A stretch of DNA of 64,000 nucleotides, from the NCBI GenBank assembly GCA_016842065.1, contig JAEPDS010000004.1, forward strand, positions 97,892 to 161,891. The letters are read 5' to 3'. Below, in pieces: positions 1 through 64,000 of the stretch (position 1 is its first letter; each line of letters begins with the position of its first letter). This DNA comes from Candidatus Thiodiazotropha sp. 'RUGA'. GTDB lineage: Bacteria; Pseudomonadota; Gammaproteobacteria; Chromatiales; Chromatiaceae. The position numbers and the translations under genes were made by a program. The notes beneath the pieces are model-generated. The model was not told the DNA's origin and made no database searches. It worked only from the letters and a program-made list of their open reading frames with translations.

Positions 1-1256
1 TGTTCAATGGCAGCCAGAGCATCATTCAGGCGCTTCTCCACGACAGTCTGGGTAATCATCACCAGGGGTACGGTACTGTCACCTTCTGCGGGCTCTTTCT
101 GATGAATCGCTTCAATACTGATCTGAGAATCCGCCAGGATGGTTGCAATTCTGGCGACCACGCCCGGCTTATCTTCAACCTGCATTCTCAGATAGTAGGC
201 TGACTCGACCTCCTCGATTGGCAGGATTGGCAGATCGACCAGCTCTCCTGGTTGAAATGCCAGGTGGGGAACCCGATTCTCTGAGTCGGTGGTCAGCGCC
301 CGCACCACATCCACTACATCGGCCAGCACCGCAGATGCGGTCGGTTCGGATCCCGCTCCGGCGCCATAATAGAGTGTTGGTCCAACGGCATCCCCATTGA
401 CCAATACCGCATTCATCACCCCATCCACATTGGCGATCAAGCGCCGGTGGGGAATCATCGTGGGATGGACCCGCATCTCGATACCCTTATCGGTCTTACG
501 GGTAACACCAAGATGTTTGATGCGGTAGCCGAAGTCGTTGGCATACTCCACATCCTGAGGCTCAATTTTGGTGATGCCTTCGGTGTAGGTTTTTTCAAAC
601 TGCAAGGGTATGCCAAAAGCGATTGAGCCCAGGATTGTCAATTTATGGGCCGCATCGATACCTTCCACATCAAAGGTGGGATCCGCTTCCGCATAACCCA
701 GGGCCTGTGCCTCTTTCAGTACGTCGGAGAACTCACGCGCCTTATCCCGCATCTCGGTCAGAATGAAGTTGCCTGTGCCATTGATGATACCGGCGATCCA
801 TTCGATGCGATTTGCCGCCAACCCTTCACGAACCGCCTTGATAATCGGAATGCCACCCGCCACAGCAGCTTCGAAGGCCACCATCACCCCATGCTTCTGC
901 GCTGCTGCAAATATTTCATTGCCATGCATGGCGATCAACGCCTTATTCGCGGTGACCACATGTTTACCGTTTTCGATCGCTTTCAATACCAATTCGCGTG
1001 CCGGTGAATAGCCTCCGATCAATTCGATGATGATTTCGATTTCCGGGTTGTCCACCACCGCAAAGGCATCGTCACTGATCTCAACCTGATCCAGACCGGA
1101 CAATCTGCTGGGATCATAGGCCTTGGCCGCTGCATGGGTAATCTGAATACCGCGACCAGCACGACGGGCAATCTCATCGGCGTTGCGGGTCAGGACATTC
1201 AGCGTACCGCCTCCAACCGTGCCAAGCCCCAACAAACCAACTTTAACTGGATTCAC
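1..1256 (-). CDS. hom: Homoserine dehydrogenase (3' end cut by window)
   Basis: NAD(P)-dependent reduction of aspartate semialdehyde to homoserine, the branch point to threonine and methionine. Translating the minus strand from a GTG at 1256 gives a Rossmann start (VGLLGLGTVGGG), the conserved ELIGG and TANKALIA segments, the substrate-binding stretch GIINGTGNFILT, and a C-terminal ACT domain (AYYLRMQVEDKPGVVARI). About 418 codons are present, so only the last 15-20 residues should lie beyond the window edge. The gene follows alaC by 25 bp on the same strand, so the two are probably co-transcribed; thrC would be the usual next gene outside the window. The ACT domain suggests feedback control by threonine, as in the monofunctional family. 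Confidence 0.95.
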   Translation of the reverse strand, partial: MNPVKVGLLGLGTVGGGTLNVLTRNADEIARRAGRGIQITHAAAKAYDPSRLSGLDQVEISDDAFAVVDNPEIEIIIELIGGYSPARELVLKAIENGKHVVTANKALIAMHGNEIFAAAQKHGVMVAFEAAVAGGIPIIKAVREGLAANRIEWIAGIINGTGNFILTEMRDKAREFSDVLKEAQALGYAEADPTFDVEGIDAAHKLTILGSIAFGIPLQFEKTYTEGITKIEPQDVEYANDFGYRIKHLGVTRKTDKGIEMRVHPTMIPHRRLIANVDGVMNAVLVNGDAVGPTLYYGAGAGSEPTASAVLADVVDVVRALTTDSENRVPHLAFQPGELVDLPILPIEEVESAYYLRMQVEDKPGVVARIATILADSQISIEAIHQKEPAEGDSTVPLVMITQTVVEKRLNDALAAIE

Positions 1257-1281
1257 AGTAATTACTCCTACAGTAGATAGC

Positions 1282-2487
1282 TCAAGATTCGATCAGTCCG
1301 TCTTTACGGAACATATCGCGAATTCCCCGCACCGCCTGGCGGGTTCTGTGTTCATTTTCAATCAAACCAAAGCGGACGTGATCATCACCGTGTTCACCGA
1401 ATCCGATACCTGGTGAAACAGCAACCTTGGCTTCGCTCAACAGCTTCTTGGAAAATTCAAGGGAGCCCATGGCACGATAGGGTTCAGGTATCGGCGCCCA
1501 GACAAACATGGTTGCTTTCGGTTTTTCTACCTGCCAGCCGATATTGTTCAGACCGTCGCACAACACATCGCGACGGCTTTGATACATGCCGCAGATCTCC
1601 CGCACCACATCCTGGGGGCCTTCCAGCGCCGCAATCGCAGCCACCTGAATCGGCGTGAAGGTTCCATAGTCCAGATAGGACTTGATGCGAGCCAGGGCAG
1701 CCACCAGGGTCTTGTTTCCTGACATGAATCCGACCCGCCAGCCCGGCATGTTGTAGCTTTTCGACAGGGAGAAGAACTCCACTGCGATCTCATCGGCCCC
1801 GGGTACCTGCAGAATCGAGGGCGCCACATAGCCATCGAAGACGATGTCCGCATAGGCCAGATCGTGCACCACCCAGATGTTGTACTCCTTGGCGATCTCC
1901 ACGATCTTCTCGAAGAAGTCCAGCTCGACACATTGGGTGGTCGGATTGCCGGGAAAATTCAGCACCAGCATCTTTGGACGTGGCCAGGAGTCCTTGATCG
2001 CTCTGACCAGTTCGTCGAAGAAATCGATTCCGGGCACCATCGGTACATGACGCACATCAGCACCGGATATGATGAAACCGTAAGGATGTATCGGATAGGC
2101 CGGATTGGGTACCAGCACCGAATCGCCCGGCCCCATGCAGGCCAATGCCAGATGAGCCAGGCCCTCTTTGGAACCGATGGTGGCGATCACCTGAGTCTCT
2201 GGATCGAGATCGACCTGGTAGCGGCTTTTGTACCAGTTACTCATCGCCCGACGCAGCCGGGGGATGCCTTTCGACATGGAGTAACGGTGGGTATCCTTAC
2301 GGTTTGCAACCTCGCAAAGCTTATCCACGATATGTTGTGGCGTGGGCTGATCCGGGTTACCCATACCAAAATCGATGATGTCCTCGCCCCGCGCTCGCGC
2401 CGCCGCCTTGAGTTCATTCACAATAGCGAACACATAGGGTGGCAACCGCTTGATTCTGCGGAACTCTTCCATCTCTTGCGTGGACAC
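1282..2487 (-). CDS. alaC: Alanine/glutamate-pyruvate aminotransferase, AlaC type
   Basis: PLP-dependent class I/II aminotransferase of the AlaC (YfdZ) group, which makes alanine from pyruvate and glutamate in the cytoplasm. The 401-residue protein has the fold-type I signature: NFPGNPTT at about 178-184, VHDLAYAD at 207-214, the PLP lysine K243 in [12 protein letters not shown] and the following substrate-binding arginine. Length is normal for the family. It is the first gene of a unit with hom 25 bp downstream, an arrangement common in gammaproteobacteria, where the protein is often annotated simply as alanine transaminase. It could act on other keto acids; family assignment is firm, substrate is from family knowledge. 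Confidence 0.93.
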
Positions 2488-2731
2488 GGATACCTCGACT
2501 TTTCTGTTAGGTGAAAAGGTACAAAGTTAACTGACCCATAATAAAAGATCAATTCAGGAAACACTTATCGTGTGTGATCGATGCGATTTTTTGAAATTCT
2601 CTCTGTTCTGCGCCACATGCATGCTTTGAAGTCACCCGTTTATGCCGCGATTCATGCTAAGCGTGGGGTTTGTCCCATGGCGTTAGCAGGGTTCACTTTT
2701 TTGCAATCACCGTTTGCGGTAAGGTCGGGCT

Positions 2732-3109
2732 ATGAAATTCATACTTGACGATAACAACAGTGGTCACGCCATCCAGAACTACGGGGCACTCGAGATCACC
2801 ATCAGTGGCAAAGTATACCGGGAGAACCTGGTCGTCATGCCGGACAAGATCATCCCTGATTGGCGCCCCGTACGATTCGAGGAACTCAAGCAGGAGGACT
2901 TCGCCCATCTGGCCTCCCTGACCCCGGAGATCGTTGTGCTGGGCACTGGTACAAAACAGCATTTTCCTGACCACCAACTGATCCGTCCCCTGCTGGAGAA
3001 TCAGATTGGCTTGGAAGTGATGGCTACAGACGCGGCCTGCCGGACCTATAACATCCTGATGTCGGAAGGGAGACGAGTGGCAGCGGCTCTGATGATGATC
3101 AGGGAGTAG
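2732..3109 (+). CDS. Mth938-like (Xcc1710/DUF498) domain protein
   Basis: A 125-residue protein of the Mth938/Xcc1710-like family, a small alpha/beta fold found in bacteria, archaea and mitochondria (NDUFAF3 is the human relative). It has the family pattern: a GALEIT beta hairpin near residue 20, DWRP at about 49, and the central PEIVVLGTGTKQ strand-loop at about 70-81, then a helix ending LMSEGRRVAAALM. It probably stands alone: alaC is divergent upstream and a 289-bp inverted-repeat element begins immediately after the stop codon. The biochemical role of bacterial members is unknown; family call is confident, function is not. Confidence 0.85.
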   Translation: MKFILDDNNSGHAIQNYGALEITISGKVYRENLVVMPDKIIPDWRPVRFEELKQEDFAHLASLTPEIVVLGTGTKQHFPDHQLIRPLLENQIGLEVMATDAACRTYNILMSEGRRVAAALMMIRE

Positions 3110-3398
3110 CTAGGGCCTGTTAAAACGAATCCGATTCGCCCTGTTGGGCCTGAAAAAGCACCAATCAAGGCGCGAGGAGCGAAGTTTGTTTGCTCCAAAT
3201 GAGCGAGGAGCAACGGTTAGTGGTGCTTTTTCAGGCGCAACCCCCCATATTGATATTTAAGAGGGGGCTGGGACTGTTTTTGCGCCCAGCGGCGTTATCA
3301 TTCGCTCATGTAGAATGACTACACGACGCTCATTCTGCCTTGCTGGACACAAAAACTGACCCAGCAGGGCGTATTGGATTCGTGTTAACAGGCCCTAG
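3110..3398. repeat. 289-bp inverted-repeat element, GGGCCTGTTAAC family
   Basis: The element is bounded by about 38-bp terminal inverted repeats. The left end reads CTAGGGCCTGTTAAAACG; the right end, read on the minus strand, is CTAGGGCCTGTTAACACG. Inside is a second, nested inverted repeat (CCTGAAAAAGCACCA near 3150 against TGGTGCTTTTTCAGG near 3220). It contains no credible gene. Parts of the interior (the AATCAAGGCGC, GGGGGCTGGG and CGCCCAGC segments) recur in the element at 23255-23514. It looks like a non-autonomous, MITE-like element. Confidence 0.8.
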
Positions 3399-3434
3399 AC
3401 CAGCCAGCTTGCTGGACGATTTCAGACAGGCTTT

Positions 3435-3989
3435 TCAATTGACCGGGGTATCAGAATCGGACTCCTCTTCCCGATCATCCTCCAGGATCACAATATCATC
3501 CGGAAAGGGATACTTTTCCACCATCCTTTTGCCGAGTTTGCCCTGAGTTGCCTGATACAAGGCATCGGACTCCATCAGAACCAGGATCAGTACCGTTACC
3601 ATGATCGGCAAAATGCCGACACCACCGATCATCGCCATGACGGCAACTTTCTGCATGCCCATATAGGTGTATCCCAGCCAACCCAGTAAAAACACAGTCA
3701 GCACAGCCAACAGCATATAGATAAACAGCCGGCTTCGCTCGGCGGCAATCTGCCAGTGGGCATAGACATACCACTCATCTTGATCTTTCGACTTTTTCGC
3801 ACGCCAGAGGGTATAGAAAAGCAGGGCAAAAGAGACAACAGGCACCAGCGCCAGTGGCTGCCAAAAGGAGCGCACCAGGCCCAGCGCCGCGACAAACCAT
3901 AAAATGTGATTGCCAATCAGATTGGTCAGAAAAACATCATGAGGTATCTTGGCTTTTTTCACCAATTCTTCTTGGATCTCAAATTTCAT
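3435..3989 (-). CDS. Putative integral membrane protein of unknown function
   Basis: A 184-residue protein with about four hydrophobic segments (roughly residues 28-60 as two spans, 90-110 and 118-142) and an acidic C-terminal tail (DDIVILEDDREEESDSD). No enzyme motif was recognised. The start at 3989 is followed by a polar amphipathic N-terminus (EIQEELVKKAKIPHD). It is transcribed towards the inverted-repeat element at 3110-3398 and lies downstream of a 47-aa single-span ORF on the same strand. Composition is that of its neighbours. The call rests on hydropathy read by eye only. Confidence 0.6.
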   Translation of the reverse strand: MKFEIQEELVKKAKIPHDVFLTNLIGNHILWFVAALGLVRSFWQPLALVPVVSFALLFYTLWRAKKSKDQDEWYVYAHWQIAAERSRLFIYMLLAVLTVFLLGWLGYTYMGMQKVAVMAMIGGVGILPIMVTVLILVLMESDALYQATQGKLGKRMVEKYPFPDDIVILEDDREEESDSDTPVN

Positions 3990-4128
3990 CGAGTTTCTTT
4001 ATACCTGGTCTGTTACCCATGTGGTGGCATCATCACTTGATGAAAACCAACCTTCCATCGGGCAATACTGCAATTAATGCCAATAAAAACTGGGGGTTAA
4101 GTTTAAACCTGTCGGAGATATAAGCCAA

Positions 4129-4272
4129 TCAGCTCTCACTTTCGCTTCCCATGAGCTTGGCCACCAACCATTTTTTCGCCCAAAAAAGCAATAAAAACAA
4201 CAGGATGCCAATTACCAAACCGATCCACGGCTGCTCTTTGAGAATTGTTATAAACCACAATCCACTTCCCAT
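4129..4272 (-). CDS. Small single-span membrane protein (47 aa)
   Basis: A 47-codon minus-strand frame opens with ATG at 4272 behind a strong purine-rich site (AGGGGGGA, about 7 nt upstream). It encodes a short N-terminus (MGSGLWFITILKEQPW), a hydrophobic stretch of about 20 residues (GLVIGILLFLLLFWA), then a basic and serine/glutamate-rich tail (KKWLVAKLMGSESES). The ribosome site, membrane span and positive-inside rule argue for a real gene. It is upstream of the 184-aa membrane protein on the same strand. Function unknown. Confidence 0.55.
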   Translation of the reverse strand: MGSGLWFITILKEQPWIGLVIGILLFLLLFWAKKWLVAKLMGSESES

Positions 4273-4598
4273 TGTAGAATCCCCCCTGGTGATTCAGTTG
4301 TCGGACAAGGCATAGCCCATTCCGGTCTTGTCCAGGCAACATGACAAGCGTATAGATCATGACATTCCCGCAGTTTCATGATTTAGACTCTGTGAAACAG
4401 AGATAAAGCAGGTAAGATGCAGAACTACAGCGATTTTGCCTGGCAGTTTTATGGATTGCCAGCCTGGCAATAATGCCAGAGAACAGGCTTGGCGACAAAG
4501 CGTGACGAACAGTGACTCCTAACGACTGCCACATATTAATGACTGATATGCGTGGCGAGATGCAGTGCAAGAAGTAACGACAGCAGGTTAAAGACTAG
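4273..4598. promoter_or_regulatory. Divergent intergenic region with clustered CTGGCA/TGCCAG half-sites
   Basis: This 326-bp stretch lies between the 47-aa gene (minus) and the 231-aa gene (plus). It holds TGCC-T-GGCA at 4437-4445, a perfect ATTGCCAG-C-CTGGCAAT palindrome at 4455-4471, and a further TGCCAG at 4474-4479. Such spacing of inverted half-sites looks like an operator. Open frames here have no ribosome site or recognisable composition and are not called. Confidence 0.4.
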
Positions 4599-5294
4599 AT
4601 GGAAAAGAAGATTATCTTTTGGGTTATCTCCCTCTCGGTGGTGGCAGTCGCCCTCGCCGTTCTACTCCCCGGTGGGCGTAAGGTTGACAGTGACCCAAAG
4701 CTGCCCTGGGACATCCAGGTAAACGCCAATAACGAGATACAAGTATTTAACCTGACCCTCAACAAAAGCCTTTTGCCCGAGGCGAGGCAGATATTTCAGA
4801 ACCAGGGCAAGGTCAATCTGTTTGTCGGCACGGATGGGCAACCGGCCCTCGAAGCCTATTTCGAGCGGGTTTTTCTGAGTGGGCTGAGGGCTGACTTCAT
4901 CCTCGCTCTAAAGGCGGATCAGTCCCTATTGAATCAACTGGTTGAGCGGGGCTCCCGGATCAGCCGCACCTCGGACACGACGCATAAAATTGTTCTCGGC
5001 AGTGACGATTTACAGATCGCCGAACAACTGCCCATCGAAGTGATCAACTACATCCCCGCAGCCAATCTGGACGAGGAGTTGATCAACAGCCGGTTTGGTG
5101 AACCGACAGACAAAATTGTCGAAACGGAAACCGGTGTGACCCATTGGATCTATCCGGATAGGGGTATGACCATCGGTCTCAACCCAGAGGGAAAGGAGCT
5201 TATTCAGTATATGCCCCTGGAGCGTATCCAAGGGCTGGTAGAGCAGATCAGAAGCAGTAACGCTCAATATGCAGAAAAGATGAAGAGCAGCTGA
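4599..5294 (+). CDS. Exported or membrane-anchored protein of unknown function
   Basis: A 231-residue protein with an N-terminal signal anchor (KKIIFWVISLSVVAVALAVLLPGG, no obvious signal peptidase site) followed by a soluble periplasmic part. No domain was recognised. Its end is 17 bp from the end of the convergent ccoS gene. The soluble part has a regular mixed alpha/beta pattern and no cysteines, so disulfides or c-type haem can be ruled out. Conserved hypothetical proteins of this general shape occur in sulfur-oxidising gammaproteobacteria, but I cannot name a family. Confidence 0.6.
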   Translation: MEKKIIFWVISLSVVAVALAVLLPGGRKVDSDPKLPWDIQVNANNEIQVFNLTLNKSLLPEARQIFQNQGKVNLFVGTDGQPALEAYFERVFLSGLRADFILALKADQSLLNQLVERGSRISRTSDTTHKIVLGSDDLQIAEQLPIEVINYIPAANLDEELINSRFGEPTDKIVETETGVTHWIYPDRGMTIGLNPEGKELIQYMPLERIQGLVEQIRSSNAQYAEKMKSS

Positions 5295-5311
5295 TTCGCG
5301 AGTTAGCAGGA

Positions 5312-5524
5312 CTAATCCTGGTCTTCCGCATCCGGCATCATCTGTTTTGGCAGACCTTTCTTGGGCTTTTTCGCAGGCGCGATATCGTCATCCATCAGGA
5401 TTCGATGTGCCTCACCCTCCAGGTCATCGAATTGGCCACTGCGGGCAGCCCAGAACAGCACCCCAACGGCGGCAAGCCCCAAGAAGATCATGCCTGGAAT
5501 CAGGCCATATATCACATCCATCAA
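5312..5524 (-). CDS. ccoS: cbb3 oxidase assembly protein CcoS
   Basis: A 70-residue protein with one N-terminal membrane span (YGLIPGMIFLGLAAVGVLFWAA) followed by the CcoS signature (ARSGQFDDLEGEAHRILMDDD). CcoS is needed for insertion of haem b and copper into the cbb3 oxidase. It is the last gene of ccoG-ccoH-ccoI-ccoS, 39 bp after ccoI, the usual gammaproteobacterial order. The lysine-rich tail (KKPKKGLPKQ) is longer than in many homologues. Family assignment is firm. Confidence 0.92.
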   Translation of the reverse strand: MMDVIYGLIPGMIFLGLAAVGVLFWAARSGQFDDLEGEAHRILMDDDIAPAKKPKKGLPKQMMPDAEDQD

Positions 5525-5563
5525 AGTACTCCATCAAACATGACTGGGGTCTGTTGAGACGCC

Positions 5564-8062
5564 CTACTTAACTTTAACACCTTTGAACAGGGTACGGATA
5601 CGGGCAGAGTTACCGATAACCGCCAGGGAACTCAATGGCATAGAGATGGCCGCTACCAGAGGCGTGACGACAGCTGACATTGCCAGCGGTACCATAATGA
5701 TATTGTAGGTTATTGAGATACCGATATTTTGGCGAATCGTGAGCAACGCCCTGCGGGATAAGCCGATGGCCAGACGTACCCGCTCCAGTTCGCTGCTCAT
5801 CAACACGATATCGGCACTGGCGATGGAGACATCCGTACCTGAGCCCATGGCGATACCGACGTCAGCCCGGACCAGCGCCGGGGCATCGTTAACCCCATCC
5901 CCGACCATTGCCACTCGATGTCCATCCGATTGCAACCGACTGATTACTTGATCTTTTTCCTCAGGAAGCACCTCAGCAATCACCTCCATACCCCCGAGAC
6001 GCTCAGCAATCGCTTCCGCCGCATGCCGACGATCACCACTCAGCAGCGTTACCGCGATACCCTCAGCTTTCAGTGAGCCAATCAGCGCTTTGGCATCCGG
6101 CCTGATACGGTCTTCGACAGCCACCAGTGCCGTCTCTTTGTCATCGATCGCCACCCGGAACCAGCCGATGCCCTGATCATCGAGCTGACCAGCGAGCTGT
6201 TCCAGCCTGTCGGACATCTGGCACTGCCGCTGCTCCAGCAGGGTGAGATTACCGATCGTCAGCTGTCGATCATCGACCAGCCCGACTACACCAAGTCCGG
6301 GAAGGGCCTTGAAGTCGGTGCATCGATATCGGGTTTGCAGGTGATTGAATGTCTCATCCCAATTCACGATCGACTCAGCCGTAGGGTGTTCTGACTGTCG
6401 CTCGACAGCAGCCAGCAGTGCCATCAACTCCACCAGCGATTCCGAAACCTGCTCATCGCCCTCCTGCCACCGCTCGTGATCGGTATGGATGCCGACGACA
6501 GAGAGCCCCCCCTCTGTCAGGGTACCGGTTTTGTCGAACACCACGTGGTTAATGGTGGATAGGGTTTCAAGCACCTCCCCATTCTTAACCAGAATGCCGT
6601 ACTTGGCGCCCAGCCCCGAGGCCACCGCAATCGACATGGGAGTCGCCAGACCAAAGGCGCAGGGACAGGTAATGATCAACACGGAGGTTGCCGCCAGCAA
6701 TGCAATCTCAAAATCACTGTTTACCCAGTAGAGGAAGGTCAAAGTCGCTAACGCCAGTGTGACAGCAACGAACCAGGGTACGATTTGATCGGCCAGACAC
6801 TGAATTGGTGCCTTTGAGCCCTGTGCCTCCTCAACCAGACTGATAATCCGCCCGAGCGCGGTATTCTTCAATAGACCGGAAACCTCCACATGGAGCGCTC
6901 CAGTACCATTGATGGTTCCGGCCGAGACCTGGTCACCAGACCGTTTATCGATCGCCTGGGACTCACCGGTGAGCATCGCTTCATCAATCGAGCTTTCACC
7001 CATCCTGATGATGCCATCCACCGGTACCCGCTCACCCGGCTTGACCAGCACCAGCTCACCCACAGCAATGGCCCGAATCGGCACAACCTCTTCAACCCCG
7101 TCTTGGGAAAGACGGGTAGCCACCCTCGGTTGCAAATCGAGCAGTCGCTGGGTGGCCGCCACAGCCTGACGCTTCGACATCGCCTCCAGGTATCGACCCA
7201 CCAGGATGACAAACAGAAAATTCACCACCGTATCGTAATAGACCTCACCCACAGTACTGCCTGTCAGGGTGATATAGAGCGAGTAGAGATAGGTAATAGT
7301 GGCACCGATGGCAATCGGCAGATCCATGCCCAGGTGCATGCTCCGCAGTCCGGACCAAGCGCCCTTATAGAAGGGATAGCCGGAATAGAGCAGGACCGGA
7401 GTGGCCAGGGCAAAGCCGATCCAATGGAAGAGGCTACGAAACTCCCCTTCACTCGCCCCAGCATAGAGGGCAATGGAGATCCACATCAGGTTCATCATAC
7501 CGAAGGCGGCGAAAGCCATTCGATAGAGCAGATGGCGATTCTGCTTCTTTATCGCTCCCTCTGCGGCTTCGGGGTCATAGGGAACGGCCGCATAACCGAT
7601 CTGTCCGAGACGCTGAATGATCTGGGAGAGAGAGATGGCGCTGTTGTGCCACCTGACATGAAGCCGTTTGCCTGAGAGATTGACCTGAGCGGAGGTAATG
7701 CCGGGTACGGGGTTCAGGGTATTCTCGATCAGCCAGACACAGGCCGCGCAGTGTATCCCCTCAACTAACAGATGAATATCCCGTGCTTCACCCAGTTCGC
7801 CGACGAATTCAGCCTGCACATCATCCAGATCGTACAACGCCAGTTCGGTCGGTATATCCGGTGGGGGCGCCAGACTGGTGCCGTCAGGGGTACGCTGATA
7901 AAAACCTTCCAGCCCGGCATCGTAGATGGCTTCGCAGACCGCTTTACAGCCAAGGCAGCAGAAATGCTGCTCCTCGCCCTCGATCATGCCGATAACTTCA
8001 TCCTCACTGGGAATGGGAAGTTGGCAGTGGAAGCAGCCTTCAGAGGCCTCTACATGTGACAC
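5564..8062 (-). CDS. ccoI: Copper-transporting P1B-type ATPase CcoI/FixI
   Basis: An 832-residue heavy-metal ATPase that exports copper for maturation of the cbb3 oxidase. An N-terminal cysteine cluster (CFHC at 10-13, CLGC near 36) precedes a heavy-metal domain with HCAACVW near residue 105. About eight membrane segments, the TGES actuator loop, the CPC copper motif in the sixth span (ITCPCAFGLATP), the phosphorylated aspartate in DKTGTLTEG and the hinge GDGVNDAPAL are all present. The extended Cys-rich N-terminus is typical of the FixI/CcoI (CopA2) group rather than CopA1. Translation starts at GTG 8062 behind AGGAGAG. It lies between ccoH and ccoS. Confidence 0.95.
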   Translation of the reverse strand: MSHVEASEGCFHCQLPIPSEDEVIGMIEGEEQHFCCLGCKAVCEAIYDAGLEGFYQRTPDGTSLAPPPDIPTELALYDLDDVQAEFVGELGEARDIHLLVEGIHCAACVWLIENTLNPVPGITSAQVNLSGKRLHVRWHNSAISLSQIIQRLGQIGYAAVPYDPEAAEGAIKKQNRHLLYRMAFAAFGMMNLMWISIALYAGASEGEFRSLFHWIGFALATPVLLYSGYPFYKGAWSGLRSMHLGMDLPIAIGATITYLYSLYITLTGSTVGEVYYDTVVNFLFVILVGRYLEAMSKRQAVAATQRLLDLQPRVATRLSQDGVEEVVPIRAIAVGELVLVKPGERVPVDGIIRMGESSIDEAMLTGESQAIDKRSGDQVSAGTINGTGALHVEVSGLLKNTALGRIISLVEEAQGSKAPIQCLADQIVPWFVAVTLALATLTFLYWVNSDFEIALLAATSVLIITCPCAFGLATPMSIAVASGLGAKYGILVKNGEVLETLSTINHVVFDKTGTLTEGGLSVVGIHTDHERWQEGDEQVSESLVELMALLAAVERQSEHPTAESIVNWDETFNHLQTRYRCTDFKALPGLGVVGLVDDRQLTIGNLTLLEQRQCQMSDRLEQLAGQLDDQGIGWFRVAIDDKETALVAVEDRIRPDAKALIGSLKAEGIAVTLLSGDRRHAAEAIAERLGGMEVIAEVLPEEKDQVISRLQSDGHRVAMVGDGVNDAPALVRADVGIAMGSGTDVSIASADIVLMSSELERVRLAIGLSRRALLTIRQNIGISITYNIIMVPLAMSAVVTPLVAAISMPLSSLAVIGNSARIRTLFKGVKVK

Positions 8063-8200
8063 GGACTCTCCTGCAAAGAGATGATGATCTTTGTCCGGTC
8101 AAACCGGGATTGAGCGCTCTGTGATGACAGGATTCCTTGGTACTGCTTTGTCCTGAATCCGCTCGATCTCACTCAAATAAATAATTAATACAATCAGTTA

Positions 8201-8704
8201 CTAAGGCACCCAGTCTATGCCCACACCGATGCGTTTGGGAACCTGGTACTCATCTTCGCCATTGCGAATACTGACCAACAGATCCCAGGCGCCCTTCAGG
8301 GGAAAGCTCACTGTAGCCTCGTAGCGACCAGGACCGACCCGCTGCATGGGTACAGAAAAATCCTGATCCGCATCAGACGGGCGATAGGCATGAAAGGTGA
8401 CTTCATCACGGTCGATCGGGGTACCTTCCCGGTCTTTCACCGAATATTGGCAAACAACCGGTTGGCCAATCTCGATCTTTGAAGGCAGTTTGATCTTCAT
8501 CACCCATTTGGGGTCGCGGGCCTGGCGTTTGAGCATGTTTTTCTCATAATCCTGGCCACGGTCATAGAAGTCATCCACGACCAACCCCGGGTTATTCTGG
8601 GTTGCCAGGTAGATCATGATCATGTTCATGGTGAAGAAAACCACCACCATGGCCACCCAGCCGATTACCCAGGGACTTCTCCAAGCTGATTTTTTCTCTG
8701 TCAT
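8201..8704 (-). CDS. ccoH: FixH/CcoH family cbb3 oxidase assembly protein
   Basis: A 167-residue protein with a single N-terminal membrane span (WVIGWVAMVVVFFTMNMIMIYLA) and a periplasmic beta-sandwich. The FixH hallmark after the span is seen: NPGLVVDDFYDRGQDYEKNMLKRQA. CcoH stays associated with the oxidase and helps its assembly. The domain ends with WDLLVSIRNGEDEY, the conserved C-terminal strand. It lies between ccoG, after an 88-bp gap that contains a hairpin, and ccoI, after 138 bp. Family assignment is firm. Confidence 0.9.
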   Translation of the reverse strand: MTEKKSAWRSPWVIGWVAMVVVFFTMNMIMIYLATQNNPGLVVDDFYDRGQDYEKNMLKRQARDPKWVMKIKLPSKIEIGQPVVCQYSVKDREGTPIDRDEVTFHAYRPSDADQDFSVPMQRVGPGRYEATVSFPLKGAWDLLVSIRNGEDEYQVPKRIGVGIDWVP

Positions 8705-8743
8705 GGCTGCAAATTATAACGACTACTGGTAAAAAAATGAAAA

Positions 8744-8765
8744 GGGCGGACATCGCTGCCCGCCC
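8744..8765 (-). terminator. Hairpin with downstream T-tract between ccoG and ccoH
   Basis: On the minus strand GGGCGG/CCGCCC forms a six-bp stem with a ten-nt loop, followed by TTTTCATTTTTTT. This is terminator-like but sits inside the ccoGHIS unit, so it may attenuate or process the transcript rather than end it. Confidence 0.4.
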
Positions 8766-8792
8766 TGAGATTGTCGGCTATTTTACCAAGAG

Positions 8793-10229
8793 CTAGCGTT
8801 CTGGGCCAATAAAAACGCTCGTTCGGCTGTTTTCCAGGACTTCACCATCACGCTCACCCCGAACTTTGAAGATGATTGGCACGCTCTCAGCCGTCAGCTT
8901 GTCTCGGGGTACCCGAACAAACACGGTGCGAGGTGTGACCTTGCCATGGCGAGAGGTGGTGACCTGATCAGCATCAACCAGAATCAGGCCTTCCAGACCT
9001 TCAGCACTGATGGTGACCGGTATGTCCTTGGTCATTTTGTTGAGGATTTTAACTGTGTATTTATTCTGAATACTACCGTCACTTTGCAATACAAAGAGTG
9101 GCTGGCGATCATGGATCACCTTGATCTCCAGCGGTGCAAGTGAGGTTAAACCGTAGGCGATACCGGCCAGCGCAAGCGTCATTATCGCGGTATAGACCCA
9201 GACTCTAGGGCGCTTGTAGAGTGGCACCGGCTTCATGTTGGCCTCAAGAGACTCAAAGGACTCATAACGAATCAGACCTGTGGGTCGGCCGATCTTCTCC
9301 ATCACCTCATCACAGGCATCGATGCAGAGTGCACACATGATACAGCCTTCCTGCTGACCATGACGGATATCCACACCCGTCGGGCAGACAGCGATGCACT
9401 GCTTGCAGTCCACACAATCACCGGTGGTCCGCTCTTCTTCCGGTTGCCCCTTCTTGATACGCCCTCTGGGCTCACCGCGATGAAAATCATAGGAGGGTAC
9501 AACGGTGGTCTTATCGATCATCACCCCTTGGATTCTGGCATAAGGACAGAGCCAGAAGCAGGCCTGCTCACGCATGTAGCCTGCCAGCACGTAGGTTCCA
9601 ACCGTAAACAGGGCAATGGTGCCATACGCCACTGAGCCGGCCTGCAGGGTAAAAATATCGCGCCAAAGGTCAAACACATCATAAAACCAGGCAACAAAAC
9701 TGATGCCTGTCAAAACTGAGATCAGCAACCAGACCAGGTGCTTGGTTAATTTGATCCTGATCTTTCTGACATTCAGAGACTCTTTTTCAAGTTTGCGTCT
9801 TTTGACCGGATTTCCTTCGAGCTTCTCTTCCAACCAGGTGAACACATCGGTCCAAACGGTCTGAAAGCAGAAGAAGCCACAATAGACCCGACCAGCCAGT
9901 GCAGTTGCCACGGCCAATAACAGGGCAAAAAACAGCAGGGTCAGTGAGAGCATCCAGAAATCCTGGGGCAGAATGGTTACACCAAGAATATGAAACTGTC
10001 TGTTAGGGATATCGAACAGTACCGCCTGACGATCACCCCACTGAAAATAGGGACCGATAAAATAGATGATCCAGAAAGAGGCCGCCAGCCATTTCAGGTT
10101 TCGCCAGTGACCACCGATACGTTTGGCATGAATCGTCTCTTCACCGGTATTCAGATGCCAATGTGCGGATTCAGCGTAAAGGTCATCCACAACCTGTTGT
10201 TTGGATGCGGTCGTATCACTTGCGCTCAA
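8793..10229 (-). CDS. ccoG: cbb3 oxidase accessory ferredoxin-type protein CcoG (RdxA/FixG)
   Basis: A 478-residue membrane iron-sulfur protein, reported in other bacteria as a Cu(II) reductase for cbb3 biogenesis. It has four or five membrane spans, the NapH-like segment CGFFCFQTVWTDVF, CFWLCPYARIQGVM, and two ferredoxin clusters (CVDCKQCIAVCPTGVDIRHG and CIMCALCIDACDEVM). A C-terminal periplasmic FixG Ig-like domain follows the last span. Translation starts at TTG 10229, eight nt behind GAGGAG. It is first in ccoGHIS, separated from the structural ccoNOQP genes by a terminator and about 330 bp, so it probably has its own promoter. Confidence 0.94.
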   Translation of the reverse strand: MSASDTTASKQQVVDDLYAESAHWHLNTGEETIHAKRIGGHWRNLKWLAASFWIIYFIGPYFQWGDRQAVLFDIPNRQFHILGVTILPQDFWMLSLTLLFFALLLAVATALAGRVYCGFFCFQTVWTDVFTWLEEKLEGNPVKRRKLEKESLNVRKIRIKLTKHLVWLLISVLTGISFVAWFYDVFDLWRDIFTLQAGSVAYGTIALFTVGTYVLAGYMREQACFWLCPYARIQGVMIDKTTVVPSYDFHRGEPRGRIKKGQPEEERTTGDCVDCKQCIAVCPTGVDIRHGQQEGCIMCALCIDACDEVMEKIGRPTGLIRYESFESLEANMKPVPLYKRPRVWVYTAIMTLALAGIAYGLTSLAPLEIKVIHDRQPLFVLQSDGSIQNKYTVKILNKMTKDIPVTISAEGLEGLILVDADQVTTSRHGKVTPRTVFVRVPRDKLTAESVPIIFKVRGERDGEVLENSRTSVFIGPER

Positions 10230-10560
10230 TGGCTCAACTCCTCTGAAGCAGCGGGGGAAAATAAGAGAAAAATGATATAGTCAGGCTTGTTATCAAGCCA
10301 TGCGATTTATCAATAAGTTAGAAGCAATTAAACAACACTCTATGGCTATTTTACAGAATAACGCCACGACTCAAAACGATTTCGGCGGCTTGGCAATGCC
10401 GGAAATCCTGAACAGTTAAAGTAGGTAACACCCTGTTTTAACGACCCAATCTGCATGAAAAAGTTGCCAAGTAAAGCTCACCCGGCAAACTAATCCCTAT
10501 TAAAGCAAGTGTTATTACAACGCAGCAGAACGCGTCAGACAGTAACTTTTAATACATAAA
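10230..10560. promoter_or_regulatory. Upstream region of ccoG with a GGCTTG/CAAGCC palindrome
   Basis: About 330 bp without a credible gene between ccoG and the cco terminator. GGCTTG-TTAT-CAAGCC at 10284-10299 is a perfect palindrome 55 bp upstream of ccoG and could be an operator or a 5' UTR hairpin. No match to TTGAT-N4-ATCAA was found here. Confidence 0.35.
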
Positions 10561-10588
10561 AAAAGGGGGGTATAAATACCCCCCTTTT
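10561..10588 (-). terminator. Rho-independent terminator of ccoNOQP
   Basis: AAAAGGGGGG and CCCCCCTTTT form a perfect ten-bp stem around an eight-nt AT loop. On the minus strand the G/C stem is followed by seven T residues. It lies 21 bp after the stop of the 41-aa gene that follows ccoP. Confidence 0.88.
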
Positions 10589-10608
10589 CAACTTAGCGTC
10601 AATCTTGT

Positions 10609-10734
10609 TCAGCTATTGTGCTTTTCCGCATCACTCTTGATGAGTTTGTTGACCTTGAAGCCCAAGAAGATGACAATCACCACGCTAATCACCACGGTGA
10701 CTATTGAACCCCAAAAAACTGCATCTCCGTTCAT
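10609..10734 (-). CDS. Small single-span membrane protein after ccoP (41 aa), candidate cbb3 subunit
   Basis: A 41-codon frame opens with ATG at 10734 behind AAGGGGATT and ends just before the cco terminator, so it is almost certainly the last gene of ccoNOQP. It encodes a short periplasmic N-terminus (MNGDAVFWG), one span rich in V and I (SIVTVVISVVIVIFLGF) and a charged tail (KVNKLIKSDAEKHNS). Pseudomonas cbb3 oxidases contain a 36-residue single-span subunit, CcoM; this protein has similar size and topology but its sequence was not matched to it. It could alternatively be an assembly or stability factor. Confidence 0.7.
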   Translation of the reverse strand: MNGDAVFWGSIVTVVISVVIVIFLGFKVNKLIKSDAEKHNS

Positions 10735-10818
10735 AGCAATCCCCTTATCTTGTAACCGTGTGAGTTTCCATGCTCACACGGCCATGGTGAAAAAAATGCT
10801 TTGTCGGCTTTAAAAGCC

Positions 10819-11670
10819 TTATTGTCCGCCACCGAATCTGTGGACATAGACAGCAAGCTTTTTGATGTCATCCTCTGACAGACGACCACCGAAAGCCGGC
10901 ATAACAGCATCACGAGTCTTAGGCTCAGTTGCGTCATTTACTCCGTACTTGATGGAGTATTTGATGCTGTCGAGCAGGGTCTCACCTTCAGCGGGCATAA
11001 AACGATAGATGCCATCGGTCAGATTGGCTGAACCGAGTACGGCCATGCCTTTACCGTCCATACCATGACAGGCGATACAACCCTTCTGAGTGAAGTTAGG
11101 ATCAGAAGTGGGGTTACCAGCCATGATGGCTTCAGACAAGCTGTCGATCTCTGCATCCGAGAGGATCTTGCCGTGGGCGGTCATGATGCCCTTACGACCC
11201 ATGGTGATCGTCTGCTGAATGTTGTCGACACCACCACCGTAGAGCCAATCGTCGTCAGCCAGCACAGGATAGCCGGGGCCACCCTGACCACCGCCACCAT
11301 GACAGGCCGCACAGTTGTCACCAAACAGCACCTTCGCAGAAGCGATGGTGTATTGGGTCAGAGCAGGTGTTGCCAGAATCTCTTTGGCTGACATGCCCTT
11401 GATCTGGGTTTCGAACTCGGCACGTACCGCTTCAACCTCGTCCACACCCTTCTTGTACTCATCCATCTGACTCCAACCCATGATGCCCTGAGTAGGCTCC
11501 TGACCTACAGGCCACATGGGATAGAGAACGCCGTAGGCAATCCACCAGATTACCGATGCCCAGAAGGCGATCATCCACCACCGTGGAGGAGGGTTACTCA
11601 GCTCCCGGAGGTTGTCGTCCCAAATATGTCCGGTGTTGTTTTCACCCGGAAAAGGATTATTTTCCGCCAT
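10819..11670 (-). CDS. ccoP: cbb3 oxidase subunit III, dihaem cytochrome c CcoP
   Basis: The membrane-anchored dihaem cytochrome c that passes electrons from soluble donors to CcoO. The start at 11670 (MAENNPFPGEN) is preferred over an upstream in-frame start because it has GGAG nearby and gives the normal N-terminus; it lies inside the end of ccoQ. The 283 residues show one or two N-terminal spans (WWMIAFWASVIWWIAYGVLYP), then haem sites CAACH at 120-124 and CIACH at 198-202, with methionine axial ligands likely in GIMTAHG and AVMPAFGG. Confidence 0.95.
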   Translation of the reverse strand: MAENNPFPGENNTGHIWDDNLRELSNPPPRWWMIAFWASVIWWIAYGVLYPMWPVGQEPTQGIMGWSQMDEYKKGVDEVEAVRAEFETQIKGMSAKEILATPALTQYTIASAKVLFGDNCAACHGGGGQGGPGYPVLADDDWLYGGGVDNIQQTITMGRKGIMTAHGKILSDAEIDSLSEAIMAGNPTSDPNFTQKGCIACHGMDGKGMAVLGSANLTDGIYRFMPAEGETLLDSIKYSIKYGVNDATEPKTRDAVMPAFGGRLSEDDIKKLAVYVHRFGGGQ

Positions 11671-11863
11671 TTTTATCTCCGCTATCAATTGCATCATCGT
11701 CCATCGGGATAAAGCGATTCTTTTCAAGCTTATCCTTGTTCTTTGGACGTAGCGCGTAGAAATATACGCCTATCATCAGGAAGAAGGTGACCACCGTCAT
11801 GATCATGCCGATCCAATCGTTGGTGGTCATCGCCTCCCAATTAGTTGAAAAGTACTCTTTCAT
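11657..11863 (-). CDS. ccoQ: cbb3 oxidase subunit IV CcoQ
   Basis: A 68-residue single-span protein (DWIGMIMTVVTFFLMIGVYFYALRP) with a charged C-terminus, the usual CcoQ/FixQ form that stabilises the CcoP interaction with the core. Its ATG shares a base with the ccoO stop codon (TAATG) and its last 14 bp overlap the start of ccoP, showing tight translational coupling. The C-terminus (DDDAIDSGDKNGGK) is longer than in some homologues. Confidence 0.92.
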   Translation of the reverse strand: MKEYFSTNWEAMTTNDWIGMIMTVVTFFLMIGVYFYALRPKNKDKLEKNRFIPMDDDAIDSGDKNGGK

Positions 11864-12576
11864 TACTGACGATAGACTTTGTTTTCGTCCAAAGTAGCCA
11901 TGGTGCCCAGAACCTGCAGGTAGGCTACCATCGCATCTTCTTCAGTCTTGCCCGCCAGTTCTGCGTTTGCAGTGGCGATATCTTCATCGGTGTATGGAAC
12001 ACCCACAAGACGCATGGCTTTAAAACGACTTGCCATATCCTTGCCCTCGATCATGTTGTCTTTCAACCAAGGGTAGTTAGGCATGACGGACTCTGGTACC
12101 ACAGAGCGTGGCGCACGCAGATGCTTGCGATGCCAGTCATCTGAATATTTGCCACCGAGACGGGCAAAATCAGGACCGGTACGCTTGGAGCCCCACTGGA
12201 ACGGATGGTCGTACATGGACTCGGAAGCCAGTGAGTAGTGACCATAACGCTCTTTCTCATCACGGAAAGGACGCACCATCTGAGAGTGGCAGGTATAGCA
12301 GCCTTCTTTCAGATAGATATCACGTCCAGCCAGCTCAAGTGAAGTATACGGACGCATACCATCACCAGGCTTGTGATCATGCAGAGTCTGACCTGGCTGA
12401 CGCTGCCAGAGCAGTTCAGGCGCTGCATTGTGCTCCATGGTGTTCTTCATGGTGAAAAGCGGAACAATTTCGACCAGACCACCTACTGAGAGGGATATAG
12501 CCAGAATGATCAGGAGCAGCCAGATGTTTTTCTCCATCTTCTCCTGAAGGCTTACAGATTTGTTATCATTCGCCAT
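11863..12576 (-). CDS. ccoO: cbb3 oxidase subunit II, monohaem cytochrome c CcoO
   Basis: A 237-residue membrane-anchored monohaem cytochrome c that receives electrons from CcoP and gives them to the CcoN haem b. There is one N-terminal span ([24 protein letters not shown]), a haem site CYTCH in [13 protein letters not shown], and the family patterns [11 protein letters not shown] and KRTGPDLAR-like [19 protein letters not shown]. The methionine axial ligand is probably in [11 protein letters not shown]. It sits 20 bp after ccoN and is joined to ccoQ by TAATG. Confidence 0.96.
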
Positions 12577-12595
12577 TTTGCGAAACCCCCTTAAA

Positions 12596-14029
12596 TTAAG
12601 CTGTAGCCGCAGCGGTGCGGGCTTGTTGCAAACTACCTTCGCTTGACGCTTTAGCGACAGTCATAAGGATGTTGATCAGCATCATTACAGCACCAAGCAG
12701 GAAGATCGCACCACCGATCGCACGCATGGCGTAGTAGGGATGCATCGCTTCAACAGATTCCGCAAAGGTGTAAGCCAGGGTGCCGTACTCATCATAGGCA
12801 CGCCACATCAGGCCCTGCATGATACCGGAGACCCACATCGCAACGACGTAGATAACCGCACCGATGGTTGCTGTCCAGAAGTGAGCATTGATCAGCTTGG
12901 TTGACCACATTTCAGTGTGGAAGGTACGCACCATCAGGTGGTAGATCGCACCGATGGCAACCATGGCTACCCAACCCAGAGCACCGGAGTGTACGTGACC
13001 TACGGTCCAGTCGGTGTAGTGAGAGAGGGCGTTAACAGTCTTCAGCGACATGACCGGACCTTCGAAGGTGGACATGGCGTAGAAGGCCAGAGACATGATC
13101 ATGAAACGCAGAACGTAGTCGGTACGCAGCTTGTCCCAGGCACCGGACAGGGTCATCATGCCGTTTACAGCACCACCCCATGAAGGAATGATCATGGCCA
13201 GAGAGACAGCGGCACCAAGAGAGCCGGTCCAGTCAGGCAGTGCGGTGTATTGCAGATGGTGAGCACCCAGCCATACATAACCGAACATCAGCGCCCAGAA
13301 GTGGATGACTGACAGACGATAGGAGTAGACGGGACGACCAGCCTGTTTGGGTACGAAGTAGTACATGATACCGAGGAAGCCAGCAGTCAGGTAGAAACCT
13401 ACCGCGTTATGTCCCCACCACCACTGAACCATAGCATCCTGAACACCGGAGAAGACAGAGTAGGATCTGAACAGATCAACCGGGATAGCCAGGCTGTTGA
13501 CCACATGCAGGTAGGTAATCATCACCATCATACCCAGGAAGAACCAGTTGGATACGTAGATGTGAGATGACTTTCTGGTGGCCAGGGTCATGATGAAGTT
13601 GAATGAATAGGCCAACCAGACGACCGCGATCGCCAGATCGATCGGCCACTCCAGCTCTGCGTACTCTTTACCAGAGGTGATACCAAGAGGCAGGGTAACA
13701 ACGGCGGATACGATGATCAGGTTCCAACCGATGAAAACAAACCAGGCCAGTTTGTCACTCCAGAGTCTAACGCCACAAGTCCGCTGGACACTGTAATATG
13801 ATGTCGCCATCAACGCACAGCCACCAAACGCAAAGATAACAGCGTTGGTATGGAGCGGACGAAGCCGTCCAAATGTAATGTATGGTGAATCAAAATTCAG
13901 AACCGGCCAGGCTAGCTCGGCGGCGATATACACACCTACTAATGCGCCTACTACTAAGTAGACGACGGCCATGACGGTAAACCAGCGTACAACATCGAAG
14001 TTGTATTTTTGCTCGGCTGCGGCGTCCAT
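12596..14029 (-). CDS. ccoN: cbb3 oxidase subunit I, catalytic CcoN
   Basis: The 477-residue, twelve-span haem-copper oxidase subunit that reduces oxygen with high affinity. Haem and copper ligands are visible: [13 protein letters not shown] (haem b), [13 protein letters not shown] (CuB), [13 protein letters not shown] (CuB pair) and HVHSGALGW (haem b and b3). The short length and absence of the Tyr-His motif of other oxidases in the sixth helix place it in the C (cbb3) family. Start ATG 14029 follows a strong GAGGGGGG site. It opens ccoNOQP. An FNR-type box about 220 bp upstream fits micro-oxic induction. Confidence 0.97.
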
Positions 14030-14661
14030 GTACCCCCCTCTTAAAACAAATAATTGAACAAAACTTTAAAGATTTTTAGTTGAGACTTTCCCAACAGGTA
14101 CAACTGTGTCAAATGACACAATTGCAGCGTGACATATATCACTCTTAATTGGATCAGATGTCAATACGAATTAGCCTATAACCCATCAAAGCAAATATTA
14201 CACAACTATTTGTTTTAATTAACATTTATCCACTATAGTGATTAATTGACTCAGATCAAAGAAATCATAAATAAACAAAATTCTGCAATTACAAGACGAA
14301 CTCTTTAAAACTGCTACTGACAAACCTGTTTAAAAAAGTTTTGCCTATGGATGAAAAACAAATAAAAACAAAATATTGATTGATAATCACTCTCACTAAA
14401 AAACGATGTTTTGAAATTTCTATAAGATTGCTCTGAAGAGCATTTACCTAATAACCAATACTAATCCGCACATAAGATAATCAATGGGACACGCGCGTCT
14501 TAAAACGCAAAATCACTGCGCAAGAAGAGAAGTCTGGTGATGCCAAATAAACATTGGGTAACGTCGAGTGGTGCAATTCAAAAAGCATTCGCACCGATTG
14601 ACATAACAGAGGAAACTGGTTGGTTTTGTTTTAGGGCCTGTTAACACTCATCCAATCGGCC
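14030..14661 (-). promoter_or_regulatory. ccoN upstream region (632 bp, AT-rich)
   Basis: No credible gene lies between fnr and ccoN. The DNA is conspicuously AT-rich from 14040 to 14470, as expected of a promoter region, and contains the FNR-type box and, at its far end, one copy of the GGGCCTGTTAAC repeat. Confidence 0.6.
14246..14259 (-). promoter_or_regulatory. FNR/ANR-type operator upstream of ccoNOQP
   Basis: The minus strand reads TTGAT-CTGA-GTCAA, one mismatch from the FNR consensus TTGAT-N4-ATCAA. Placed at -41.5 it predicts a transcript start about 215-180 nt before ccoN. The fnr gene is immediately upstream. Confidence 0.65.
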
Positions 14662-14664
14662 CTA
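14632..14664. repeat. Solo copy of the GGGCCTGTTAAC repeat, overlapping the fnr stop
   Basis: TAGGGCC at 14632-14638 and GGCCCTA at 14658-14664 flank TGTTAACACTCATCCAATC. The final CTA is, on the minus strand, the TAG stop codon of fnr. It looks like one end of the longer elements at 3110 and 62764. Confidence 0.75.
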
Positions 14665-15402
14665 GACCAAGGTGACTTTTTGCAGGCCTTCCGGATTAAC
14701 GACTTTCAAAACGTGTTTGCTGATTCCAATCAAACCATAATTTTGAAATCGGGTGAGGGTTCGACTCACCGTCTCGCGCGCCAAACCAAGATAACTGGCA
14801 ATATCACTTCTGGACATGCTGAGACCGAGTTGATACTGAGACAAGCCGCGCATTCCACATCGGGCTGAAAGATTCAGGATGAAGGCGGCCAATCGCTGCT
14901 CTGCGTTCTGCTGTATCAAAGAGCTGGTGACCAGATGGTTGATGCTGACCTCCTCACCGAGCATGCGGATCAGCGCGCCTTGCAACATCTCATTGCCTCG
15001 TCCGGATTGGGGCATCTGATCCAGATCCATCCTGCAAATAGCGCTCTCTTCCAGCGCTCTGACCGTGAATGAGTGGAGCCTGCGGGCGATCCCTTCAGCA
15101 CCGATCAGATCCCCTGGTAGATAGAATCCCACCACCCGCTCTTTGCCGGACAGATCAACACTGATCGCTTTGAATGATCCGGATTTGACCGCAAACAGAG
15201 CAGAAAAAGGCTGTTTTGCGGAGAACAGCAACGCCCCGCGCTGCATCGGCTGGCGTCGCCTCAATACCAGTTTCGAGTCGGCCAGATCGCTTGCTCCATA
15301 GTCGACCACCTGACAGAGTGGATCCAAACCGCAATCACAACAAGCCACCTCCTGCCGGGAAGGATCATCCACCTCTGCTTGTTGACAAAAGGTCTGCATC
15401 AC
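14662..15402 (-). CDS. fnr: FNR-family oxygen-sensing transcription regulator
   Basis: A 246-residue Crp/Fnr regulator. The N-terminus has C21-x2-C24-x5-C30, the same spacing as the cluster cysteines of E. coli FNR, and a fourth cysteine lies in ESAICRMD near residue 125, so a 4Fe-4S oxygen sensor is expected. A cyclic-nucleotide-like beta barrel (LFAVKSGSFKAISVD, GFYLPGDLIGAEGI) and a winged HTH follow, with recognition helix RETVSRTLTRF; the E-x2-S-R pattern predicts TTGAT half-sites, matching the box before ccoN. It starts nine bp after rpoS, an unusual tandem. The stop codon is provided by a dispersed repeat. Confidence 0.94.
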   Translation of the reverse strand: MMQTFCQQAEVDDPSRQEVACCDCGLDPLCQVVDYGASDLADSKLVLRRRQPMQRGALLFSAKQPFSALFAVKSGSFKAISVDLSGKERVVGFYLPGDLIGAEGIARRLHSFTVRALEESAICRMDLDQMPQSGRGNEMLQGALIRMLGEEVSINHLVTSSLIQQNAEQRLAAFILNLSARCGMRGLSQYQLGLSMSRSDIASYLGLARETVSRTLTRFQNYGLIGISKHVLKVVNPEGLQKVTLV

Positions 15403-15410
15403 AACCCAAT

Positions 15411-16412
15411 CTATTTAAAGATCGACTCGACCGAGAACCCATCCCGCTCGAGTATATCCCTCAGTCGACGTAACGCATCCATCTGTATCTGTCTTACCCG
15501 CTCCCTGGTCACGCCCAGCTCATTCGCGACCTGTTCCAATGTGGAGTTCTCATAGCCGTGCAGACCAAAACGTCGCTCTACCACTTCTCTCTGTTTGTCA
15601 TTCAATTTGCTCAACCAACGATCCAGATTGGCATTCAGACCGTCGTTCTGAATATCTACCGTCGGGTCCTGGTTCTTCTCATCCGCAATGGTATCCAACA
15701 GCGGCTTGTCAGCATCCTTACCGAATGGGGTATCCACCGAGGTGACACGCTCATTCAAACCAAGCATGCGTTTGACTTCGTCGATTGGTCGATCGAGCAG
15801 ATCGGCTATCTCTTCGGAGCTGGGTTCATGGTCCAGGGTTTGGGCCAGCTTACGGGCCGCTCTGAGATAGACATTGATCTCCTTCACCACATGAATCGGT
15901 AAACGAATTGTCCTGGTCTGATTCATGATGGCCCGTTCGATGGTCTGCCGAATCCACCAGGTGGCGTAGGTTGAAAAGCGGAAGCCGCGTTCAGGATCGA
16001 ATTTTTCCACCGCCCTGATCAGACCGAGATTACCCTCTTCGATCAAATCGAGCAGCGCCAGCCCCCGATTCATATAGCGCCTGGCGATTTTAACCACCAG
16101 ACGTAAGTTACTCTCAATCATCCGCTGCCTGGCCGACTGATCCCCTTTCTGTGCCAGCCTGGCAAAATAAACCTCTTCCTCTGCTGTCAGCAGTTTGGAG
16201 ATACCAATCTCGTTGAGATAGAGCCGGGTTGCATCCATTTGCGCATCCCCAGCTTCAGCCGCCTTGGGTTTCAGGGCTTCTGTGACTTCGGGTTTCTCCA
16301 GTACCGCTTCAGGCTCAGGTTGGTCCTCATTCAGACTCAGATCCTGATCATCCAGATCTTCGAGAACGGCATCGCTATCTGTCTCTGCCGATTCATCAGG
16401 ATTGTTACTCAT
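15411..16412 (-). CDS. rpoS: RNA polymerase sigma factor RpoS
   Basis: Stationary-phase sigma-38. The protein (about 333 residues) has an acidic N-terminal extension, region 1.2 ([12 protein letters not shown]), region 2 with [23 protein letters not shown] and [17 protein letters not shown] (-10 recognition), region 3, and region 4 with the [23 protein letters not shown] (-35 recognition). Region 2 is nearly identical to E. coli RpoS, and the context (nlpD immediately upstream) separates it from RpoD and RpoH. The ATG at 16412 has GGAG upstream. As in enterics, an rpoS promoter inside nlpD is likely but not read directly. Confidence 0.96.
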
Positions 16413-16509
16413 CACTCATCTCCATTGGTCGAACCGTGCCCAGGCGTTATCGATCTGTCATGTCACTCCCAAATCCGAACGCTAAAGCCAGTCCAGCTAT
16501 CGTAATTAT

Positions 16510-17415
16510 CTATTTTCTTGGTAGCAGCGGCAGGGGATTGATCGGCTTCCCCTGTTTTCTGATCTCAAAATGCAGTACCGGTTGACCACCGCTGTGTGGC
16601 GAACCCATGTGCGCCACTATATCGCCTTTGGCGAGATTATCACCCTCTTTTACCAGCAGTTTTCGATTGTATCCATAGGCACTCAGATAATTCTTGTCAT
16701 GCTTGATGATGACCAGATTGCCGTAACCGACCAATCCACCGCCGGCATACACCACTCGGCCAGCCTCAGCGGCCTTGATTGGCTGGCCGATCTGCCCACC
16801 GATCCGAACGCCTTTACGATTCTGATCAGAGGATGAAAAAGTCTGCACCACTCTTCCTTTGGTCGGCCAACTCCAGGCTAACTTAATGCGCTTTTTCTGA
16901 TTTGTGGCGACACTTTTTTTGACTGGAGCTGATTTAGCCGGTATTGGTTTAGGCGGTGGTTTGGTGACCTGTCTGGCAACCGGTGTTGTGGGTTGAGCCT
17001 TTTTTACCACTTTTTTCACTGGAGTGGGGACGCTTGGTTGCCGCTGCCTGGTTTTACGCACTTCAGGCGGTTTAAGGCGCAGCCGCTGTCCCGGGTAGAT
17101 CGAATAGTTGGGCGCTTTAATGCCATTCCAGGCGGCCAGATGCTCATGTTCCAGATAGTGGCGCCAGGCAATCGAATAGAGTGTATCCCCAGGTTGCACC
17201 AGATAGTATGTCCTGGACGATTTATACCGGTTTGCAGGCGGGCTGACCGGTTTGTTGGACGGTGTTGTGGTTGCCCCCTGTTGGGAGGGGCTGAGCGCAC
17301 GATTGTAGACCGGCGCGCTGCCTTTGGTGGAACAGGCGCTGACACCAATCAGCAGACAGAGCAGCATCACAGGGAGTACCAGGGATAGGCCAGTCGAACG
17401 GCTGCTCTCTCTCAT
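16510..17415 (-). CDS. nlpD: LysM/LytM-domain lipoprotein NlpD
   Basis: Outer-membrane lipoprotein that activates the amidase AmiC at the division site. The lipobox GVSAC puts the lipidated cysteine at about residue 28. A LysM domain (YLVQPGDTLYSIAWRHYLEHE) is followed by a long basic Pro/Lys linker and a C-terminal M23 (LytM) domain. Catalytic residues are degenerate: the usual Y-A-H-L is SAYGYN and only LHFEI of the H-x-H motif remains, as expected for a regulator rather than a peptidase. It lies between yqaA and rpoS in the classic order. Confidence 0.93.
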   Translation of the reverse strand: MRESSRSTGLSLVLPVMLLCLLIGVSACSTKGSAPVYNRALSPSQQGATTTPSNKPVSPPANRYKSSRTYYLVQPGDTLYSIAWRHYLEHEHLAAWNGIKAPNYSIYPGQRLRLKPPEVRKTRQRQPSVPTPVKKVVKKAQPTTPVARQVTKPPPKPIPAKSAPVKKSVATNQKKRIKLAWSWPTKGRVVQTFSSSDQNRKGVRIGGQIGQPIKAAEAGRVVYAGGGLVGYGNLVIIKHDKNYLSAYGYNRKLLVKEGDNLAKGDIVAHMGSPHSGGQPVLHFEIRKQGKPINPLPLLPRK

Positions 17416-17461
17416 AGGCAATACTGGGTCCGTTTTGCTCTGCTCACACTCAGACTCCCCT

Positions 17462-18037
17462 TTATTTCAGGAATATGAACAACAATACAAATGCCACCAC
17501 CATTATCCACCCGAGCCGGTCCACGTAGCGGTGCAGAGCCCTCTCCATGCGGGCCCCACCCCAGGCCATCAATGCGGCCACCAGGAAAAACCGGGCTCCC
17601 CGACCGATCAGCGAAGCAATCACAAAAGGGATGAACGACATCGCCACAACGCCTGCAGTGATGGTAAAAATCTTGTAGGGAATCGGAGAGAATCCCGCCA
17701 GAAAAACCGCCCAGAACCCCCAACGGCCAAACCAATCCTTAGCCGCGAGATAGCCCTCCCAATAGCCCCAATCCCTGAGTAGCGGTTCAATCAGATCGAA
17801 GGCAAACAGACCGATCAAATAACCCAGAATGCCGCCGACAACTGAGGCCACCGTGGTCAAACCGGCAAAAAACCAGGCCCTCGAGGGTTCCGCCATGCTC
17901 ATCGGCGCCAGCATCACATCGGGCGGAATCGGAAAAAAAGAGGACTCAGCAAAACTCAGTCCGGCAAGATAACGAGGCGCATGGGGGTGTCTGGACCATT
18001 TCATCGTACGCGCATACAAGGATGAAAAGAGTCTCAC
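17462..18037 (-). CDS. yqaA: YqaA/DedA-like (SNARE-associated) membrane protein
   Basis: A 191-residue protein with about five membrane spans of the YqaA family, related to DedA/VTT proteins linked to membrane lipid handling. The family features are seen: FAESSFFPIPPDVMLAPM near residue 30 and FLAGFSPIPYKIFTITAGVVAM near 115, with SLIGRGARFF after it. It starts at GTG 18037 with a one-base overlap with the pcm stop (TAGTG), so it is translationally coupled. Function is inferred from the family only. Confidence 0.88.
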   Translation of the reverse strand: MRLFSSLYARTMKWSRHPHAPRYLAGLSFAESSFFPIPPDVMLAPMSMAEPSRAWFFAGLTTVASVVGGILGYLIGLFAFDLIEPLLRDWGYWEGYLAAKDWFGRWGFWAVFLAGFSPIPYKIFTITAGVVAMSFIPFVIASLIGRGARFFLVAALMAWGGARMERALHRYVDRLGWIMVVAFVLLFIFLK

Positions 18038-18669
18038 TAAATCATCCCTCCAACCAAGGGTACGAAATTGGCGGACTCCAATGTCTGCTGTTGAAAACCA
18101 TCTTCGGTCCGGGTAATTCGTAACATCACTTGTCCCTGATTACTCTTTACCGGCAGAATCAAGCGTCCACCCACGGCCAATTGTTGCAGCAGGCTTTGAG
18201 GCAACGCCTCTGCGGCAGCCGTCACGAGTATGCCGTCATAGGGAGCATACTCGGGAAGTCCAACTCCACCATCACTATGCTTGAGACGGATATTGCGCAG
18301 TCCAAGTTCCCGAAATCTGGCACGCGCCTGATCGAGCAGTGCCGAGATTCTTTCAACACTGTGAACCCGTCGCACCAGTTGGGCGAGAATGGCACACTGA
18401 TAGCCCGATCCGGTACCGATCTCCAACACGCTCTCCGGCCTGCCGCCTTGCAGCAGCGCCTCGGTCATCCGTGCCACCGTATAGGGCTGTGAAATGGTCT
18501 GGCCATGGCCAATCGGCAGAGCCGTCTCCTCGTAGGCACGGCTGGCCAGTGCTTCATCGACAAAGATATGTCGCGGTGTGTTACGCAACGCCTCCAGTAC
18601 CGCCAGATTGCGGATCCCTTTACTGCGCAAACGCTCCACCAGCCGTTCCCGGGTTCGCCGGGAGGTCAT
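18037..18669 (-). CDS. pcm: Protein-L-isoaspartate O-methyltransferase
   Basis: SAM-dependent methyltransferase that repairs isoaspartyl residues in damaged proteins. The start at 18669 ([10 protein letters not shown]) is chosen over upstream in-frame codons because it has AGGG eight nt before it and gives 210 residues, close to the 208 of E. coli Pcm. The motifs [19 protein letters not shown] and [18 protein letters not shown] (SAM site) and the [12 protein letters not shown] segment are typical. It lies between surE and yqaA, a stress/stationary-phase cluster that ends in rpoS. Confidence 0.94.
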
Positions 18670-18698
18670 GCCGATACCCTGATGATCGCCACCGAGAA

Positions 18699-19442
18699 TC
18701 ATTGTTTCAACCACCCATCCAGGACCGGCAGTGCACTGTGACGGGTCAGATCCGCATGCAGTGGGGTCACCGAGACATATCCCTGTCTGACCGCATGAAA
18801 ATCTGTGCCGGGTCCCGCATCCTGCTCAGCTCCGGCAGGACCTACCCAATAGATGGTGTTACCCCTTGGGTCATGGCTTTTGATCACCGGCTCCGCTTTA
18901 TGCCGATGCCCAAGCCGGGTGGATACGATACCCTGCAGCTCCGAATAGGGAATATCGGGCACGTTCACATTCAGTATCACGCTCTCACTCAACGGCGCCT
19001 CGATCAATCGTCTGACCAGAATCTCGGCAACCTGAGCGCCTGTCTCGAAATGTTGAGGATTGTGGGAGTTCATTGAGATGGCGACTGCTGGCAGGCCAAG
19101 GAAGCGGCCTTCAGTAGCCGCAGCAACCGTACCCGAGTAGAGCACATCATCCCCCATATTCGGCCCGGCATTGATGCCGGAAACCACCAGGTCCGGCTCC
19201 TGCTCCAGTAATCCGGTGATCGCCAGATGGACACAATCCGTCGGTGTGCCGTCCACCCGGATGAAGCCATTCTCCATGGTCCGGGCGCGCAACGGATTAA
19301 CCAGAGTCAGGGAGTTGCTGGCGCCACTGCGGTCCTGGTCAGGCGCCACAACCACAATATCGCCGACTTCGGACAACTGCTCGGCCAGCATCATCAGCCC
19401 AGTAGCCTGATAGCCGTCATCATTACTCAGAAGGATGTTCAT
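18699..19442 (-). CDS. surE: 5'/3'-nucleotidase SurE
   Basis: Metal-dependent survival-protein phosphatase acting on nucleoside monophosphates. The start at 19442 ([15 protein letters not shown]) matches the family N-terminus, whose two aspartates bind the metal; no good ribosome site precedes it, the nearest (GGAGGGTGAG) being about 35 nt upstream. The patterns [37 protein letters not shown] and [10 protein letters not shown] are diagnostic. At 247 residues it has normal length. It heads the surE-pcm-yqaA-nlpD-rpoS-fnr series. Confidence 0.94.
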
Positions 19443-19535
19443 AGGGGGCACAATATACTGTAAATAGTGATCAGTCTCACCCTCCAAATACCCAGCGGGT
19501 GAAGCGAGGGATCGAGATTCTTCTCAACCGCTCAC

Positions 19536-19553
19536 GGGGCCTGTTAACATTAA
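19536..19553. repeat. Truncated end of the GGGCCTGTTAAC repeat
   Basis: GGGGCCTGTTAACATTAA matches the outer end of the longer elements. It lies between the divergent surE and smr genes and no second end was found nearby. Confidence 0.5.
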
Positions 19554-19583
19554 GTGACGAGACACAGAATCCTCAGCCTGACG

Positions 19584-20132
19584 ATGAGCAAAAAGAGCGA
19601 CAAACCCGATGACAATGCACTCTTCCACGAACAACTCGGGGATGCGGTGCCACTCAATGAGTCACGTGCGGAGCCCTATCGCCGCCGTCTGGCCCCCAGA
19701 CCGCTGAATCTGCCGGTCGGGGATGAGGAGGAGTCGTCACAGGACCACTATTCGGATCACGAGATCGAAACCGGCGAGGTACTCTATTTTGCCAGACCGG
19801 GCGTTCAAAACCGCCTGATGCACGATCTGCAAAGGGGCTATCTGGAGATTGGAGGGGAACTGGACCTGCATGGCCTGACGGTTCGCTATGCCAGGGCTGA
19901 CCTGGATGAGTTTCTAAAGCAGTGCCACCAGCGACGGATCCGCTGCGTGCGGATCATACACGGCAAGGGTTATGGCTCGCAAAGCAGACAGCCCATTCTC
20001 AAACACAAACTCAACATCTGGTTGCGCCAGAGAGAGGATGTCCTGGCCTTCACTTCGGCACCCAGTCGGGATGGCGGAACGGGAGCCGCCTATGTTCTAC
20101 TGCGCAATCCGGACAAAAGCAGTCGCCGTTAG
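19584..20132 (+). CDS. Smr-domain endonuclease-like protein
   Basis: A stand-alone Smr (small MutS-related) protein, a family of nicking nucleases and RNA-binding factors. The C-terminal half holds LDLHGLTVRYARADLDEFL and the catalytic-type HGKGYG motif (IRCVRIIHGKGYGSQ), then LRQREDVLAFTSAPSRDGGTGAAYVLL. The N-terminal 70 residues are charged and low-complexity, as in YdaL/SmrA proteins. ATG 19584 is preferred; an earlier GTG at 19554 lies in the repeat end. Length 182. The precise substrate cannot be told from sequence. Confidence 0.85.
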   Translation: MSKKSDKPDDNALFHEQLGDAVPLNESRAEPYRRRLAPRPLNLPVGDEEESSQDHYSDHEIETGEVLYFARPGVQNRLMHDLQRGYLEIGGELDLHGLTVRYARADLDEFLKQCHQRRIRCVRIIHGKGYGSQSRQPILKHKLNIWLRQREDVLAFTSAPSRDGGTGAAYVLLRNPDKSSRR

Positions 20133-20291
20133 CCACTCTAAAGCAGGCAGATGGGGTGATTTGGATGTCCATACGCAACAGGCATTGAAATCCAACTTAA
20201 TCCGAGTAAAATACTTGGTTATTATAAAGCAGTACAAGTAACATCACGATCCGATGACGCCCCCCCTCAGACCCGCAACTTGACTGCCGAC

Positions 20292-20307
20292 TCCGGTAAA
20301 CACCGGA
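20292..20307. promoter_or_regulatory. Small hairpin in the leader of the MoxR operon
   Basis: TCCGGT-AAAC-ACCGGA is a perfect six-bp stem ending about 15 nt before the ribosome site of the next gene. It may affect leader stability or act as an operator; no T-tract follows. Confidence 0.35.
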
Positions 20308-20336
20308 CCGATAGAGATCTATAGGAGAATTTGAAC

Positions 20337-20894
20337 TTGGCAATCAGAATCAAGAGTCAATGGCACGAAGAGGATACCGCACGTTCTGCTGATGAGATTG
20401 GTGGCGCTATTGCATTTATTGCCTGGCGTATCGCACTCGACAAGGCGATCACCCTGCATGGAGAGAACTTTGTCTATCACAATGACGAACAGCGCCTGGC
20501 GGTGATAGCCGAATATCTGATCTACGAGGTACAGATCGCTGACCGTCTGATCCACCAGATGGGAGACGATGAAAACCGGGTGGCAACCATTACGGCCCTG
20601 GTGATGAAGCTGGCCGACCACTACCGGGACAATGCGATCGAGTTGCTCGGTGACGGTGACCACGCCAACCATCTGATCGGACTCTACAATGAGCGCTCCG
20701 CAGAGTATGCCGAGTTCAACTTCAGCGACCAGGGACCCAGCTACCCGTTTCTGCGCCACCTGGGTTATGAGATACAGCAGGTGATGGCAGGCGATGAACA
20801 CGACAATCGCTGGGTGATCGATCAGGTCATGGATGTGGATGGGCCGGAGGTCTATAAACAGCTCTCCCGTGCGATCAGAAACCTTTTCGATTAG
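20337..20894 (+). CDS. Conserved protein of unknown function upstream of MoxR
   Basis: A protein of about 185 residues, mostly alpha-helical, with no recognised catalytic motif. Two in-frame TTG codons compete; 20337 is chosen since AGGAG at 20323-20327 is nine nt upstream, against three for 20331. Histidine and acidic residues are frequent in the middle (HYRDNAIELLGDGDHANHL). It is nine bp before the moxR-type gene and is therefore very likely in the same operon, perhaps as a client or regulator of that chaperone system. No signal peptide or membrane span is seen. Confidence 0.65.
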   Translation: MAIRIKSQWHEEDTARSADEIGGAIAFIAWRIALDKAITLHGENFVYHNDEQRLAVIAEYLIYEVQIADRLIHQMGDDENRVATITALVMKLADHYRDNAIELLGDGDHANHLIGLYNERSAEYAEFNFSDQGPSYPFLRHLGYEIQQVMAGDEHDNRWVIDQVMDVDGPEVYKQLSRAIRNLFD

Positions 20895-20903
20895 GAAGTA
20901 CCT

Positions 20904-21947
20904 ATGCGTCCCATCCAGCTACTCACCATTCTCGAGCAAGAGTTCATCAGCACCCGTGCCGGTCACCACACCCCGGTGATGCTCTGGGGTCCACCCGGTG
21001 TGGGAAAATCGGACATGGTTCGGGAGGTCGCACACAAGCATCAGGCCCCGGTGATCGACATCCGACTCTCACAAATGGAACCCAGCGATCTGCGCGGAAT
21101 ACCCTTCCGAAGCAACGGCAGCGTCGAATGGGCGATCCCCTCTCTTCTGCCCAATGACGAGCGTCATGGCAGCCAGGGCATCCTGTTTCTCGATGAGATC
21201 ACTTCCGCGCCACCCACGGTTTCGGCCGCCGCCTACCAGCTGATACTGGATCGACGCCTGGGTGAATATCAGGTACCTGAAGGCTGGGCCATCTTTGCCG
21301 CAGGCAACCGTCAGGGTGACCGGGGGGTTACCTACAGTATGCCTGCACCTCTGGCCAACCGCTTCTCCCATTTCGAGGTAGAGACCAATCTGGATGACTG
21401 GGTCACCTGGGCCTACCGCAATCAAATCGATGAACGGATCATCGCTTTTCTGCGTTTTCGACCTGAACTGCTGTTCGATTTCGATCCGGCGCATAACCCG
21501 GTGGCCTTCCCTTCGCCGCGCTCCTGGGAGTTTGCCCATCGGGCGCTGCAGAAATTCATCGACCACCCTCAACTGCTTCAAGGCGCCTTGCAAGCCTGTG
21601 TTGGGCCGGCAGCCGGGGTAGAGCTTCATGCCTTCGTCAGCAGTCTGGACAAGATGCCCGATCTGGATGCGATCCTACGCGGTGAAGAGCTCTCTGTACC
21701 CAGTGAGATCGATCTGCAGTATGCAGTTGCCTCAGCGCTGGTGGGGCGTGCGATCCGGGCGAATGAGTCGGGTGACGGAGTTGAGGTGCATGGTCGCATA
21801 CTCGAATATGCCGGCCGCTTCCCACAACGGGAGATGGGTGTGATGCTGGTTTCCGATATGCATCGGGCGATTGGTGAAACCCTGTTCAGCGTTCCTCAGT
21901 TCAACGATTGGGCGCAGGCGGTATCCGATGTGATGCTGTATGAATAA
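20904..21947 (+). CDS. MoxR-family AAA+ ATPase
   Basis: A 347-residue AAA+ ATPase of the MoxR group, which act with VWA-domain partners as chaperones for metallocofactor insertion or complex assembly. Walker A is GPPGVGKS at 29-36 and Walker B ILFLDEITS near 97; sensor 1 is FAAGNRQGDRGVTYSM, and the sensor 2/arginine region follows SPRSWEFAHRAL. The VWA partner starts 35 bp downstream, the standard MoxR-VWA pairing. No metal-enzyme gene is next to it, so the client is unknown. Confidence 0.9.
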   Translation: MRPIQLLTILEQEFISTRAGHHTPVMLWGPPGVGKSDMVREVAHKHQAPVIDIRLSQMEPSDLRGIPFRSNGSVEWAIPSLLPNDERHGSQGILFLDEITSAPPTVSAAAYQLILDRRLGEYQVPEGWAIFAAGNRQGDRGVTYSMPAPLANRFSHFEVETNLDDWVTWAYRNQIDERIIAFLRFRPELLFDFDPAHNPVAFPSPRSWEFAHRALQKFIDHPQLLQGALQACVGPAAGVELHAFVSSLDKMPDLDAILRGEELSVPSEIDLQYAVASALVGRAIRANESGDGVEVHGRILEYAGRFPQREMGVMLVSDMHRAIGETLFSVPQFNDWAQAVSDVMLYE

Positions 21948-21982
21948 GAAACTGCTGCCAGGACTGTTCACCGGGAGTAGCG

Positions 21983-23215
21983 ATGGATCAAGATGAGATT
22001 GAGACCAAACTGGCCGCCGCGCGGACCAAGCTGATTCTTGATAAACCCTTCCTCGGCGCACTGGTGATGCGACTTCCCATGCAGGAAGCCAATCCAGACT
22101 GGTGTCCGACCACGGCCACTGACGCCAAATCCTTCTATTACAACCCTGAATACATCGATCAGCTGAGCCTCGATGAGACCCAGTTCATGCTGGCCCATGA
22201 GGCTCTGCACTGCGCCCTCTCCCACTTCGCCCGACGACAGCATCGAACCAAGCTGCATTGGGATATGGCCTGTGACTATGCGATCAACCCTCTGCTCACC
22301 GAAGATGGGCTGAAGCCACCACCGGGATCATTGATGCTGCCCCAATTCAGTGGCATGACCGCTGAAGAGATCTACCCCTGTCTGGATGAGAAGAGTGACG
22401 ACGAACCGCTGGACAATCATGTCTATGACCAGGACAACACGAAAGGCTCGGGCAGCGGTAAATCGGAAAAGGATATGGCCAACAGCCAGCAACAGAACAA
22501 CAACGAACAAGAGGGTGACGAGAATGACAATCCCCAGAGCGGTTCAGGCAACGCGGCTCCACAACCCGCACCCCTGACACCGGATGAGGCTGAGACCCTG
22601 AATATCCAGTGGCAACAACGCATGGCCGGGGCGGCCCAACAGGCGATGCAGGCAGGAAAACTGGATGGCGCAATCGCCCGAATGGTCGACCATCTGTTGC
22701 AACCCCAGCTTCCCTGGCGACTGCTGCTGGCCAGGTATATGACCGCGCTGGCAAGGGATGACTTCAGCTATCAAAGACCCTCCCGTCGAGAGGGGGAGTT
22801 CATATTACCAAGTCTGCGCAGCAATCAGTTGGAGCTGGTGGTCGCCCTGGATACCAGCGGCTCGATACAGGACCAGGAGATGGGGGAATTTCTAGCTGAG
22901 GTGAATGCTCTCAAAGGCCAGATGCGGGCCCGGGTCACCCTGCTCGCCTGCGATTCGGCCATCGCTGAAGAGGCTCCCTGGGTCTATGAATCCTGGGAGG
23001 AGTTCGACCTGCCTGAAAAAATCACCGGAGGTGGTGGTACCAGCTTCAAACCGGTTTTCGAGTGGATCGCGGAGCAGGACCTGAGCCCGGACCTGGTGGT
23101 CTATTTTACCGATGCGGAGGGGGCTTTCCCCCCCCATGAACCCCACTACCCGGTTATCTGGCTGGTTAAAGGCAAACACAAGACACCCTGGGGTCAGCGC
23201 ATCCAGCTCAACTGA
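21983..23215 (+). CDS. VWA-like protein with N-terminal metallopeptidase-like domain (DUF2201)
   Basis: A 410-residue cytoplasmic partner of the MoxR ATPase. The N-terminal DUF2201-type domain contains an HExxH zinc motif, H72-E-A-L-H76, in FMLAHEALHCALSHFARR. An acidic Gln/Asn/Glu-rich linker follows (residues 135-195). The C-terminal VWA domain has the MIDAS start LVVALDTSGSIQD and later GGGGTSFKP and VVYFTDAEG. Whether the zinc site is active is unknown. Together with the 20337 and 20904 genes it forms a three-gene operon. Confidence 0.88.
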   Translation: MDQDEIETKLAAARTKLILDKPFLGALVMRLPMQEANPDWCPTTATDAKSFYYNPEYIDQLSLDETQFMLAHEALHCALSHFARRQHRTKLHWDMACDYAINPLLTEDGLKPPPGSLMLPQFSGMTAEEIYPCLDEKSDDEPLDNHVYDQDNTKGSGSGKSEKDMANSQQQNNNEQEGDENDNPQSGSGNAAPQPAPLTPDEAETLNIQWQQRMAGAAQQAMQAGKLDGAIARMVDHLLQPQLPWRLLLARYMTALARDDFSYQRPSRREGEFILPSLRSNQLELVVALDTSGSIQDQEMGEFLAEVNALKGQMRARVTLLACDSAIAEEAPWVYESWEEFDLPEKITGGGGTSFKPVFEWIAEQDLSPDLVVYFTDAEGAFPPHEPHYPVIWLVKGKHKTPWGQRIQLN

Positions 23216-23254
23216 TGTTTACAGCAAACTTTCGCACAGCGAACCCAGGGCGAT

Positions 23255-23514
23255 CTAGGACCTGTTAACACGAATCCAATGCGCCCTGTTGCGCCTGAAT
23301 AAGCGCCAATCAAGGCGCAACCCCCATTTTGATATAAAGGAGGGGGCTGGGTCGAATGGTACTTACTTTAAGCGTTATTTGGTGGGGCATGGCCCCACCA
23401 AAACCCTTTAATAAAACGAGATGCAATGAGTCTTAGTGTTTAAGTAATCAGCATGCGGGGTGGGTCTGTTTTTACGCCCAGCAGGGCGTAATGGATTCGT
23501 GTTAACAGGCCCTG
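23255..23514. repeat. 260-bp inverted-repeat element, GGGCCTGTTAAC family
   Basis: The left end CTAGGACCTGTTAACACG and the right end (minus strand CAGGGCCTGTTAACACG) are inverted repeats that extend about 35 bp. The interior shares several blocks with the element at 3110-3398, and carries an extra block from about 23351 to 23450 that recurs at 41890-41985. Within it TTTGGTGGGGC-ATG-GCCCCACCAAA (23378-23402) is a perfect eleven-bp hairpin. No gene is present. Confidence 0.8.
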
Positions 23515-23519
23515 GGTGG

Positions 23520-24089
23520 TTACAGAGGTTTCTTCAGAGTAAAGGCGCCACGTAGATCACCAGGCTTGTAACCACGCGCCTCATCAGCTGGATAAAGCTC
23601 ATTGAGTTTGGCGCTGACCGGCTCGGCTAATTCAGCACCATGACACTTGGTGCAGACTTCAGCGGTCGGAATCGCCTTCATCATACGGAATACTTTACGG
23701 CCGTTTTCCTCAACCACTTCCGCTTTGATCATCTTCATGGGATCTTCGCCGTTGAGCTTACGGCTTTCAAATTCATTCAGTACAGCGGTCTCCCAGGTGT
23801 CGGCCCGGTTTTCAGGATTCCGCAGCTTAAGGCTGGTCCGACCCACACTCCAACCGCTCATCTGAGAATGAGCTTCAGTGAGACTGGGGGCAACCGTATT
23901 ACAGGTTGAAATGGTTGCGACCGGGCCATTCGCTTTCATACCCTTTTGCAGTTCACCTTTGAGATCGCCGAAATAGGCTTTGATCACTCCTTTACCCTCT
24001 TGGATATTGGCCTGCATGGCCTGATCTGCCTGAACGCCTCCGCTCAGGACAATGGATGCGAGAAACAAAACTACGCTCTTCTTCATCAT
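23520..24089 (-). CDS. DUF3365 (Tll0287-like) periplasmic haem-binding protein
   Basis: A 190-residue exported protein: signal peptide MMKKSVVLFLASIVLSGGVQA, then a DUF3365 sensor-like domain with a single c-type haem site CTKCH in PTAEVCTKCHG near residue 150 and the preceding RTSLKLRNPENRADTWE block characteristic of the family. The start at 24089 has GGAG upstream and gives a proper signal peptide. Related domains serve as redox or gas sensors fused to kinases; here it stands alone, so it may be a soluble redox sensor or electron carrier. It is convergent with the MoxR operon. Confidence 0.82.
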   Translation of the reverse strand: MMKKSVVLFLASIVLSGGVQADQAMQANIQEGKGVIKAYFGDLKGELQKGMKANGPVATISTCNTVAPSLTEAHSQMSGWSVGRTSLKLRNPENRADTWETAVLNEFESRKLNGEDPMKMIKAEVVEENGRKVFRMMKAIPTAEVCTKCHGAELAEPVSAKLNELYPADEARGYKPGDLRGAFTLKKPL

Positions 24090-24468
24090 GGAACTCCGTT
24101 GATTGATAGCCAATGTGAACCGGTTGGGATCAAACTGCATACCGCTGCCAGCCGGACGGTTGGTCGTGAGGCGCTAGATTAAAGCAAATAGTGAAAAAGA
24201 CAACCTGTTAATTATTAAAGATTTATTGAGTATTAGGCAAAACCGAACAATGTCCCTTTAAGCATCAATAGAGACCAATGATTCAACCTTCTCGCAGGCT
24301 AAAATCCCTTGCCGCAATCTCGTGCCGACTATCGCCAGTAGAGATATGGCGCTAAGATGGCACAGACTCGTTATCCCGATACAATGGGACTGTCCCCATA
24401 ACAGGCACTCCCTATTTAAGAGTTCTGATTCAGGAACTATTCTGCATCAACAGGTATCAGTTATTGGC
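24090..24468. promoter_or_regulatory. Divergent region between the DUF3365 gene and bepA
   Basis: A 379-bp gap. It is AT-rich between 24180 and 24260, consistent with promoters for both flanking genes. No palindrome, RNA or further gene was recognised. The bepA reading frame stays open into this region but the part before 24469 has no signal peptide or ribosome site. Confidence 0.35.
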
Positions 24469-25929
24469 ATGGCAAGAACACCTCTGAATATCCGAATCAC
24501 GCTCCTCCTGCTGGCACTGATACTTCCCACGGCCAGCGCTGTAACAGAAGAAGAGAACATCAAACTGCCTGAACTGGGTTCCCCATCAGACCAATACCTG
24601 ACACCCGCGGATGAGATCAGGCTTGGCCGTGAATTCATGCAGAGCGTCAGAAAGACAAGCCCGGTAATGGATGACCCTTTGATTGCGGAATACATTCAGA
24701 CCCTGGGTGAGAAACTGCTCAAACAGAGTGAAGCCATCGGTCAGGAGTTTAACTTTTTTGTCATCGAACGCCCTGAAGTCAATGCTTTTGCCGGTCCCGG
24801 CGGTCATATCGGCATCTACAGCGGACTGATTCTCGCGACCCAAAGCGAGAGTGAACTGGCCTCGGTAATCGCTCACGAAATCGCTCATGTGACTCAAAAA
24901 CATCTGCTGCGGGCCTTTGATGCGGCCAATCAGATGAGTGGTAAGACAGCCGCTCTGCTACTCGCCTCCATCCTGGTTGGCGCCGCCACTTCACCGGATG
25001 CCGGGATTGCCCTGGCCACCGGCGTTCAGGCCAGCGCAGTGCAGGAGCAGATCAACTTCACCCGCAGCAATGAGGAAGAAGCTGACACGGTGGGTATCAA
25101 GATACTGGCCAAATCCAACTTCGATCCCCGCGCCATGCCGATATTTTTTGAACGTCTGACCCATGCCAGCCGCCTCTATGATTCGGGGATACCGGAGATT
25201 CTGCGCACCCATCCGGTTACCACCAACCGCATTGCAGACGCCCTCGGAAGAGCTGAGACCTACCCCTACAAACAGTACCCGGGGAAATTGAGCTATTTTC
25301 TCACCCGTGAAACGCTGCGGGTCAGATCCTTTAAGGATACGAAAGCCGCCGTGAAGCATTTTGCCACCGGGCTGAAGGAGGGCCGGCATCTGAATCAGGA
25401 GGCACATCAGTACGGCTACGCTTTGGCACTGAAGGCCGACCATCAGTATGACAAGGCTGAAAAGGTGGTTGAGAAACTGTTGAAGAGTGCACCGCAGCAA
25501 CCGGCGTATGTCTTACTCTCCGCTGAAATCGCCAAGCAGCAGGATAAGGCTGAAAAATCGCTGAAAATGCTTGAGACCTACTATCAACTGATGCCTGAAA
25601 GTTACCCAATCTCAATCGCATATATTGAGGATCTGACGGAAAACAAGCGCCTCGAAGAGGCCAAATCCGTAGCCCAGCAGACCCTGACGCTGCATGACAG
25701 GGATCCGAGGCTCTATCGCTTGCTCAGCAAGATTGAGCAAAAGGCCGGACGGAAAGCCGAATCTCACCGCATGCTGGCAGAGTCCTATGTCGCCAGGGGG
25801 GAGTATCACCCGGCCATCCGGCAGCTGGAGATTGCATTGAAAGAGGCGGAAACAACCGATTTCTATCAGACATCCCGAATCGAATCCCGCTTACAAAAAC
25901 TTCGTGATCTGGTCAAGAAAGAGCAGTAA
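24469..25929 (+). CDS. bepA: Periplasmic beta-barrel assembly-enhancing protease, BepA type
   Basis: M48 metalloprotease and chaperone for outer-membrane protein assembly (LptD, BamA). From ATG 24469 the protein has 486 residues, as against 487 in E. coli BepA. It has a cleavable signal peptide (LLLLALILPTASA), the zinc motif H136-E-I-A-H140 in VIAHEIAHVTQKH, the third ligand region NEEEADTVGIKIL, and a C-terminal TPR domain (from about 310). The longer frame upstream lacks a signal sequence and is not used. No operon partner is seen. Confidence 0.93.
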   Translation: MARTPLNIRITLLLLALILPTASAVTEEENIKLPELGSPSDQYLTPADEIRLGREFMQSVRKTSPVMDDPLIAEYIQTLGEKLLKQSEAIGQEFNFFVIERPEVNAFAGPGGHIGIYSGLILATQSESELASVIAHEIAHVTQKHLLRAFDAANQMSGKTAALLLASILVGAATSPDAGIALATGVQASAVQEQINFTRSNEEEADTVGIKILAKSNFDPRAMPIFFERLTHASRLYDSGIPEILRTHPVTTNRIADALGRAETYPYKQYPGKLSYFLTRETLRVRSFKDTKAAVKHFATGLKEGRHLNQEAHQYGYALALKADHQYDKAEKVVEKLLKSAPQQPAYVLLSAEIAKQQDKAEKSLKMLETYYQLMPESYPISIAYIEDLTENKRLEEAKSVAQQTLTLHDRDPRLYRLLSKIEQKAGRKAESHRMLAESYVARGEYHPAIRQLEIALKEAETTDFYQTSRIESRLQKLRDLVKKEQ

Positions 25930-26739
25930 ACCGTCGAGGATCTGACAGCACCTGTTGAATAGGCCCTGATAGCAGGCCTATCGATGAGGATTGCCCCGAT
26001 TCCACGCCAGATCCGGCGAAAACCTTATGTCGGCCTGCTGCTGCCTCAATCCATGGCCTGAACAGGCCTGCTTCAGCCCCAAACCAGTCATTTGGCAATC
26101 TTCAGGCCAGATAGGCTCAGTTTTTAGCGGTCAGCCAAGCCATACCCAGCAAAACCGCCGGTTGGGATAGCATATAACTCTAATTCAGGAAAACCCCTAC
26201 CCGAAGCGGAACAAACCCAAGCCTTTCATATGGGTGCCATGCTGCTAACATCACAAAGCACTAATATTTCAAAATTTTTTGCTTGATATCGCTCTCTGAT
26301 TCGGTATTCTTACGATCTACCTGTAAAGGTATTGTTTATCGGCAAACCCGTTTAAATAAAAAGAAGCCGGTAAGAACGCATCCTCGATAACGAAATAAAC
26401 ATTGGAGGACATGGTGCACAGCTGTCGCAACTTTTTACTGTAAAAGTTGTTCTAAGCCACTGACAAACATGAGTGACCGTAAGTGATCCCAATACCCAAC
26501 CGGTATGTGATGGTGATCCAGTTGATTGTTCATAACGGGAACAACATGTCTTGCGAGGCACAATAATTCAAGACGACAGCTTTATTAATGCCAATGACCC
26601 GGCAAATGTGATTGCAACGGTTGAGGGATAAATCCCGACCAAATTTTGTCACAGAGAACTGGGCAATGAAATTGACCAACCCATTCAGTTTCATAAAACA
26701 AACGTTAATCACTAACCTTTCTCAGTCTGGAGAGAATGA
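25930..26739. promoter_or_regulatory. 810-bp non-coding region upstream of soxY
   Basis: No credible gene is present. ATAGGCC/GGCCTAT at 25959-25981 is a possible weak terminator for bepA. CAACTTTT-TACTGT-AAAAGTTG at 26428-26449 is a perfect eight-bp palindrome. A possible promoter (TTGATA 26283-26288, 16-bp spacer, TATTCT 26305-26310) would give a soxYZ leader of about 420 nt. Confidence 0.4.
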
Positions 26740-27216
26740 ATGAGCAATGAAATGAAACGCAGGATCTTCCTCAAAAGATCACTCGCAGCTGGCTCGGTAG
26801 GTGTCGCTGCCGCTACCGGACTTTTGGCTCCTCAGCAGGTTCTGGCTGCCTGGAACAAGGCCGCTTTTGAAGCTAAGGAGCTCTCTGGTGCACTGGACGC
26901 ACTATTGGGCAGTTCTGACGTATCAGAATCTGCAGACATTAAAGTCAAAGCACCGGATATCGCAGAAAATGGTGCCGTAGTACCAATCACAGTTGATGCC
27001 AGCATTGATGGCGTCGAATCAATCGCAATCATTGCTTCCAATAATCCAGTGCCTCTGGTTGCCAATTTTGTCATGGGACCTGGTGCAACCGGTTTTGTCT
27101 CTACCCGTATCAAAATGGGTAAAACTGGCGATGTTGTTGGTATTGTCAAAGCGGGCGGCAAGCTCTACAGCGCCAAGAAAGAAGTCAAAGTCACCATTGG
27201 TGGTTGCGGCGGCTAA
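26740..27216 (+). CDS. soxY: Sulfur carrier subunit SoxY
   Basis: Periplasmic carrier that holds thiosulfate-derived sulfur on a C-terminal cysteine swinging arm. The 158-residue precursor starts with a Tat signal (KRRIFLKRSLAAGSVG, cleavage after VLAA-like AAW region near residue 34) and ends with the hallmark GGCGG. It is followed at 46 bp by soxZ. The other sox genes (soxAX, soxB) are not adjacent, the usual split arrangement in sulfur-storing gammaproteobacteria that lack SoxCD and pass the remaining sulfane sulfur to globules and then to Dsr. Confidence 0.96.
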   Translation: MSNEMKRRIFLKRSLAAGSVGVAAATGLLAPQQVLAAWNKAAFEAKELSGALDALLGSSDVSESADIKVKAPDIAENGAVVPITVDASIDGVESIAIIASNNPVPLVANFVMGPGATGFVSTRIKMGKTGDVVGIVKAGGKLYSAKKEVKVTIGGCGG

Positions 27217-27262
27217 TCGCAGCTGATTCCGTCAATCACATAACGAATACGAGGTATAGAGC

Positions 27263-27577
27263 ATGGCTAAATCGATCAAGATCCGCGCCAAAGAGAAAGG
27301 TGGCGTAACCACTGTTAAGGCCCTGATGACCCATCCTATGGAGACAGGTGGCCGTAAAGACAAGAAGACTGGTAAAACCATTCCGGCACACTTCATTCAG
27401 GAAGTGGTCTGTAAGCACAAAGGCAATACTGTGATGATGGCTGAATGGAGTGGTGGTGTTTCCAAAAACCCCTACATCTCCTTCAAGTTCTCCGGTGCCG
27501 CCAAAGGAGATGATCTCGAACTCTCCTGGACTGACAATACCGGTAAGAGCGACAGCATGACCAGCAAGATCAAATAA
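27263..27577 (+). CDS. soxZ: SoxZ, partner of the SoxY sulfur carrier
   Basis: A 104-residue immunoglobulin-like protein that forms the SoxYZ heterodimer. It has no signal peptide and is exported with SoxY through Tat. The family patterns KAKEKGGVTTVKALMTHPMETGG (in degenerate form), PAHFIQEV and the final ELSWTDNTGKSDSMTSKIK are present. It starts behind GAGGTATAGAGC and is followed 50 bp later by a strong terminator, so soxYZ is a two-gene unit. Confidence 0.96.
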   Translation: MAKSIKIRAKEKGGVTTVKALMTHPMETGGRKDKKTGKTIPAHFIQEVVCKHKGNTVMMAEWSGGVSKNPYISFKFSGAAKGDDLELSWTDNTGKSDSMTSKIK

Positions 27578-27626
27578 CGATCCGCTGCAGCAACTGCTGT
27601 TGAGTTCGAGTCGTAACGATTCGACA

Positions 27627-27661
27627 AAATAAAAAGGGCGCGTAATGCGCCCTTTTTATTT
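27627..27661. terminator. Rho-independent terminator of soxYZ
   Basis: AAATAAAAAGGGCGC-GTAAT-GCGCCCTTTTTATTT is a perfect 15-bp stem with a GC core, A-tract before and T-tract after. It can work in both directions and could also stop transcription from the convergent gene at 27757. Confidence 0.93.
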
Positions 27662-27691
27662 GCAGGTCTGCCAACCATCAGAAAACCCTTT

Positions 27692-27746
27692 GGGGCGAAT
27701 GACATTTACTTAAGTCATATACACCCTAAGCCAAGTGTCATTCCCC
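27692..27746. repeat. Imperfect palindrome related to the 23351/41890 block
   Basis: GGGGCGAATGACATTT and AAGTGTCATTCCCC form an inverted repeat with one bulge just past the stop of the 27757 gene. The left arm (GGGCGAATG...TTACTTAAG) resembles the start of the block shared by 23351 and 41890. Confidence 0.5.
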
Positions 27747-27756
27747 TCTTAACCGG

Positions 27757-29039
27757 CTAACTCTCTTTTTTCTCCTCGTCTGAAGATTCCTCTTCCAGCA
27801 GCTTCGCCCACTCCTCTTCAAGCGAGCCTGGCTCAAACTCCGCTTGTTCCACTTCGGAGCTGTCCATTTCAGGTATTTCGATATCGATGGAGCTGAGATC
27901 ATCCACCATCGATTCTCCACTCTGCTCCGCCACCTCGATGGCATCATCGGAAGCTTCAGCTAAGGTTTCTGATGCGGCGTCACCGGACGACTGGCCCTCG
28001 GCTTCATCGGTCTCATGCATCATGTCATCTGCAATCTCCATCACTTCATCGATGATCTCTGAAACCTCTTCATCCACATCCGCTGAACCCGCGGTCATTG
28101 ATTCCACATCTGGTATCTCAACCTCTGGTATCTCAACCTCTGGTATCTCAACCTCTGGTATTTCAACTTCTGGTATCTCTGCTTCAGTGCTATCTGCACC
28201 AGAAGCATCCACAACCGGCGTCTCGATATCCGTAACATCCCCGGCTGGAGTCTCTGAGTCAGCTACTGCTTCAACTGCTTCTTCAACCTCTGTCTCTACA
28301 CTCTCCCCTTCCAGTTCTGATAGAGAGGATTCCGTCAACTCCTCCTCAGTCATATCCGGGATGACCATATCATCATCGCTGTCAATTTCTGTGGCGATTG
28401 CTGCTGCTTCAGCCGGAGGAGGCTCTGCAGTTGCTTCGGCAACTGCGGATTGAGCCTGATCAGACGGCGCACTGGCTTCCTGACCTGTATGCGCTGTTGC
28501 TTCAGCTGGAAAACCGGAATCACCATCAGCAAACATTGTCGAGTATTCATTCAGCATACGACCCATGGTATCCATGGTCACTTTGAGCTCTTCCGCCAAT
28601 CGCTCATTTTCTGCTTTCAGTGCTTCAACCTCGTCGCTGCTGACCTCATCTGATCCGCCAGCTCCACTGACATTGCCAGCCAGAGCCTGATAGGCCAGTA
28701 CCAGGTTCTCCACGTCCACATCGATCTGTTGCAAATAGACCTGATCATCTTTGAGAAATCCGTTCAGCATGTTCTGATAGAGCGTCATCTCCGTCTGCAC
28801 GATGCCATGCAACGTCTGATCGAGCTGGGGACTCTGCAATTGATACTGTTCCTCCAAGAGTTTTTTCAACCGTTCTGAACGTTTCTCCTTATCAGCCTGC
28901 ACCCGCTCTGCCAAGTGGTGTGCCGCCTTGCGAATCCGTTGTTTGCGAAGCAGTGTAAACAGCAGTAGAAGTCCACTCAGGATCACCAGCCCGAGCATGA
29001 CCTCGGCAATGATCATTGCACTCAATGAACTGATTTCGA

Positions 29040-29043
<4 letters not shown>
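27757..29043 (-). CDS. Membrane-anchored acidic coiled-coil protein with EIPEV repeats
   Basis: A 428-residue protein. One N-terminal span ([23 protein letters not shown]) is followed by a basic helix, a coiled-coil region (about 35-165, with [18 protein letters not shown]) and a very acidic, low-complexity tail containing five tandem pentapeptides [10 protein letters not shown] near 285-310. The start overlaps the stop of the VWA gene (ATGA), so the two are coupled. The pair probably works as a membrane complex with the VWA domain outside. No enzyme motif is present and no function can be given. Confidence 0.7.
28111..28185. repeat. Five tandem 15-bp repeats within the acidic protein gene
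   Basis: Units of TGGTATCTCAACCTC start at 28111, 28126, 28141, 28156 and 28171, the last two diverged. They encode EIPEV on the minus strand. Unit length is a multiple of three, so copy-number change keeps the frame. Confidence 0.9.
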
Positions 29044-30926
<1,883 letters not shown>

Positions 30927-31096
30927 TCTGGAGAAACCCCGACTCTAGTGCCCGTCGTACAGAGAACAAAACGGCTGTTGAGACTCAATTCAGCCCTATC
31001 ACTTTAACGGCTAACCAGGGTAGCTCTTTAATTCCTAATCATCCAGCCAGGTGAAATCTCGAACTATTAATCTGATTAATCGGCAGGATGGATGAT

Positions 31097-31984
31097 TCAG
31101 GGCTGTTTTTTATAGGGTGAGGGGGCCCCATCGGGCTGTTTGGAAAAACGCTTGTAGGACCATTGATATTGTGTCGGGAACAGGTTGATCAGGATCTCCA
31201 CACCCTGGTTCAAGGCTCTGGCGGCCCGTTGCGGATCAGCATCCGCAATCCCGTCAGGAGCTGGCAGGTAGTGAATGTCATAGCCTCGCCCGCCCGATAG
31301 GCGCTCGGCACAGGCAAGTATCACCTTTGCGCCGGTCTTTCTGGCAAGCTTGTTGGTCAGCATCATGGTGAGTGCCGGGCGGCCAAAAAATGGCGCAAAC
31401 TCCGCACCCACGTCAGATTTCGGTTGCTGATCGGGCAGAATGCCGGTCATGCCCCCCGTTTTCAGGGTCTGCAGGATACGCTTCACACCACGATTGTCGG
31501 TAGGCACAAGTTCAGCCCCACCCCGCTCCCTGGCCTGTTTGATCAGATCACCGAAAGACGCCTTTCTCGGTGGACGGTACAGGTTGGTCAACCTGCCACG
31601 ACGCTGCAGTTCCACACCGACGATTTCCCAGCAGCCAATATGGGGTGCAAGAATGATCAACCCCTGCCCTTCGTCCCGAACCAGGTGCTCTTCGCCATGA
31701 ATCGCATGAATCATCGTCAACACATCGTCCAGGGGTCGAAACCAGATGGCGCTCATCTCCATCAGGGTGGAGCCGATCTGCTGCATGGTCTGGTTACGCA
31801 ATTGACGTCGCTCGACCTCACCCAGCTCGGGGTAGCAGAGCGCCAGATTGATTTCAGTAACGCGCAACTCCCGATTGGGAATGAGGGTATAGAGTCTACC
31901 CAGCACCCGACCAATAGCATGCAACCAGGAGAGAGGCAGACGATGCAGGGAGTATAAGAGTTTGAAAAGAATCCGCTCTAACAT
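31097..31984 (-). CDS. Lysophospholipid/lipid A acyltransferase, LpxL/HtrB family
   Basis: A 295-residue inner-membrane-associated acyltransferase that adds secondary acyl chains to lipid A. The HX4E catalytic motif is H115-IGCW-E120 in LAPHIGCWEIVG; the later GILPDQQPKSDVGAEFAPFFGRPA block is characteristic of the family. An N-terminal amphipathic/hydrophobic segment anchors it. It stands alone between the VWA gene and the rhodanese gene. LpxL versus LpxM specificity cannot be told by eye. Confidence 0.88.
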   Translation of the reverse strand: MLERILFKLLYSLHRLPLSWLHAIGRVLGRLYTLIPNRELRVTEINLALCYPELGEVERRQLRNQTMQQIGSTLMEMSAIWFRPLDDVLTMIHAIHGEEHLVRDEGQGLIILAPHIGCWEIVGVELQRRGRLTNLYRPPRKASFGDLIKQARERGGAELVPTDNRGVKRILQTLKTGGMTGILPDQQPKSDVGAEFAPFFGRPALTMMLTNKLARKTGAKVILACAERLSGGRGYDIHYLPAPDGIADADPQRAARALNQGVEILINLFPTQYQWSYKRFSKQPDGAPSPYKKQP

Positions 31985-32143
31985 GACCGTGAATTGTACA
32001 CAAAATATCAGATTTAGCTTATCAATATTGATCCAACGGGTGAGCGTGCCGTGTTACAACCCGACAAGTGGGAAAACTTCCCTTTTCAATCGCCCAGTAA
32101 ACCTCGTAGATTGTTTTCATCCATAAAGCATCTAACATATTGA

Positions 32144-32183
32144 CTAGGGCCTGTTAACACTAATCCAATACGCCCTGCTGGGT
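32144..32183. repeat. Solo end of the GGGCCTGTTAAC repeat
   Basis: CTAGGGCCTGTTAACACTAATCCAATACGCCCTGCTGGG matches the right end of the 3110-3398 element read in reverse, with one change. It lies 35 bp before the rhodanese start and could affect its promoter. Confidence 0.7.
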
Positions 32184-32217
32184 TAATAGAATAAGATATA
32201 CCACAGAGGAGGCTCTC

Positions 32218-32646
32218 ATGAGCGACCAAAAACTACAAAATCTGACGCCACAACAGGCCTGGCAGATGATACAGGACGACTCCAGGTCGGTACTGGTGGA
32301 CATTCGATCCACCATGGAGTTTCTGTTTGTCGGACATCCCAAAGGTGCGGTACATGTACCCTGGATCGATGAACCGGAGTGGACTGTCAATCCCCACTTC
32401 GTAACCGAGATAAGGAAGTTGCTGCTAGGGGGTAGCATCTGCACCATTGATGAGGGCTGCGCACCGGTGATCCTGATCTGCCGCAGTGGCAAGCGCTCCC
32501 TGGAGGCTGGAAAAGCACTGCTGGATGCAGGCTTTATTCGGGTTTTCCATATCGATGAAGGTTTTGAAGGTGATCTTGATGAGGAGCATCGACGCAGCAC
32601 CCTGGGAGGATGGCGCTTTCACGGTCTACCCTGGGAACAGTGTTGA
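32218..32646 (+). CDS. Single-domain rhodanese-like sulfurtransferase
   Basis: A 142-residue cytoplasmic rhodanese domain. The catalytic cysteine is C88 in LICRSGKRSLEAG, the active-site loop of sulfurtransferases; the N-terminal LVDIRSTMEFLFVGHPKGAVHVPW strand-helix is typical. Two further cysteines (C75, C81) lie on an insertion before the catalytic strand. Translation starts behind GAGGAGG. In an organism with Dsr it could relay sulfane sulfur, but it is far from the dsr cluster and its partner is unknown. A hairpin (CCGGGTG/CACCCGG, 32670-32689) follows the stop. Confidence 0.9.
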   Translation: MSDQKLQNLTPQQAWQMIQDDSRSVLVDIRSTMEFLFVGHPKGAVHVPWIDEPEWTVNPHFVTEIRKLLLGGSICTIDEGCAPVILICRSGKRSLEAGKALLDAGFIRVFHIDEGFEGDLDEEHRRSTLGGWRFHGLPWEQC

Positions 32647-33019
32647 GACGATCAGGCGGATTCTGTATGCCGGGTGTGGAACCACCCGGTACAGGGTATC
32701 CGGACAGTGTCATCAACACCTTTTGCCTGTAACAATCTCCCGCTCAATTATAAATCGTATCATGCTGGATGCATTGAACATGGATCAGTAACAACAGTTA
32801 CTGGAATGGTATTTAATCAAAAGACGGGATTTTCCTGCATCGATGTGGTAAATATCACTCTGCAGTGATCAACAGTGTTGCAACAAGGAAGAGTAAGCTG
32901 CTCGGTCAACAGATTATGGACAACATCGTAAATGCAAAGGATGTTTTGTTAAACCACAGACCACTCATTGGATTACAAGCGATCGGAAAGCTTTGCAATG
33001 AAACACAGGGAGGTATTCC
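32647..33019. other. 373-bp intergenic region after the rhodanese gene
   Basis: It holds the CCGGGTG-TGGAAC-CACCCGG hairpin at 32670-32689, a possible terminator without a T-tract. Short open frames beyond it lack ribosome sites. AT-rich DNA from 32740 to 32960 probably carries the promoter for the next two genes. Confidence 0.4.
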
Positions 33020-33421
33020 ATGCGACAGAGAAAACTCAAACAGTCTCTATTCCTACTTTCACTTTTGAGCAGCCTGTCCATAGGCAATCAGCTACACGCC
33101 ACACAGAGCGGTTATCTGGATGCGATCAAAGCTGATTATAACGAGTTCAGCAGCGGGACATTTGAACTACCACCGGAATCAACCTGGATCGGTTCACTCA
33201 GCACAGACACCGATAATGCCAGACTCAGCCATGATGACCTGCAGGACTTTTCCCTGTTCTTGAAGGAAGCCTCTCCAGGCAGCTTCATCTTCTACAACAA
33301 ATTACCGGGCCAATACAAGGATCAGTTGCATCAGCAGTATCTTAAGTCTGGCAACCTGGATGAAATCAAGAAGGATATTTTCAAATATTCACGTGAAGTC
33401 AAAAAGCAGAACCTCAATTAA
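33020..33421 (+). CDS. Small exported protein of unknown function
   Basis: A 133-residue protein with a basic N-terminus and hydrophobic signal peptide (KLKQSLFLLSLLSSLSIGNQLHA, cleavage likely after LHA), then a helical, mostly charged mature part without cysteines. The ribosome site GGGAGG is eight nt before the ATG. It is 35 bp upstream of the LolA-like protein and probably co-transcribed with it. The sequence shows no family that I recognise. Confidence 0.7.
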   Translation: MRQRKLKQSLFLLSLLSSLSIGNQLHATQSGYLDAIKADYNEFSSGTFELPPESTWIGSLSTDTDNARLSHDDLQDFSLFLKEASPGSFIFYNKLPGQYKDQLHQQYLKSGNLDEIKKDIFKYSREVKKQNLN

Positions 33422-33456
33422 GCTTCTGCCCATCTATTTAGCTGTAGCGAAAGTCT

Positions 33457-34443
33457 ATGAACACTCATTTTAAGTCAGGCAATTGGCTAAGCCGCCTATC
33501 CCTGTTATTGATCTCTTGTGTGGCAACTACAACCTTTGCAGGCGTGGATACCACACTGGCACTGCCAGCTGAAGGTGAAAACCTCAGCCCTGAAGAGATC
33601 GCCAGACAGGTCTATTTTGCCAATCACTTCTACGCTTTCAAAAACTTCTCCATAGAGCGCCGTGGCCGCACAATGACCGTACTGATCAATCGCTCCTCCA
33701 GCGGCAAAGTCTCCAGCACCGCATTGGAACGTCATTTGAACAACAATTACCAATTAGCTGAGGACGAAACGATTCAATCACGCGACCTGGCAATCTTCCA
33801 TTCCGGCAAGTTAAGGGGCACCGGAATGTTGATTACCGAATATAGAGATGACGAGAAAAACAAAGACTATATGATCTGGTTACCCGCACTGCGAAAGATC
33901 AGAAGATTCGCACAACCTCAACACGACGATGCCTGGGGAGGCAGCGTCTTCACATTCGGTGATGTTACCCTGAGAAAACCTGATGATGAGGAGCATGAAC
34001 TGATCGGCAAGAAGAAGCTACGCACCTGCCTGGGCGCCATCGATGATCTCGAAAACAAGCACTATCGCTATGTTGGTGAGCTTCCTGAGCGCAGCTGCCG
34101 TCACATCGACAAACAGGTCTACGGTTTGAAAAGCACCACCAAATTCGACTACTGGTGGTATGACTATCGGATCAGTTACATCGATACCACAAGCTTTGCC
34201 GACTATCGCACCCTCTACTTCAAGAATGACGAATTGATCAAAGTCATCGATAGGGACTGGGGATTGGTGGACAGTGACAGGGAGAGTGATCCACGCGCTC
34301 TGTTCTGGAAATACTGGTATGGTCTCGACCTGCGAACCGGCCAGGAGAGCTGGGCGGTGATTCCGAAAAAAGTGGTCAGTTACAATAAAAAGCGCAGAAA
34401 ATCATTCTGGACTGAAAAGACATTACGTAAGATCAAACGTTGA
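33457..34443 (+). CDS. Exported outer-membrane lipoprotein-sorting (LolA-like) protein
   Basis: A 328-residue periplasmic protein with signal peptide (LSLLLISCVATTTFA). The rest fits the LolA-like PF17131 family: EIARQVYFANHFYAFKN, the MLITEYRDDEKNKDYMIWLPALRKIRRF core and a GSVFTFGDVTL segment. Such proteins are thought to bind lipids or to work with RND/MMPL exporters; none is adjacent here. Two cysteines in RTCLGAI and ERSCRHI could form a disulfide. Function is inferred from fold family only. Confidence 0.75.
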   Translation: MNTHFKSGNWLSRLSLLLISCVATTTFAGVDTTLALPAEGENLSPEEIARQVYFANHFYAFKNFSIERRGRTMTVLINRSSSGKVSSTALERHLNNNYQLAEDETIQSRDLAIFHSGKLRGTGMLITEYRDDEKNKDYMIWLPALRKIRRFAQPQHDDAWGGSVFTFGDVTLRKPDDEEHELIGKKKLRTCLGAIDDLENKHYRYVGELPERSCRHIDKQVYGLKSTTKFDYWWYDYRISYIDTTSFADYRTLYFKNDELIKVIDRDWGLVDSDRESDPRALFWKYWYGLDLRTGQESWAVIPKKVVSYNKKRRKSFWTEKTLRKIKR

Positions 34444-34449
34444 GATGGT

Positions 34450-34485
34450 TTCAGTCCGCAAATGAACGCTAATAAACGCAAATTT
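34450..34485. repeat. TCCGCAAATGAACGC-type dispersed repeat
   Basis: The sequence TTCAGTCCGCAAATGAACGC continued by TAATAAACGCAAATTT lies between convergent gene ends. Similar copies are at 43304-43330 and, inverted, at 60040-60070. Confidence 0.7.
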
Positions 34486-34519
34486 TAAGTATCGGATCAA
34501 TTTAGCTTGTAAGCTTTTG

Positions 34520-35296
34520 TCACTCCTTGATACCTACGCCTCTGGAGAGAAGCCTCAAGCTGTACCATGTCAGCAAGGCGATAAAGCCAATGATAATGAC
34601 CAGCGCGATTCGCACATCGATATCCGATACCCCAAGCAGTCCGTAGCGGAAGGTATTGATCATATAGAGGACCGGATTGGCCAGGGAGACCTGTTGCCAG
34701 AACTCGGGCAGAAGCTGGATCGAGTAGAAGACGCCTCCAAGATAGGTCAGCGGCGTCAATACAAAGGTGGGGACAATAGCGATATCATCAAAACTTTTGG
34801 CATACACTGCATTGATGAATCCGGCCAGGGAGAAGAGGATTGAAGTCAGCACGAATACCAGTAGGGTCAGGCTGTAACTGTTGATCGTCAAGTCGGTGAA
34901 AAACAGCGATATCCCGGTTACCACCGTGCCCACGATCAGCCCCCGGGCCATGCCTCCGGTTACATAACCGGCCAGTACAATCCAGTTCGGTACCGGTGCG
35001 ATCAACAGCTCTTCAATATAGTGCTGAAGCTTGGTACTGAAAAACGAGGAGACCACATTGGCATAGGAGTTCTGTATCACCGACATCAGGATCAGCCCGG
35101 GAACAATGAACTCAATATAGCTGTAGCCTTCCATCATGCCGATGCGCTCACCGATCAATTTACCGAAAATTATAAAGTAGAGCGTGGTGGTAATAGCCGG
35201 TGGCAGGATGGTCTGTACCCAGATTCGGGCAAACCTCAGCACCTCTTTGGTGACAATGGTCTGATAGGCGATACGTTTTACACGGCCGGTGCTCAT
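34520..35296 (-). CDS. ABC-2 type exporter permease, YadH-like
   Basis: A 258-residue permease with six membrane spans. The family features of YadH/NodJ-type permeases are seen: ILPPAITTTLYFIIFGKLIGERIG near residue 30, EFIVPGLILMSVIQNSYANV near 65 and the conserved LTPLTYLGGVFYSIQLLPEFWQ loop before the last span. It overlaps the ATPase stop by four bases (ATGA), forming a two-gene exporter. Substrate unknown; E. coli YadGH is likewise uncharacterised. Confidence 0.9.
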   Translation of the reverse strand: MSTGRVKRIAYQTIVTKEVLRFARIWVQTILPPAITTTLYFIIFGKLIGERIGMMEGYSYIEFIVPGLILMSVIQNSYANVVSSFFSTKLQHYIEELLIAPVPNWIVLAGYVTGGMARGLIVGTVVTGISLFFTDLTINSYSLTLLVFVLTSILFSLAGFINAVYAKSFDDIAIVPTFVLTPLTYLGGVFYSIQLLPEFWQQVSLANPVLYMINTFRYGLLGVSDIDVRIALVIIIGFIALLTWYSLRLLSRGVGIKE

Positions 35297-36225
35297 GAGG
35301 TCTGCTCTTCACTTTTTGATTGAGCCACCAGGTCGATAAACAACTGCTCAAGCCGATTCTGTTTATTGCGCATACTCATCACCGCAATGCCTTGCTGAGT
35401 AAGGGATTCGAATAGGCTGTTCATACTCTGCTCACGCTGCACCGTTACCTCAACGGTCTTGTCACCGACCAGCTGCAGGTTATAGCCAGGCAACTCCGGC
35501 GCTGTCGTCAGGGGCTTGCTGATATCAAGTACGAAGTGTTCCGTATTCAGCTGACTGAGCAGATGGGACATGCTGGTCTGTTCGACAATCCTGCCATGAT
35601 CGATGATGGCAATATTGCGGCACAGACTTTCCGCCTCTTCCAGGTAGTGGGTGGTGAGGATAATGGTTGTACCCTGGCTGTTGATCTGCTTCATGAATTG
35701 CCACATGGCACGGCGGATCTCGATATCGACACCTGCCGTGGGCTCATCCAGAATCAGCAGCTTGGGTCGATGCACCAGCGCCCTGGCAATCATCAGGCGA
35801 CGTTTCATTCCACCGGACAACCAGCGTGCCTGGGTATGCCGTTTATCCCACAGATCGAGTTGACGCAAACTCTCTTCAGCCCGCTGAAAAGCTGCTTTTC
35901 TGGGAATACCATAGTAACCGGCCTGATTCACCAGAATCTCAACCACCGGCTCCCACATATTGAAGTTGAACTCCTGGGGAACCAGCCCAATCATGGATTT
36001 GGCCTCGTTCTTCTGCCGATCCAGGTCCTTACCATAGATACTGACCTGCCCGGCTGTTTTGTTGGTCAACGAAGCGATAATACTGATTGCCGTGGATTTG
36101 CCTGCCCCGTTGGGGCCCAGCAGGGCGAAAAAATCCCCTTCAGCCACATTCAGGCTGATACCTTTCAAGGCCTCGAAACCATTACGGTAGGTCTTGTGAA
36201 GCTCTTCGATTACCAGTGCAGACAA
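35293..36225 (-). CDS. ABC exporter ATP-binding protein, YadG-like
   Basis: A 310-residue ATPase: Walker A GPNGAGKS near residue 38, Q-loop LVPQEFNFN, signature LSGGMKRRLMIARAL near 138, Walker B LLILDEPTAGVD, and an H-loop TTHYLEEAE. The C-terminal 80 residues are the usual DrrA/YadG extension. It precedes and overlaps the permease gene. Together they form a half-size exporter dimer in the inner membrane. Confidence 0.92.
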   Translation of the reverse strand: MSALVIEELHKTYRNGFEALKGISLNVAEGDFFALLGPNGAGKSTAISIIASLTNKTAGQVSIYGKDLDRQKNEAKSMIGLVPQEFNFNMWEPVVEILVNQAGYYGIPRKAAFQRAEESLRQLDLWDKRHTQARWLSGGMKRRLMIARALVHRPKLLILDEPTAGVDIEIRRAMWQFMKQINSQGTTIILTTHYLEEAESLCRNIAIIDHGRIVEQTSMSHLLSQLNTEHFVLDISKPLTTAPELPGYNLQLVGDKTVEVTVQREQSMNSLFESLTQQGIAVMSMRNKQNRLEQLFIDLVAQSKSEEQTS

Positions 36226-36438
36226 TGTTTTCGGTCCTACAGACTCATAGCGCTAAACGGAGGAGTATCATACTCCTTTTCGTCCAGCTTTAATGGGGGC
36301 GGTCACCGAATAATACAACCTTACCGGGCACAAGATACCCAGTAATCTCTATGTCAGAATCGTTTCGCGATTTTTGCAGTGGCTGACGCCCATTTGCGGC
36401 TCTAATGCATCAAGCCGGCCATAGAACAGCCATACTGC

Positions 36439-37182
36439 CTAACCCAGACGATGCTGCATCTCCAGCCACAGGGCCTGATAACAGCTGGCAGCGACGCTTT
36501 TTGGCGCAAATGCCTGCACCGGCATGCGGTGGATACCCATTTTTTCCACATCACTGGCATAGGGTATCTGTGCCTTCAACAGCTCTCCATGGGTGTCAGG
36601 CAGATTTTTCATCACATCCAGATGCATTCGTTTGCGTCGGTCGACCATGGAGAAAAAAGGCATCAGTTCCAATCCGGTGATCCGATGACCTTCCAGGAAA
36701 TCGAGCAGTTGCTTGTAGGTACGCAGCGACAGGGTTGTGGGAATCAGGGGTAACAGCAGTCCCTCTGCGGCACGGAAGATATTTTCTGATACCAGGGAGA
36801 TACTCGGCGGACAGTCGAGGAAAACATAGTCGTAGGCTTGCGACAGTGGTCGCAACAGTTTCAGCAACTGCTTGGTGGGATTCTTCGCCTCTTCCAGTCG
36901 CAAATCCATATTCCGATAGGAGAAGTCTGCTGGCAGCATATCCAGGTTTTCGAAATCGGTCGCCTTGACCACCTCATCCAGATCCAGCTTGCCTTTGATC
37001 AGACGTTTATTGCTGCCTTTGACCTTGGGTTTGATGCGAAAATAGTAAGTGGCAGCCGCCTGAGGATCCAGATCCCAGATCAAAGTACGATAGCCTTCAG
37101 TGGCAGCCAGATGGGCCAGATTGACAGCGGTGGCCGTCTTGCCCACGCCCCCTTTGATATTGTAAACACCGAGAATATGCAT
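36439..37182 (-). CDS. ParA/MinD-type partitioning ATPase paired with a CHAD protein
   Basis: A 247-residue deviant Walker ATPase: YNIKGGVGKTATAVNLA near residue 7-23, WDLDPQAAATYYF (Walker A'/switch) and FLDCPPSISL. The start at 37182 shares one base with the CHAD gene stop (TGATG), behind GGAGGGG. No parB or parS-like site is next to it, so chromosome partition is unlikely. Solitary ParA proteins position cargo such as carboxysomes, chemoreceptors or storage granules; pairing with a CHAD protein points to polyphosphate as a possible cargo (inference). Confidence 0.85.
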   Translation of the reverse strand: MHILGVYNIKGGVGKTATAVNLAHLAATEGYRTLIWDLDPQAAATYYFRIKPKVKGSNKRLIKGKLDLDEVVKATDFENLDMLPADFSYRNMDLRLEEAKNPTKQLLKLLRPLSQAYDYVFLDCPPSISLVSENIFRAAEGLLLPLIPTTLSLRTYKQLLDFLEGHRITGLELMPFFSMVDRRKRMHLDVMKNLPDTHGELLKAQIPYASDVEKMGIHRMPVQAFAPKSVAASCYQALWLEMQHRLG

Positions 37183-38735
37183 CAAGCCCCTCCAAACAGT
37201 TTTCGAAAGGCCTTTTGATTCCCTTCGCTACTGAAGGAGGCAAACAGATTGGCAAACTCCTCTCGAGCGTTTGCCTGCCTTTCGAACAGGCGTCCCACCA
37301 GGACCCCCATCGCCATCAATGCACTGGCCGGCGCCCCCTCTTTGAGCATTTCGCTGCCGATATGCTCGAGTGACTGCGCCTGGACCTCCAGGTCCTGAAA
37401 CTCTCCCAGATTATCGAGGATCACCTTCAGCGCCTTGATCAACTCCCGAATCGCCGGCTTGGGATAGAGGCTCTGGAAAAACTCCATCATATAGCGCAGC
37501 TTCTTACAATCCTTGCGCAGGTCATGCAGCATTTCGGCCGGTGAGTCCGGCCCGATCGCCAAGCCATCGTTCAAGACCCGTGCATAGAGTTTACTGATCC
37601 GCTTGTCCGCCAACTTGGCGGTGGCCTTATTGGCGTTGGGCGCATTCTCCTGATTGGTATTACTCTCTTCAAGCCACGCCCGCCAGGTTTTGATCAGTTT
37701 ACGGAAATGAGGCGAATTGAGCTTTTTGACCAGTTTCCCCTGCTCTGTCTTGTGGTGGTTCAAAAGATAGCGGTAGAAAGGATCGAGATCTCCCTGCAAC
37801 GCTTCCGGCAGGCTGTCACGATACTGTTCATACTTCAACAGATAGACATCCAGATCCCGGGTCGGCCCGGTCACCTGGCCAATCCAGCCAAACCCCCGCT
37901 TGAAGGGTTCAAGCTGCTGGGGATCAAAAACCCCTTTGATCTGGCTCATCGCTGAGCGGGTACGCCGGGTTGCTACCCGAAGGTCGTGTAGAAATTCACT
38001 GTCGAGATCCGCTTTGGTGCCGGCAACGTTGGCCTCCAGGGTATTCAGCAGATCCAGCATGATCTGCCTGGCGGTACTGTCTGCACTGGCATAAGGATCG
38101 AGTCGATAGTTCAACTTGGAGCTGTAGTCTCCCGGTTTGATAGCGACACCCTGCAGCGCATCCTGGTAGAGGCTCTGCCCGCAGCTACGCAGCTTCATGG
38201 CCTTGAGGGATGCAACGATCTCCTCGAAATAGCTCTGATATCCCTTCAGCGGCTTCAACACAATGCGACCTTCCAACGGGCCTGATTGCTTGCCGTTAAT
38301 GGCGGCGTAGCTGTTCTGCTCCAGCACCACTCTCACCACGGTCTTCTCTTCATTATCCAGCAGGGCCAGAGTCTGCTGCTGCTGGATCACATGGACCTTG
38401 GGTTGCAAGACCCGCATTTCAAGTACGGGCGACAGCAAATCGGCCAGAGCACCGGCGGGAAGATCTTTTGCGAATCCGGGAGATTGATCAGTTATCTGAC
38501 TGAGTGGTTCCTCACGGCCCTTTATCGAGTGCCAGCAGAGCCGCTTGAGGGCACCCTGCTCCTGGTGTAGCTCACCACCCGCATTCCAGACTCTCCAGTC
38601 AAAACTGTCGTAGTAAGTCAGTTTTACTTTGGAGGGTACCTCTTCCCGTAAACCGTGGGACTCCTTGAAACTACTCTTCAACTGCTGAAGATCGAAATCG
38701 TCCGGTAACAGGTAGGAAATCGGGTGTAAGGGCAT
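37182..38735 (-). CDS. CHAD-domain protein with CYTH-like N-terminus
   Basis: A 517-residue protein. The N-terminal 200 residues resemble a CYTH triphosphate-tunnel domain (KVKLTYYDSFDWRVWNAGGELHQE) but lack a clear ExExK. The C-terminal half is a CHAD domain of two helical repeats, each starting with its His-Arg motif: FLHDLRVATRRTRSAM near 250 and MLHDLRKDCKKLRYMMEFF near 415. CHAD domains bind inorganic polyphosphate in other bacteria. A ParA gene follows with a one-base overlap. Confidence 0.88.
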   Translation of the reverse strand: MPLHPISYLLPDDFDLQQLKSSFKESHGLREEVPSKVKLTYYDSFDWRVWNAGGELHQEQGALKRLCWHSIKGREEPLSQITDQSPGFAKDLPAGALADLLSPVLEMRVLQPKVHVIQQQQTLALLDNEEKTVVRVVLEQNSYAAINGKQSGPLEGRIVLKPLKGYQSYFEEIVASLKAMKLRSCGQSLYQDALQGVAIKPGDYSSKLNYRLDPYASADSTARQIMLDLLNTLEANVAGTKADLDSEFLHDLRVATRRTRSAMSQIKGVFDPQQLEPFKRGFGWIGQVTGPTRDLDVYLLKYEQYRDSLPEALQGDLDPFYRYLLNHHKTEQGKLVKKLNSPHFRKLIKTWRAWLEESNTNQENAPNANKATAKLADKRISKLYARVLNDGLAIGPDSPAEMLHDLRKDCKKLRYMMEFFQSLYPKPAIRELIKALKVILDNLGEFQDLEVQAQSLEHIGSEMLKEGAPASALMAMGVLVGRLFERQANAREEFANLFASFSSEGNQKAFRKLFGGA

Positions 38736-39032
38736 ATTATTGTCTCTATTGCCAAACCATAAAGATTAACTGACCTGCCCTTGTGAAACAAATGGCAGAT
38801 CAGCTATAGGGTTGATCATAGACGAGAAATTCCAGCTTGGTATTGATATTGAGCAATCAAACAGGCTGGTGGAAGCCGGCTCAATGCAGGCCTGCCCACC
38901 CACAACAGGGAAAACTGCAGCCAAACAGACAGAAGTCCATCTCACTGATTGGCTGGCAAAGGCTTGCTCGGAAGTGACTCAATCTATGCAGGAAGAGCAC
39001 AACTGAACCGATTCCCCGGAGGCGTGGTGAAG

Positions 39033-41681
39033 CTACTCATCCGCAACGCTTTTACTCGCGATCTCAAACACATCCTTGGAGATATCCGCTTGCGCCAATA
39101 CCCGCTCAAACGCCTTCCGCATCAATTCCTGACGCGACTCATCGTAGCGCCGCCAGCGACTCATGATGCGCAACAGGCGGGCAGCGATCTGCGGATTCAG
39201 TGAGTCCAAAGTGATTACCTGATCGGCGAGAAACTCATAACCCGAACCGTCGGCCGCATGAAAGGCGGACAGGTTGGTTGAGCAGAAGGCGCCGATCAGG
39301 CTGCGCACCTTGTTGGGATTGCGTATAGAGAAGGCCGGATGCTCCATCAACGCCTGCACCGAGGCAAGGGTTCCAGGCAGATTGGAACCGGCCTGGACTG
39401 CAAACCACTTGTCCATGACCAGGGGATCCCCCTGCCACTTCGCTTCAAATTCGTTCAGCGCCCGGTCTCGCTCCGGGATATCACGATTGACCAAGCCATG
39501 CAAAGCGGCCATCACATCGGTCATGTTATCGGCTGTTTCGAACTGAGCCATGCAGATTCGGTCGATCTGCGAGTCTTCGAGACTCATCAGATAGTTCAAG
39601 GCGAGGTTTTTCAGGCGTCTCTGCCCGATTGATGCGGAGGAAATCTCATAAACCTGCGACTGATTGCGCTCATAGACCGCGGTAAAATCATCCCGCAGTG
39701 CTTCAGCCAGAGCCTGTTTCAACCATTGGCGTGCCTGATGTATTGCCTCCACATCCACCTGTGTCATCTGATCACCGATGGTCGATTCCGAAGGCAGAGT
39801 CAACAGTTCGCTCAACAGCGCTTTGTCGGCCTGTTGATCGGTCAGCGCCAAACGGCAGGCCTCGACAAATCCCCCCGGCAATGCCAGCGACTGGCCCTGT
39901 TGACAGGCTTCAACCAGATTCAGCAAGGTACGTCTGGCCAGCGTCTGTGCAGCATCCCAGCGATTAAAGTCATCCGACTCTCTCGCCATCAGGAACATCA
40001 ACTGATCGTCGCTGTAGTCATACTCCAGCTTGACCGGTGCAGAGAATCCTCGCAGGATCGAAGGCACCGGCTGTTGCGCAAGATCATGAAAGACGAAAGT
40101 CTGCGTCGCCTCGGTCAACTCCAGCACCTGCTCCTTGAACAAGCCCGTTGCTCCCGCACGGCTGTTCAGCGGCAGAGACTCGCCCTGACTGTCCAACAGC
40201 GCCAGAGCGATGGGGATATGAAAAGGTTTTTTCTGCTTCTGTCCCGGGGTTTCCGGTGTCGTTTGACTGAATGTGATTTGCAAACTCCCCTGCTGCTCAT
40301 CATAGTCTGTCGACACTCGTACCTGCGGTGTCCCGGATTGGCTGTACCAGAGACGAAACTGGCTCAGATCCCGCGCACTCGCATCTTCCATGCATTTGAC
40401 GAAATCGTCGGTTGTCACCGCCTCTCCGTCGTGCCGCTCAAAATAGAGATCCGTTGCCTTACGGTAGGTTTCGGCACCCAATAGGTTGGCCTGCATCCTG
40501 ACCACTTCCGCACCTTTCTCATAGACAGTAACGGTATAGAAGTTGTTGATCTCGATGTAGCTCTCCGGACGCACTGGATGGGCCATCGGCCCCGCATCCT
40601 CGGCAAACTGGTGGCTGCGCAGCAGTCGCACATCCTCGATCCGTTTCACCCCGCGAGAGCCCATGTCGGCAGAAAACTCCTGATCCCTGAAGACCGTCAA
40701 GCCCTCTTTTAAACTGAGCTGAAACCAATCCCGGCAGGTGATGCGGTTACCGGTCCAGTTATGAAAATACTCATGGGCGATCACCCCCTCGATATGCTGA
40801 AAATCACTGTCGGTGGCCGTATCAGGGCGGGCCAGCACAAATTTGGAATTAAAGATATTCAGCCCTTTGTTCTCCATCGCCCCCATATTGAAATCGTTGA
40901 CCGCGACGATCATGAAGATATCGAGATCGTACTCCCGGCCATAGCGCTCCTCATCCCAGGCCATGGCATGTTTCAACGAAACCATCGCATGGTCGCACTT
41001 ATCGATGTTTTCCGGTTCCACATAGATGCGCAGATCGACCTCACGGCCGGAACCGGTGGTGTAGCTGTCCTGCTTAAACCTCAGATCGCCGGCAACCAGG
41101 GCAAACAGATAGCAGGGTTTGGGAAAGGGATCCTCCCAACGAACCTGATGACGCCCCTCCGGCAGATCCTGCTGTTGGACACAGTTACCGTTGGAGAGGA
41201 GTACCGGGTAGGCCGCTTTATCGGCAATGATGGTTGTGTCGAAGCTGGCCATCACATCGGGTCGGTCGGGAAAATAGGTGATCCGTCTGAATCCTTCCGC
41301 CTCACATTGGGTACAGTACATCTTTCCCGACTGATAGAGCCCTTCCAGTGCCGTATTCTCCTGTGGCCTGATCTCTACCAGGGTCGACAGGGTGAATCGC
41401 TGTTTGAGGTCAGCAATGGTAAGCGTATGGTCATCCAACTGATAGGAGGTCTCATCCAACGCCTGGCCATCAATGGCAAGCTGCAGAAGCTTCAACTTCT
41501 CACCATCCAGCACCAGCTCCGGATTCTGCTCGGTCGAGGCAGGATTGCGACGCATCTGCAGGCGGCTTGTAACCAAAGTCTTATCCTGCTGCAGATCGAA
41601 CTCCAGAGAGACCTGATCAACCAGAAAGTGTGGTGGCTGATAGTCTTTGAGATAGATGGACTTGGCGTTATCTGTTCGCAT
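39033..41681 (-). CDS. pepN: Aminopeptidase N
   Basis: An 882-residue M1 metallopeptidase that removes N-terminal residues from peptides in the cytoplasm. The exopeptidase motif GAMENKGLNIFN and the zinc site HEYFH with the third ligand 18 residues later (KEGLTVFRDQEFSAD) are present near residues 260-325. The ERAP1-like C-terminal helical domain ends in IASKSVADE. Length matches E. coli PepN (870). Start ATG 41681 has AGGA upstream. Downstream CHAD and ParA genes lie on the same strand after a 297-bp gap. Confidence 0.96.
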   Translation of the reverse strand: MRTDNAKSIYLKDYQPPHFLVDQVSLEFDLQQDKTLVTSRLQMRRNPASTEQNPELVLDGEKLKLLQLAIDGQALDETSYQLDDHTLTIADLKQRFTLSTLVEIRPQENTALEGLYQSGKMYCTQCEAEGFRRITYFPDRPDVMASFDTTIIADKAAYPVLLSNGNCVQQQDLPEGRHQVRWEDPFPKPCYLFALVAGDLRFKQDSYTTGSGREVDLRIYVEPENIDKCDHAMVSLKHAMAWDEERYGREYDLDIFMIVAVNDFNMGAMENKGLNIFNSKFVLARPDTATDSDFQHIEGVIAHEYFHNWTGNRITCRDWFQLSLKEGLTVFRDQEFSADMGSRGVKRIEDVRLLRSHQFAEDAGPMAHPVRPESYIEINNFYTVTVYEKGAEVVRMQANLLGAETYRKATDLYFERHDGEAVTTDDFVKCMEDASARDLSQFRLWYSQSGTPQVRVSTDYDEQQGSLQITFSQTTPETPGQKQKKPFHIPIALALLDSQGESLPLNSRAGATGLFKEQVLELTEATQTFVFHDLAQQPVPSILRGFSAPVKLEYDYSDDQLMFLMARESDDFNRWDAAQTLARRTLLNLVEACQQGQSLALPGGFVEACRLALTDQQADKALLSELLTLPSESTIGDQMTQVDVEAIHQARQWLKQALAEALRDDFTAVYERNQSQVYEISSASIGQRRLKNLALNYLMSLEDSQIDRICMAQFETADNMTDVMAALHGLVNRDIPERDRALNEFEAKWQGDPLVMDKWFAVQAGSNLPGTLASVQALMEHPAFSIRNPNKVRSLIGAFCSTNLSAFHAADGSGYEFLADQVITLDSLNPQIAARLLRIMSRWRRYDESRQELMRKAFERVLAQADISKDVFEIASKSVADE

Positions 41682-42173
41682 CGGAATTCCTGTCTGTTGT
41701 ACAACAGCCCCGCTGTTGCCTATTGATCGTTTATCTTGAGCAGTCTAAAGCTGCGAGTTGAAAGCAACAATGGTGTTGCACAATTTTCTTATGCCATTCA
41801 TCAGGTGACTGATTAAACCCTGCTCAGGACTTAAACCATCACTTGCTTGAGGCGTGACACACCGGGTCTATTATCGCCAATTAGGGCCTAGGGCGAATGG
41901 TACTTACTTAAGCGTTATTTGGCGGGGCATGGCCCCACCAAAACCCTTTGATAGAACTCGATGCAATGAGTTCTGATGCTTATTGCCCGGCGAGTTATCA
42001 CTAATCCAATAGCCTGTTGTGACGAACTCAGCAACCCAGCAGATTTCATGGCATATCAACAGATACAGGCTATCCTCCGGTAGAAGTGTGATCAGCCTGC
42101 TGTTAGGATACTACTCCATTATAAAAAACTATTTTTACCGCTATTACAGTTAGTTAGCATGAGGAGCCCATTA
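41682..42173. other. 492-bp region between pepN and grxC with a degenerate repeat element
   Basis: No credible gene. From 41882 to about 42016 is a decayed relative of the inverted-repeat elements: TTAGGGCCTA, then the GGGCGAATGG...GGCCCCACCA block also found at 23351-23450, then ACTAATCCAATAGCCTG. The remainder should hold divergent promoters. Confidence 0.6.
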
Positions 42174-42443
42174 ATGCCACAAGTCGTCATGTATTCCACC
42201 GCGATCTGCCCCTACTGTGTTCGCGCCAAACATCTGTTGGAGAACAAGGGGGTCACCTATGAGGAGATCCGGATCGATCATGATCGGGAAATCATGCAGG
42301 AAATGATGCGTCGCAGCAATCGTCACACCGTGCCGCAGATCTTCATCGATGAGTTTCATGTGGGTGGCTATGACGATCTTGCGTCGATGGAGATCTCTGG
42401 GCAGCTCAACCAGCTGCTGGGAATTGCGGATGACGACCTTTGA
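42174..42443 (+). CDS. grxC: Glutaredoxin 3
   Basis: An 89-residue glutathione-dependent dithiol oxidoreductase. The active site is C12-PY-C15 in STAICPYCVRAK, with the glutathione-binding TVPQIF (cis-Pro) and HVGGYDDL segments. ATG 42174 is chosen since GAGGAG lies about ten nt upstream; the ATG at 42159 overlaps that site. The stop overlaps the start of hslR by 14 bp, so the two are coupled. Confidence 0.95.
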   Translation: MPQVVMYSTAICPYCVRAKHLLENKGVTYEEIRIDHDREIMQEMMRRSNRHTVPQIFIDEFHVGGYDDLASMEISGQLNQLLGIADDDL

Positions 42444-42834
42444 TCTGACAGCAAAGGTGCGGCTCGACAAGTGGCTCTGGGCGGCGCGCTTCTTCAAGAC
42501 CCGACAGATCGCTGCTGAAGCGATCAACGGAGGCAAGGTACACCTCAATGGACAACGTACCAAACCGGGGAAAGAGGTAAAGGCTGGAAGCCACTTGAGA
42601 ATTCACAAAGGCTCCCTGGAGTGGGATATCCAGGTGTCTGTTCCGGCAGATCGAAGACGACCTGCAAGCGAGGCCCGACTATTCTATGAAGAGACACCGG
42701 AGAGTATCGCCAGGCGGGAGAAGGTGATTGAAGCGCAACGATTGGAACGCGCCAGCCTGCCTCAACCAGCCCATGGCAAGCCCTCCAAACGGGACCGTCG
42801 TATGATTCACCGTTTCACCAATAAATCGGGATAA
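42430..42834 (+). CDS. hslR: Ribosome-associated heat shock protein Hsp15 (S4 domain)
   Basis: A 134-residue RNA-binding protein. The S4 domain is at the N-terminus (VRLDKWLWAARFFKTRQIAAEAINGGKVHLNG), followed by the GKEVKAGSHLRI strand and a basic C-terminal tail (GKPSKRDRRMIHRF). Hsp15 rescues 50S subunits with a stalled nascent chain. ATG 42430 lies inside the end of grxC. The tail length fits the Hsp15 group rather than a short S4 protein. Confidence 0.93.
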   Translation: MTTFDLTAKVRLDKWLWAARFFKTRQIAAEAINGGKVHLNGQRTKPGKEVKAGSHLRIHKGSLEWDIQVSVPADRRRPASEARLFYEETPESIARREKVIEAQRLERASLPQPAHGKPSKRDRRMIHRFTNKSG

Positions 42835-42836
42835 TC

Positions 42837-43286
42837 ATGGACCAGGACGCTTTCCGTCGTACTTATCGGGAGATGAACGAGCGTTTTTGCGCCTATGAGA
42901 AGAGCCTGCTCTCCCGCCACTGCGATTGCAGCCAGGCAAAAAAGATCTGTATTGCTGAGAGAGAGGGTGTCCACTGCATCTCTGATGAAGCCAACGCCCA
43001 ATGTCTCGAACTGCTGAAAAACCTGCGCCACCAAGCCCGTTTTGCGCTGAAATCAAACAACGACAATGAGGTGCTGCCCCACGGCAAGGCGATGCGTCTC
43101 CAGGTAGGTGGTCTGCGTGGGCTCTTCTCCGTACTCTATCCGGATCAGACGACTCCGGAAGTCATCGAGGATGTGTTTCAACTGATCAGCCGGGCCAAAG
43201 CCGAATACAACAGTCTGGACAATCTGCCTTTCCAGACCCTGATCCAGCATGTCTCCGCCTATCAGGGGCGACGTCGGCTGAGATAA
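42837..43286 (+). CDS. Cys-rich protein of unknown function after hslR
   Basis: A 149-residue protein that starts almost directly after hslR (ATG two bp after the stop), so it belongs to grxC-hslR. The N-terminal third has seven cysteines (FCAYEK, RHCDCSQ, KKICIA, VHCIS, AQCLEL), a density suggesting zinc or an iron-sulfur cluster. The rest is helical with a basic end (YQGRRRLR). No named family was recognised. Confidence 0.75.
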   Translation: MDQDAFRRTYREMNERFCAYEKSLLSRHCDCSQAKKICIAEREGVHCISDEANAQCLELLKNLRHQARFALKSNNDNEVLPHGKAMRLQVGGLRGLFSVLYPDQTTPEVIEDVFQLISRAKAEYNSLDNLPFQTLIQHVSAYQGRRRLR

Positions 43287-43303
43287 CTCACGAATTCAAT
43301 AAG

Positions 43304-43330
43304 ATTTCAGTCCGCGAATAAACGCAAATG
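43304..43330. repeat. TCCGCRAATRAACGC-type dispersed repeat
   Basis: ATTTCAGTCCGCGAATAAACGCAAATG follows the Cys-rich gene and matches 34450-34485 with an internal deletion. Confidence 0.65.
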
Positions 43331-43490
43331 GTCTGTTGTAGCGATGACAAATCTGGACAGGTAAATAGATCATCTGGCGCTGATCTGGAATTGGCGAATG
43401 GTTGCTGTGATTGGCCTCCATTCTCGGCCAATGAACTCAGTTTCCGGTGATGCTATGCCAAAGGATCCGATCTTGAAAACGACACTCGAT

Positions 43491-44591
43491 TTAGAGTAAG
43501 CGTTGCAAGTGGTGTTTCAACGGGTCGAAAACCGGCGCGAGTTTTTTTCGCATCAGGCTACCGATCGCATCCGTTTTGCAAAATACCGGACGAACCACAC
43601 CGTAGCCCATGCCGGATAGAAGATAGAGGGTGCGCAGCTCCTGCTCCCGGCCCTCTGCTGCAGCAACGCAGGCATCCAGTTGCTGATCAACCAGTGCGTC
43701 GGCCTCCTGCTGTAACTGTTGCAGGGTCAGATCCGGATCCCCATGCGGACGCAGTGCTGAGAAATAGTCCTGCAGAACATCCAGCAGCAGGGTCACCACA
43801 TCCTGATTGGCCGGCTTCTCCATCACCTTCAGAACCGTTGCTAAAAAACCCTGACCTTGAGGACTTTTGATGCGCAGCATGAGATCTGCATAGGCATTGC
43901 CACGATCAGCCAGAATCTGCCAGGCTGACCGCTCGCCCTCAGCGAGCGCCCTGGGCGCCGGCACTTGGGGCAGATCATCCGGTAGGCTGGCGAGGAACCC
44001 CAGGTAGTAGGTGGGCTTTCGACCGCAACGACGCCACAGTTCCTGCCGCTCGTCATCGCTGATCAATCCGGGTTGCAACACCAGCCGAAGGCTCTCGACG
44101 ATACTCAGAGGTTCTGTCTCGAAAGGCAGGTATTCAATCAGAAAACGGGCCAGTTCAGGCCCCATCTCCCCGCCCGTAACCTGAGGATTCTGCAACATCC
44201 TTCTGGCATTGTCCGGCTCCTGCGAGGTCCACCAGGCACGTCTGGCAACTTCATTGGTCAGGCCTTTGGCGGAAGTGATGGCAACCACCGCTTCCGGTTC
44301 CCCGAGTAACAGCAGCTGTTCCAGGTTATCATCCCGGGTCTGCCCCATGCGGCTCCAGCGTTTGAGATAGACCGGATAGCCCCCGGGGGAACCCAGCACA
44401 TGGCCTGACAGGCTCTCCCTCACCATGCGAAGGTAGAGATCTTCACGGCAGTTGGGGTTCAGCGAGAGGGCGCTTTCACCTTTTTCCGTCAAGGCATGCA
44501 GGGTCATGGATGATTCATCAATGCGGATAGCCTGCGGCTTATTCGCCAACAGAACATTCAGACGCAGGGCATCTTCGCTTGAAAGATCCAT
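43491..44591 (-). CDS. dsrS: Sulfur oxidation protein DsrS
   Basis: A 366-residue cytoplasmic protein with no signal peptide or membrane span and no recognised enzymatic motif. The assignment comes from position: it is the last gene of dsrABEFHCMKLJOPNRS and has the expected size. In Allochromatium vinosum DsrS is a soluble accessory protein not essential for sulfur oxidation. The sequence is Leu-rich and helical throughout, with only two cysteines, so no cofactor site can be proposed. Confidence 0.85.
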   Translation of the reverse strand: MDLSSEDALRLNVLLANKPQAIRIDESSMTLHALTEKGESALSLNPNCREDLYLRMVRESLSGHVLGSPGGYPVYLKRWSRMGQTRDDNLEQLLLLGEPEAVVAITSAKGLTNEVARRAWWTSQEPDNARRMLQNPQVTGGEMGPELARFLIEYLPFETEPLSIVESLRLVLQPGLISDDERQELWRRCGRKPTYYLGFLASLPDDLPQVPAPRALAEGERSAWQILADRGNAYADLMLRIKSPQGQGFLATVLKVMEKPANQDVVTLLLDVLQDYFSALRPHGDPDLTLQQLQQEADALVDQQLDACVAAAEGREQELRTLYLLSGMGYGVVRPVFCKTDAIGSLMRKKLAPVFDPLKHHLQRLL

Positions 44592-44617
44592 ATCGGCAGA
44601 TGACAGTGGGGTATGAC

Positions 44618-44938
44618 CTACTGTACTGGCTCTTTGGGTGGTGAGTAGTTGCTATCCTTGGGATTGATAAAGATGAATTCGCTTTCGCCATCATCCAGCT
44701 CGGCAAAATCCATCGTCGTCTCATCCAACAATGAATAGTACTCAGGCGTCATGATGATACTGACCCCTTCCGAATCGAACTGAATATCCTCTTCGCTGGC
44801 GTCATCGAATCCCATCAGATAATCAAAGCTGCCGTCTTCCTTCTGCTGTGCAGCGAAGCGTAATGCCATACCTTCAGTACCGCCCATTTTCGCGGCCTGC
44901 ACAATCTGCTCAGCTGCTCGAGGTGTAATTTTAAACAT
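44618..44938 (-). CDS. dsrR: DsrR, cysteine-less IscA-like protein
   Basis: A 106-residue A-type scaffold-like protein (MFKITPRAAEQIVQAAKMGG, then MALRF strand and the MTPEYYSLLDETTMDF region). It has no cysteine at all, whereas IscA/SufA proteins have three; this loss is the hallmark of DsrR. In A. vinosum it influences dsr expression after transcription. It lies between dsrN and dsrS. Confidence 0.9.
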   Translation of the reverse strand: MFKITPRAAEQIVQAAKMGGTEGMALRFAAQQKEDGSFDYLMGFDDASEEDIQFDSEGVSIIMTPEYYSLLDETTMDFAELDDGESEFIFINPKDSNYSPPKEPVQ

Positions 44939-44958
44939 CGCTCACCTGTTGTTTGCTC

Positions 44959-46344
44959 TCAAACGTTTTTCACTGACGCTACCAGCGCCAGAAAACGCGC
45001 CACCCAGTTGTTACCGCCTACGCTGCGTCTGTGAGTATAACTTGCCAGCAGATTTTTATAGACGTAACCATCATTTTTACCGTCGATACCAAAGCCCCGC
45101 TCCACCCGGTAGGCGTAGTCATCCTGTTGCGCCTTCAACCCAACCAGAGATGAGTAGTGAAACTCATGGGCAAAGATCTCCTGATTCCCCTCTCCGAAGT
45201 TTGGCCATGGACTCCTGCCGGTTTCACTCAGCCGCACGTAGCCTCTGCCCTGGGGCTTTTCATGCATCACCGTATCGGCCGGTATCACACCTGCCATTCT
45301 ACATTTTTTCCCTTGCCAGGACAGACTCCGGGTCAAATAGATCAAGCCGCCACATTCCGCATAGACAGGCCCACCCCGCTCGATGAAACCGACGATCGCC
45401 TGTTGCATATCCGGATTGCTCTCGATCTGCTCCATGGTCGTTTCCGGGAAACCACCACCGAGAAAAATACCATCCACATCAGGCAGTTCCCGATCTTTCA
45501 GGGTATTGAATTCAAGCAGCTCCGCACCCGATTCCCGGAACCTGTCCAGATCATCCGGGTAGTAGAAGCCGAACGCCTCATCCCTGGCCAGACCGATTTT
45601 CAGCCCTGCATAAGGCCGCTCTGAATTCAATGAATTTTGTGTGGATGCCGTGCCAATCGGCTCAGCACCATTGGCAATTTCGAGAAAACGGTCAAGATCC
45701 ACATTGGTTTTGGCGGTTTCCGCCAACTTGTTGATGAGCTTTTCAGAGCTCTGCTCCTCATTGCTCGGAATCAGACCCAGATGGCGTTCGACGATCTGCA
45801 GTTCCGGATCCGCCTGTACGGCGCCCAATACCGGAATGTCCGTGTAGTGCTCAACCACCTGAATCAACTTCGACTGATGGCGACTGCCGCCAACCTGATT
45901 GAGAATCACCCCATTGATCCGTATATTCGGGTCGAATGCCTGATAGCCTAGCAACAGGGGGGCAATGCCCCGGGTCATACCCCGACAGTTGATGACCAAT
46001 ACGACCGGAGTCCCAAGATGAACGGCCATCGCAGCATTACTGTTTGAACCGGCCACATCGATGCCGTCATACAATCCCTTGTTTCCCTCGATCAGCGCCA
46101 GATCGCTATTCTGCTGCTGATTGATATAGCGCTCACTAATCTCATCCCGGCTCTGAGTGTAGAAATCCAGGTTGTAGCAAGCTCTGCCTGCCGCAGCGCT
46201 CAACCAGAGGGGATCGATATAGTCCGGCCCCTTCTTGAAGGGTTGCACCCGTACACCCCTCTCCACCAGAGCGCGCACAAGTCCAATCGAAAGCGTGGTC
46301 TTGCCGGAGGATTTATGGGCGGCTGATATGTAGATTGATGGCAC
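44959..46344 (-). CDS. dsrN: DsrN, sirohaem amidating enzyme
   Basis: A 461-residue CobB/CbiA-type cobyrinate diamide synthase homologue that amidates sirohaem for DsrAB. An N-terminal P-loop (ISAAHKSSGKTTLSIGL) is followed by a class I glutamine amidotransferase domain with catalytic cysteine in VYAECGGLIYL and a GRGYVRL segment. Start is GTG 46344 with no clear ribosome site. A terminator-like hairpin separates it from dsrP, so dsrNRS may form its own transcript. Confidence 0.92.
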   Translation of the reverse strand: MPSIYISAAHKSSGKTTLSIGLVRALVERGVRVQPFKKGPDYIDPLWLSAAAGRACYNLDFYTQSRDEISERYINQQQNSDLALIEGNKGLYDGIDVAGSNSNAAMAVHLGTPVVLVINCRGMTRGIAPLLLGYQAFDPNIRINGVILNQVGGSRHQSKLIQVVEHYTDIPVLGAVQADPELQIVERHLGLIPSNEEQSSEKLINKLAETAKTNVDLDRFLEIANGAEPIGTASTQNSLNSERPYAGLKIGLARDEAFGFYYPDDLDRFRESGAELLEFNTLKDRELPDVDGIFLGGGFPETTMEQIESNPDMQQAIVGFIERGGPVYAECGGLIYLTRSLSWQGKKCRMAGVIPADTVMHEKPQGRGYVRLSETGRSPWPNFGEGNQEIFAHEFHYSSLVGLKAQQDDYAYRVERGFGIDGKNDGYVYKNLLASYTHRRSVGGNNWVARFLALVASVKNV

Positions 46345-46403
46345 GATTGATGGGGTTGGATTTTTTAAATAAGCTGACTACATCCTACGCTGTAAACAAA
46401 AAA

Positions 46404-46428
46404 TCCACCACCGCAAAGCGGTGATGGA
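46404..46428 (-). terminator. Intrinsic-terminator-like hairpin between dsrP and dsrN
   Basis: On the minus strand TCCATCACCGC-TTT-GCGGTGGTGGA (one mismatch) is followed by TTTTTTGTTT. It lies about 40 bp past the dsrP stop. Confidence 0.7.
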
Positions 46429-46466
46429 TCTTAGGGCTTGTTCGACTGTCGAGGATAGAAGATCGA

Positions 46467-47654
46467 TTAATCTTCCAGAGTCTCAGGGAAGACCTTGAAT
46501 ACCCTGGCGCCAACCGCAACCATGGTCAGTGCAACTGCGATGCCTGCAACACCGAGTGCCGCTTCAGGCAGGGTAGGCACATAACTCATCACCTGTCCGT
46601 CGTAGAAACCACTCTCCACAACCTCTTTACCCGGGAACAGATTCATTGGGTAGGCCTGTCCACCGATGACAATCACATAGATCTGAAAGAAGCCACCGAT
46701 CAGCACCGCAACGGATGCCGCTGCAATCGCCCAGCGGGACTTTTCAAATGCCGGGGAGTAGATCAGGAACAGCGGAATGATGCTGCCGATGAAGATCTGA
46801 CCGATCCAGAACATCTGGGTATAGACACCACCATCGAGCAGGATAAAGCGCTCGATACCGTGATGCTGGGTAATGTAGAGATTGGTCAGGTTGTACGCCA
46901 GGGTGAAGTAGAACACCGCACCAACGAAAACCCCCAACAGGTTTTTAAGTTTGGTCAGACGGAAATCACCCAGTTCACGATCACCCCAGATGTAGGCGGC
47001 AATCAGGGTGATGATAAAGAAGGCCAGGCCATAGCTGAACGACATGATAACGAACATCGGAGCCATGATCGCTGCATCGTAAGCTTCCCGGGCGACCAGA
47101 AAACCGAAGATGGAACCGGTACCGGTGGTCAGAGCTATGCGCCAGAAGAAGGCGGCAAATCCGACGGTGCGGTTATATTTGTTTACGCTACGATCGATCA
47201 TGGTCCACAGATAGAGACCAACGATCACGAAGAATCCGGTGTAGAGTATGACGTTCCAGGCGAAGATTGACTTGAAGTTATACTCAGTCATGGCGACGAT
47301 CAGGCGGTCGGGACGTCCCAGATCGAGTACCAATACCATCAGGCCACCGGCCAACAGACCAATAGCCAGTAAACCAGAGTAGCGGCCCAGCGGCTTATAC
47401 AGCGGCCCACCGAAGACCGAGCCGATGGAAGCGACATTCAGCGCCCCGGAAGCGGCGACAATCAGAAAGATGGCGAATACATGAGGCAGCCCCCAGACAA
47501 TCTGGTTGGACATGCCGGTAACCCAGTGGCCATTGTGCTCCATGTAGTAGGCGGCACCCAGACCGATCGCGATGATCACACCCAACAGGGCCAGCCCGGA
47601 CCAGTATCTTGCCGGCGTGCCACAGTAAAGTTCGCGGTAATACATCTTACTCAT
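46467..47654 (-). CDS. dsrP: DsrP, NrfD-type membrane subunit of DsrMKJOP
   Basis: A 395-residue integral membrane protein of the NrfD/PsrC family with about ten spans, the quinone-interacting subunit next to DsrJO. The conserved opening (GLPHVFAIFLIVAASGALNVASIGSVFG) and ILYTGFFVIVGLYLWTMI are visible. It has no haem motif. It follows dsrO by 23 bp. The transcript is predicted to end or be attenuated after it. Confidence 0.93.
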   Translation of the reverse strand: MSKMYYRELYCGTPARYWSGLALLGVIIAIGLGAAYYMEHNGHWVTGMSNQIVWGLPHVFAIFLIVAASGALNVASIGSVFGGPLYKPLGRYSGLLAIGLLAGGLMVLVLDLGRPDRLIVAMTEYNFKSIFAWNVILYTGFFVIVGLYLWTMIDRSVNKYNRTVGFAAFFWRIALTTGTGSIFGFLVAREAYDAAIMAPMFVIMSFSYGLAFFIITLIAAYIWGDRELGDFRLTKLKNLLGVFVGAVFYFTLAYNLTNLYITQHHGIERFILLDGGVYTQMFWIGQIFIGSIIPLFLIYSPAFEKSRWAIAAASVAVLIGGFFQIYVIVIGGQAYPMNLFPGKEVVESGFYDGQVMSYVPTLPEAALGVAGIAVALTMVAVGARVFKVFPETLED

Positions 47655-47677
47655 TTTGAATCCTAGCTCCCCTCAGA

Positions 47678-48430
47678 TTACAGGTTGAGATAGCGCACGC
47701 CGGTATTCAACTCTAGGTCGGCCCGGATCTGTACTGAGTTGGTGGATTTAAGTGTCTTGCTGATCTCACTGTTCGGATCATTCAAGTCACCGAAAAGGAT
47801 GGCATCATGGCCCTCGTTGGTACAGGCTTCCTGGCAGGCCGTCTGCATAACCCCATCGTCGACACGATGCACACAGAGTGTGCAGGACTCAACGCAACCC
47901 TTGCCACGTGGTGCATTGACCGACTGTTCAGTCAGTGCTTCATGGATGAATGATCTGGCTTTATATGGACAGGCCATCATGCAGTAACGGCAACCGATGC
48001 AGCGGTGGCGATCCACCAGCACAATGCCGTCTACTCGCTTGAATGAGGCATTGGTCGGACAGACATCGACACAGGGCGGATGTTCACAATGCTGACACAT
48101 CATAACCAGTCGGTTTTCCCGACCAGTCTGCTTGTCTTTCAGTTTTACCGGACGAATCCAGACAGCGTCGGTTGCCGGTCTGCCATGGCCTTCTAGACCA
48201 TGTTCTGTATTACAGGCGTCGACACAGGCACTACAACCGTCAGCACATTTTTTACTGTCGATCAGCATGCCCCAACGATGTTTTGCATCGGCTCCGGCAG
48301 AAGCCTCATCACTGACAGAAGCAGCATGCAGAATCACGCCGGGTGCGATGGTCATGGCACCGGTTGCAGCAATGGCACCGCCAATCATTTTCCGGCGATC
48401 CATATTCGGCTGGTCACTCTTATTACTCAT
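47678..48430 (-). CDS. dsrO: DsrO, periplasmic iron-sulfur subunit
   Basis: A 250-residue ferredoxin-like protein with a Tat signal (DRRKMIGGAIAATGAMTIAPG). Mature cluster motifs include CADGCSACVDACNTEHG, CQHCEHPPCVDVCP, CIGCRYCMMACPYKARSF and CTLCVHRVDDGVMQTAC, giving up to four 4Fe-4S clusters as in NrfC/PsrB proteins. It links DsrJ with DsrP on the periplasmic side. Only two bp separate it from dsrJ. Confidence 0.94.
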   Translation of the reverse strand: MSNKSDQPNMDRRKMIGGAIAATGAMTIAPGVILHAASVSDEASAGADAKHRWGMLIDSKKCADGCSACVDACNTEHGLEGHGRPATDAVWIRPVKLKDKQTGRENRLVMMCQHCEHPPCVDVCPTNASFKRVDGIVLVDRHRCIGCRYCMMACPYKARSFIHEALTEQSVNAPRGKGCVESCTLCVHRVDDGVMQTACQEACTNEGHDAILFGDLNDPNSEISKTLKSTNSVQIRADLELNTGVRYLNL

Positions 48431-48432
48431 CT

Positions 48433-48909
48433 TCAGTCTCTCTGAATCCCAGCTGGCAGTTGAATATCAAGGCCTTCATGCGGATCGGAGTCACCACTAT
48501 GATGTCCTAATTTGGCAGCTCCGGCCTGTGTGTCGGGCGTTGTTCTGTGGCACTGAAAACAGGCAGGGCTCACCGCAACATACTCGTGACAAGCCTGACA
48601 AAACTGACCCTCATCGGTTACAGAGACCGCCTGACCTTGTTGATTCTTCGAGGCATGACAGTCGATACATTCCGACAGACTGTAATCGATGCCACGAATG
48701 CCATCCAGTACGGTGTCATCTCTGCCATGCTGCAGGTAGTCCATATGGTTCCTGCGCATCTGATCCGTTGGTGCCACGCAACTCTTAAGCGAAGCGGCTT
48801 TCGAATTTTCGGTCACAAAGCGACTCTCAGCGAACACCTGCATGGCAGGCGCCAACAGCGCCGCCAGCAGGATCAAGAGAGTACTGTTGCTGATGAGAGA
48901 ACTACGCAT
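48433..48909 (-). CDS. dsrJ: DsrJ, periplasmic trihaem cytochrome c
   Basis: A 158-residue cytochrome with an uncleaved signal anchor (STLLILLAALLAPAMQVFA) and three c-type haem sites: CIDCH, CQACH and CFQCH. An additional cysteine in LKSCVAP near residue 42 matches the unusual His/Cys-ligated haem known from A. vinosum DsrJ. Part of DsrMKJOP. It follows dsrL by eight bp. Confidence 0.94.
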   Translation of the reverse strand: MRSSLISNSTLLILLAALLAPAMQVFAESRFVTENSKAASLKSCVAPTDQMRRNHMDYLQHGRDDTVLDGIRGIDYSLSECIDCHASKNQQGQAVSVTDEGQFCQACHEYVAVSPACFQCHRTTPDTQAGAAKLGHHSGDSDPHEGLDIQLPAGIQRD

Positions 48910-48917
48910 CTCAGCTC

Positions 48918-50864
48918 CTATTCACCTAACCCCATTTGGATATAACCAGTTGGGCAGACATCGGTACAAACATGACAACCGATACACTTGTTGTAGTCTG
49001 TGTCCACATAGCGGCCAGTGGTGGTCTCATTGCGCTTGACGCGGAATACCGCATCCTGAGGACAGAAAACCACGCAGTTGTCACACTCGAAACACATGCC
49101 GCAGCTCATGCATCGCTTGGCCTCTTCCTGTACCTGTTCCTGGTTCAGACCACTCATACGCTCTTTGAAGTGGTGTAACACCTCTTCAGAGGTGGGAACA
49201 TCTTCTGAACGCAACAGACGCGGTGTAAATTCGAAGTGGCCGAGGAACAGATCGTTGGCAGGAATAACCTCCTGACGGGAACGATCCTCATAATTGTGGA
49301 CAGCAAATTTCGCAGAGTTGGTACCACGCAGATCACCTTCATCCTTATCGAAGGTTTCTGGCGACATATCCGCTTCTTTCAGCTTATCCAACAGGTCGAA
49401 GTGGTGTACATCTACCTTGGGACGCTTGGCCATGGTTTTCTTATTGATGTAGGCATCGATGCTTTCGCAGGCGATGGATGCCTGACCAATCGCGGTGGTC
49501 AGCAGATGAGGGCGAACGATATCACCAGCGACGAAGTGACCCTCTTTACCGGGTACCTGATAGAACTTGTCCGCATCGATCAGGTCGCGATCGTTGGCCA
49601 TATCCTCCAGGCCATCCATGTCGGCACTCTGACCAATCGCGGATACGATCAGATCAGCTTCCAGTACACGCTCGGTACCTTCGGTGGGAATCGGGGTCAT
49701 GCCGTCCATTGTACAGTCACAAACCTTCAGTCCAGTTGCACGACCGTCATCACCGACAATCACTTCCAGTGGCATTACGCCATCCAGAATCTCGCAACCT
49801 TCATGCAGTGCATCGTGAATCTCGTGCTGTGCGGCAAACATCTTATCCTTGGTGAACAAGGAAGTCAGAGTCGCAGCGGCAGGTGCAGCACCTTCGGCGA
49901 GCGCATCATCCTGATTCATGGTGATATCCAGCACCACATCTTCAGGATTGCCAGCGGCATCATTGGTGCCGAGACGACGGGCAACTGAAATTACGTCGAT
50001 AGAAGTATCACCACCACCGATACAGACCACATTCTTGGCCGTGACTTTCATGCGACCTTCGTTGAAGGCCTTGAGGAAGGCGACACCTGAGACACAGTTT
50101 GGTGTACCGACCCAGCCGTCAACCGGCAGATCGCGACCATTCTGGCAACCCAGTGCCCACAGGATGGCATCGTACTCTTTTTCGATATCGGCAACCGGAA
50201 CATCGGAACCGACCTTGACACCGGTACGGGTCTCAACGCCCATATCCAGAATACGCTGAATCTCAGCCTGCAGTTTATCGCGAGGGATACGATAGTTGGG
50301 GATGCCGTAACGCATCATACCGCCGAGCTCCGGATCCTTTTCGAATACGGTTACCCCGTGGCCCAGCTTACGCAGTTGGAAAGCAGCTGCCATACCAGCC
50401 GGTCCACCACCGATTACCGCGACTTTTTTACCGGTATCGGCGCCTGGAGTGAATTTGAAACCTTTCTCGATGGCGGTATCACCGATGTACTGCTCAACCG
50501 AGTTGATGCCGACGAAGTCTTCAACCTCGTTACGGTTACAGCCATCCTGACAAGGTGCCGGGCAGACACGGCCCATCATGGAAGGGAAAGGGTTAGCCTC
50601 GACAGCACGCTCGAAGGCATACTGCTCCCACTCCATACCTTCGGAAGGTTTTTCCTGCTCACGTACGATCGCCAGCCAGCCACGGATATCGTGACCAGAA
50701 GGACAGCCACCCTGACAGGGAGGTGTACGGTTGATATAGGTAGGGCACTTGTAGGATGTATCTTCCTGGAAGATCTTATCACCCCAATCATCCCACTCAT
50801 TGTCGCCGTCTTCAAAACGACGCCAAGTAACGTCTTTTTTCATCTCTTCGCTAGGAGTTGCCAT
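48918..50864 (-). CDS. dsrL: DsrL, iron-sulfur flavoprotein linking DsrAB to NAD(P)
   Basis: A 648-residue cytoplasmic oxidoreductase homologous to the small subunit of glutamate synthase. N-terminal cysteine motifs (CPTYINRTPPCQGGCPSG, CPAPCQDGCNR), the FAD site VIGGGPAGMAAAFQL, NAD(P) site CIGGGDTSID, and a C-terminal pair of ferredoxin clusters (CMSCGMCFECDNCVVFCP and CIGCHVCTDVCP). The C-terminal ferredoxin domain is the mark of DsrL. It is thought to take electrons from DsrAB during sulfur oxidation. Confidence 0.95.
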   Translation of the reverse strand: MATPSEEMKKDVTWRRFEDGDNEWDDWGDKIFQEDTSYKCPTYINRTPPCQGGCPSGHDIRGWLAIVREQEKPSEGMEWEQYAFERAVEANPFPSMMGRVCPAPCQDGCNRNEVEDFVGINSVEQYIGDTAIEKGFKFTPGADTGKKVAVIGGGPAGMAAAFQLRKLGHGVTVFEKDPELGGMMRYGIPNYRIPRDKLQAEIQRILDMGVETRTGVKVGSDVPVADIEKEYDAILWALGCQNGRDLPVDGWVGTPNCVSGVAFLKAFNEGRMKVTAKNVVCIGGGDTSIDVISVARRLGTNDAAGNPEDVVLDITMNQDDALAEGAAPAAATLTSLFTKDKMFAAQHEIHDALHEGCEILDGVMPLEVIVGDDGRATGLKVCDCTMDGMTPIPTEGTERVLEADLIVSAIGQSADMDGLEDMANDRDLIDADKFYQVPGKEGHFVAGDIVRPHLLTTAIGQASIACESIDAYINKKTMAKRPKVDVHHFDLLDKLKEADMSPETFDKDEGDLRGTNSAKFAVHNYEDRSRQEVIPANDLFLGHFEFTPRLLRSEDVPTSEEVLHHFKERMSGLNQEQVQEEAKRCMSCGMCFECDNCVVFCPQDAVFRVKRNETTTGRYVDTDYNKCIGCHVCTDVCPTGYIQMGLGE

Positions 50865-50943
50865 ATTCAGTCTCCTGATAGAACTTATCTTGGTCGTGCC
50901 CTACACAGGGTAGGAATCTATGTTGCGCTAGTTAATCGAATCT

Positions 50944-52476
50944 CTAATCATCGTCGCCATAGTCCGGTGCTTCCTCGGGTGGCGTTTTTCGGTTCAACAC
51001 AATGGCGTTACTGACCAATTGGTGAACACTGACGATCTGGAACATATCCATACCGTAGTAAGGTAATACCTTGGTGAACTGACTCTTGCAGATGGCGCAG
51101 ATCGCAGCCAAATGGGTAACACCTTTCTCTTCCATGACATTCTTGAAGGCGCTCATCCGAGGCTTCGCCCCTTTGACGCGCACTTCCATCAAATCATCGG
51201 TCAGCAGACCACCACCACCGCCACAGCAGAAGGTGCGCTCATGGATGGTGTCCCACTCCATGTCGTGGTAGTTGTTGACGACTGCCTTGATGACTTTACG
51301 GGGAATCTCAAACTGGCCACCCGGGGTATCACCCATGCGGGAGGCGCGGGCCACGTTGCATGAGTCGTGGAAGGTGATCGACATATCGTCATTTTCCGAC
51401 TTGTCGAACTCCAGAGTACCCTTCTCGATCTCGTTCAAGGTGAACTCGCAGATATGCTGCGGTACCGGATAGTCCGGATCGAGGAAATCGAATGGACCGG
51501 CCAGGGTGTTGAGGAAACTGTAGGCAATACGCCAGGCGTGACCGCACTCACCAAAGACAATGCGTTTAACACCAAGCTCTAGTGCCGCTTCACGGATTCT
51601 CAATGATACCCGGCGCATATTTTCATAGCTGCCGATGAACATGCCGAAGTTACCGGCTTCCGAGGCGGTGGTGCTCAATGTCCAGCTGACCCCGGCTTCA
51701 TGGAAGACCTTGCCGTAACCGATCAAGCCATCCACATGGGGCTCGGCAAAGAAGTCAGCTGAAGGGGTAACCAGAAGAATGTCGGCGCCTTTCACATCCA
51801 GCGGATATTTAACGGCGACTTCATCCTCGTCGTAAACATCTTCCTCCAAACCTTCAAGGGTGTTGAGGATAGCAGGTCCGGGCAGGCCCAGGTTGTTACC
51901 GATTTTGTGTACCTTGCCGATGATCTCGTTACAGTACTTCTGACCGACACCGATGGAATCGAGAATCTCTCTGGCAGCCATGGAGATCTCGGCAGTATCG
52001 ATACCATATGGGCAGAACACTGAGCAGCGTCGGCATTGTGAACACTGGTGAAAATAGCTGTACCAATCGTCGATGATCTCTTCGCTCAAATCGGCAGCGC
52101 CGACCAGTTTCGGAAAATACTTTCCGGCGAAGGTGAAGTAACGACGATAGACTTTACGCAGCAGGTCCTGACGACCCACCGGCATATTCTTGGGATCCTG
52201 GGTACCGAGAAAATAGTGGCATTTATCCGTACAGGAACCACATTTCACACAGGCATCCATGAAAACCTGGAATGAGCGATAGCGGCTCAGCAGATCGCCC
52301 ATCTTGTCGATAGCGACCTCTTTCCAGTTCTCTACTTTCTCACCGGGAAACCCCAAATCTGTCTGATGTTCAGGTTTGGCCACAAAGCAAGTGATATGCT
52401 CCATGGTACCTTCGACCAATTCAGGAACTTCGATGTGTTCACTCAGTTCCGGTGTTTTGAATTCAGCTCCAGCCAT
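50944..52476 (-). CDS. dsrK: DsrK, HdrD-like catalytic subunit of DsrMKJOP
   Basis: A 510-residue cytoplasmic iron-sulfur protein related to heterodisulfide reductase HdrD. Two 4Fe-4S motifs (CVKCGSCTDKCHYF and CSQCRRCSVFCPYG) precede cysteine-rich CCG-type regions (FHDSCNVAR and TFCCGGGGGL, then ICAICKSQF), which bind the special catalytic cluster. It is believed to react with the DsrC disulfide or trisulfide. It lies 28 bp after dsrM. Confidence 0.95.
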   Translation of the reverse strand: MAGAEFKTPELSEHIEVPELVEGTMEHITCFVAKPEHQTDLGFPGEKVENWKEVAIDKMGDLLSRYRSFQVFMDACVKCGSCTDKCHYFLGTQDPKNMPVGRQDLLRKVYRRYFTFAGKYFPKLVGAADLSEEIIDDWYSYFHQCSQCRRCSVFCPYGIDTAEISMAAREILDSIGVGQKYCNEIIGKVHKIGNNLGLPGPAILNTLEGLEEDVYDEDEVAVKYPLDVKGADILLVTPSADFFAEPHVDGLIGYGKVFHEAGVSWTLSTTASEAGNFGMFIGSYENMRRVSLRIREAALELGVKRIVFGECGHAWRIAYSFLNTLAGPFDFLDPDYPVPQHICEFTLNEIEKGTLEFDKSENDDMSITFHDSCNVARASRMGDTPGGQFEIPRKVIKAVVNNYHDMEWDTIHERTFCCGGGGGLLTDDLMEVRVKGAKPRMSAFKNVMEEKGVTHLAAICAICKSQFTKVLPYYGMDMFQIVSVHQLVSNAIVLNRKTPPEEAPDYGDDD

Positions 52477-52504
52477 TTGTAACCCTCATCGGCCAAGCGT
52501 GGAC

Positions 52505-53227
52505 TTAAGACTCTTCAAACTTTCTGGCCCACTCGACCAAGTGACGACGCTCACGCGGATTGTCCACTTGATTACGGGTTGGGCTGAAGAAGACCCCGGG
52601 AATATGCAACAGCTTGCTGAATGGCAGCAAGATCATCAGCACAGCAACCAGAGTCAAATGTATCAACAGGATCGGATCCATCGGCAGCTCGCCACCGCTC
52701 AGGGTCCAGAATCCGGTAAAAAATTGCTTCACTGCCACAACATCGGTGTGGATGACAAATGTCATCATGGCGCCGCTCATGCCGATCATCAGCAGAATCA
52801 GCAGCCAGAGGTAATCGGATGGTGCAGAGATATAGCGAACCCGGTCAACGAAAATGCGTCGAACCAACAGACCCGCCAGACCCGCAACCATGGCAAAGGC
52901 AGCATACTTACCGAAGGGCTGGATCAACTGGATCGGCAGCCATACAGGATCGATGAAGTAGCGCACATGTCTCAGCAGGACCAGGAAAAGCCCCATGTGG
53001 AACATCCAGGAAAAGATCCAGGTCCACTTGGTACTCTTGAACAGACTCTCAAAGAGCACAACTTCGCGAAACAGTCTGAAAACAACCCCGGTCTGAGTCA
53101 CAGGCGCCGGAGTCGTGGGAATCTTTAGTGGTGCAGGTGTCTTGGCATACTGGACGATTTTTCTCGCCAAGCCAATTACCAGAACGATGGTCGCTACGAT
53201 AAACAGCAACGCGTAGACAGATGACAT
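52505..53227 (-). CDS. dsrM: DsrM, NarI-like b-type cytochrome
   Basis: A 240-residue membrane protein with about five spans resembling NarI. Histidines suited to haem b lie in MFHMGLFLVLLRHVRYF and in LIHLTLVAVLMILLPFSKLLHI. It exchanges electrons between the quinone pool and DsrK. It is separated from dsrC by 78 bp containing a very stable hairpin. Confidence 0.94.
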   Translation of the reverse strand: MSSVYALLFIVATIVLVIGLARKIVQYAKTPAPLKIPTTPAPVTQTGVVFRLFREVVLFESLFKSTKWTWIFSWMFHMGLFLVLLRHVRYFIDPVWLPIQLIQPFGKYAAFAMVAGLAGLLVRRIFVDRVRYISAPSDYLWLLILLMIGMSGAMMTFVIHTDVVAVKQFFTGFWTLSGGELPMDPILLIHLTLVAVLMILLPFSKLLHIPGVFFSPTRNQVDNPRERRHLVEWARKFEES

Positions 53228-53262
53228 GTTCCTGCGTTCCTCAAGTGTTGGTCTGATTCACC

Positions 53263-53290
53263 GGCGGGTGAATGCCAGCATTCACCCGCC
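53263..53290 (-). ncRNA. Very stable hairpin between dsrC and dsrM
   Basis: GGCGGGTGAATGC and GCATTCACCCGCC form a perfect 13-bp stem around two nt, 15 nt past the dsrC stop. No T-run follows on the minus strand, so it is not a classical terminator; it may protect the dsrC 3' end or be a processing site. Confidence 0.85.
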
Positions 53291-53305
53291 CAGTGCATAG
53301 GTCTC

Positions 53306-53638
53306 TTAGATACAGCCAGTAGGCTTAGGCAGACCGGCGAAACGGCAAGCCTGCTTACCAGGGCCATATGGGAAAAGGGCATACAGGTATTTAGAGTTGC
53401 CTTTCTCCTTACCCAGCTTCTTACCAACAGCTTTGGTTAGAACGCGCACGGCTGGAGCAATCTGGTACTCTTCATAGTACTCACGCAGGAAGTTGATGAT
53501 CTCCCAATGCTCACTGGTCAGCTCGAGGTCATCCTCTTTCGCCATAACTTCAGCAACTGCAGGCTCCCATTCGCCCAGGTTGGTCAGGTAACCCTCTTCA
53601 TCAGTTTCGAAGGTCTTACCATTTGCTTCGATAGCCAT
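53306..53638 (-). CDS. dsrC: DsrC, sulfur carrier protein
   Basis: A 110-residue protein that carries sulfur on its flexible C-terminal arm, as substrate of DsrAB and partner of DsrEFH and DsrK. Both conserved cysteines are present, C98 (QACRFAG) and C109 (TGCI), at the canonical spacing of ten residues between them. The helix-turn-helix-like LTSEHWEIINFLREYYEEY segment is typical. Good ribosome site GGAGAG. The stable hairpin just after its stop suggests separate mRNA stability. Confidence 0.97.
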   Translation of the reverse strand: MAIEANGKTFETDEEGYLTNLGEWEPAVAEVMAKEDDLELTSEHWEIINFLREYYEEYQIAPAVRVLTKAVGKKLGKEKGNSKYLYALFPYGPGKQACRFAGLPKPTGCI

Positions 53639-53681
53639 ATTTTCTCTCCAAATTACGTTACAGAGTTGTTCAGTAAACTAA

Positions 53682-53987
53682 TCAGACCCAAGCCTGTACT
53701 TTGTCGTTCTCCGCAGAGAGGGCGACAAACTTGGCATAGTCCACGATTTCGATACCATCAACGACCTTGTCTTCAGCGACACCGCGCGCTTTCAGGTCGG
53801 GGCCCAGTACATAGAAGCTGACACCGCTGGCTGCGGCTATCTTGTCAGCGATCGCTGTGCCTTTGATCGCACCATAGATACCATCTTCATACATCAGCAC
53901 GGCACTGCCCTGTTTGGCATAGCCCAGACAGCTGTCCATAGAAGACTTCTCGAAAGGTGATTTATTGACTGTGTGTAGCGTGCTCAT
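53682..53987 (-). CDS. dsrH: DsrH, sulfur relay subunit
   Basis: A 101-residue TusB-like subunit of the DsrE2F2H2 sulfurtransferase. The start at 53987 has GGGG eight nt upstream and places the conserved cysteine at position 20 (SSMDSC), as in A. vinosum. Pattern GSAVLMYEDGIYGAIKG and FYVLGPDLKARGV are typical. It lies between dsrF and dsrC. Confidence 0.95.
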   Translation of the reverse strand: MSTLHTVNKSPFEKSSMDSCLGYAKQGSAVLMYEDGIYGAIKGTAIADKIAAASGVSFYVLGPDLKARGVAEDKVVDGIEIVDYAKFVALSAENDKVQAWV

Positions 53988-54002
53988 TATCAATACCCCA
54001 AA

Positions 54003-54413
54003 TTAGAAGCTAAACATGACATCTTGTTCTTCCATGATGTCTGCCAATTCAGCACGACTCACAACTTTGATCGAATCCTTCTCGGCCCAATCATCGTCTT
54101 CGTCTTCATAGGTGAGCGGCATCAGGTCATCAAGTGTCAGACCACGCTCTTCGAGAGACTCTTTCTCGACGAACAGCTTGGTCACATCGTAATCACCCAG
54201 TGCCTGGTATGTTGGGGAGAAGTTCTTCATGTCCACCTCAGCGGTGTCCTGCCCCTTTACCAACTGATATACACCGTCATCCAGGAAAGCCAGACTTACG
54301 TCCTGGTCAAACGCTGCCCCAATCAACACAACTTCCAGTGACTCCCAGGCATAGATGGTGCCATAGGGAGCACGGCGGTTGAGGTACATGAATTTTTTAA
54401 TCTGCTCAGACAT
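54003..54413 (-). CDS. dsrF: DsrF, sulfur relay subunit
   Basis: A 136-residue TusC-like subunit of DsrEFH. The start at 54413 (MSEQIKKFMYLNRRAPYGT) follows AGAGG. The core YAWESLEVVLIGAAFDQDVSLAFLDDGVYQLVKG is conserved. No cysteine is present, as expected for this structural subunit. Ten bp after dsrE. Confidence 0.95.
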   Translation of the reverse strand: MSEQIKKFMYLNRRAPYGTIYAWESLEVVLIGAAFDQDVSLAFLDDGVYQLVKGQDTAEVDMKNFSPTYQALGDYDVTKLFVEKESLEERGLTLDDLMPLTYEDEDDDWAEKDSIKVVSRAELADIMEEQDVMFSF

Positions 54414-54429
54414 GATCAACCTCTATGCT

Positions 54430-54822
54430 TTAATCACCGAAAACCACCAGTCGCTCGGACTGAATGCCCGCTTCGACCAACTGCCCGAGACCGGAGATAC
54501 GAAAGTTGTCAGCGATGTTTTCAGCGTCCTTTCCGTTACGCTGCATCTCACCTTCATCAACGATGCCGCGACGCTGGGCTGCTGCAACGCAGACAACCAT
54601 GTCGAGATCGTATTTTTTCGCCAGTTCCGACCACCGGTTGACGATATTACGATCATCCTGTGGCGGGGTTGTGAGCTTGGTACCGTTATTCACACCGTCG
54701 TGATAGAAGAAGACACGCATCACTTCGTGCCCACTTTCCAGCGCGGCTTTGGTGAACTGGTACGCTGAGTCCGTAGCCTGATGTTGGTACGGACCTTCAT
54801 TTACCTGAATCGCAAATTTCAT
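54430..54822 (-). CDS. dsrE: DsrE, sulfurtransferase subunit
   Basis: A 130-residue TusD-like subunit that carries persulfide to DsrC. The active cysteine is C78 in DMVVCVAAAQRRGI, the same position as in A. vinosum DsrE. Typical N-terminus MKFAIQVNEGPYQHQATDSAY. Presence of the complete DsrEFH with DsrC points to the oxidative direction of the pathway. Confidence 0.96.
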   Translation of the reverse strand: MKFAIQVNEGPYQHQATDSAYQFTKAALESGHEVMRVFFYHDGVNNGTKLTTPPQDDRNIVNRWSELAKKYDLDMVVCVAAAQRRGIVDEGEMQRNGKDAENIADNFRISGLGQLVEAGIQSERLVVFGD

Positions 54823-54866
54823 CAGTATGACCTTCCTGTTAATTGCCTATACAAATGCAGCCGTTC

Positions 54867-55937
54867 TTAGAAACGGATGTGAGCAGAGGCATTCAGGTTG
54901 CTACGACCACCACGCCAGTTATCGATGTGATACTTGGTGAAAGGCAGACCGGTCTTCTCGAAGAATTTTGGCCAACCGATGCGATCAGCCCACTCACCGA
55001 TGCGTTCCCAATCCTTGGCGTCTTCTTTATAAGCGCTGAGGATCTGCTTAACGATGGTAGAAACTTCAGGCCAACGTGGTGGGTTGTTCGGTACGCCGGC
55101 AGCTACCAGTTTATGGAAGGTCGGCTTGGAACGGGCATTGGAGTTCTTACCACCCACCCAGATCGCGAACTTGGAGTGCTCTGGGTCGTTGATCTGCATT
55201 GGCGGACATGGCGGAAAGCAGGCGCCGCAGCAGATACATTTCTTTTCGTCAACTTCCAGAGAAGGCTTACCGTTAACCATCGCAGGACGAATCGCAGCAA
55301 CCGGGCAACGGGCAACAACCGAAGGACGCTCACAAACATTGGCCACTTGGCTGTGATCAATCTTCGGCGGCTTGGTGTGCTGGATGTTGATCGCGATATC
55401 GCCCTGGCCACCACAGTTGATCTGGCAGCAAGAGGTGGTGATACGCACACGGTTAGGCATCTCTTCCTTTACGAAATCGTCGTAGAGGTCATCCATCAGT
55501 GCTTTTACAGCACCGGATGCATCGGTACCCGGGATGTCGCAGTGCAACCAACCCTGGGTGTGAGAGATCATGGAGACCGAAGGACCGGTACCACCGATCG
55601 GGAAGCCTTCCTCATTCAGTTTATCGATCAGCGGCTGAACCTTGGATTCATCACCGACCATGTACTCGATGTTGGAACGGATGGTGAAGCGAACGTAGCC
55701 TTCCGCATACTCATCTGCAATGTCCATCAGCTTACGAATGGTGTAGAGATCCATCTGACGCTGAGTACCGGCACGCACTGTCCAGATACTGTCACCACTC
55801 TTGGCAACATGACGCAGGACACCAGGACGCAGGCGCTCATGCCAGGACCATTGGCCATAGTTTTTCTTCAGGACGGGGTGCAAGTAGGGCTCCATCTCCG
55901 GGACGCCACTCTCGATCGGCATACGAGGTTCCGACAT
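54867..55937 (-). CDS. dsrB: Dissimilatory sulfite reductase (reverse type), beta subunit
   Basis: A 356-residue subunit of the sirohaem enzyme that oxidises DsrC-bound sulfur to sulfite. The start at 55937 (MSEPRMPIES) has GGAGG upstream. Sirohaem/4Fe-4S cysteines appear in RITTSCCQINCGGQGDIA and a ferredoxin site in CICCGACFPPCPPM near residue 240. The substrate region RFTIRSNIEYM is conserved. Pairs with DsrA in the cytoplasm. Confidence 0.96.
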   Translation of the reverse strand: MSEPRMPIESGVPEMEPYLHPVLKKNYGQWSWHERLRPGVLRHVAKSGDSIWTVRAGTQRQMDLYTIRKLMDIADEYAEGYVRFTIRSNIEYMVGDESKVQPLIDKLNEEGFPIGGTGPSVSMISHTQGWLHCDIPGTDASGAVKALMDDLYDDFVKEEMPNRVRITTSCCQINCGGQGDIAINIQHTKPPKIDHSQVANVCERPSVVARCPVAAIRPAMVNGKPSLEVDEKKCICCGACFPPCPPMQINDPEHSKFAIWVGGKNSNARSKPTFHKLVAAGVPNNPPRWPEVSTIVKQILSAYKEDAKDWERIGEWADRIGWPKFFEKTGLPFTKYHIDNWRGGRSNLNASAHIRF

Positions 55938-56041
55938 ACCTACCTCCAAAAAAATAGGGTAATTGATTCGTTTTTAGGGGCATCCGGGCGATCCCGGTGC
56001 CCCCATTGAAAACTGCTGCTTTCAGTCAGCAGAAGACAAAA

Positions 56042-57283
56042 TTATTGCGCTTTACGTTCAGCCCATTTGCCCGCTTCTTCATCCCAGCCATCCATGCGGA
56101 CATAGGGATTCATACGCGGACGCTCGATCATATTAGGATCGATATCCAGGCCGACGCCTTCGAGGAAGTTGACCAAGCCGATACGCTCGATCATCTCACC
56201 GGTACGCTCATGCTCCAGCGCATTCTCTGCGAAGAAGTCGAGGATCTCGGTGGCCAGCTCTTCCAGGGTTTCAAAGTCCTCATCAGACTCAAGCTTCATG
56301 AAAGGTACGATAACCGTACCCATCAGGTCGCCGATCTTCAGAGTACGCTTACCGCCGCACAGCAGGGTAACGCCTTTGTCGTCGCCGGGAGAGAGCGCTT
56401 TGTTCATCACGTTGATGCAGTGCATGCAACGGACGCAGGAGGGGTTGTCCACTGCCAGGGTGTCGTCATCATTCAATGACAGGGCCTGGGTTGGGCAACG
56501 GGTGATCACATTGTCGATAACATATTTGCGACCTTTCTCGCCGACGAATTTTTTCACTTCGTCCTGATCGACTTTCATGTCATCGCGCCAGGTACCAATG
56601 GTAGCCAAGTCAGCACGCTGTACAGAGTTCATGCAGTCATTCGGGCAACCGGAGACTTTATATTTGAACTTGTAAGGCAGTGCTGGGCGATGCATATCGT
56701 CAAGGGCGTTGTTGACCAGCATGCGCATGGTACGACCCTCGTCGAAGCATGAGTTTTCGCAGCGTGCCGCACCAACACAGGACATTCCGGTACGTACCGC
56801 AGGACCGGCACCACCGAGATCAAAACCCATTTCGTTGATCTCGTCGAATGCAGGCTGAACGTTGTCAGTGGTACAACCCTGGAACATGATGTCGCCAGAC
56901 TGACCATGGAACGCAATCAAACCGGAACCGTACTTTTCCCAGATATCGCAGAATTTGCGAATGGTGTCGGTATCGTAGTGCATGCCAGGAGGCGGCATGA
57001 CACGCAGAGTGTGGAATTCAGCAGCGGCAGGGAACAGTGCCTGGCCGTCATCACCTTTCAATTCGGTAAAACGGGGAATGATACCACCGCCGTAGCCGAT
57101 AACGCCCACAGTACCACCTTTCCAGTAGCCTTTGCGGGTTTCGTAAGAAGTCTCCAGCTGACCAAGCAGGTCAACCATCATATCGTTGTCTTTGGCGAGG
57201 CGCTTGAGGCCGGTAACGAATGAGGGCCAAGGGCCACTCTCCAGCTGATCAAGCATGGGGGTATCATGCATCTGTTTTGCCAT
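56042..57283 (-). CDS. dsrA: Dissimilatory sulfite reductase (reverse type), alpha subunit
   Basis: A 413-residue subunit. The start at 57283 (MAKQMHDTPM) is chosen because GGGAG lies eight nt upstream, inside the longer frame. Sirohaem-cluster cysteines are in MSCVGAARCENSCFDEG and SGCPNDCMNSV; the ferredoxin domain has CPTQAL and CVRCMHCINVM. DsrAB with DsrEFH, DsrL and DsrN in the same cluster indicates the oxidative (reverse) form. It heads the 14-kb operon, and a 440-bp region with an inverted-repeat operator lies upstream. Confidence 0.97.
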   Translation of the reverse strand: MAKQMHDTPMLDQLESGPWPSFVTGLKRLAKDNDMMVDLLGQLETSYETRKGYWKGGTVGVIGYGGGIIPRFTELKGDDGQALFPAAAEFHTLRVMPPPGMHYDTDTIRKFCDIWEKYGSGLIAFHGQSGDIMFQGCTTDNVQPAFDEINEMGFDLGGAGPAVRTGMSCVGAARCENSCFDEGRTMRMLVNNALDDMHRPALPYKFKYKVSGCPNDCMNSVQRADLATIGTWRDDMKVDQDEVKKFVGEKGRKYVIDNVITRCPTQALSLNDDDTLAVDNPSCVRCMHCINVMNKALSPGDDKGVTLLCGGKRTLKIGDLMGTVIVPFMKLESDEDFETLEELATEILDFFAENALEHERTGEMIERIGLVNFLEGVGLDIDPNMIERPRMNPYVRMDGWDEEAGKWAERKAQ

Positions 57284-57298
57284 CACTGTTTCTCCCAA

Positions 57299-57736
57299 TG
57301 GTCGTTTATCGAGGTCGTCAGCATTTTCTACATCCTAATTTTTCTTGGCTGAGAACCAAGTTGTAGAATCTGGCCACCGACCCGCAATCTTAACCTCACA
57401 GGCAGGGCCTGTTTCTACTGGCCGACAAGTTTAGAGTTTCCTAATGCTCACCCATATCCTTCCGATGGGAGAGACAGGGATAGAAACATCTATCCCAAAT
57501 GGGATAGGTAATCAGCGTTCAACAAGCATAATTTAAACGCTGTTAGCTGTATAACTTCCGCAATCACAGCGAGTTATAAACCATTCTCAATTTACTCGAT
57601 TAAGTAAATATCCCATTATTTTTTTAGGGGAGAGATTTACACGATTTCACTGCAAATAGGACTTGAACCCAACTTAAGCATATTGTTCAATAGTAATATC
57701 CTAGCGTTTTACTAAGTAATTAAACGGATAAAAAGT
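57299..57736. promoter_or_regulatory. dsrA / orphan-Cas6 module divergent control region
   Basis: About 440 bp between dsrA (minus) and the 58-aa ORF (plus), AT-rich from 57510 to 57730. It holds CCCAT/ATGGG (57451-57469) and three GGGATAG half-sites (57477-57483, 57490-57496 inverted, 57501-57507) plus CTTGG/CCAAG at 57344-57360. GGGCCTGTTTCTACTGG near 57405 resembles a repeat end. Promoter hexamers could not be fixed by eye. Confidence 0.6.
57477..57507. promoter_or_regulatory. Three-half-site GGGATAG operator upstream of dsrA
   Basis: GGGATAG-AAACAT-CTATCCC-AAAT-GGGATAG. The last two half-sites are a perfect 7-4-7 dyad. It lies 194-224 bp before dsrA and 230 bp before the divergent ORF. 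Confidence 0.65.
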
Positions 57737-57913
57737 ATGCTGTACCTGAGCGAGATCATGATGCAACATCCAGAGGTTGAGAACTTTGAGCAACTGCTGA
57801 GTGTTGTCAAAGAGCGATCGAAAACGGAGGTATTCTTCCGTATCGACGTCAAACCACCCTTTGCAGATACCCCTGAGAATTGGGAAGATCGCCTTGAAGC
57901 AGCCTTCACCTAG
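57737..57913 (+). CDS. Small protein (58 aa), first ORF divergent from dsrA
   Basis: A 58-codon frame opening with MLYLSEIMMQHPEVENFEQL and ending DTPENWEDRLEAAFT. Acidic, amphipathic and free of cysteine; no membrane span. The ribosome site is weak (GATAAAAAG). It is 53 bp upstream of the 236-aa gene on the same strand, and its composition is protein-like, so it is called with moderate confidence. No family recognised. Confidence 0.5.
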   Translation: MLYLSEIMMQHPEVENFEQLLSVVKERSKTEVFFRIDVKPPFADTPENWEDRLEAAFT

Positions 57914-57966
57914 GCACTCAGGGCAAGCAAAGGCAACAGAACAAAACTTATCAAGGGCAGAGATCT

Positions 57967-58677
57967 GTGAAGTATTTGGAATCAGAAACCTTTCTCGGAG
58001 ACAGCGAAAGCGCTGAAGATGCTGTCAAATCAAGCAAGCTTCTCGAAGTTAAGCTGCAGGAGATCCGCCAACAACTCGAGGCGCTCGATACAGACAGTGT
58101 CTCTGCACAACGCCTCTCACTGGAGATTGAGAGCTGCTATATCCTGCTCGATCTGGATCGCAACGATGAAGCCTGGCAGATCGCCAAGCGCGTGTTTGAC
58201 GGAGCGCTCGCATCTGAGCTCTGGCTGGCGGCGGTGGAGGCGTGTGACGTGCTCTACCAGGCGGAGAAGGAAGATGGTCCCAAAGCGCTGGCTCACGGTA
58301 TCTGGCTGGGGGTCACCTTTCCCGTCGACCCTGAACTCAGCGTAGCCATGTTGCAGCATCTGATCGACGAAACACCGGATAAATCGGATGGCGCTGCGGT
58401 GGCGGCGGCAACCGCCTGCTACATCGTCGACCTGCGTGCCGAGGGGCAGACCCAGGAAGACCTCAGGTTTTTCACCAACCAGCTGATGGGCCAGGTTGCC
58501 AGACGCCACAGCCAGGTGGAAGAACAGGAGATCTTCGATTTCTGGGTGGAGCGCATGGAGCTGGACGATCCGGCCAAATTTCTCCCCCGGCTGGCCACGG
58601 TGCTCGATGTGATCATCGATGGAGACTGGTGGTATGACCGGGATGACTTGCGCAGTAAAATACCGGCAGAAGCCTGA
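57967..58677 (+). CDS. Helical protein of unknown function beside the orphan Cas6
   Basis: A 236-residue, soluble, almost entirely helical acidic protein (start GTG 57967). Repeated helix pairs such as CYILLDLDRNDEAWQIAKRVFDGAL and ELWLAAVEACDVLYQAEKEDG suggest a TPR-like scaffold, but no strict TPR consensus is visible. It is followed at 12 bp by the Cas6-family gene whose ribosome site lies just past its stop, so they are co-expressed. No catalytic motif. Confidence 0.75.
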   Translation: MKYLESETFLGDSESAEDAVKSSKLLEVKLQEIRQQLEALDTDSVSAQRLSLEIESCYILLDLDRNDEAWQIAKRVFDGALASELWLAAVEACDVLYQAEKEDGPKALAHGIWLGVTFPVDPELSVAMLQHLIDETPDKSDGAAVAAATACYIVDLRAEGQTQEDLRFFTNQLMGQVARRHSQVEEQEIFDFWVERMELDDPAKFLPRLATVLDVIIDGDWWYDRDDLRSKIPAEA

Positions 58678-58689
58678 TTGGAGTTGAAT

Positions 58690-59349
58690 ATGTTCTGGCA
58701 GGAAGAGCAGGATGAGGAACGGTTTGTCGTCCCGGACAATGTCCTGGATCTGCTGTTCAAGATCAACTGCCCCACCCTTCCCATCGATCACGCCTGGGCT
58801 TTGTCGCAGGCAATCCAGCAGGCCCTGCCCTGGTTTGCCGATGAACCGAATGCCGGTCTGCATCTGATCTACGGGGCGGATTCGGGTAACGGCTGGGAGC
58901 GTCCATCCGGCGGCGACCAACTGCTCTATCTGTCGAGACGCACGCCACTGGCACTGCGCCTGCCCAACCGTCGCATTGAGGATGCCCAGGTACTCAGCGG
59001 ACAGACCCTGGACATCGACGGCCACACGCTGGAGATCGGTAAATCCCATACCCGTCTGCTCGGCATGACCACGACCCTCTATTGCCGCCATCTGCTCGCC
59101 TCGGAGAATCAGTCGGAAGATGAATTCCTGCAGCAATCGGTGGATCAGCTGAAAGCCCTTAATCTGAGTTTTAAAAAGGTGCTTTGCGGCAAAGGGGAAC
59201 AGTTTGAGACACCGGAGGGACCGCTGAATACGCAAAGCCTGATGGTGGCAGGCCTACCCCTGGATGATGCCGTCACACTCCAGGAGGAGGGGTTGGGGCC
59301 ATTACGCACTCGCGGCTTTGGCTTGTTTAATCCACACAAGACTGTTTAA
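58690..59349 (+). CDS. Stand-alone Cas6/Cmx6-family protein (type I-MYXAN Cas6-like)
   Basis: A 219-residue protein that I assign to the Cas6/Cmx6 (TIGR02807-like) group, endoribonucleases that cut CRISPR precursor RNA. The pattern fits along its length: DLLFKINCPTLPIDHAWALSQAI at 20-42 (H34 a candidate catalytic residue), GLHLIYG, GDQLLYLSRRTPLALRLP at 75-92, LSGQTLDIDGHTLEIG, and the C-terminal Cas6 glycine-rich loop EEGLGPLRTRGFGLF at 199-213. ATG 58690 is seven nt after GGAG. No CRISPR array or other cas gene is in the window. Recognition is from memory of the family and needs a profile search. Confidence 0.8.
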   Translation: MFWQEEQDEERFVVPDNVLDLLFKINCPTLPIDHAWALSQAIQQALPWFADEPNAGLHLIYGADSGNGWERPSGGDQLLYLSRRTPLALRLPNRRIEDAQVLSGQTLDIDGHTLEIGKSHTRLLGMTTTLYCRHLLASENQSEDEFLQQSVDQLKALNLSFKKVLCGKGEQFETPEGPLNTQSLMVAGLPLDDAVTLQEEGLGPLRTRGFGLFNPHKTV

Positions 59350-59501
59350 GATTACAGGCTGCAAATTCACCGCTTGGCCGGATTTGTCTCCAAGAGATGG
59401 ATACTGAGAGAGCAACCCGGTGCTGAGCGGGACAGAGAATTCCAAAAGCAAAATTTGATGTAACGGGATAGAGTGTCTCGTGATTTAGTTAGGAGAGATC
59501 A

Positions 59502-59846
59502 ATGTCATATGAAGTAAACGGTAATACAATCGAAGCCGATGCGAACGGCTATCTGGTCAATTTGACCGATTGGAGTGAAGATGTGGCCAAGGCCATTGCT
59601 GAGCAGGAAGGTGTAAGCCTGTCTGAAAAGGCATGGGAAATCATCAACTTTCTGCGCGATGAGTATATTAACAATAGCGGCAATCAGCCTAACGAGCGGA
59701 ATATGGTCAAGCACTTCAAAGGTGTCTGGACCGATCAGGGCAAGGTGGATGCGAAAGCACTCTACATCCACTTCCCCAAAGGCCCGGCCAAGCAGGCAAG
59801 TAAGATTGCCGGCCTGCCTGAAACCAAACGTAAAGGCGGTTATTAA
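59502..59846 (+). CDS. DsrC/TusE paralogue lacking the C-terminal cysteines
   Basis: A 114-residue DsrC-family protein (MSYEVNGNTIEADANGYLVNL, WEIINFLRDEYINN). The C-terminal arm reads KQASKIAGLPETKRKGGY: Ser replaces the inner cysteine and a basic tail replaces the terminal Cys, so it cannot carry sulfur like DsrC. Members of this kind have been proposed to be regulatory. It keeps the helix-turn-helix-like core. It lies 152 bp after the Cas6-like gene with its own good ribosome site (TTAGGAGAG). Confidence 0.9.
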   Translation: MSYEVNGNTIEADANGYLVNLTDWSEDVAKAIAEQEGVSLSEKAWEIINFLRDEYINNSGNQPNERNMVKHFKGVWTDQGKVDAKALYIHFPKGPAKQASKIAGLPETKRKGGY

Positions 59847-59873
59847 GCCGCTCGATCCGAGTTGAAAAACGAT

Positions 59874-59897
59874 GGGGTGTGGGACCTCTCACACCCC
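59874..59897 (+). terminator. Hairpin after the DsrC paralogue
   Basis: GGGGTGTG/CACACCCC forms an eight-bp stem with an eight-nt loop, 28 bp past the stop codon. No T-run follows. A second inverted pair, GGGTCCA/TGGACCC, is at 59944-59973. Confidence 0.45.
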
Positions 59898-60039
59898 CCT
59901 ATTCCCACCATTGCTCATCTTCCGACGCGACTTTCGGAACTCAGGGTCCAGTTCGGGCCGCTTGTGTGGACCCGGCTTTCCGGATGGTAATTTGAACTCC
60001 GAAATTTGAGTTCGTATCTGGGCCGAATCTATCGAATCA

Positions 60040-60070
60040 TTTGCGTTAATTCGCGTTCATTTGCGGACAA
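60040..60070. repeat. Inverted copy of the TCCGCAAATGAACGC repeat
   Basis: On the minus strand TCCGCAAATGAACGCGAATTAACGCAAAT matches 34450-34485. It lies just past the end of the dioxygenase gene. Confidence 0.65.
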
Positions 60071-60099
60071 GCCTTTTTCACCCCCACTCCCGGCCAGTA

Positions 60100-60774
60100 T
60101 TAGACATCACTCCACATCCGCAGCAGATTGGCATACGACTTATCCACCAACCCGGTAGTCGATTCATCAGGCCGATTCATCAGTAGATCCTCCCTCGCCT
60201 GATCAAGTTCGTAAAGCAGTTCCCGCCGCGCCGGATCGCGCACATAACTCTGTATCCAGGCCAGTGCCACCAACCTTTCGCCCCGGGTCACCTCGGCGAC
60301 ATGATGCAGACTCGACGATGGATAGATCACCGCACTGCCCGCCGCCAGCTTGACCTTCTTTTCGCCAAAGGTAGTGCGAATCACCAGCTCGCCCCCTTCG
60401 TATGTATCCGGCTCCCGAAGGAAAATGGTCATCGAGATATCACTGCGAAATCGCTGACCACTCAGCCCCATGATGGGATCATCCACATGGTCGCCATAGG
60501 TCATCCCCGAATGGTATCGGGCAAAGATCGGATCAGCCATCCGATAAGGTAGAACCGCTGAACGAAAGCTACCATTCTGCCCCATCGCGCTGGTCAAAAT
60601 CCGAATCAACAACTCCATCTGTTTCGGCGAACCTTTCAGCTCCTGATTGTTTTTGACTTTCTGTGCGGCCATGCCGGCTGTCAGCTTGCCATCGACAAAC
60701 TCTGCATCGGTGAGTATCTGATCGATCTTCTGTAGCAGAGCCGAATCGAGTAGACCATCAATTTCCAACAACAT
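60100..60774 (-). CDS. PKHD-type Fe(II)/2-oxoglutarate dioxygenase (YbiX/PiuC family)
   Basis: A 224-residue hydroxylase of the YbiX/PiuC family. The iron triad is H96-x-D98 (YGDHVDDP) and H157 (SSSLHHVAEV), with the 2-oxoglutarate arginine R167 (RGERLVAL), the same positions as in E. coli YbiX. Members are often iron-regulated and near siderophore receptors; none is close here. It follows the 124-aa gene by nine bp and starts behind TAGGAG. Confidence 0.93.
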   Translation of the reverse strand: MLLEIDGLLDSALLQKIDQILTDAEFVDGKLTAGMAAQKVKNNQELKGSPKQMELLIRILTSAMGQNGSFRSAVLPYRMADPIFARYHSGMTYGDHVDDPIMGLSGQRFRSDISMTIFLREPDTYEGGELVIRTTFGEKKVKLAAGSAVIYPSSSLHHVAEVTRGERLVALAWIQSYVRDPARRELLYELDQAREDLLMNRPDESTTGLVDKSYANLLRMWSDV

Positions 60775-60783
60775 CAGAAACTC

Positions 60784-61158
60784 CTATAGTGATTCCAGGG
60801 CCTTTTGCATCGCTTGTTCGTCGACCGGAAATGTCAGCACCGTATGCACGGCATAACGGGATTTCACCTCTTCCAGACGCTGCAGATATTTAGCGTCGAT
60901 CAGCACAACGATCCCGGCTTCGATATCGTAGCGCTGCAGGGTTGCCAGCAGGGATTCCAGATTACTCATACGATCCCGGAACTGGGGATCGGAGTAGAAC
61001 TCCGCAACAACCACCCGAGGACGATGCTTCTTCAGCCAGGACTGGGCCTTGCGCACTGAATTGACCATCTCCACCTTGAAATTGAGACGCTGATAGATGG
61101 GGATGAAATTTGGGTAACCTCCCAATTCAACCACCGCGAGTAATTCCTGATCTTCCAT
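60784..61158 (-). CDS. Receiver-like (flavodoxin-fold) protein of unknown function
   Basis: A 124-residue alpha/beta protein whose strand order resembles a response-regulator receiver: LLAVVELGGY, FKVEMVNSVRKAQSWL, RPRVVVAEFYSDPQF, GIVVLIDAKYLQRL, HTVLTFPVDEQAMQKAL. The usual phospho-acceptor aspartate is replaced by glutamate (VAEFY), and no output domain is present. It is probably co-transcribed with the dioxygenase gene. Function unknown. Confidence 0.7.
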   Translation of the reverse strand: MEDQELLAVVELGGYPNFIPIYQRLNFKVEMVNSVRKAQSWLKKHRPRVVVAEFYSDPQFRDRMSNLESLLATLQRYDIEAGIVVLIDAKYLQRLEEVKSRYAVHTVLTFPVDEQAMQKALESL

Positions 61159-61206
61159 ACGCTTGATTTTACCTTTATGAGACCCGATTATACTCCCTCG
61201 AATATT

Positions 61207-61230
61207 TCAGGGCCTGTCAACAGACCCTGA
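61207..61230. repeat. Palindrome related to the GGGCCTGTT repeat
   Basis: TCAGGGCCTGT-CA-ACAGACCCTGA is an eleven-bp inverted repeat with one mismatch in the divergent gap between 60784 and 61272 genes. Confidence 0.5.
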
Positions 61231-61271
61231 CACCGAGCTTATTTGTTTGAGTCTTAAATGCAGTCAGTACC

Positions 61272-61589
61272 ATGCAACTAAATCTTATTATTGATGACTG
61301 GTCAATGAACCTTGAAATACCGGATGGCTATATCGATGCCATGAATGACTCTTTCGAGAAAATGGATCAGGATATGAACAAGGGCTGGCAGATCGGCCAG
61401 AGATGGGTCAAAAATCCGGACAAAACACAGCGCTGCCAGTTGGTTGCAGGTAAACTGCTAACCGCCCTGGAAACCGACAATGAACAGTTGGCGATAATGA
61501 TGGGCGCTTATATCGTCTCCCGTATGGAGGGAGTCAAACGGGTGGTTATCGATAACACCGGTGAGCCGGAAGAGACCTCATTCCAGTAA
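61272..61589 (+). CDS. Small conserved-looking protein of unknown function
   Basis: A 105-residue cytoplasmic protein, helical and acidic (YIDAMNDSFEKMDQDMNKGWQIGQRWVKNPDKTQRCQLVAGKLLTALETDNEQL). One cysteine only. No family was recognised. The ribosome site is poor, but codon usage and the uninterrupted, protein-like sequence support a real gene. It is divergent from the receiver-like gene. Confidence 0.6.
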   Translation: MQLNLIIDDWSMNLEIPDGYIDAMNDSFEKMDQDMNKGWQIGQRWVKNPDKTQRCQLVAGKLLTALETDNEQLAIMMGAYIVSRMEGVKRVVIDNTGEPEETSFQ

Positions 61590-62145
61590 TCATTGAACCT
61601 CGCGATGGGGGGCAATTGAAGAACTGACCATCGATTCAATCTCACACCAGGTTGACCGCACCAATGCGTAGAAGCCCGATGGATAAAATCCCTGGGTAGC
61701 GAAGTGTGATATCGGCCAAACCGGCTCAGCCTCTCCCCGCCGATTAGCGGATCTGATCAGCGACCGCCCCTGATAAGCAACAGTGAATGCTTTATCAAAT
61801 TCACCCCTTTGCCAAATATTTTTTCTCAAAAGCTTCGAGCTCGAGTTTGCTATGGGTTCGAAACCTGTGTTTTTTCAATCAGGAGCTTGCAGCATCTTCC
61901 CAGGATTGAGAAAACAACATCGCCCTGGCATCCATGAATTGCATTGCACTACTCCCTGTCGTTGTTCTCGAATTTGATCAACTGGAATTTCAGACATGGC
62001 ATGAGAGAACCATCAACAGCCGGTTGCAGCGTAGATTCAAGCAATCGACGAATCACACTCTGTCAATGCACGACTCAAAAGTATAGACCAACCAGGTAGA
62101 TTAACCCCTGAAATATAAGACTTTTTACGTGATCACTGTTATTTA
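61590..62145. other. 556-bp region without a supported gene
   Basis: A minus-strand frame (61590-61829, 79 codons) ends right at the stop of the 105-aa gene; its sequence has some protein-like character (AYQGRSLIRSANRRGEAEPVWP) but no start signal, so it may be a degraded gene. The rest, to 62145, shows no gene, RNA or strong palindrome. Confidence 0.4.
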
Positions 62146-62724
62146 TTAACCACCCTGTGCCGGTTTCTCGGAATGGGCCTGAAAAACCTTGATGGCCGGT
62201 TGATTGTTGTGCTTGATCGCCAGATCCTCAGCACTCATGCCACGACTGTTTTTTCTCTTCGTGTCGGCACCATGGTGGATCAACCGTTCAACGACAGGCC
62301 CGTGATGGTTATATTGCGCCGCTATCATCAGCGCATCCTCAGCGTTGTTCACCAGCTGATTGATATCCGCACCCAGATCGATCAGTTTGTCGATGACCGC
62401 CGGATTCGAGCTGAAACCCGCCGCGCCGGTCAATGGAGTCCCTTTAAAAACTGTATCGGCCTCATTGATCTCAGCACCCCGCGCCACCAACGCCTCGAGG
62501 ATCTGCGGGTCCTCCACGGCCATTGCCGCCCACATCAGGACGCCACCATTCTTGTTACCCGGCTGCAAGGCCTCATCGGGCACCTCGGCAACGGACTGAA
62601 GCGTCGCATCGGTCCAGTACTCCTGGGTACTGAATTTTCGATGTGGATTGGAGATTTTAAGATAAATCGCAAACAGAACGACGACTGCCAATACGATCAG
62701 CAGTTTTGGATTGACCTGACTCAT
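62146..62724 (-). CDS. Membrane-anchored ankyrin-repeat protein
   Basis: A 192-residue protein. The start at 62724 (MSQVNPKLLIVLAVVVLFAIYLK) gives an N-terminal signal anchor. Three to four ankyrin repeats follow: GGVLMWAAMAVEDPQILEALVARGAEIN, TPLTGAAGFSSNPAVIDKLIDLGADIN and DALMIAAQYNHHGPVVERLIHHGAD, with a last partial repeat. It should present a protein-binding surface to the periplasm. Its partner is unknown, as is any link to its neighbours. Confidence 0.85.
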   Translation of the reverse strand: MSQVNPKLLIVLAVVVLFAIYLKISNPHRKFSTQEYWTDATLQSVAEVPDEALQPGNKNGGVLMWAAMAVEDPQILEALVARGAEINEADTVFKGTPLTGAAGFSSNPAVIDKLIDLGADINQLVNNAEDALMIAAQYNHHGPVVERLIHHGADTKRKNSRGMSAEDLAIKHNNQPAIKVFQAHSEKPAQGG

Positions 62725-62763
62725 GCTGCTCCCTTTTAACACTATCCTGCTTAATTAAAGCTT

Positions 62764-62916
62764 TGTTAACACTCATCCAATATGACCATCAATCATAAAA
62801 ACAAAACGGCCAATTCAGGATTGCTCTCCAGCCAGTACCGTTATATACAATGAAATTCGGTTTGACTTGGGAATTTAACACCTCAACCAGCAGATTATAT
62901 TGGATGAGTGTTAACA
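62764..62916. repeat. 153-bp MITE-like element with perfect 20-bp inverted ends
   Basis: TGTTAACACTCATCCAATAT at 62764-62783 and its exact reverse complement at 62897-62916 enclose 113 bp of AT-rich DNA with no gene. The ends share the GTTAACAC core with the larger elements but the interior is different. Confidence 0.85.
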
Positions 62917-62925
62917 GGCTCCAGA

Positions 62926-63969
62926 TTAGAAAGTACTCGCTTCCACCATCTGCTTGATTGCTGAGCGTGTATCGACTGGGCGATTCCGGTAACAATCGAG
63001 CAGCCGGGTCGCCAGTCCGGACCAGTGGGCCTCTGCATCAGATACCAGTTTAGAAAAACGTTGCCAGTCTTTATCCTGATACCAGGCTTCATAGGCTGAG
63101 ATCAGCGCCGGGAAGAGGGATTTACGCATTCCGCTCAAGCCACCGATGTAGAAATGCAGAGAGGCTTCATCCTCATCTTCCAGTAACTGAGGCAGTGTCA
63201 CCTGACAATCAGCCCAATGATCCCTGACTGCACGAACCATCAGCTCGGCAGCGGAATGGCCGAGCTCCAGAACCATCTGATTCCATTGATCTCCCAGTAT
63301 CCGTCCCGCCTGATATTCTCCCTTCTCATGCAGTAGAACGGCTGCCAGCTCTTTCTCCACCATCAGATCGAGGGAGTCTTGAAGTTGATTATCAAAATCG
63401 TAGTGAGAAAAGGCTCGTCCCAGGGCATTATCGGCCCGTTGCCATCGCCAGTTCTCAAACTTCTCCCACAACAACCGGCGAAAGGACTCCCGCCGAATAT
63501 AGATGCGTCCACCCTGATTCATCGCCGCTGGTGCGGAGAGATCTCTGGCGAGTTCACGTCCGGCAACCCATACTGAGATACCCTCCGGTTCCTCACGACG
63601 TTCCAGGTGGCCAAGAAAGAACAGCGGTTTGTTTTTCGCACCGTAGCCGGCGCTATAGACCAGCCCTAAGGGTTCCAGTGATTGGTTGATGGCTTCCACA
63701 TCGAAGGGATCATAGATCTGGCCATCGATCGACAGGGAGTCGAAGTTGTCATCCACCAGGGACTCCCAGAGCGCTTCCCGGGCCGTAAGCCAATCACCGA
63801 CCGACTCATTGGTCAGGGAGGCCTCGTAGTCGAGACCATTCTCCCAGCGGTAGTACTCCCGCATCTTTAAAAGGTAGGTACAGAGACCATAATCGGTGCC
63901 ATGACGGGCATCAGAGATATGGCAATTGCGTTGTACCGTGCAACAGAGTTGCCTGAGTGTACCTTTCAT
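62926..63969 (-). CDS. Sfum_1244-like protein of unknown function
   Basis: A 347-residue soluble protein. The part starting MREYYRWENGLDYEASL near residue 36 and including ALWESLVDDNFDSLSIDGQIYDPFDVEAIN and LVYSAGYGAKNKPLFFLG resembles the Sfum_1244 family of uncharacterised proteins; the first 35 residues, Cys-rich (LCCTVQRNCHISDARHGTDYGLCTYLL), may be a metal site or part of the real N-terminus. The start could be at 63969 or at a later methionine. The stop lies nine bp from the MITE-like element. Confidence 0.65.
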   Translation of the reverse strand: MKGTLRQLCCTVQRNCHISDARHGTDYGLCTYLLKMREYYRWENGLDYEASLTNESVGDWLTAREALWESLVDDNFDSLSIDGQIYDPFDVEAINQSLEPLGLVYSAGYGAKNKPLFFLGHLERREEPEGISVWVAGRELARDLSAPAAMNQGGRIYIRRESFRRLLWEKFENWRWQRADNALGRAFSHYDFDNQLQDSLDLMVEKELAAVLLHEKGEYQAGRILGDQWNQMVLELGHSAAELMVRAVRDHWADCQVTLPQLLEDEDEASLHFYIGGLSGMRKSLFPALISAYEAWYQDKDWQRFSKLVSDAEAHWSGLATRLLDCYRNRPVDTRSAIKQMVEASTF

Positions 63970-63982
63970 CGAGTCACCTTCT

Positions 63983-64000
63983 TAGGGCCTGCTAACAATC
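63983..64000. repeat. GGGCCTGTTAAC-type repeat end at window edge
   Basis: TAGGGCCTGCTAACAATC begins another copy of the dispersed repeat, cut by the window end. Confidence 0.55.

Follow-up and report, generated by a model that had tools for sequence, protein, structure and literature searches.

A Cas6-family protein encoded divergently from the oxidative dsr operon is a near-constant companion of dsrAB in sampled Gammaproteobacteria

Cas6 enzymes cleave their substrates independently of metal ions. The oxidative (reverse) dsr cluster of purple sulfur bacteria, with the gene order dsrABEFHCMKLJOPNRS in A. vinosum, to our knowledge does not include a divergent c8-c7-cas6-rspA cluster. Nor do we know of any link between RspA and a Cas6; RspA proteins are reportedly DsrC-family proteins without redox cysteines, said to have been proposed as regulators by Venceslau et al. 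in 2014. The DNA analysed here, referred to as the window, is a stretch of 64,000 nucleotides from a Candidatus Thiodiazotropha genome. It contains both an oxidative dsr operon and, on the opposite strand, a small cluster that includes a cas6 gene. The dsr genes are named after those of the A. vinosum operon. For the genes compared (A, B, E, F, H, C, M, K) their order is that of the A. vinosum cluster, and the same order is found in about 90-100 loci. The presence of dsrE, dsrF and dsrH beside dsrA identifies the operon as oxidative, and the encoded DsrC has both Cys98 and Cys109. The relevant features are the following.

52505-54822, minus strand: dsrE, dsrF, dsrH, dsrC and dsrM, markers of the oxidative type, recognized from their translations.
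54867-55949, minus strand: dsrB, adjacent to dsrA and of DsrB type by its match (93.6 bits with the dsrA model).
56042-57298, minus strand: dsrA, which belongs to the oxidative dsr operon and points away from the cluster (TIGR02064, 552 bits).
57299-57736, no strand: putative shared regulatory intergenic region between dsrA and c8, with dyads conserved among 24 aligned sequences from the genus and its relatives.
57737-57913, plus strand: c8, head of the cluster, a conserved small protein of 58 aa with the motif DVKPPxxDTPxNWEDRLEAAF.
57967-58677, plus strand: c7, an all-helical TPR-like protein of 236 aa belonging to no named family, directly upstream of cas6.
58690-59349, plus strand: cas6, encoding a Cas6-fold protein of 219 aa (PF09559; profile, fold and purifying selection).
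58789-58791, plus strand: codon for His34, a residue with which helix 1 starts and a candidate general base, invariant in alignments.
58888-58905, plus strand: NGWxRP motif (N67-P72), an insertion of the dsr clade in a low-confidence loop (alignment and model).
59281-59328, plus strand: glycine-rich loop region (Q198-F213), typical of Cas6/RAMP proteins and common to CRISPR Cas6.
59502-59846, plus strand: DsrC/TusE-family paralogue without the two redox cysteines, RspA-like, ending in KGGY (TIGR03342, 100 bits).

Inspection of the open reading frame showed that cas6 starts at the ATG at 58690, which is preceded by a GGAG ribosome-binding site and lies 12 bases past the stop codon of the preceding gene; the cas6 stop codon is at 59347-59349. 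The first-pass annotation had placed the protein in the Cas6/Cmx6 family, pointing to a C-terminal glycine-rich loop and to a candidate catalytic histidine in an N-terminal helix, and profile searches bear this out. Searched as a 223-aa frame from 58678, the protein matched Pfam PF09559 (Cas6) with 175.6 bits (E=1.5e-51), well past the curated cut-off of 26.7. It also matched NCBIfam TIGR02807 (cas6_cmx6) with 96.8 bits (E=1.6e-27), though this is slightly below the curated equivalog cut-off of 98.85, a value that is exceeded by 111 of the 118 cas6 homologues of the class. The 219-aa form matched the PADLOC Cas6 models at E-values down to 4.5e-50, and the gene provides the sole TIGR02807 match in its own genome. 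The AlphaFold model (pLDDT 89.6, pTM 0.86) and its PDB matches reveal two ferredoxin-like (RRM) domains followed by the glycine-rich loop. When the model was compared with the PDB using Foldseek, the best match was 8fcj_B, the Cas6 of a type I-B CAST (E=1e-16, TM 0.80), and 38 of the 41 matches at E<=0.001, including the first 36 without a break, were Cas6, Cse3 or Cascade entries. The protein encoded at 58690-59349 is therefore a member of the Cas6 family by profile as well as by fold.

The same annotation had described the gene as an orphan Cas6 beside a reverse dsr operon within a sulfur-oxidation locus. The location was confirmed, yet the gene is no stray, the association being class-wide. 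Among 93 relatives, profile searches detected cas6 in 64 and not in 29. Its presence agreed with that of dsrAB in all 93 (64 with both, 29 with neither), where dsrA presence was read by hand from matches to the dsrA model (TIGR02064) at E<1e-20, a threshold chosen after viewing the table, and where three positive calls (G023, G031 and G045) are based on a DsrB-type match only. The best dsrA-model matches in the 29 relatives lacking cas6 had E-values of 1e-15 or weaker, a range that was also matched in 6 of 14 controls. In a set of 369 Gammaproteobacteria genomes, which has at least 32 genomes in common with the 93 relatives, cas6 was present in 118 and dsrA, at E<=1e-20, in 119; at this threshold the dsrA model also matches 2 of the 14 controls, both methanogens. 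Both genes were found in 111 of these genomes, cas6 only in 7, dsrAB only in 8 and neither in 243 (phi 0.907, Fisher p=7e-75). The curated dsrA cut-off was passed by 58 of the 93 relatives and by 112 of the 369 class genomes. Chance is excluded as an explanation because 64 of the 93 relatives and 118 of the 369 class genomes carry cas6.

Most of the discordant genomes are interrupted close to the genes concerned. In the seven genomes with cas6 only, the contig ends 0.07-2.5 kb upstream of cas6, which is the usual side of dsrA, or starts inside dsrA (G374), and six of the seven have an RspA-like gene near cas6. As for the eight with dsrAB only, the contig ends at dsrA or at most 1.9 kb upstream of it in G127, G136, G167, G180, G263 and G410, the G294 assembly is 55% complete, and in G267 the upstream sequence is present and does not contain cas6. 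The gene is single-copy in its carriers, and in two of them (G033 and G320) it is in two pieces. One copy was found in 22 of 22 sampled members of the genus, the genome studied here included, and in 55 of 58 sampled members of the family, with one member having the gene in two pieces. Among the best 80 of 544 loci the closest named relative is Candidatus Thiodiazotropha endoloripes (87% identity), followed by other Thiodiazotropha, which are clam symbionts, and by Sedimenticola and relatives. In sampled Gammaproteobacteria cas6 is thus a near-constant companion of dsrAB.

This companionship was not seen in other classes. Among the 51 dsrA-positive genomes of a phylum-wide set, cas6 was present in none of the 48 that belong to other classes, and the three of the same class all have cas6 beside dsrA. 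Six of 22 regions from 21 of the dsr-positive genomes of other classes contain dsrEFH and are of the oxidative type; the remaining 16 have dsrAB only. Since oxidative dsr operons in other classes manage in the absence of Cas6, the protein is not needed for the chemistry.

The arrangement of the genes is equally constant. In 144 Cas6 loci (the window, two further groups of 60 and 3 loci, and 80 from named genomes, with some genomes counted twice) dsrA was found in 116, and in 116 of 116 it lies upstream of cas6 in divergent orientation, with a gap of 390-4045 nt. When only loci flanked on either side by 6 kb or more are considered, dsrA is present in 76 of 85 and absent from 9. The cluster itself begins with c8 (128 of 144 loci), often continues with c7, which is directly upstream of cas6 in 90 of the 139 loci with room for it, and after cas6 ends with the DsrC-family paralogue, directly downstream in 106 of 129 loci. 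Within the same 85 well-flanked loci, other genes recur as well: a TauD-like dioxygenase precedes c8 in 38, and a PKHD-type Fe(II) dioxygenase, a 105-aa protein and a receiver-like protein, located at 60100-61589 in the window, are found in 37, 33 and 20, respectively. Neither the c8 gene (57737-57913) nor the breadth of the dsr association had been mentioned in the first-pass annotation.

Seven locus pairs gave cas6 dN/dS values of 0.07-0.15, which is purifying selection; the values for dsrA in the same pairs were 0.02-0.09, so that cas6 evolves faster than dsrA. Distances between Cas6 proteins correlate with those between DsrAB proteins (Mantel r 0.58, 0 of 999 permutations equal or higher, 94 distinct loci), a correlation that also follows species descent and hence reflects common ancestry too. 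Fixed divergent geometry, recurrent neighbours, purifying selection and independence of cas1 (see below) are all properties of this cas6 gene.

We conclude with high confidence that a Cas6 has been exapted into the sulfur-oxidation gene set of Gammaproteobacteria. The best explanation of its role, to which we give an even chance, is that it serves the sulfur-oxidation regulon, either as a regulator or as an endonuclease that binds RNA. Its history would have begun in an ancestor of the dsr-bearing Gammaproteobacteria, where a Cas6 related to type I-MYXAN Cmx6 would have joined the oxidative (reverse) Dsr system. The protein would still bind a specific structured RNA, which it would probably cut metal-independently by means of the candidate His34. 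RNA binding by the window Cas6 is, in our estimation, likely; cleavage of RNA of the sulfur regulon has a chance that we put just short of even. The target would be a transcript of this regulon, either dsr mRNA or the leader of the operon that encodes Cas6, and the protein would thereby set the amount or the segmental stability of sulfur-regulon messages. The DsrC-like protein and the helical c7 would sense the sulfur state and provide the bridge to Cas6. Taken as a whole, a dedicated post-transcriptional circuit of sulfur oxidation, in which c8-(c7)-Cas6-RspA reads the sulfur state via the DsrC look-alike and cuts or binds RNA of the dsr regulon, is put forward tentatively.

Whether the protein cuts RNA or only binds it bears on how its conserved residues are read. 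His34 opens helix 1, the place of the general base in Cas6 enzymes, and from this position we assume a catalytic role. The histidine is intact at position 34 from the ATG, in the helix that had been named, and it was retained in 41 of 41 proteins in one alignment, in 136 of 136 dsr-clade proteins and in 5 of 5 CRISPR I-MYXAN Cas6. Among the 136 dsr-clade homologues R84 and R90 are likewise invariant, and K217 is retained in 135. Binding without cutting, which would make the protein a Cas6-fold regulator of the translation or stability of dsr messages or of its own, would fit the ability of Cas6 proteins to retain tight product binding without turnover. It would also fit the presence of clade-specific conserved elements (the NGWxRP loop, E143 and K217) outside the presumed active site. 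In addition, 8fcj, the closest solved relative, has Asn at the position of His34, and the histidine alone consequently proves no activity. An invariance of 136 of 136 is nevertheless hard to account for under binding alone, and we regard this possibility as rather unlikely, though one to be taken seriously.

The NGWxRP motif is a peculiarity of the clade. W69 was found in 133 of 136 dsr-clade proteins, while all 5 CRISPR Cas6 show a gap at the motif, as do L201-L203, the three dsr-linked members that branch off first, and the AlphaFold model has pLDDT below 50 at residues 64-69. The outgroup is thin, consisting of only five CRISPR Cas6 proteins, and the support for the dsr clade is 0.535; the direction of descent therefore rests on little. 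Alignment A2 used 67 of 84 sequences, leaving out the overlong L038, L059, L080 and L116, L091 with its odd length, and 12 others that are mostly near-duplicates. The long open frame of L038 was considered as a c7-cas6 fusion and rejected, as its N-terminal part does not read as c7.

The proteins encoded around cas6 are themselves restricted to this context. In the class search, 92 of the 93 genomes with c7 also have cas6, even where c7 sits elsewhere in the genome; c7 is absent from 26 of the 118 class genomes with cas6. Its model (pLDDT 91.3) is all-helical, with weak TPR-type matches only and no PDB match at E<=0.001. On these grounds we rejected a Cse2/Cas11 remnant, for which one member gave a Pfam Cse2 match at E=0.032. 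The c8 protein gave no significant family match in profile searches, and its match to Cmx8 (E=0.12) is at chance level, so that a Cmx8 fragment was likewise rejected. Of 229 genomes searched, 67 have c8, and 66 of these also have cas6, including some in which the two genes lie apart; the exception is G180, where c8 lies at a contig end. The DsrC-like neighbours lack both redox cysteines in 117 of 118 cases, whereas both are present in 97 of 97 true DsrC proteins, and relatives of the neighbour end in KGGY in the alignment rows inspected. We take this cysteine-less paralogue downstream of cas6 to be RspA-like.

With a TPR-like and a DsrC-family protein as neighbours, Cas6 might instead have a role that does not involve RNA, joining these proteins in the assembly or control of the Dsr complex. 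Its presence tracks that of DsrAB and no RNA target was found, as would suit such a role, but the glycine-rich loop, the conserved basic residues and the histidine that it has in common with RNA-processing Cas6 would then be superfluous, and we consider assembly improbable. The order of c8 and cas6 could also suggest a pair resembling a toxin and its antitoxin, in which the acidic 58-aa c8, small, conserved and encoded 8-340 nt (median 27) before cas6 in the 39 loci without c7, restrains a Cas6 RNase. A single copy per genome, the class-wide co-occurrence with dsr and the separation of c8 and cas6 in G089, G166 and G282 make this very improbable.

If Cas6 is an RNA-binding endonuclease or regulator of the sulfur regulon, candidate targets would be located in the dsr operon or in the leader of the cluster. 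Alignment of 24 sequences revealed conserved dyads at 57429-57509 of the window (TTTAGrnnTTnCTAATG, TATCCTTCCGATGGGGG and TATCCCAWWTGGGATA), which look like operators of a regulator common to both divergent units. No class-wide conserved hairpin was seen by eye in the c8 leader; a short palindrome there is conserved at genus level only, and the leader hairpin was dropped as a target. Strong hairpins are present in the gaps between dsrA and dsrB and between dsrC and dsrM (mean z -2.93 and -2.96 in about 100 loci, versus -0.82 to +0.3 for the other five gaps), at 55950-56041 and 53228-53305 of the window, respectively. Hairpins of -10 kcal/mol or below occur in 79 of 100 loci in the former gap and in 82 of 87 in the latter, and they vary in sequence and loop between genomes. 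However, oxidative dsr operons without Cas6 have them too (6 of 6 in the dsrA/dsrB gap and 4 of 5 in the dsrC/dsrM gap), while regions with dsrAB only mostly lack them (1 of 16 with a hairpin). They are thus common to oxidative dsr operons generally, and we rejected them as evidence for a Cas6 substrate. Neither the gap hairpins of the dsr operon nor the cluster leader yielded an RNA target of Cas6.

DsrC of A. vinosum is reported to bind to DNA lying upstream of the dsr cluster, and three additional DsrC-like genes are described for Thiodictyon, one of them numbered shortly after its dsr cluster (PMC5944118). In pyrite-grown A. vinosum the decrease in dsr message is reported to be graded along the operon, from -4.7 log2 for dsrA to -2.0 for dsrO, with dsrC as an exception (PMC11267869). 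This gradient fits segmental control of the message and does not implicate Cas6. Separately, the genome has a second dsrAB (G000:C23:52896-54095; L200 8358-9677), which scores 599 bits to the dsrA model, has a 5 nt gap to dsrB and no dsrEFH within the 18 kb examined. Genes for a solute-binding protein, a GGDEF protein and 4Fe-4S proteins are among its neighbours, together with one for a chaperone of the nitrate-reductase-delta type. Many members of the genus likewise have two strong matches to the dsrA model.

For an orphan Cas6 two explanations had been offered, service to a distant array and exaptation. The accompanying statement that the surrounding 64 kb contain no CRISPR array and no other cas gene held for the array, since a repeat scan of the window, which recovers the arrays of three of five true I-MYXAN loci, detected none. 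It held for cas genes among the seven neighbouring proteins, none of which matched a cas protein in TIGR and Pfam profile scans. Rfam gave no match at gathering score in the window. A profile search found no cas1 in the genome, which is 99.98% complete, and the cas3-core model gave six matches, all below cut-off, a model that also matches 14 of 14 controls. Neither the scan of the seven neighbours nor the genome-wide searches with the cas1 and cas3-core models revealed a type I-MYXAN operon. Array-like repeats near cas6 in two of 143 loci (L143 and L154) proved to be tandem repeats (about 42 and 55 bases) that lack spacers and are not CRISPR.

Of the 64 relatives with cas6, 36 have cas1 and 28 lack it; the latter include the one-contig assemblies G004, G015, G076 and G091. 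Conversely, cas1 is present in 8 of the 29 relatives without cas6. In a further set of 33 genomes with cas6, hand-picked for small size or few contigs, 16 have no cas1 and 17 have it, and all five genomes of 1.0-1.1 Mb have kept cas6 and lack cas1. Production of crRNA in trans for arrays elsewhere in the genome, to which the family name and the cas1 genes of 36 of 64 relatives and 17 of the 33 picked genomes might point, and which our array scan of this genome addressed for the 64-kb window, is contradicted by the absence of cas1 from this genome and 28 carriers, by its presence in relatives without cas6, by the five genomes of 1.0-1.1 Mb and by a distribution that follows dsrAB, and we hold it to be extremely improbable. 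The other explanation, exaptation, is strongly supported by distribution, geometry and purifying selection. Because this dsr companion also occurs in genomes without the CRISPR adaptation gene, a CRISPR-type enzyme seems to have been recruited to sulfur metabolism, and the window protein is almost certainly a non-CRISPR Cas6 dedicated to dsr.

It follows that a protein automatically annotated as part of CRISPR immunity is a near-constant partner of a main microbial sulfur-oxidation pathway in Gammaproteobacteria. The fact that 111 of 369 sampled class genomes exceed the cut-off of a CRISPR model (TIGR02807) indicates a systematic naming error, and public annotation will probably label these homologues as type I-MYXAN CRISPR proteins. 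These proteins exemplify a Cas-type nuclease that became fixed outside defence in many families, and they offer a way to study how sulfur oxidizers, among them animal symbionts, regulate their dsr genes. If the circuit outlined above were true, it would represent an ancient domestication of a CRISPR RNA nuclease for core energy metabolism, retained even in 1-Mb genomes; we know of no earlier example, and it would then be the first.

A word search found no mention of CRISPR, Cas6 or RspA in two papers on Dsr evolution (PMC11406059 and PMC10504309), and the available parts of PMC5944118, PMC5728499, PMC10952691, PMC8889020, PMC11267869 and PMC3397948 contain no Cas6-dsr link; a search covering mainly the open-access literature, with few subscription papers, likewise returned no report of one. 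Comparison with known systems places the window protein closest to two kinds of Cas6. With the Cas6/Cmx6 of type I-MYXAN (TIGR02807) it has in common a profile match over the whole length, His34, R90 and the glycine-rich loop, and its identity to five plasmid-borne I-MYXAN Cas6 proteins is 22.6-25.8%. The operons of those five also contain cas3, cas8a1 or cmx8, cas5 and a gene of cas7 type, and four of them have cas1 and cas2 within the stretch displayed, whereas the window Cas6 is found with dsr genes. Window-type proteins differ further in having the additional conserved residues W3, NGWxRP, E143, K163, G167 and K217. The Cas6 of the type I-B CAST (PDB 8fcj) is the best structural match and also matches by profile (E=7.4e-24), but it works in a transposon guide-RNA complex. 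Finally, the gene downstream of cas6 resembles RspA in encoding a protein of the DsrC family that has lost both cysteines.
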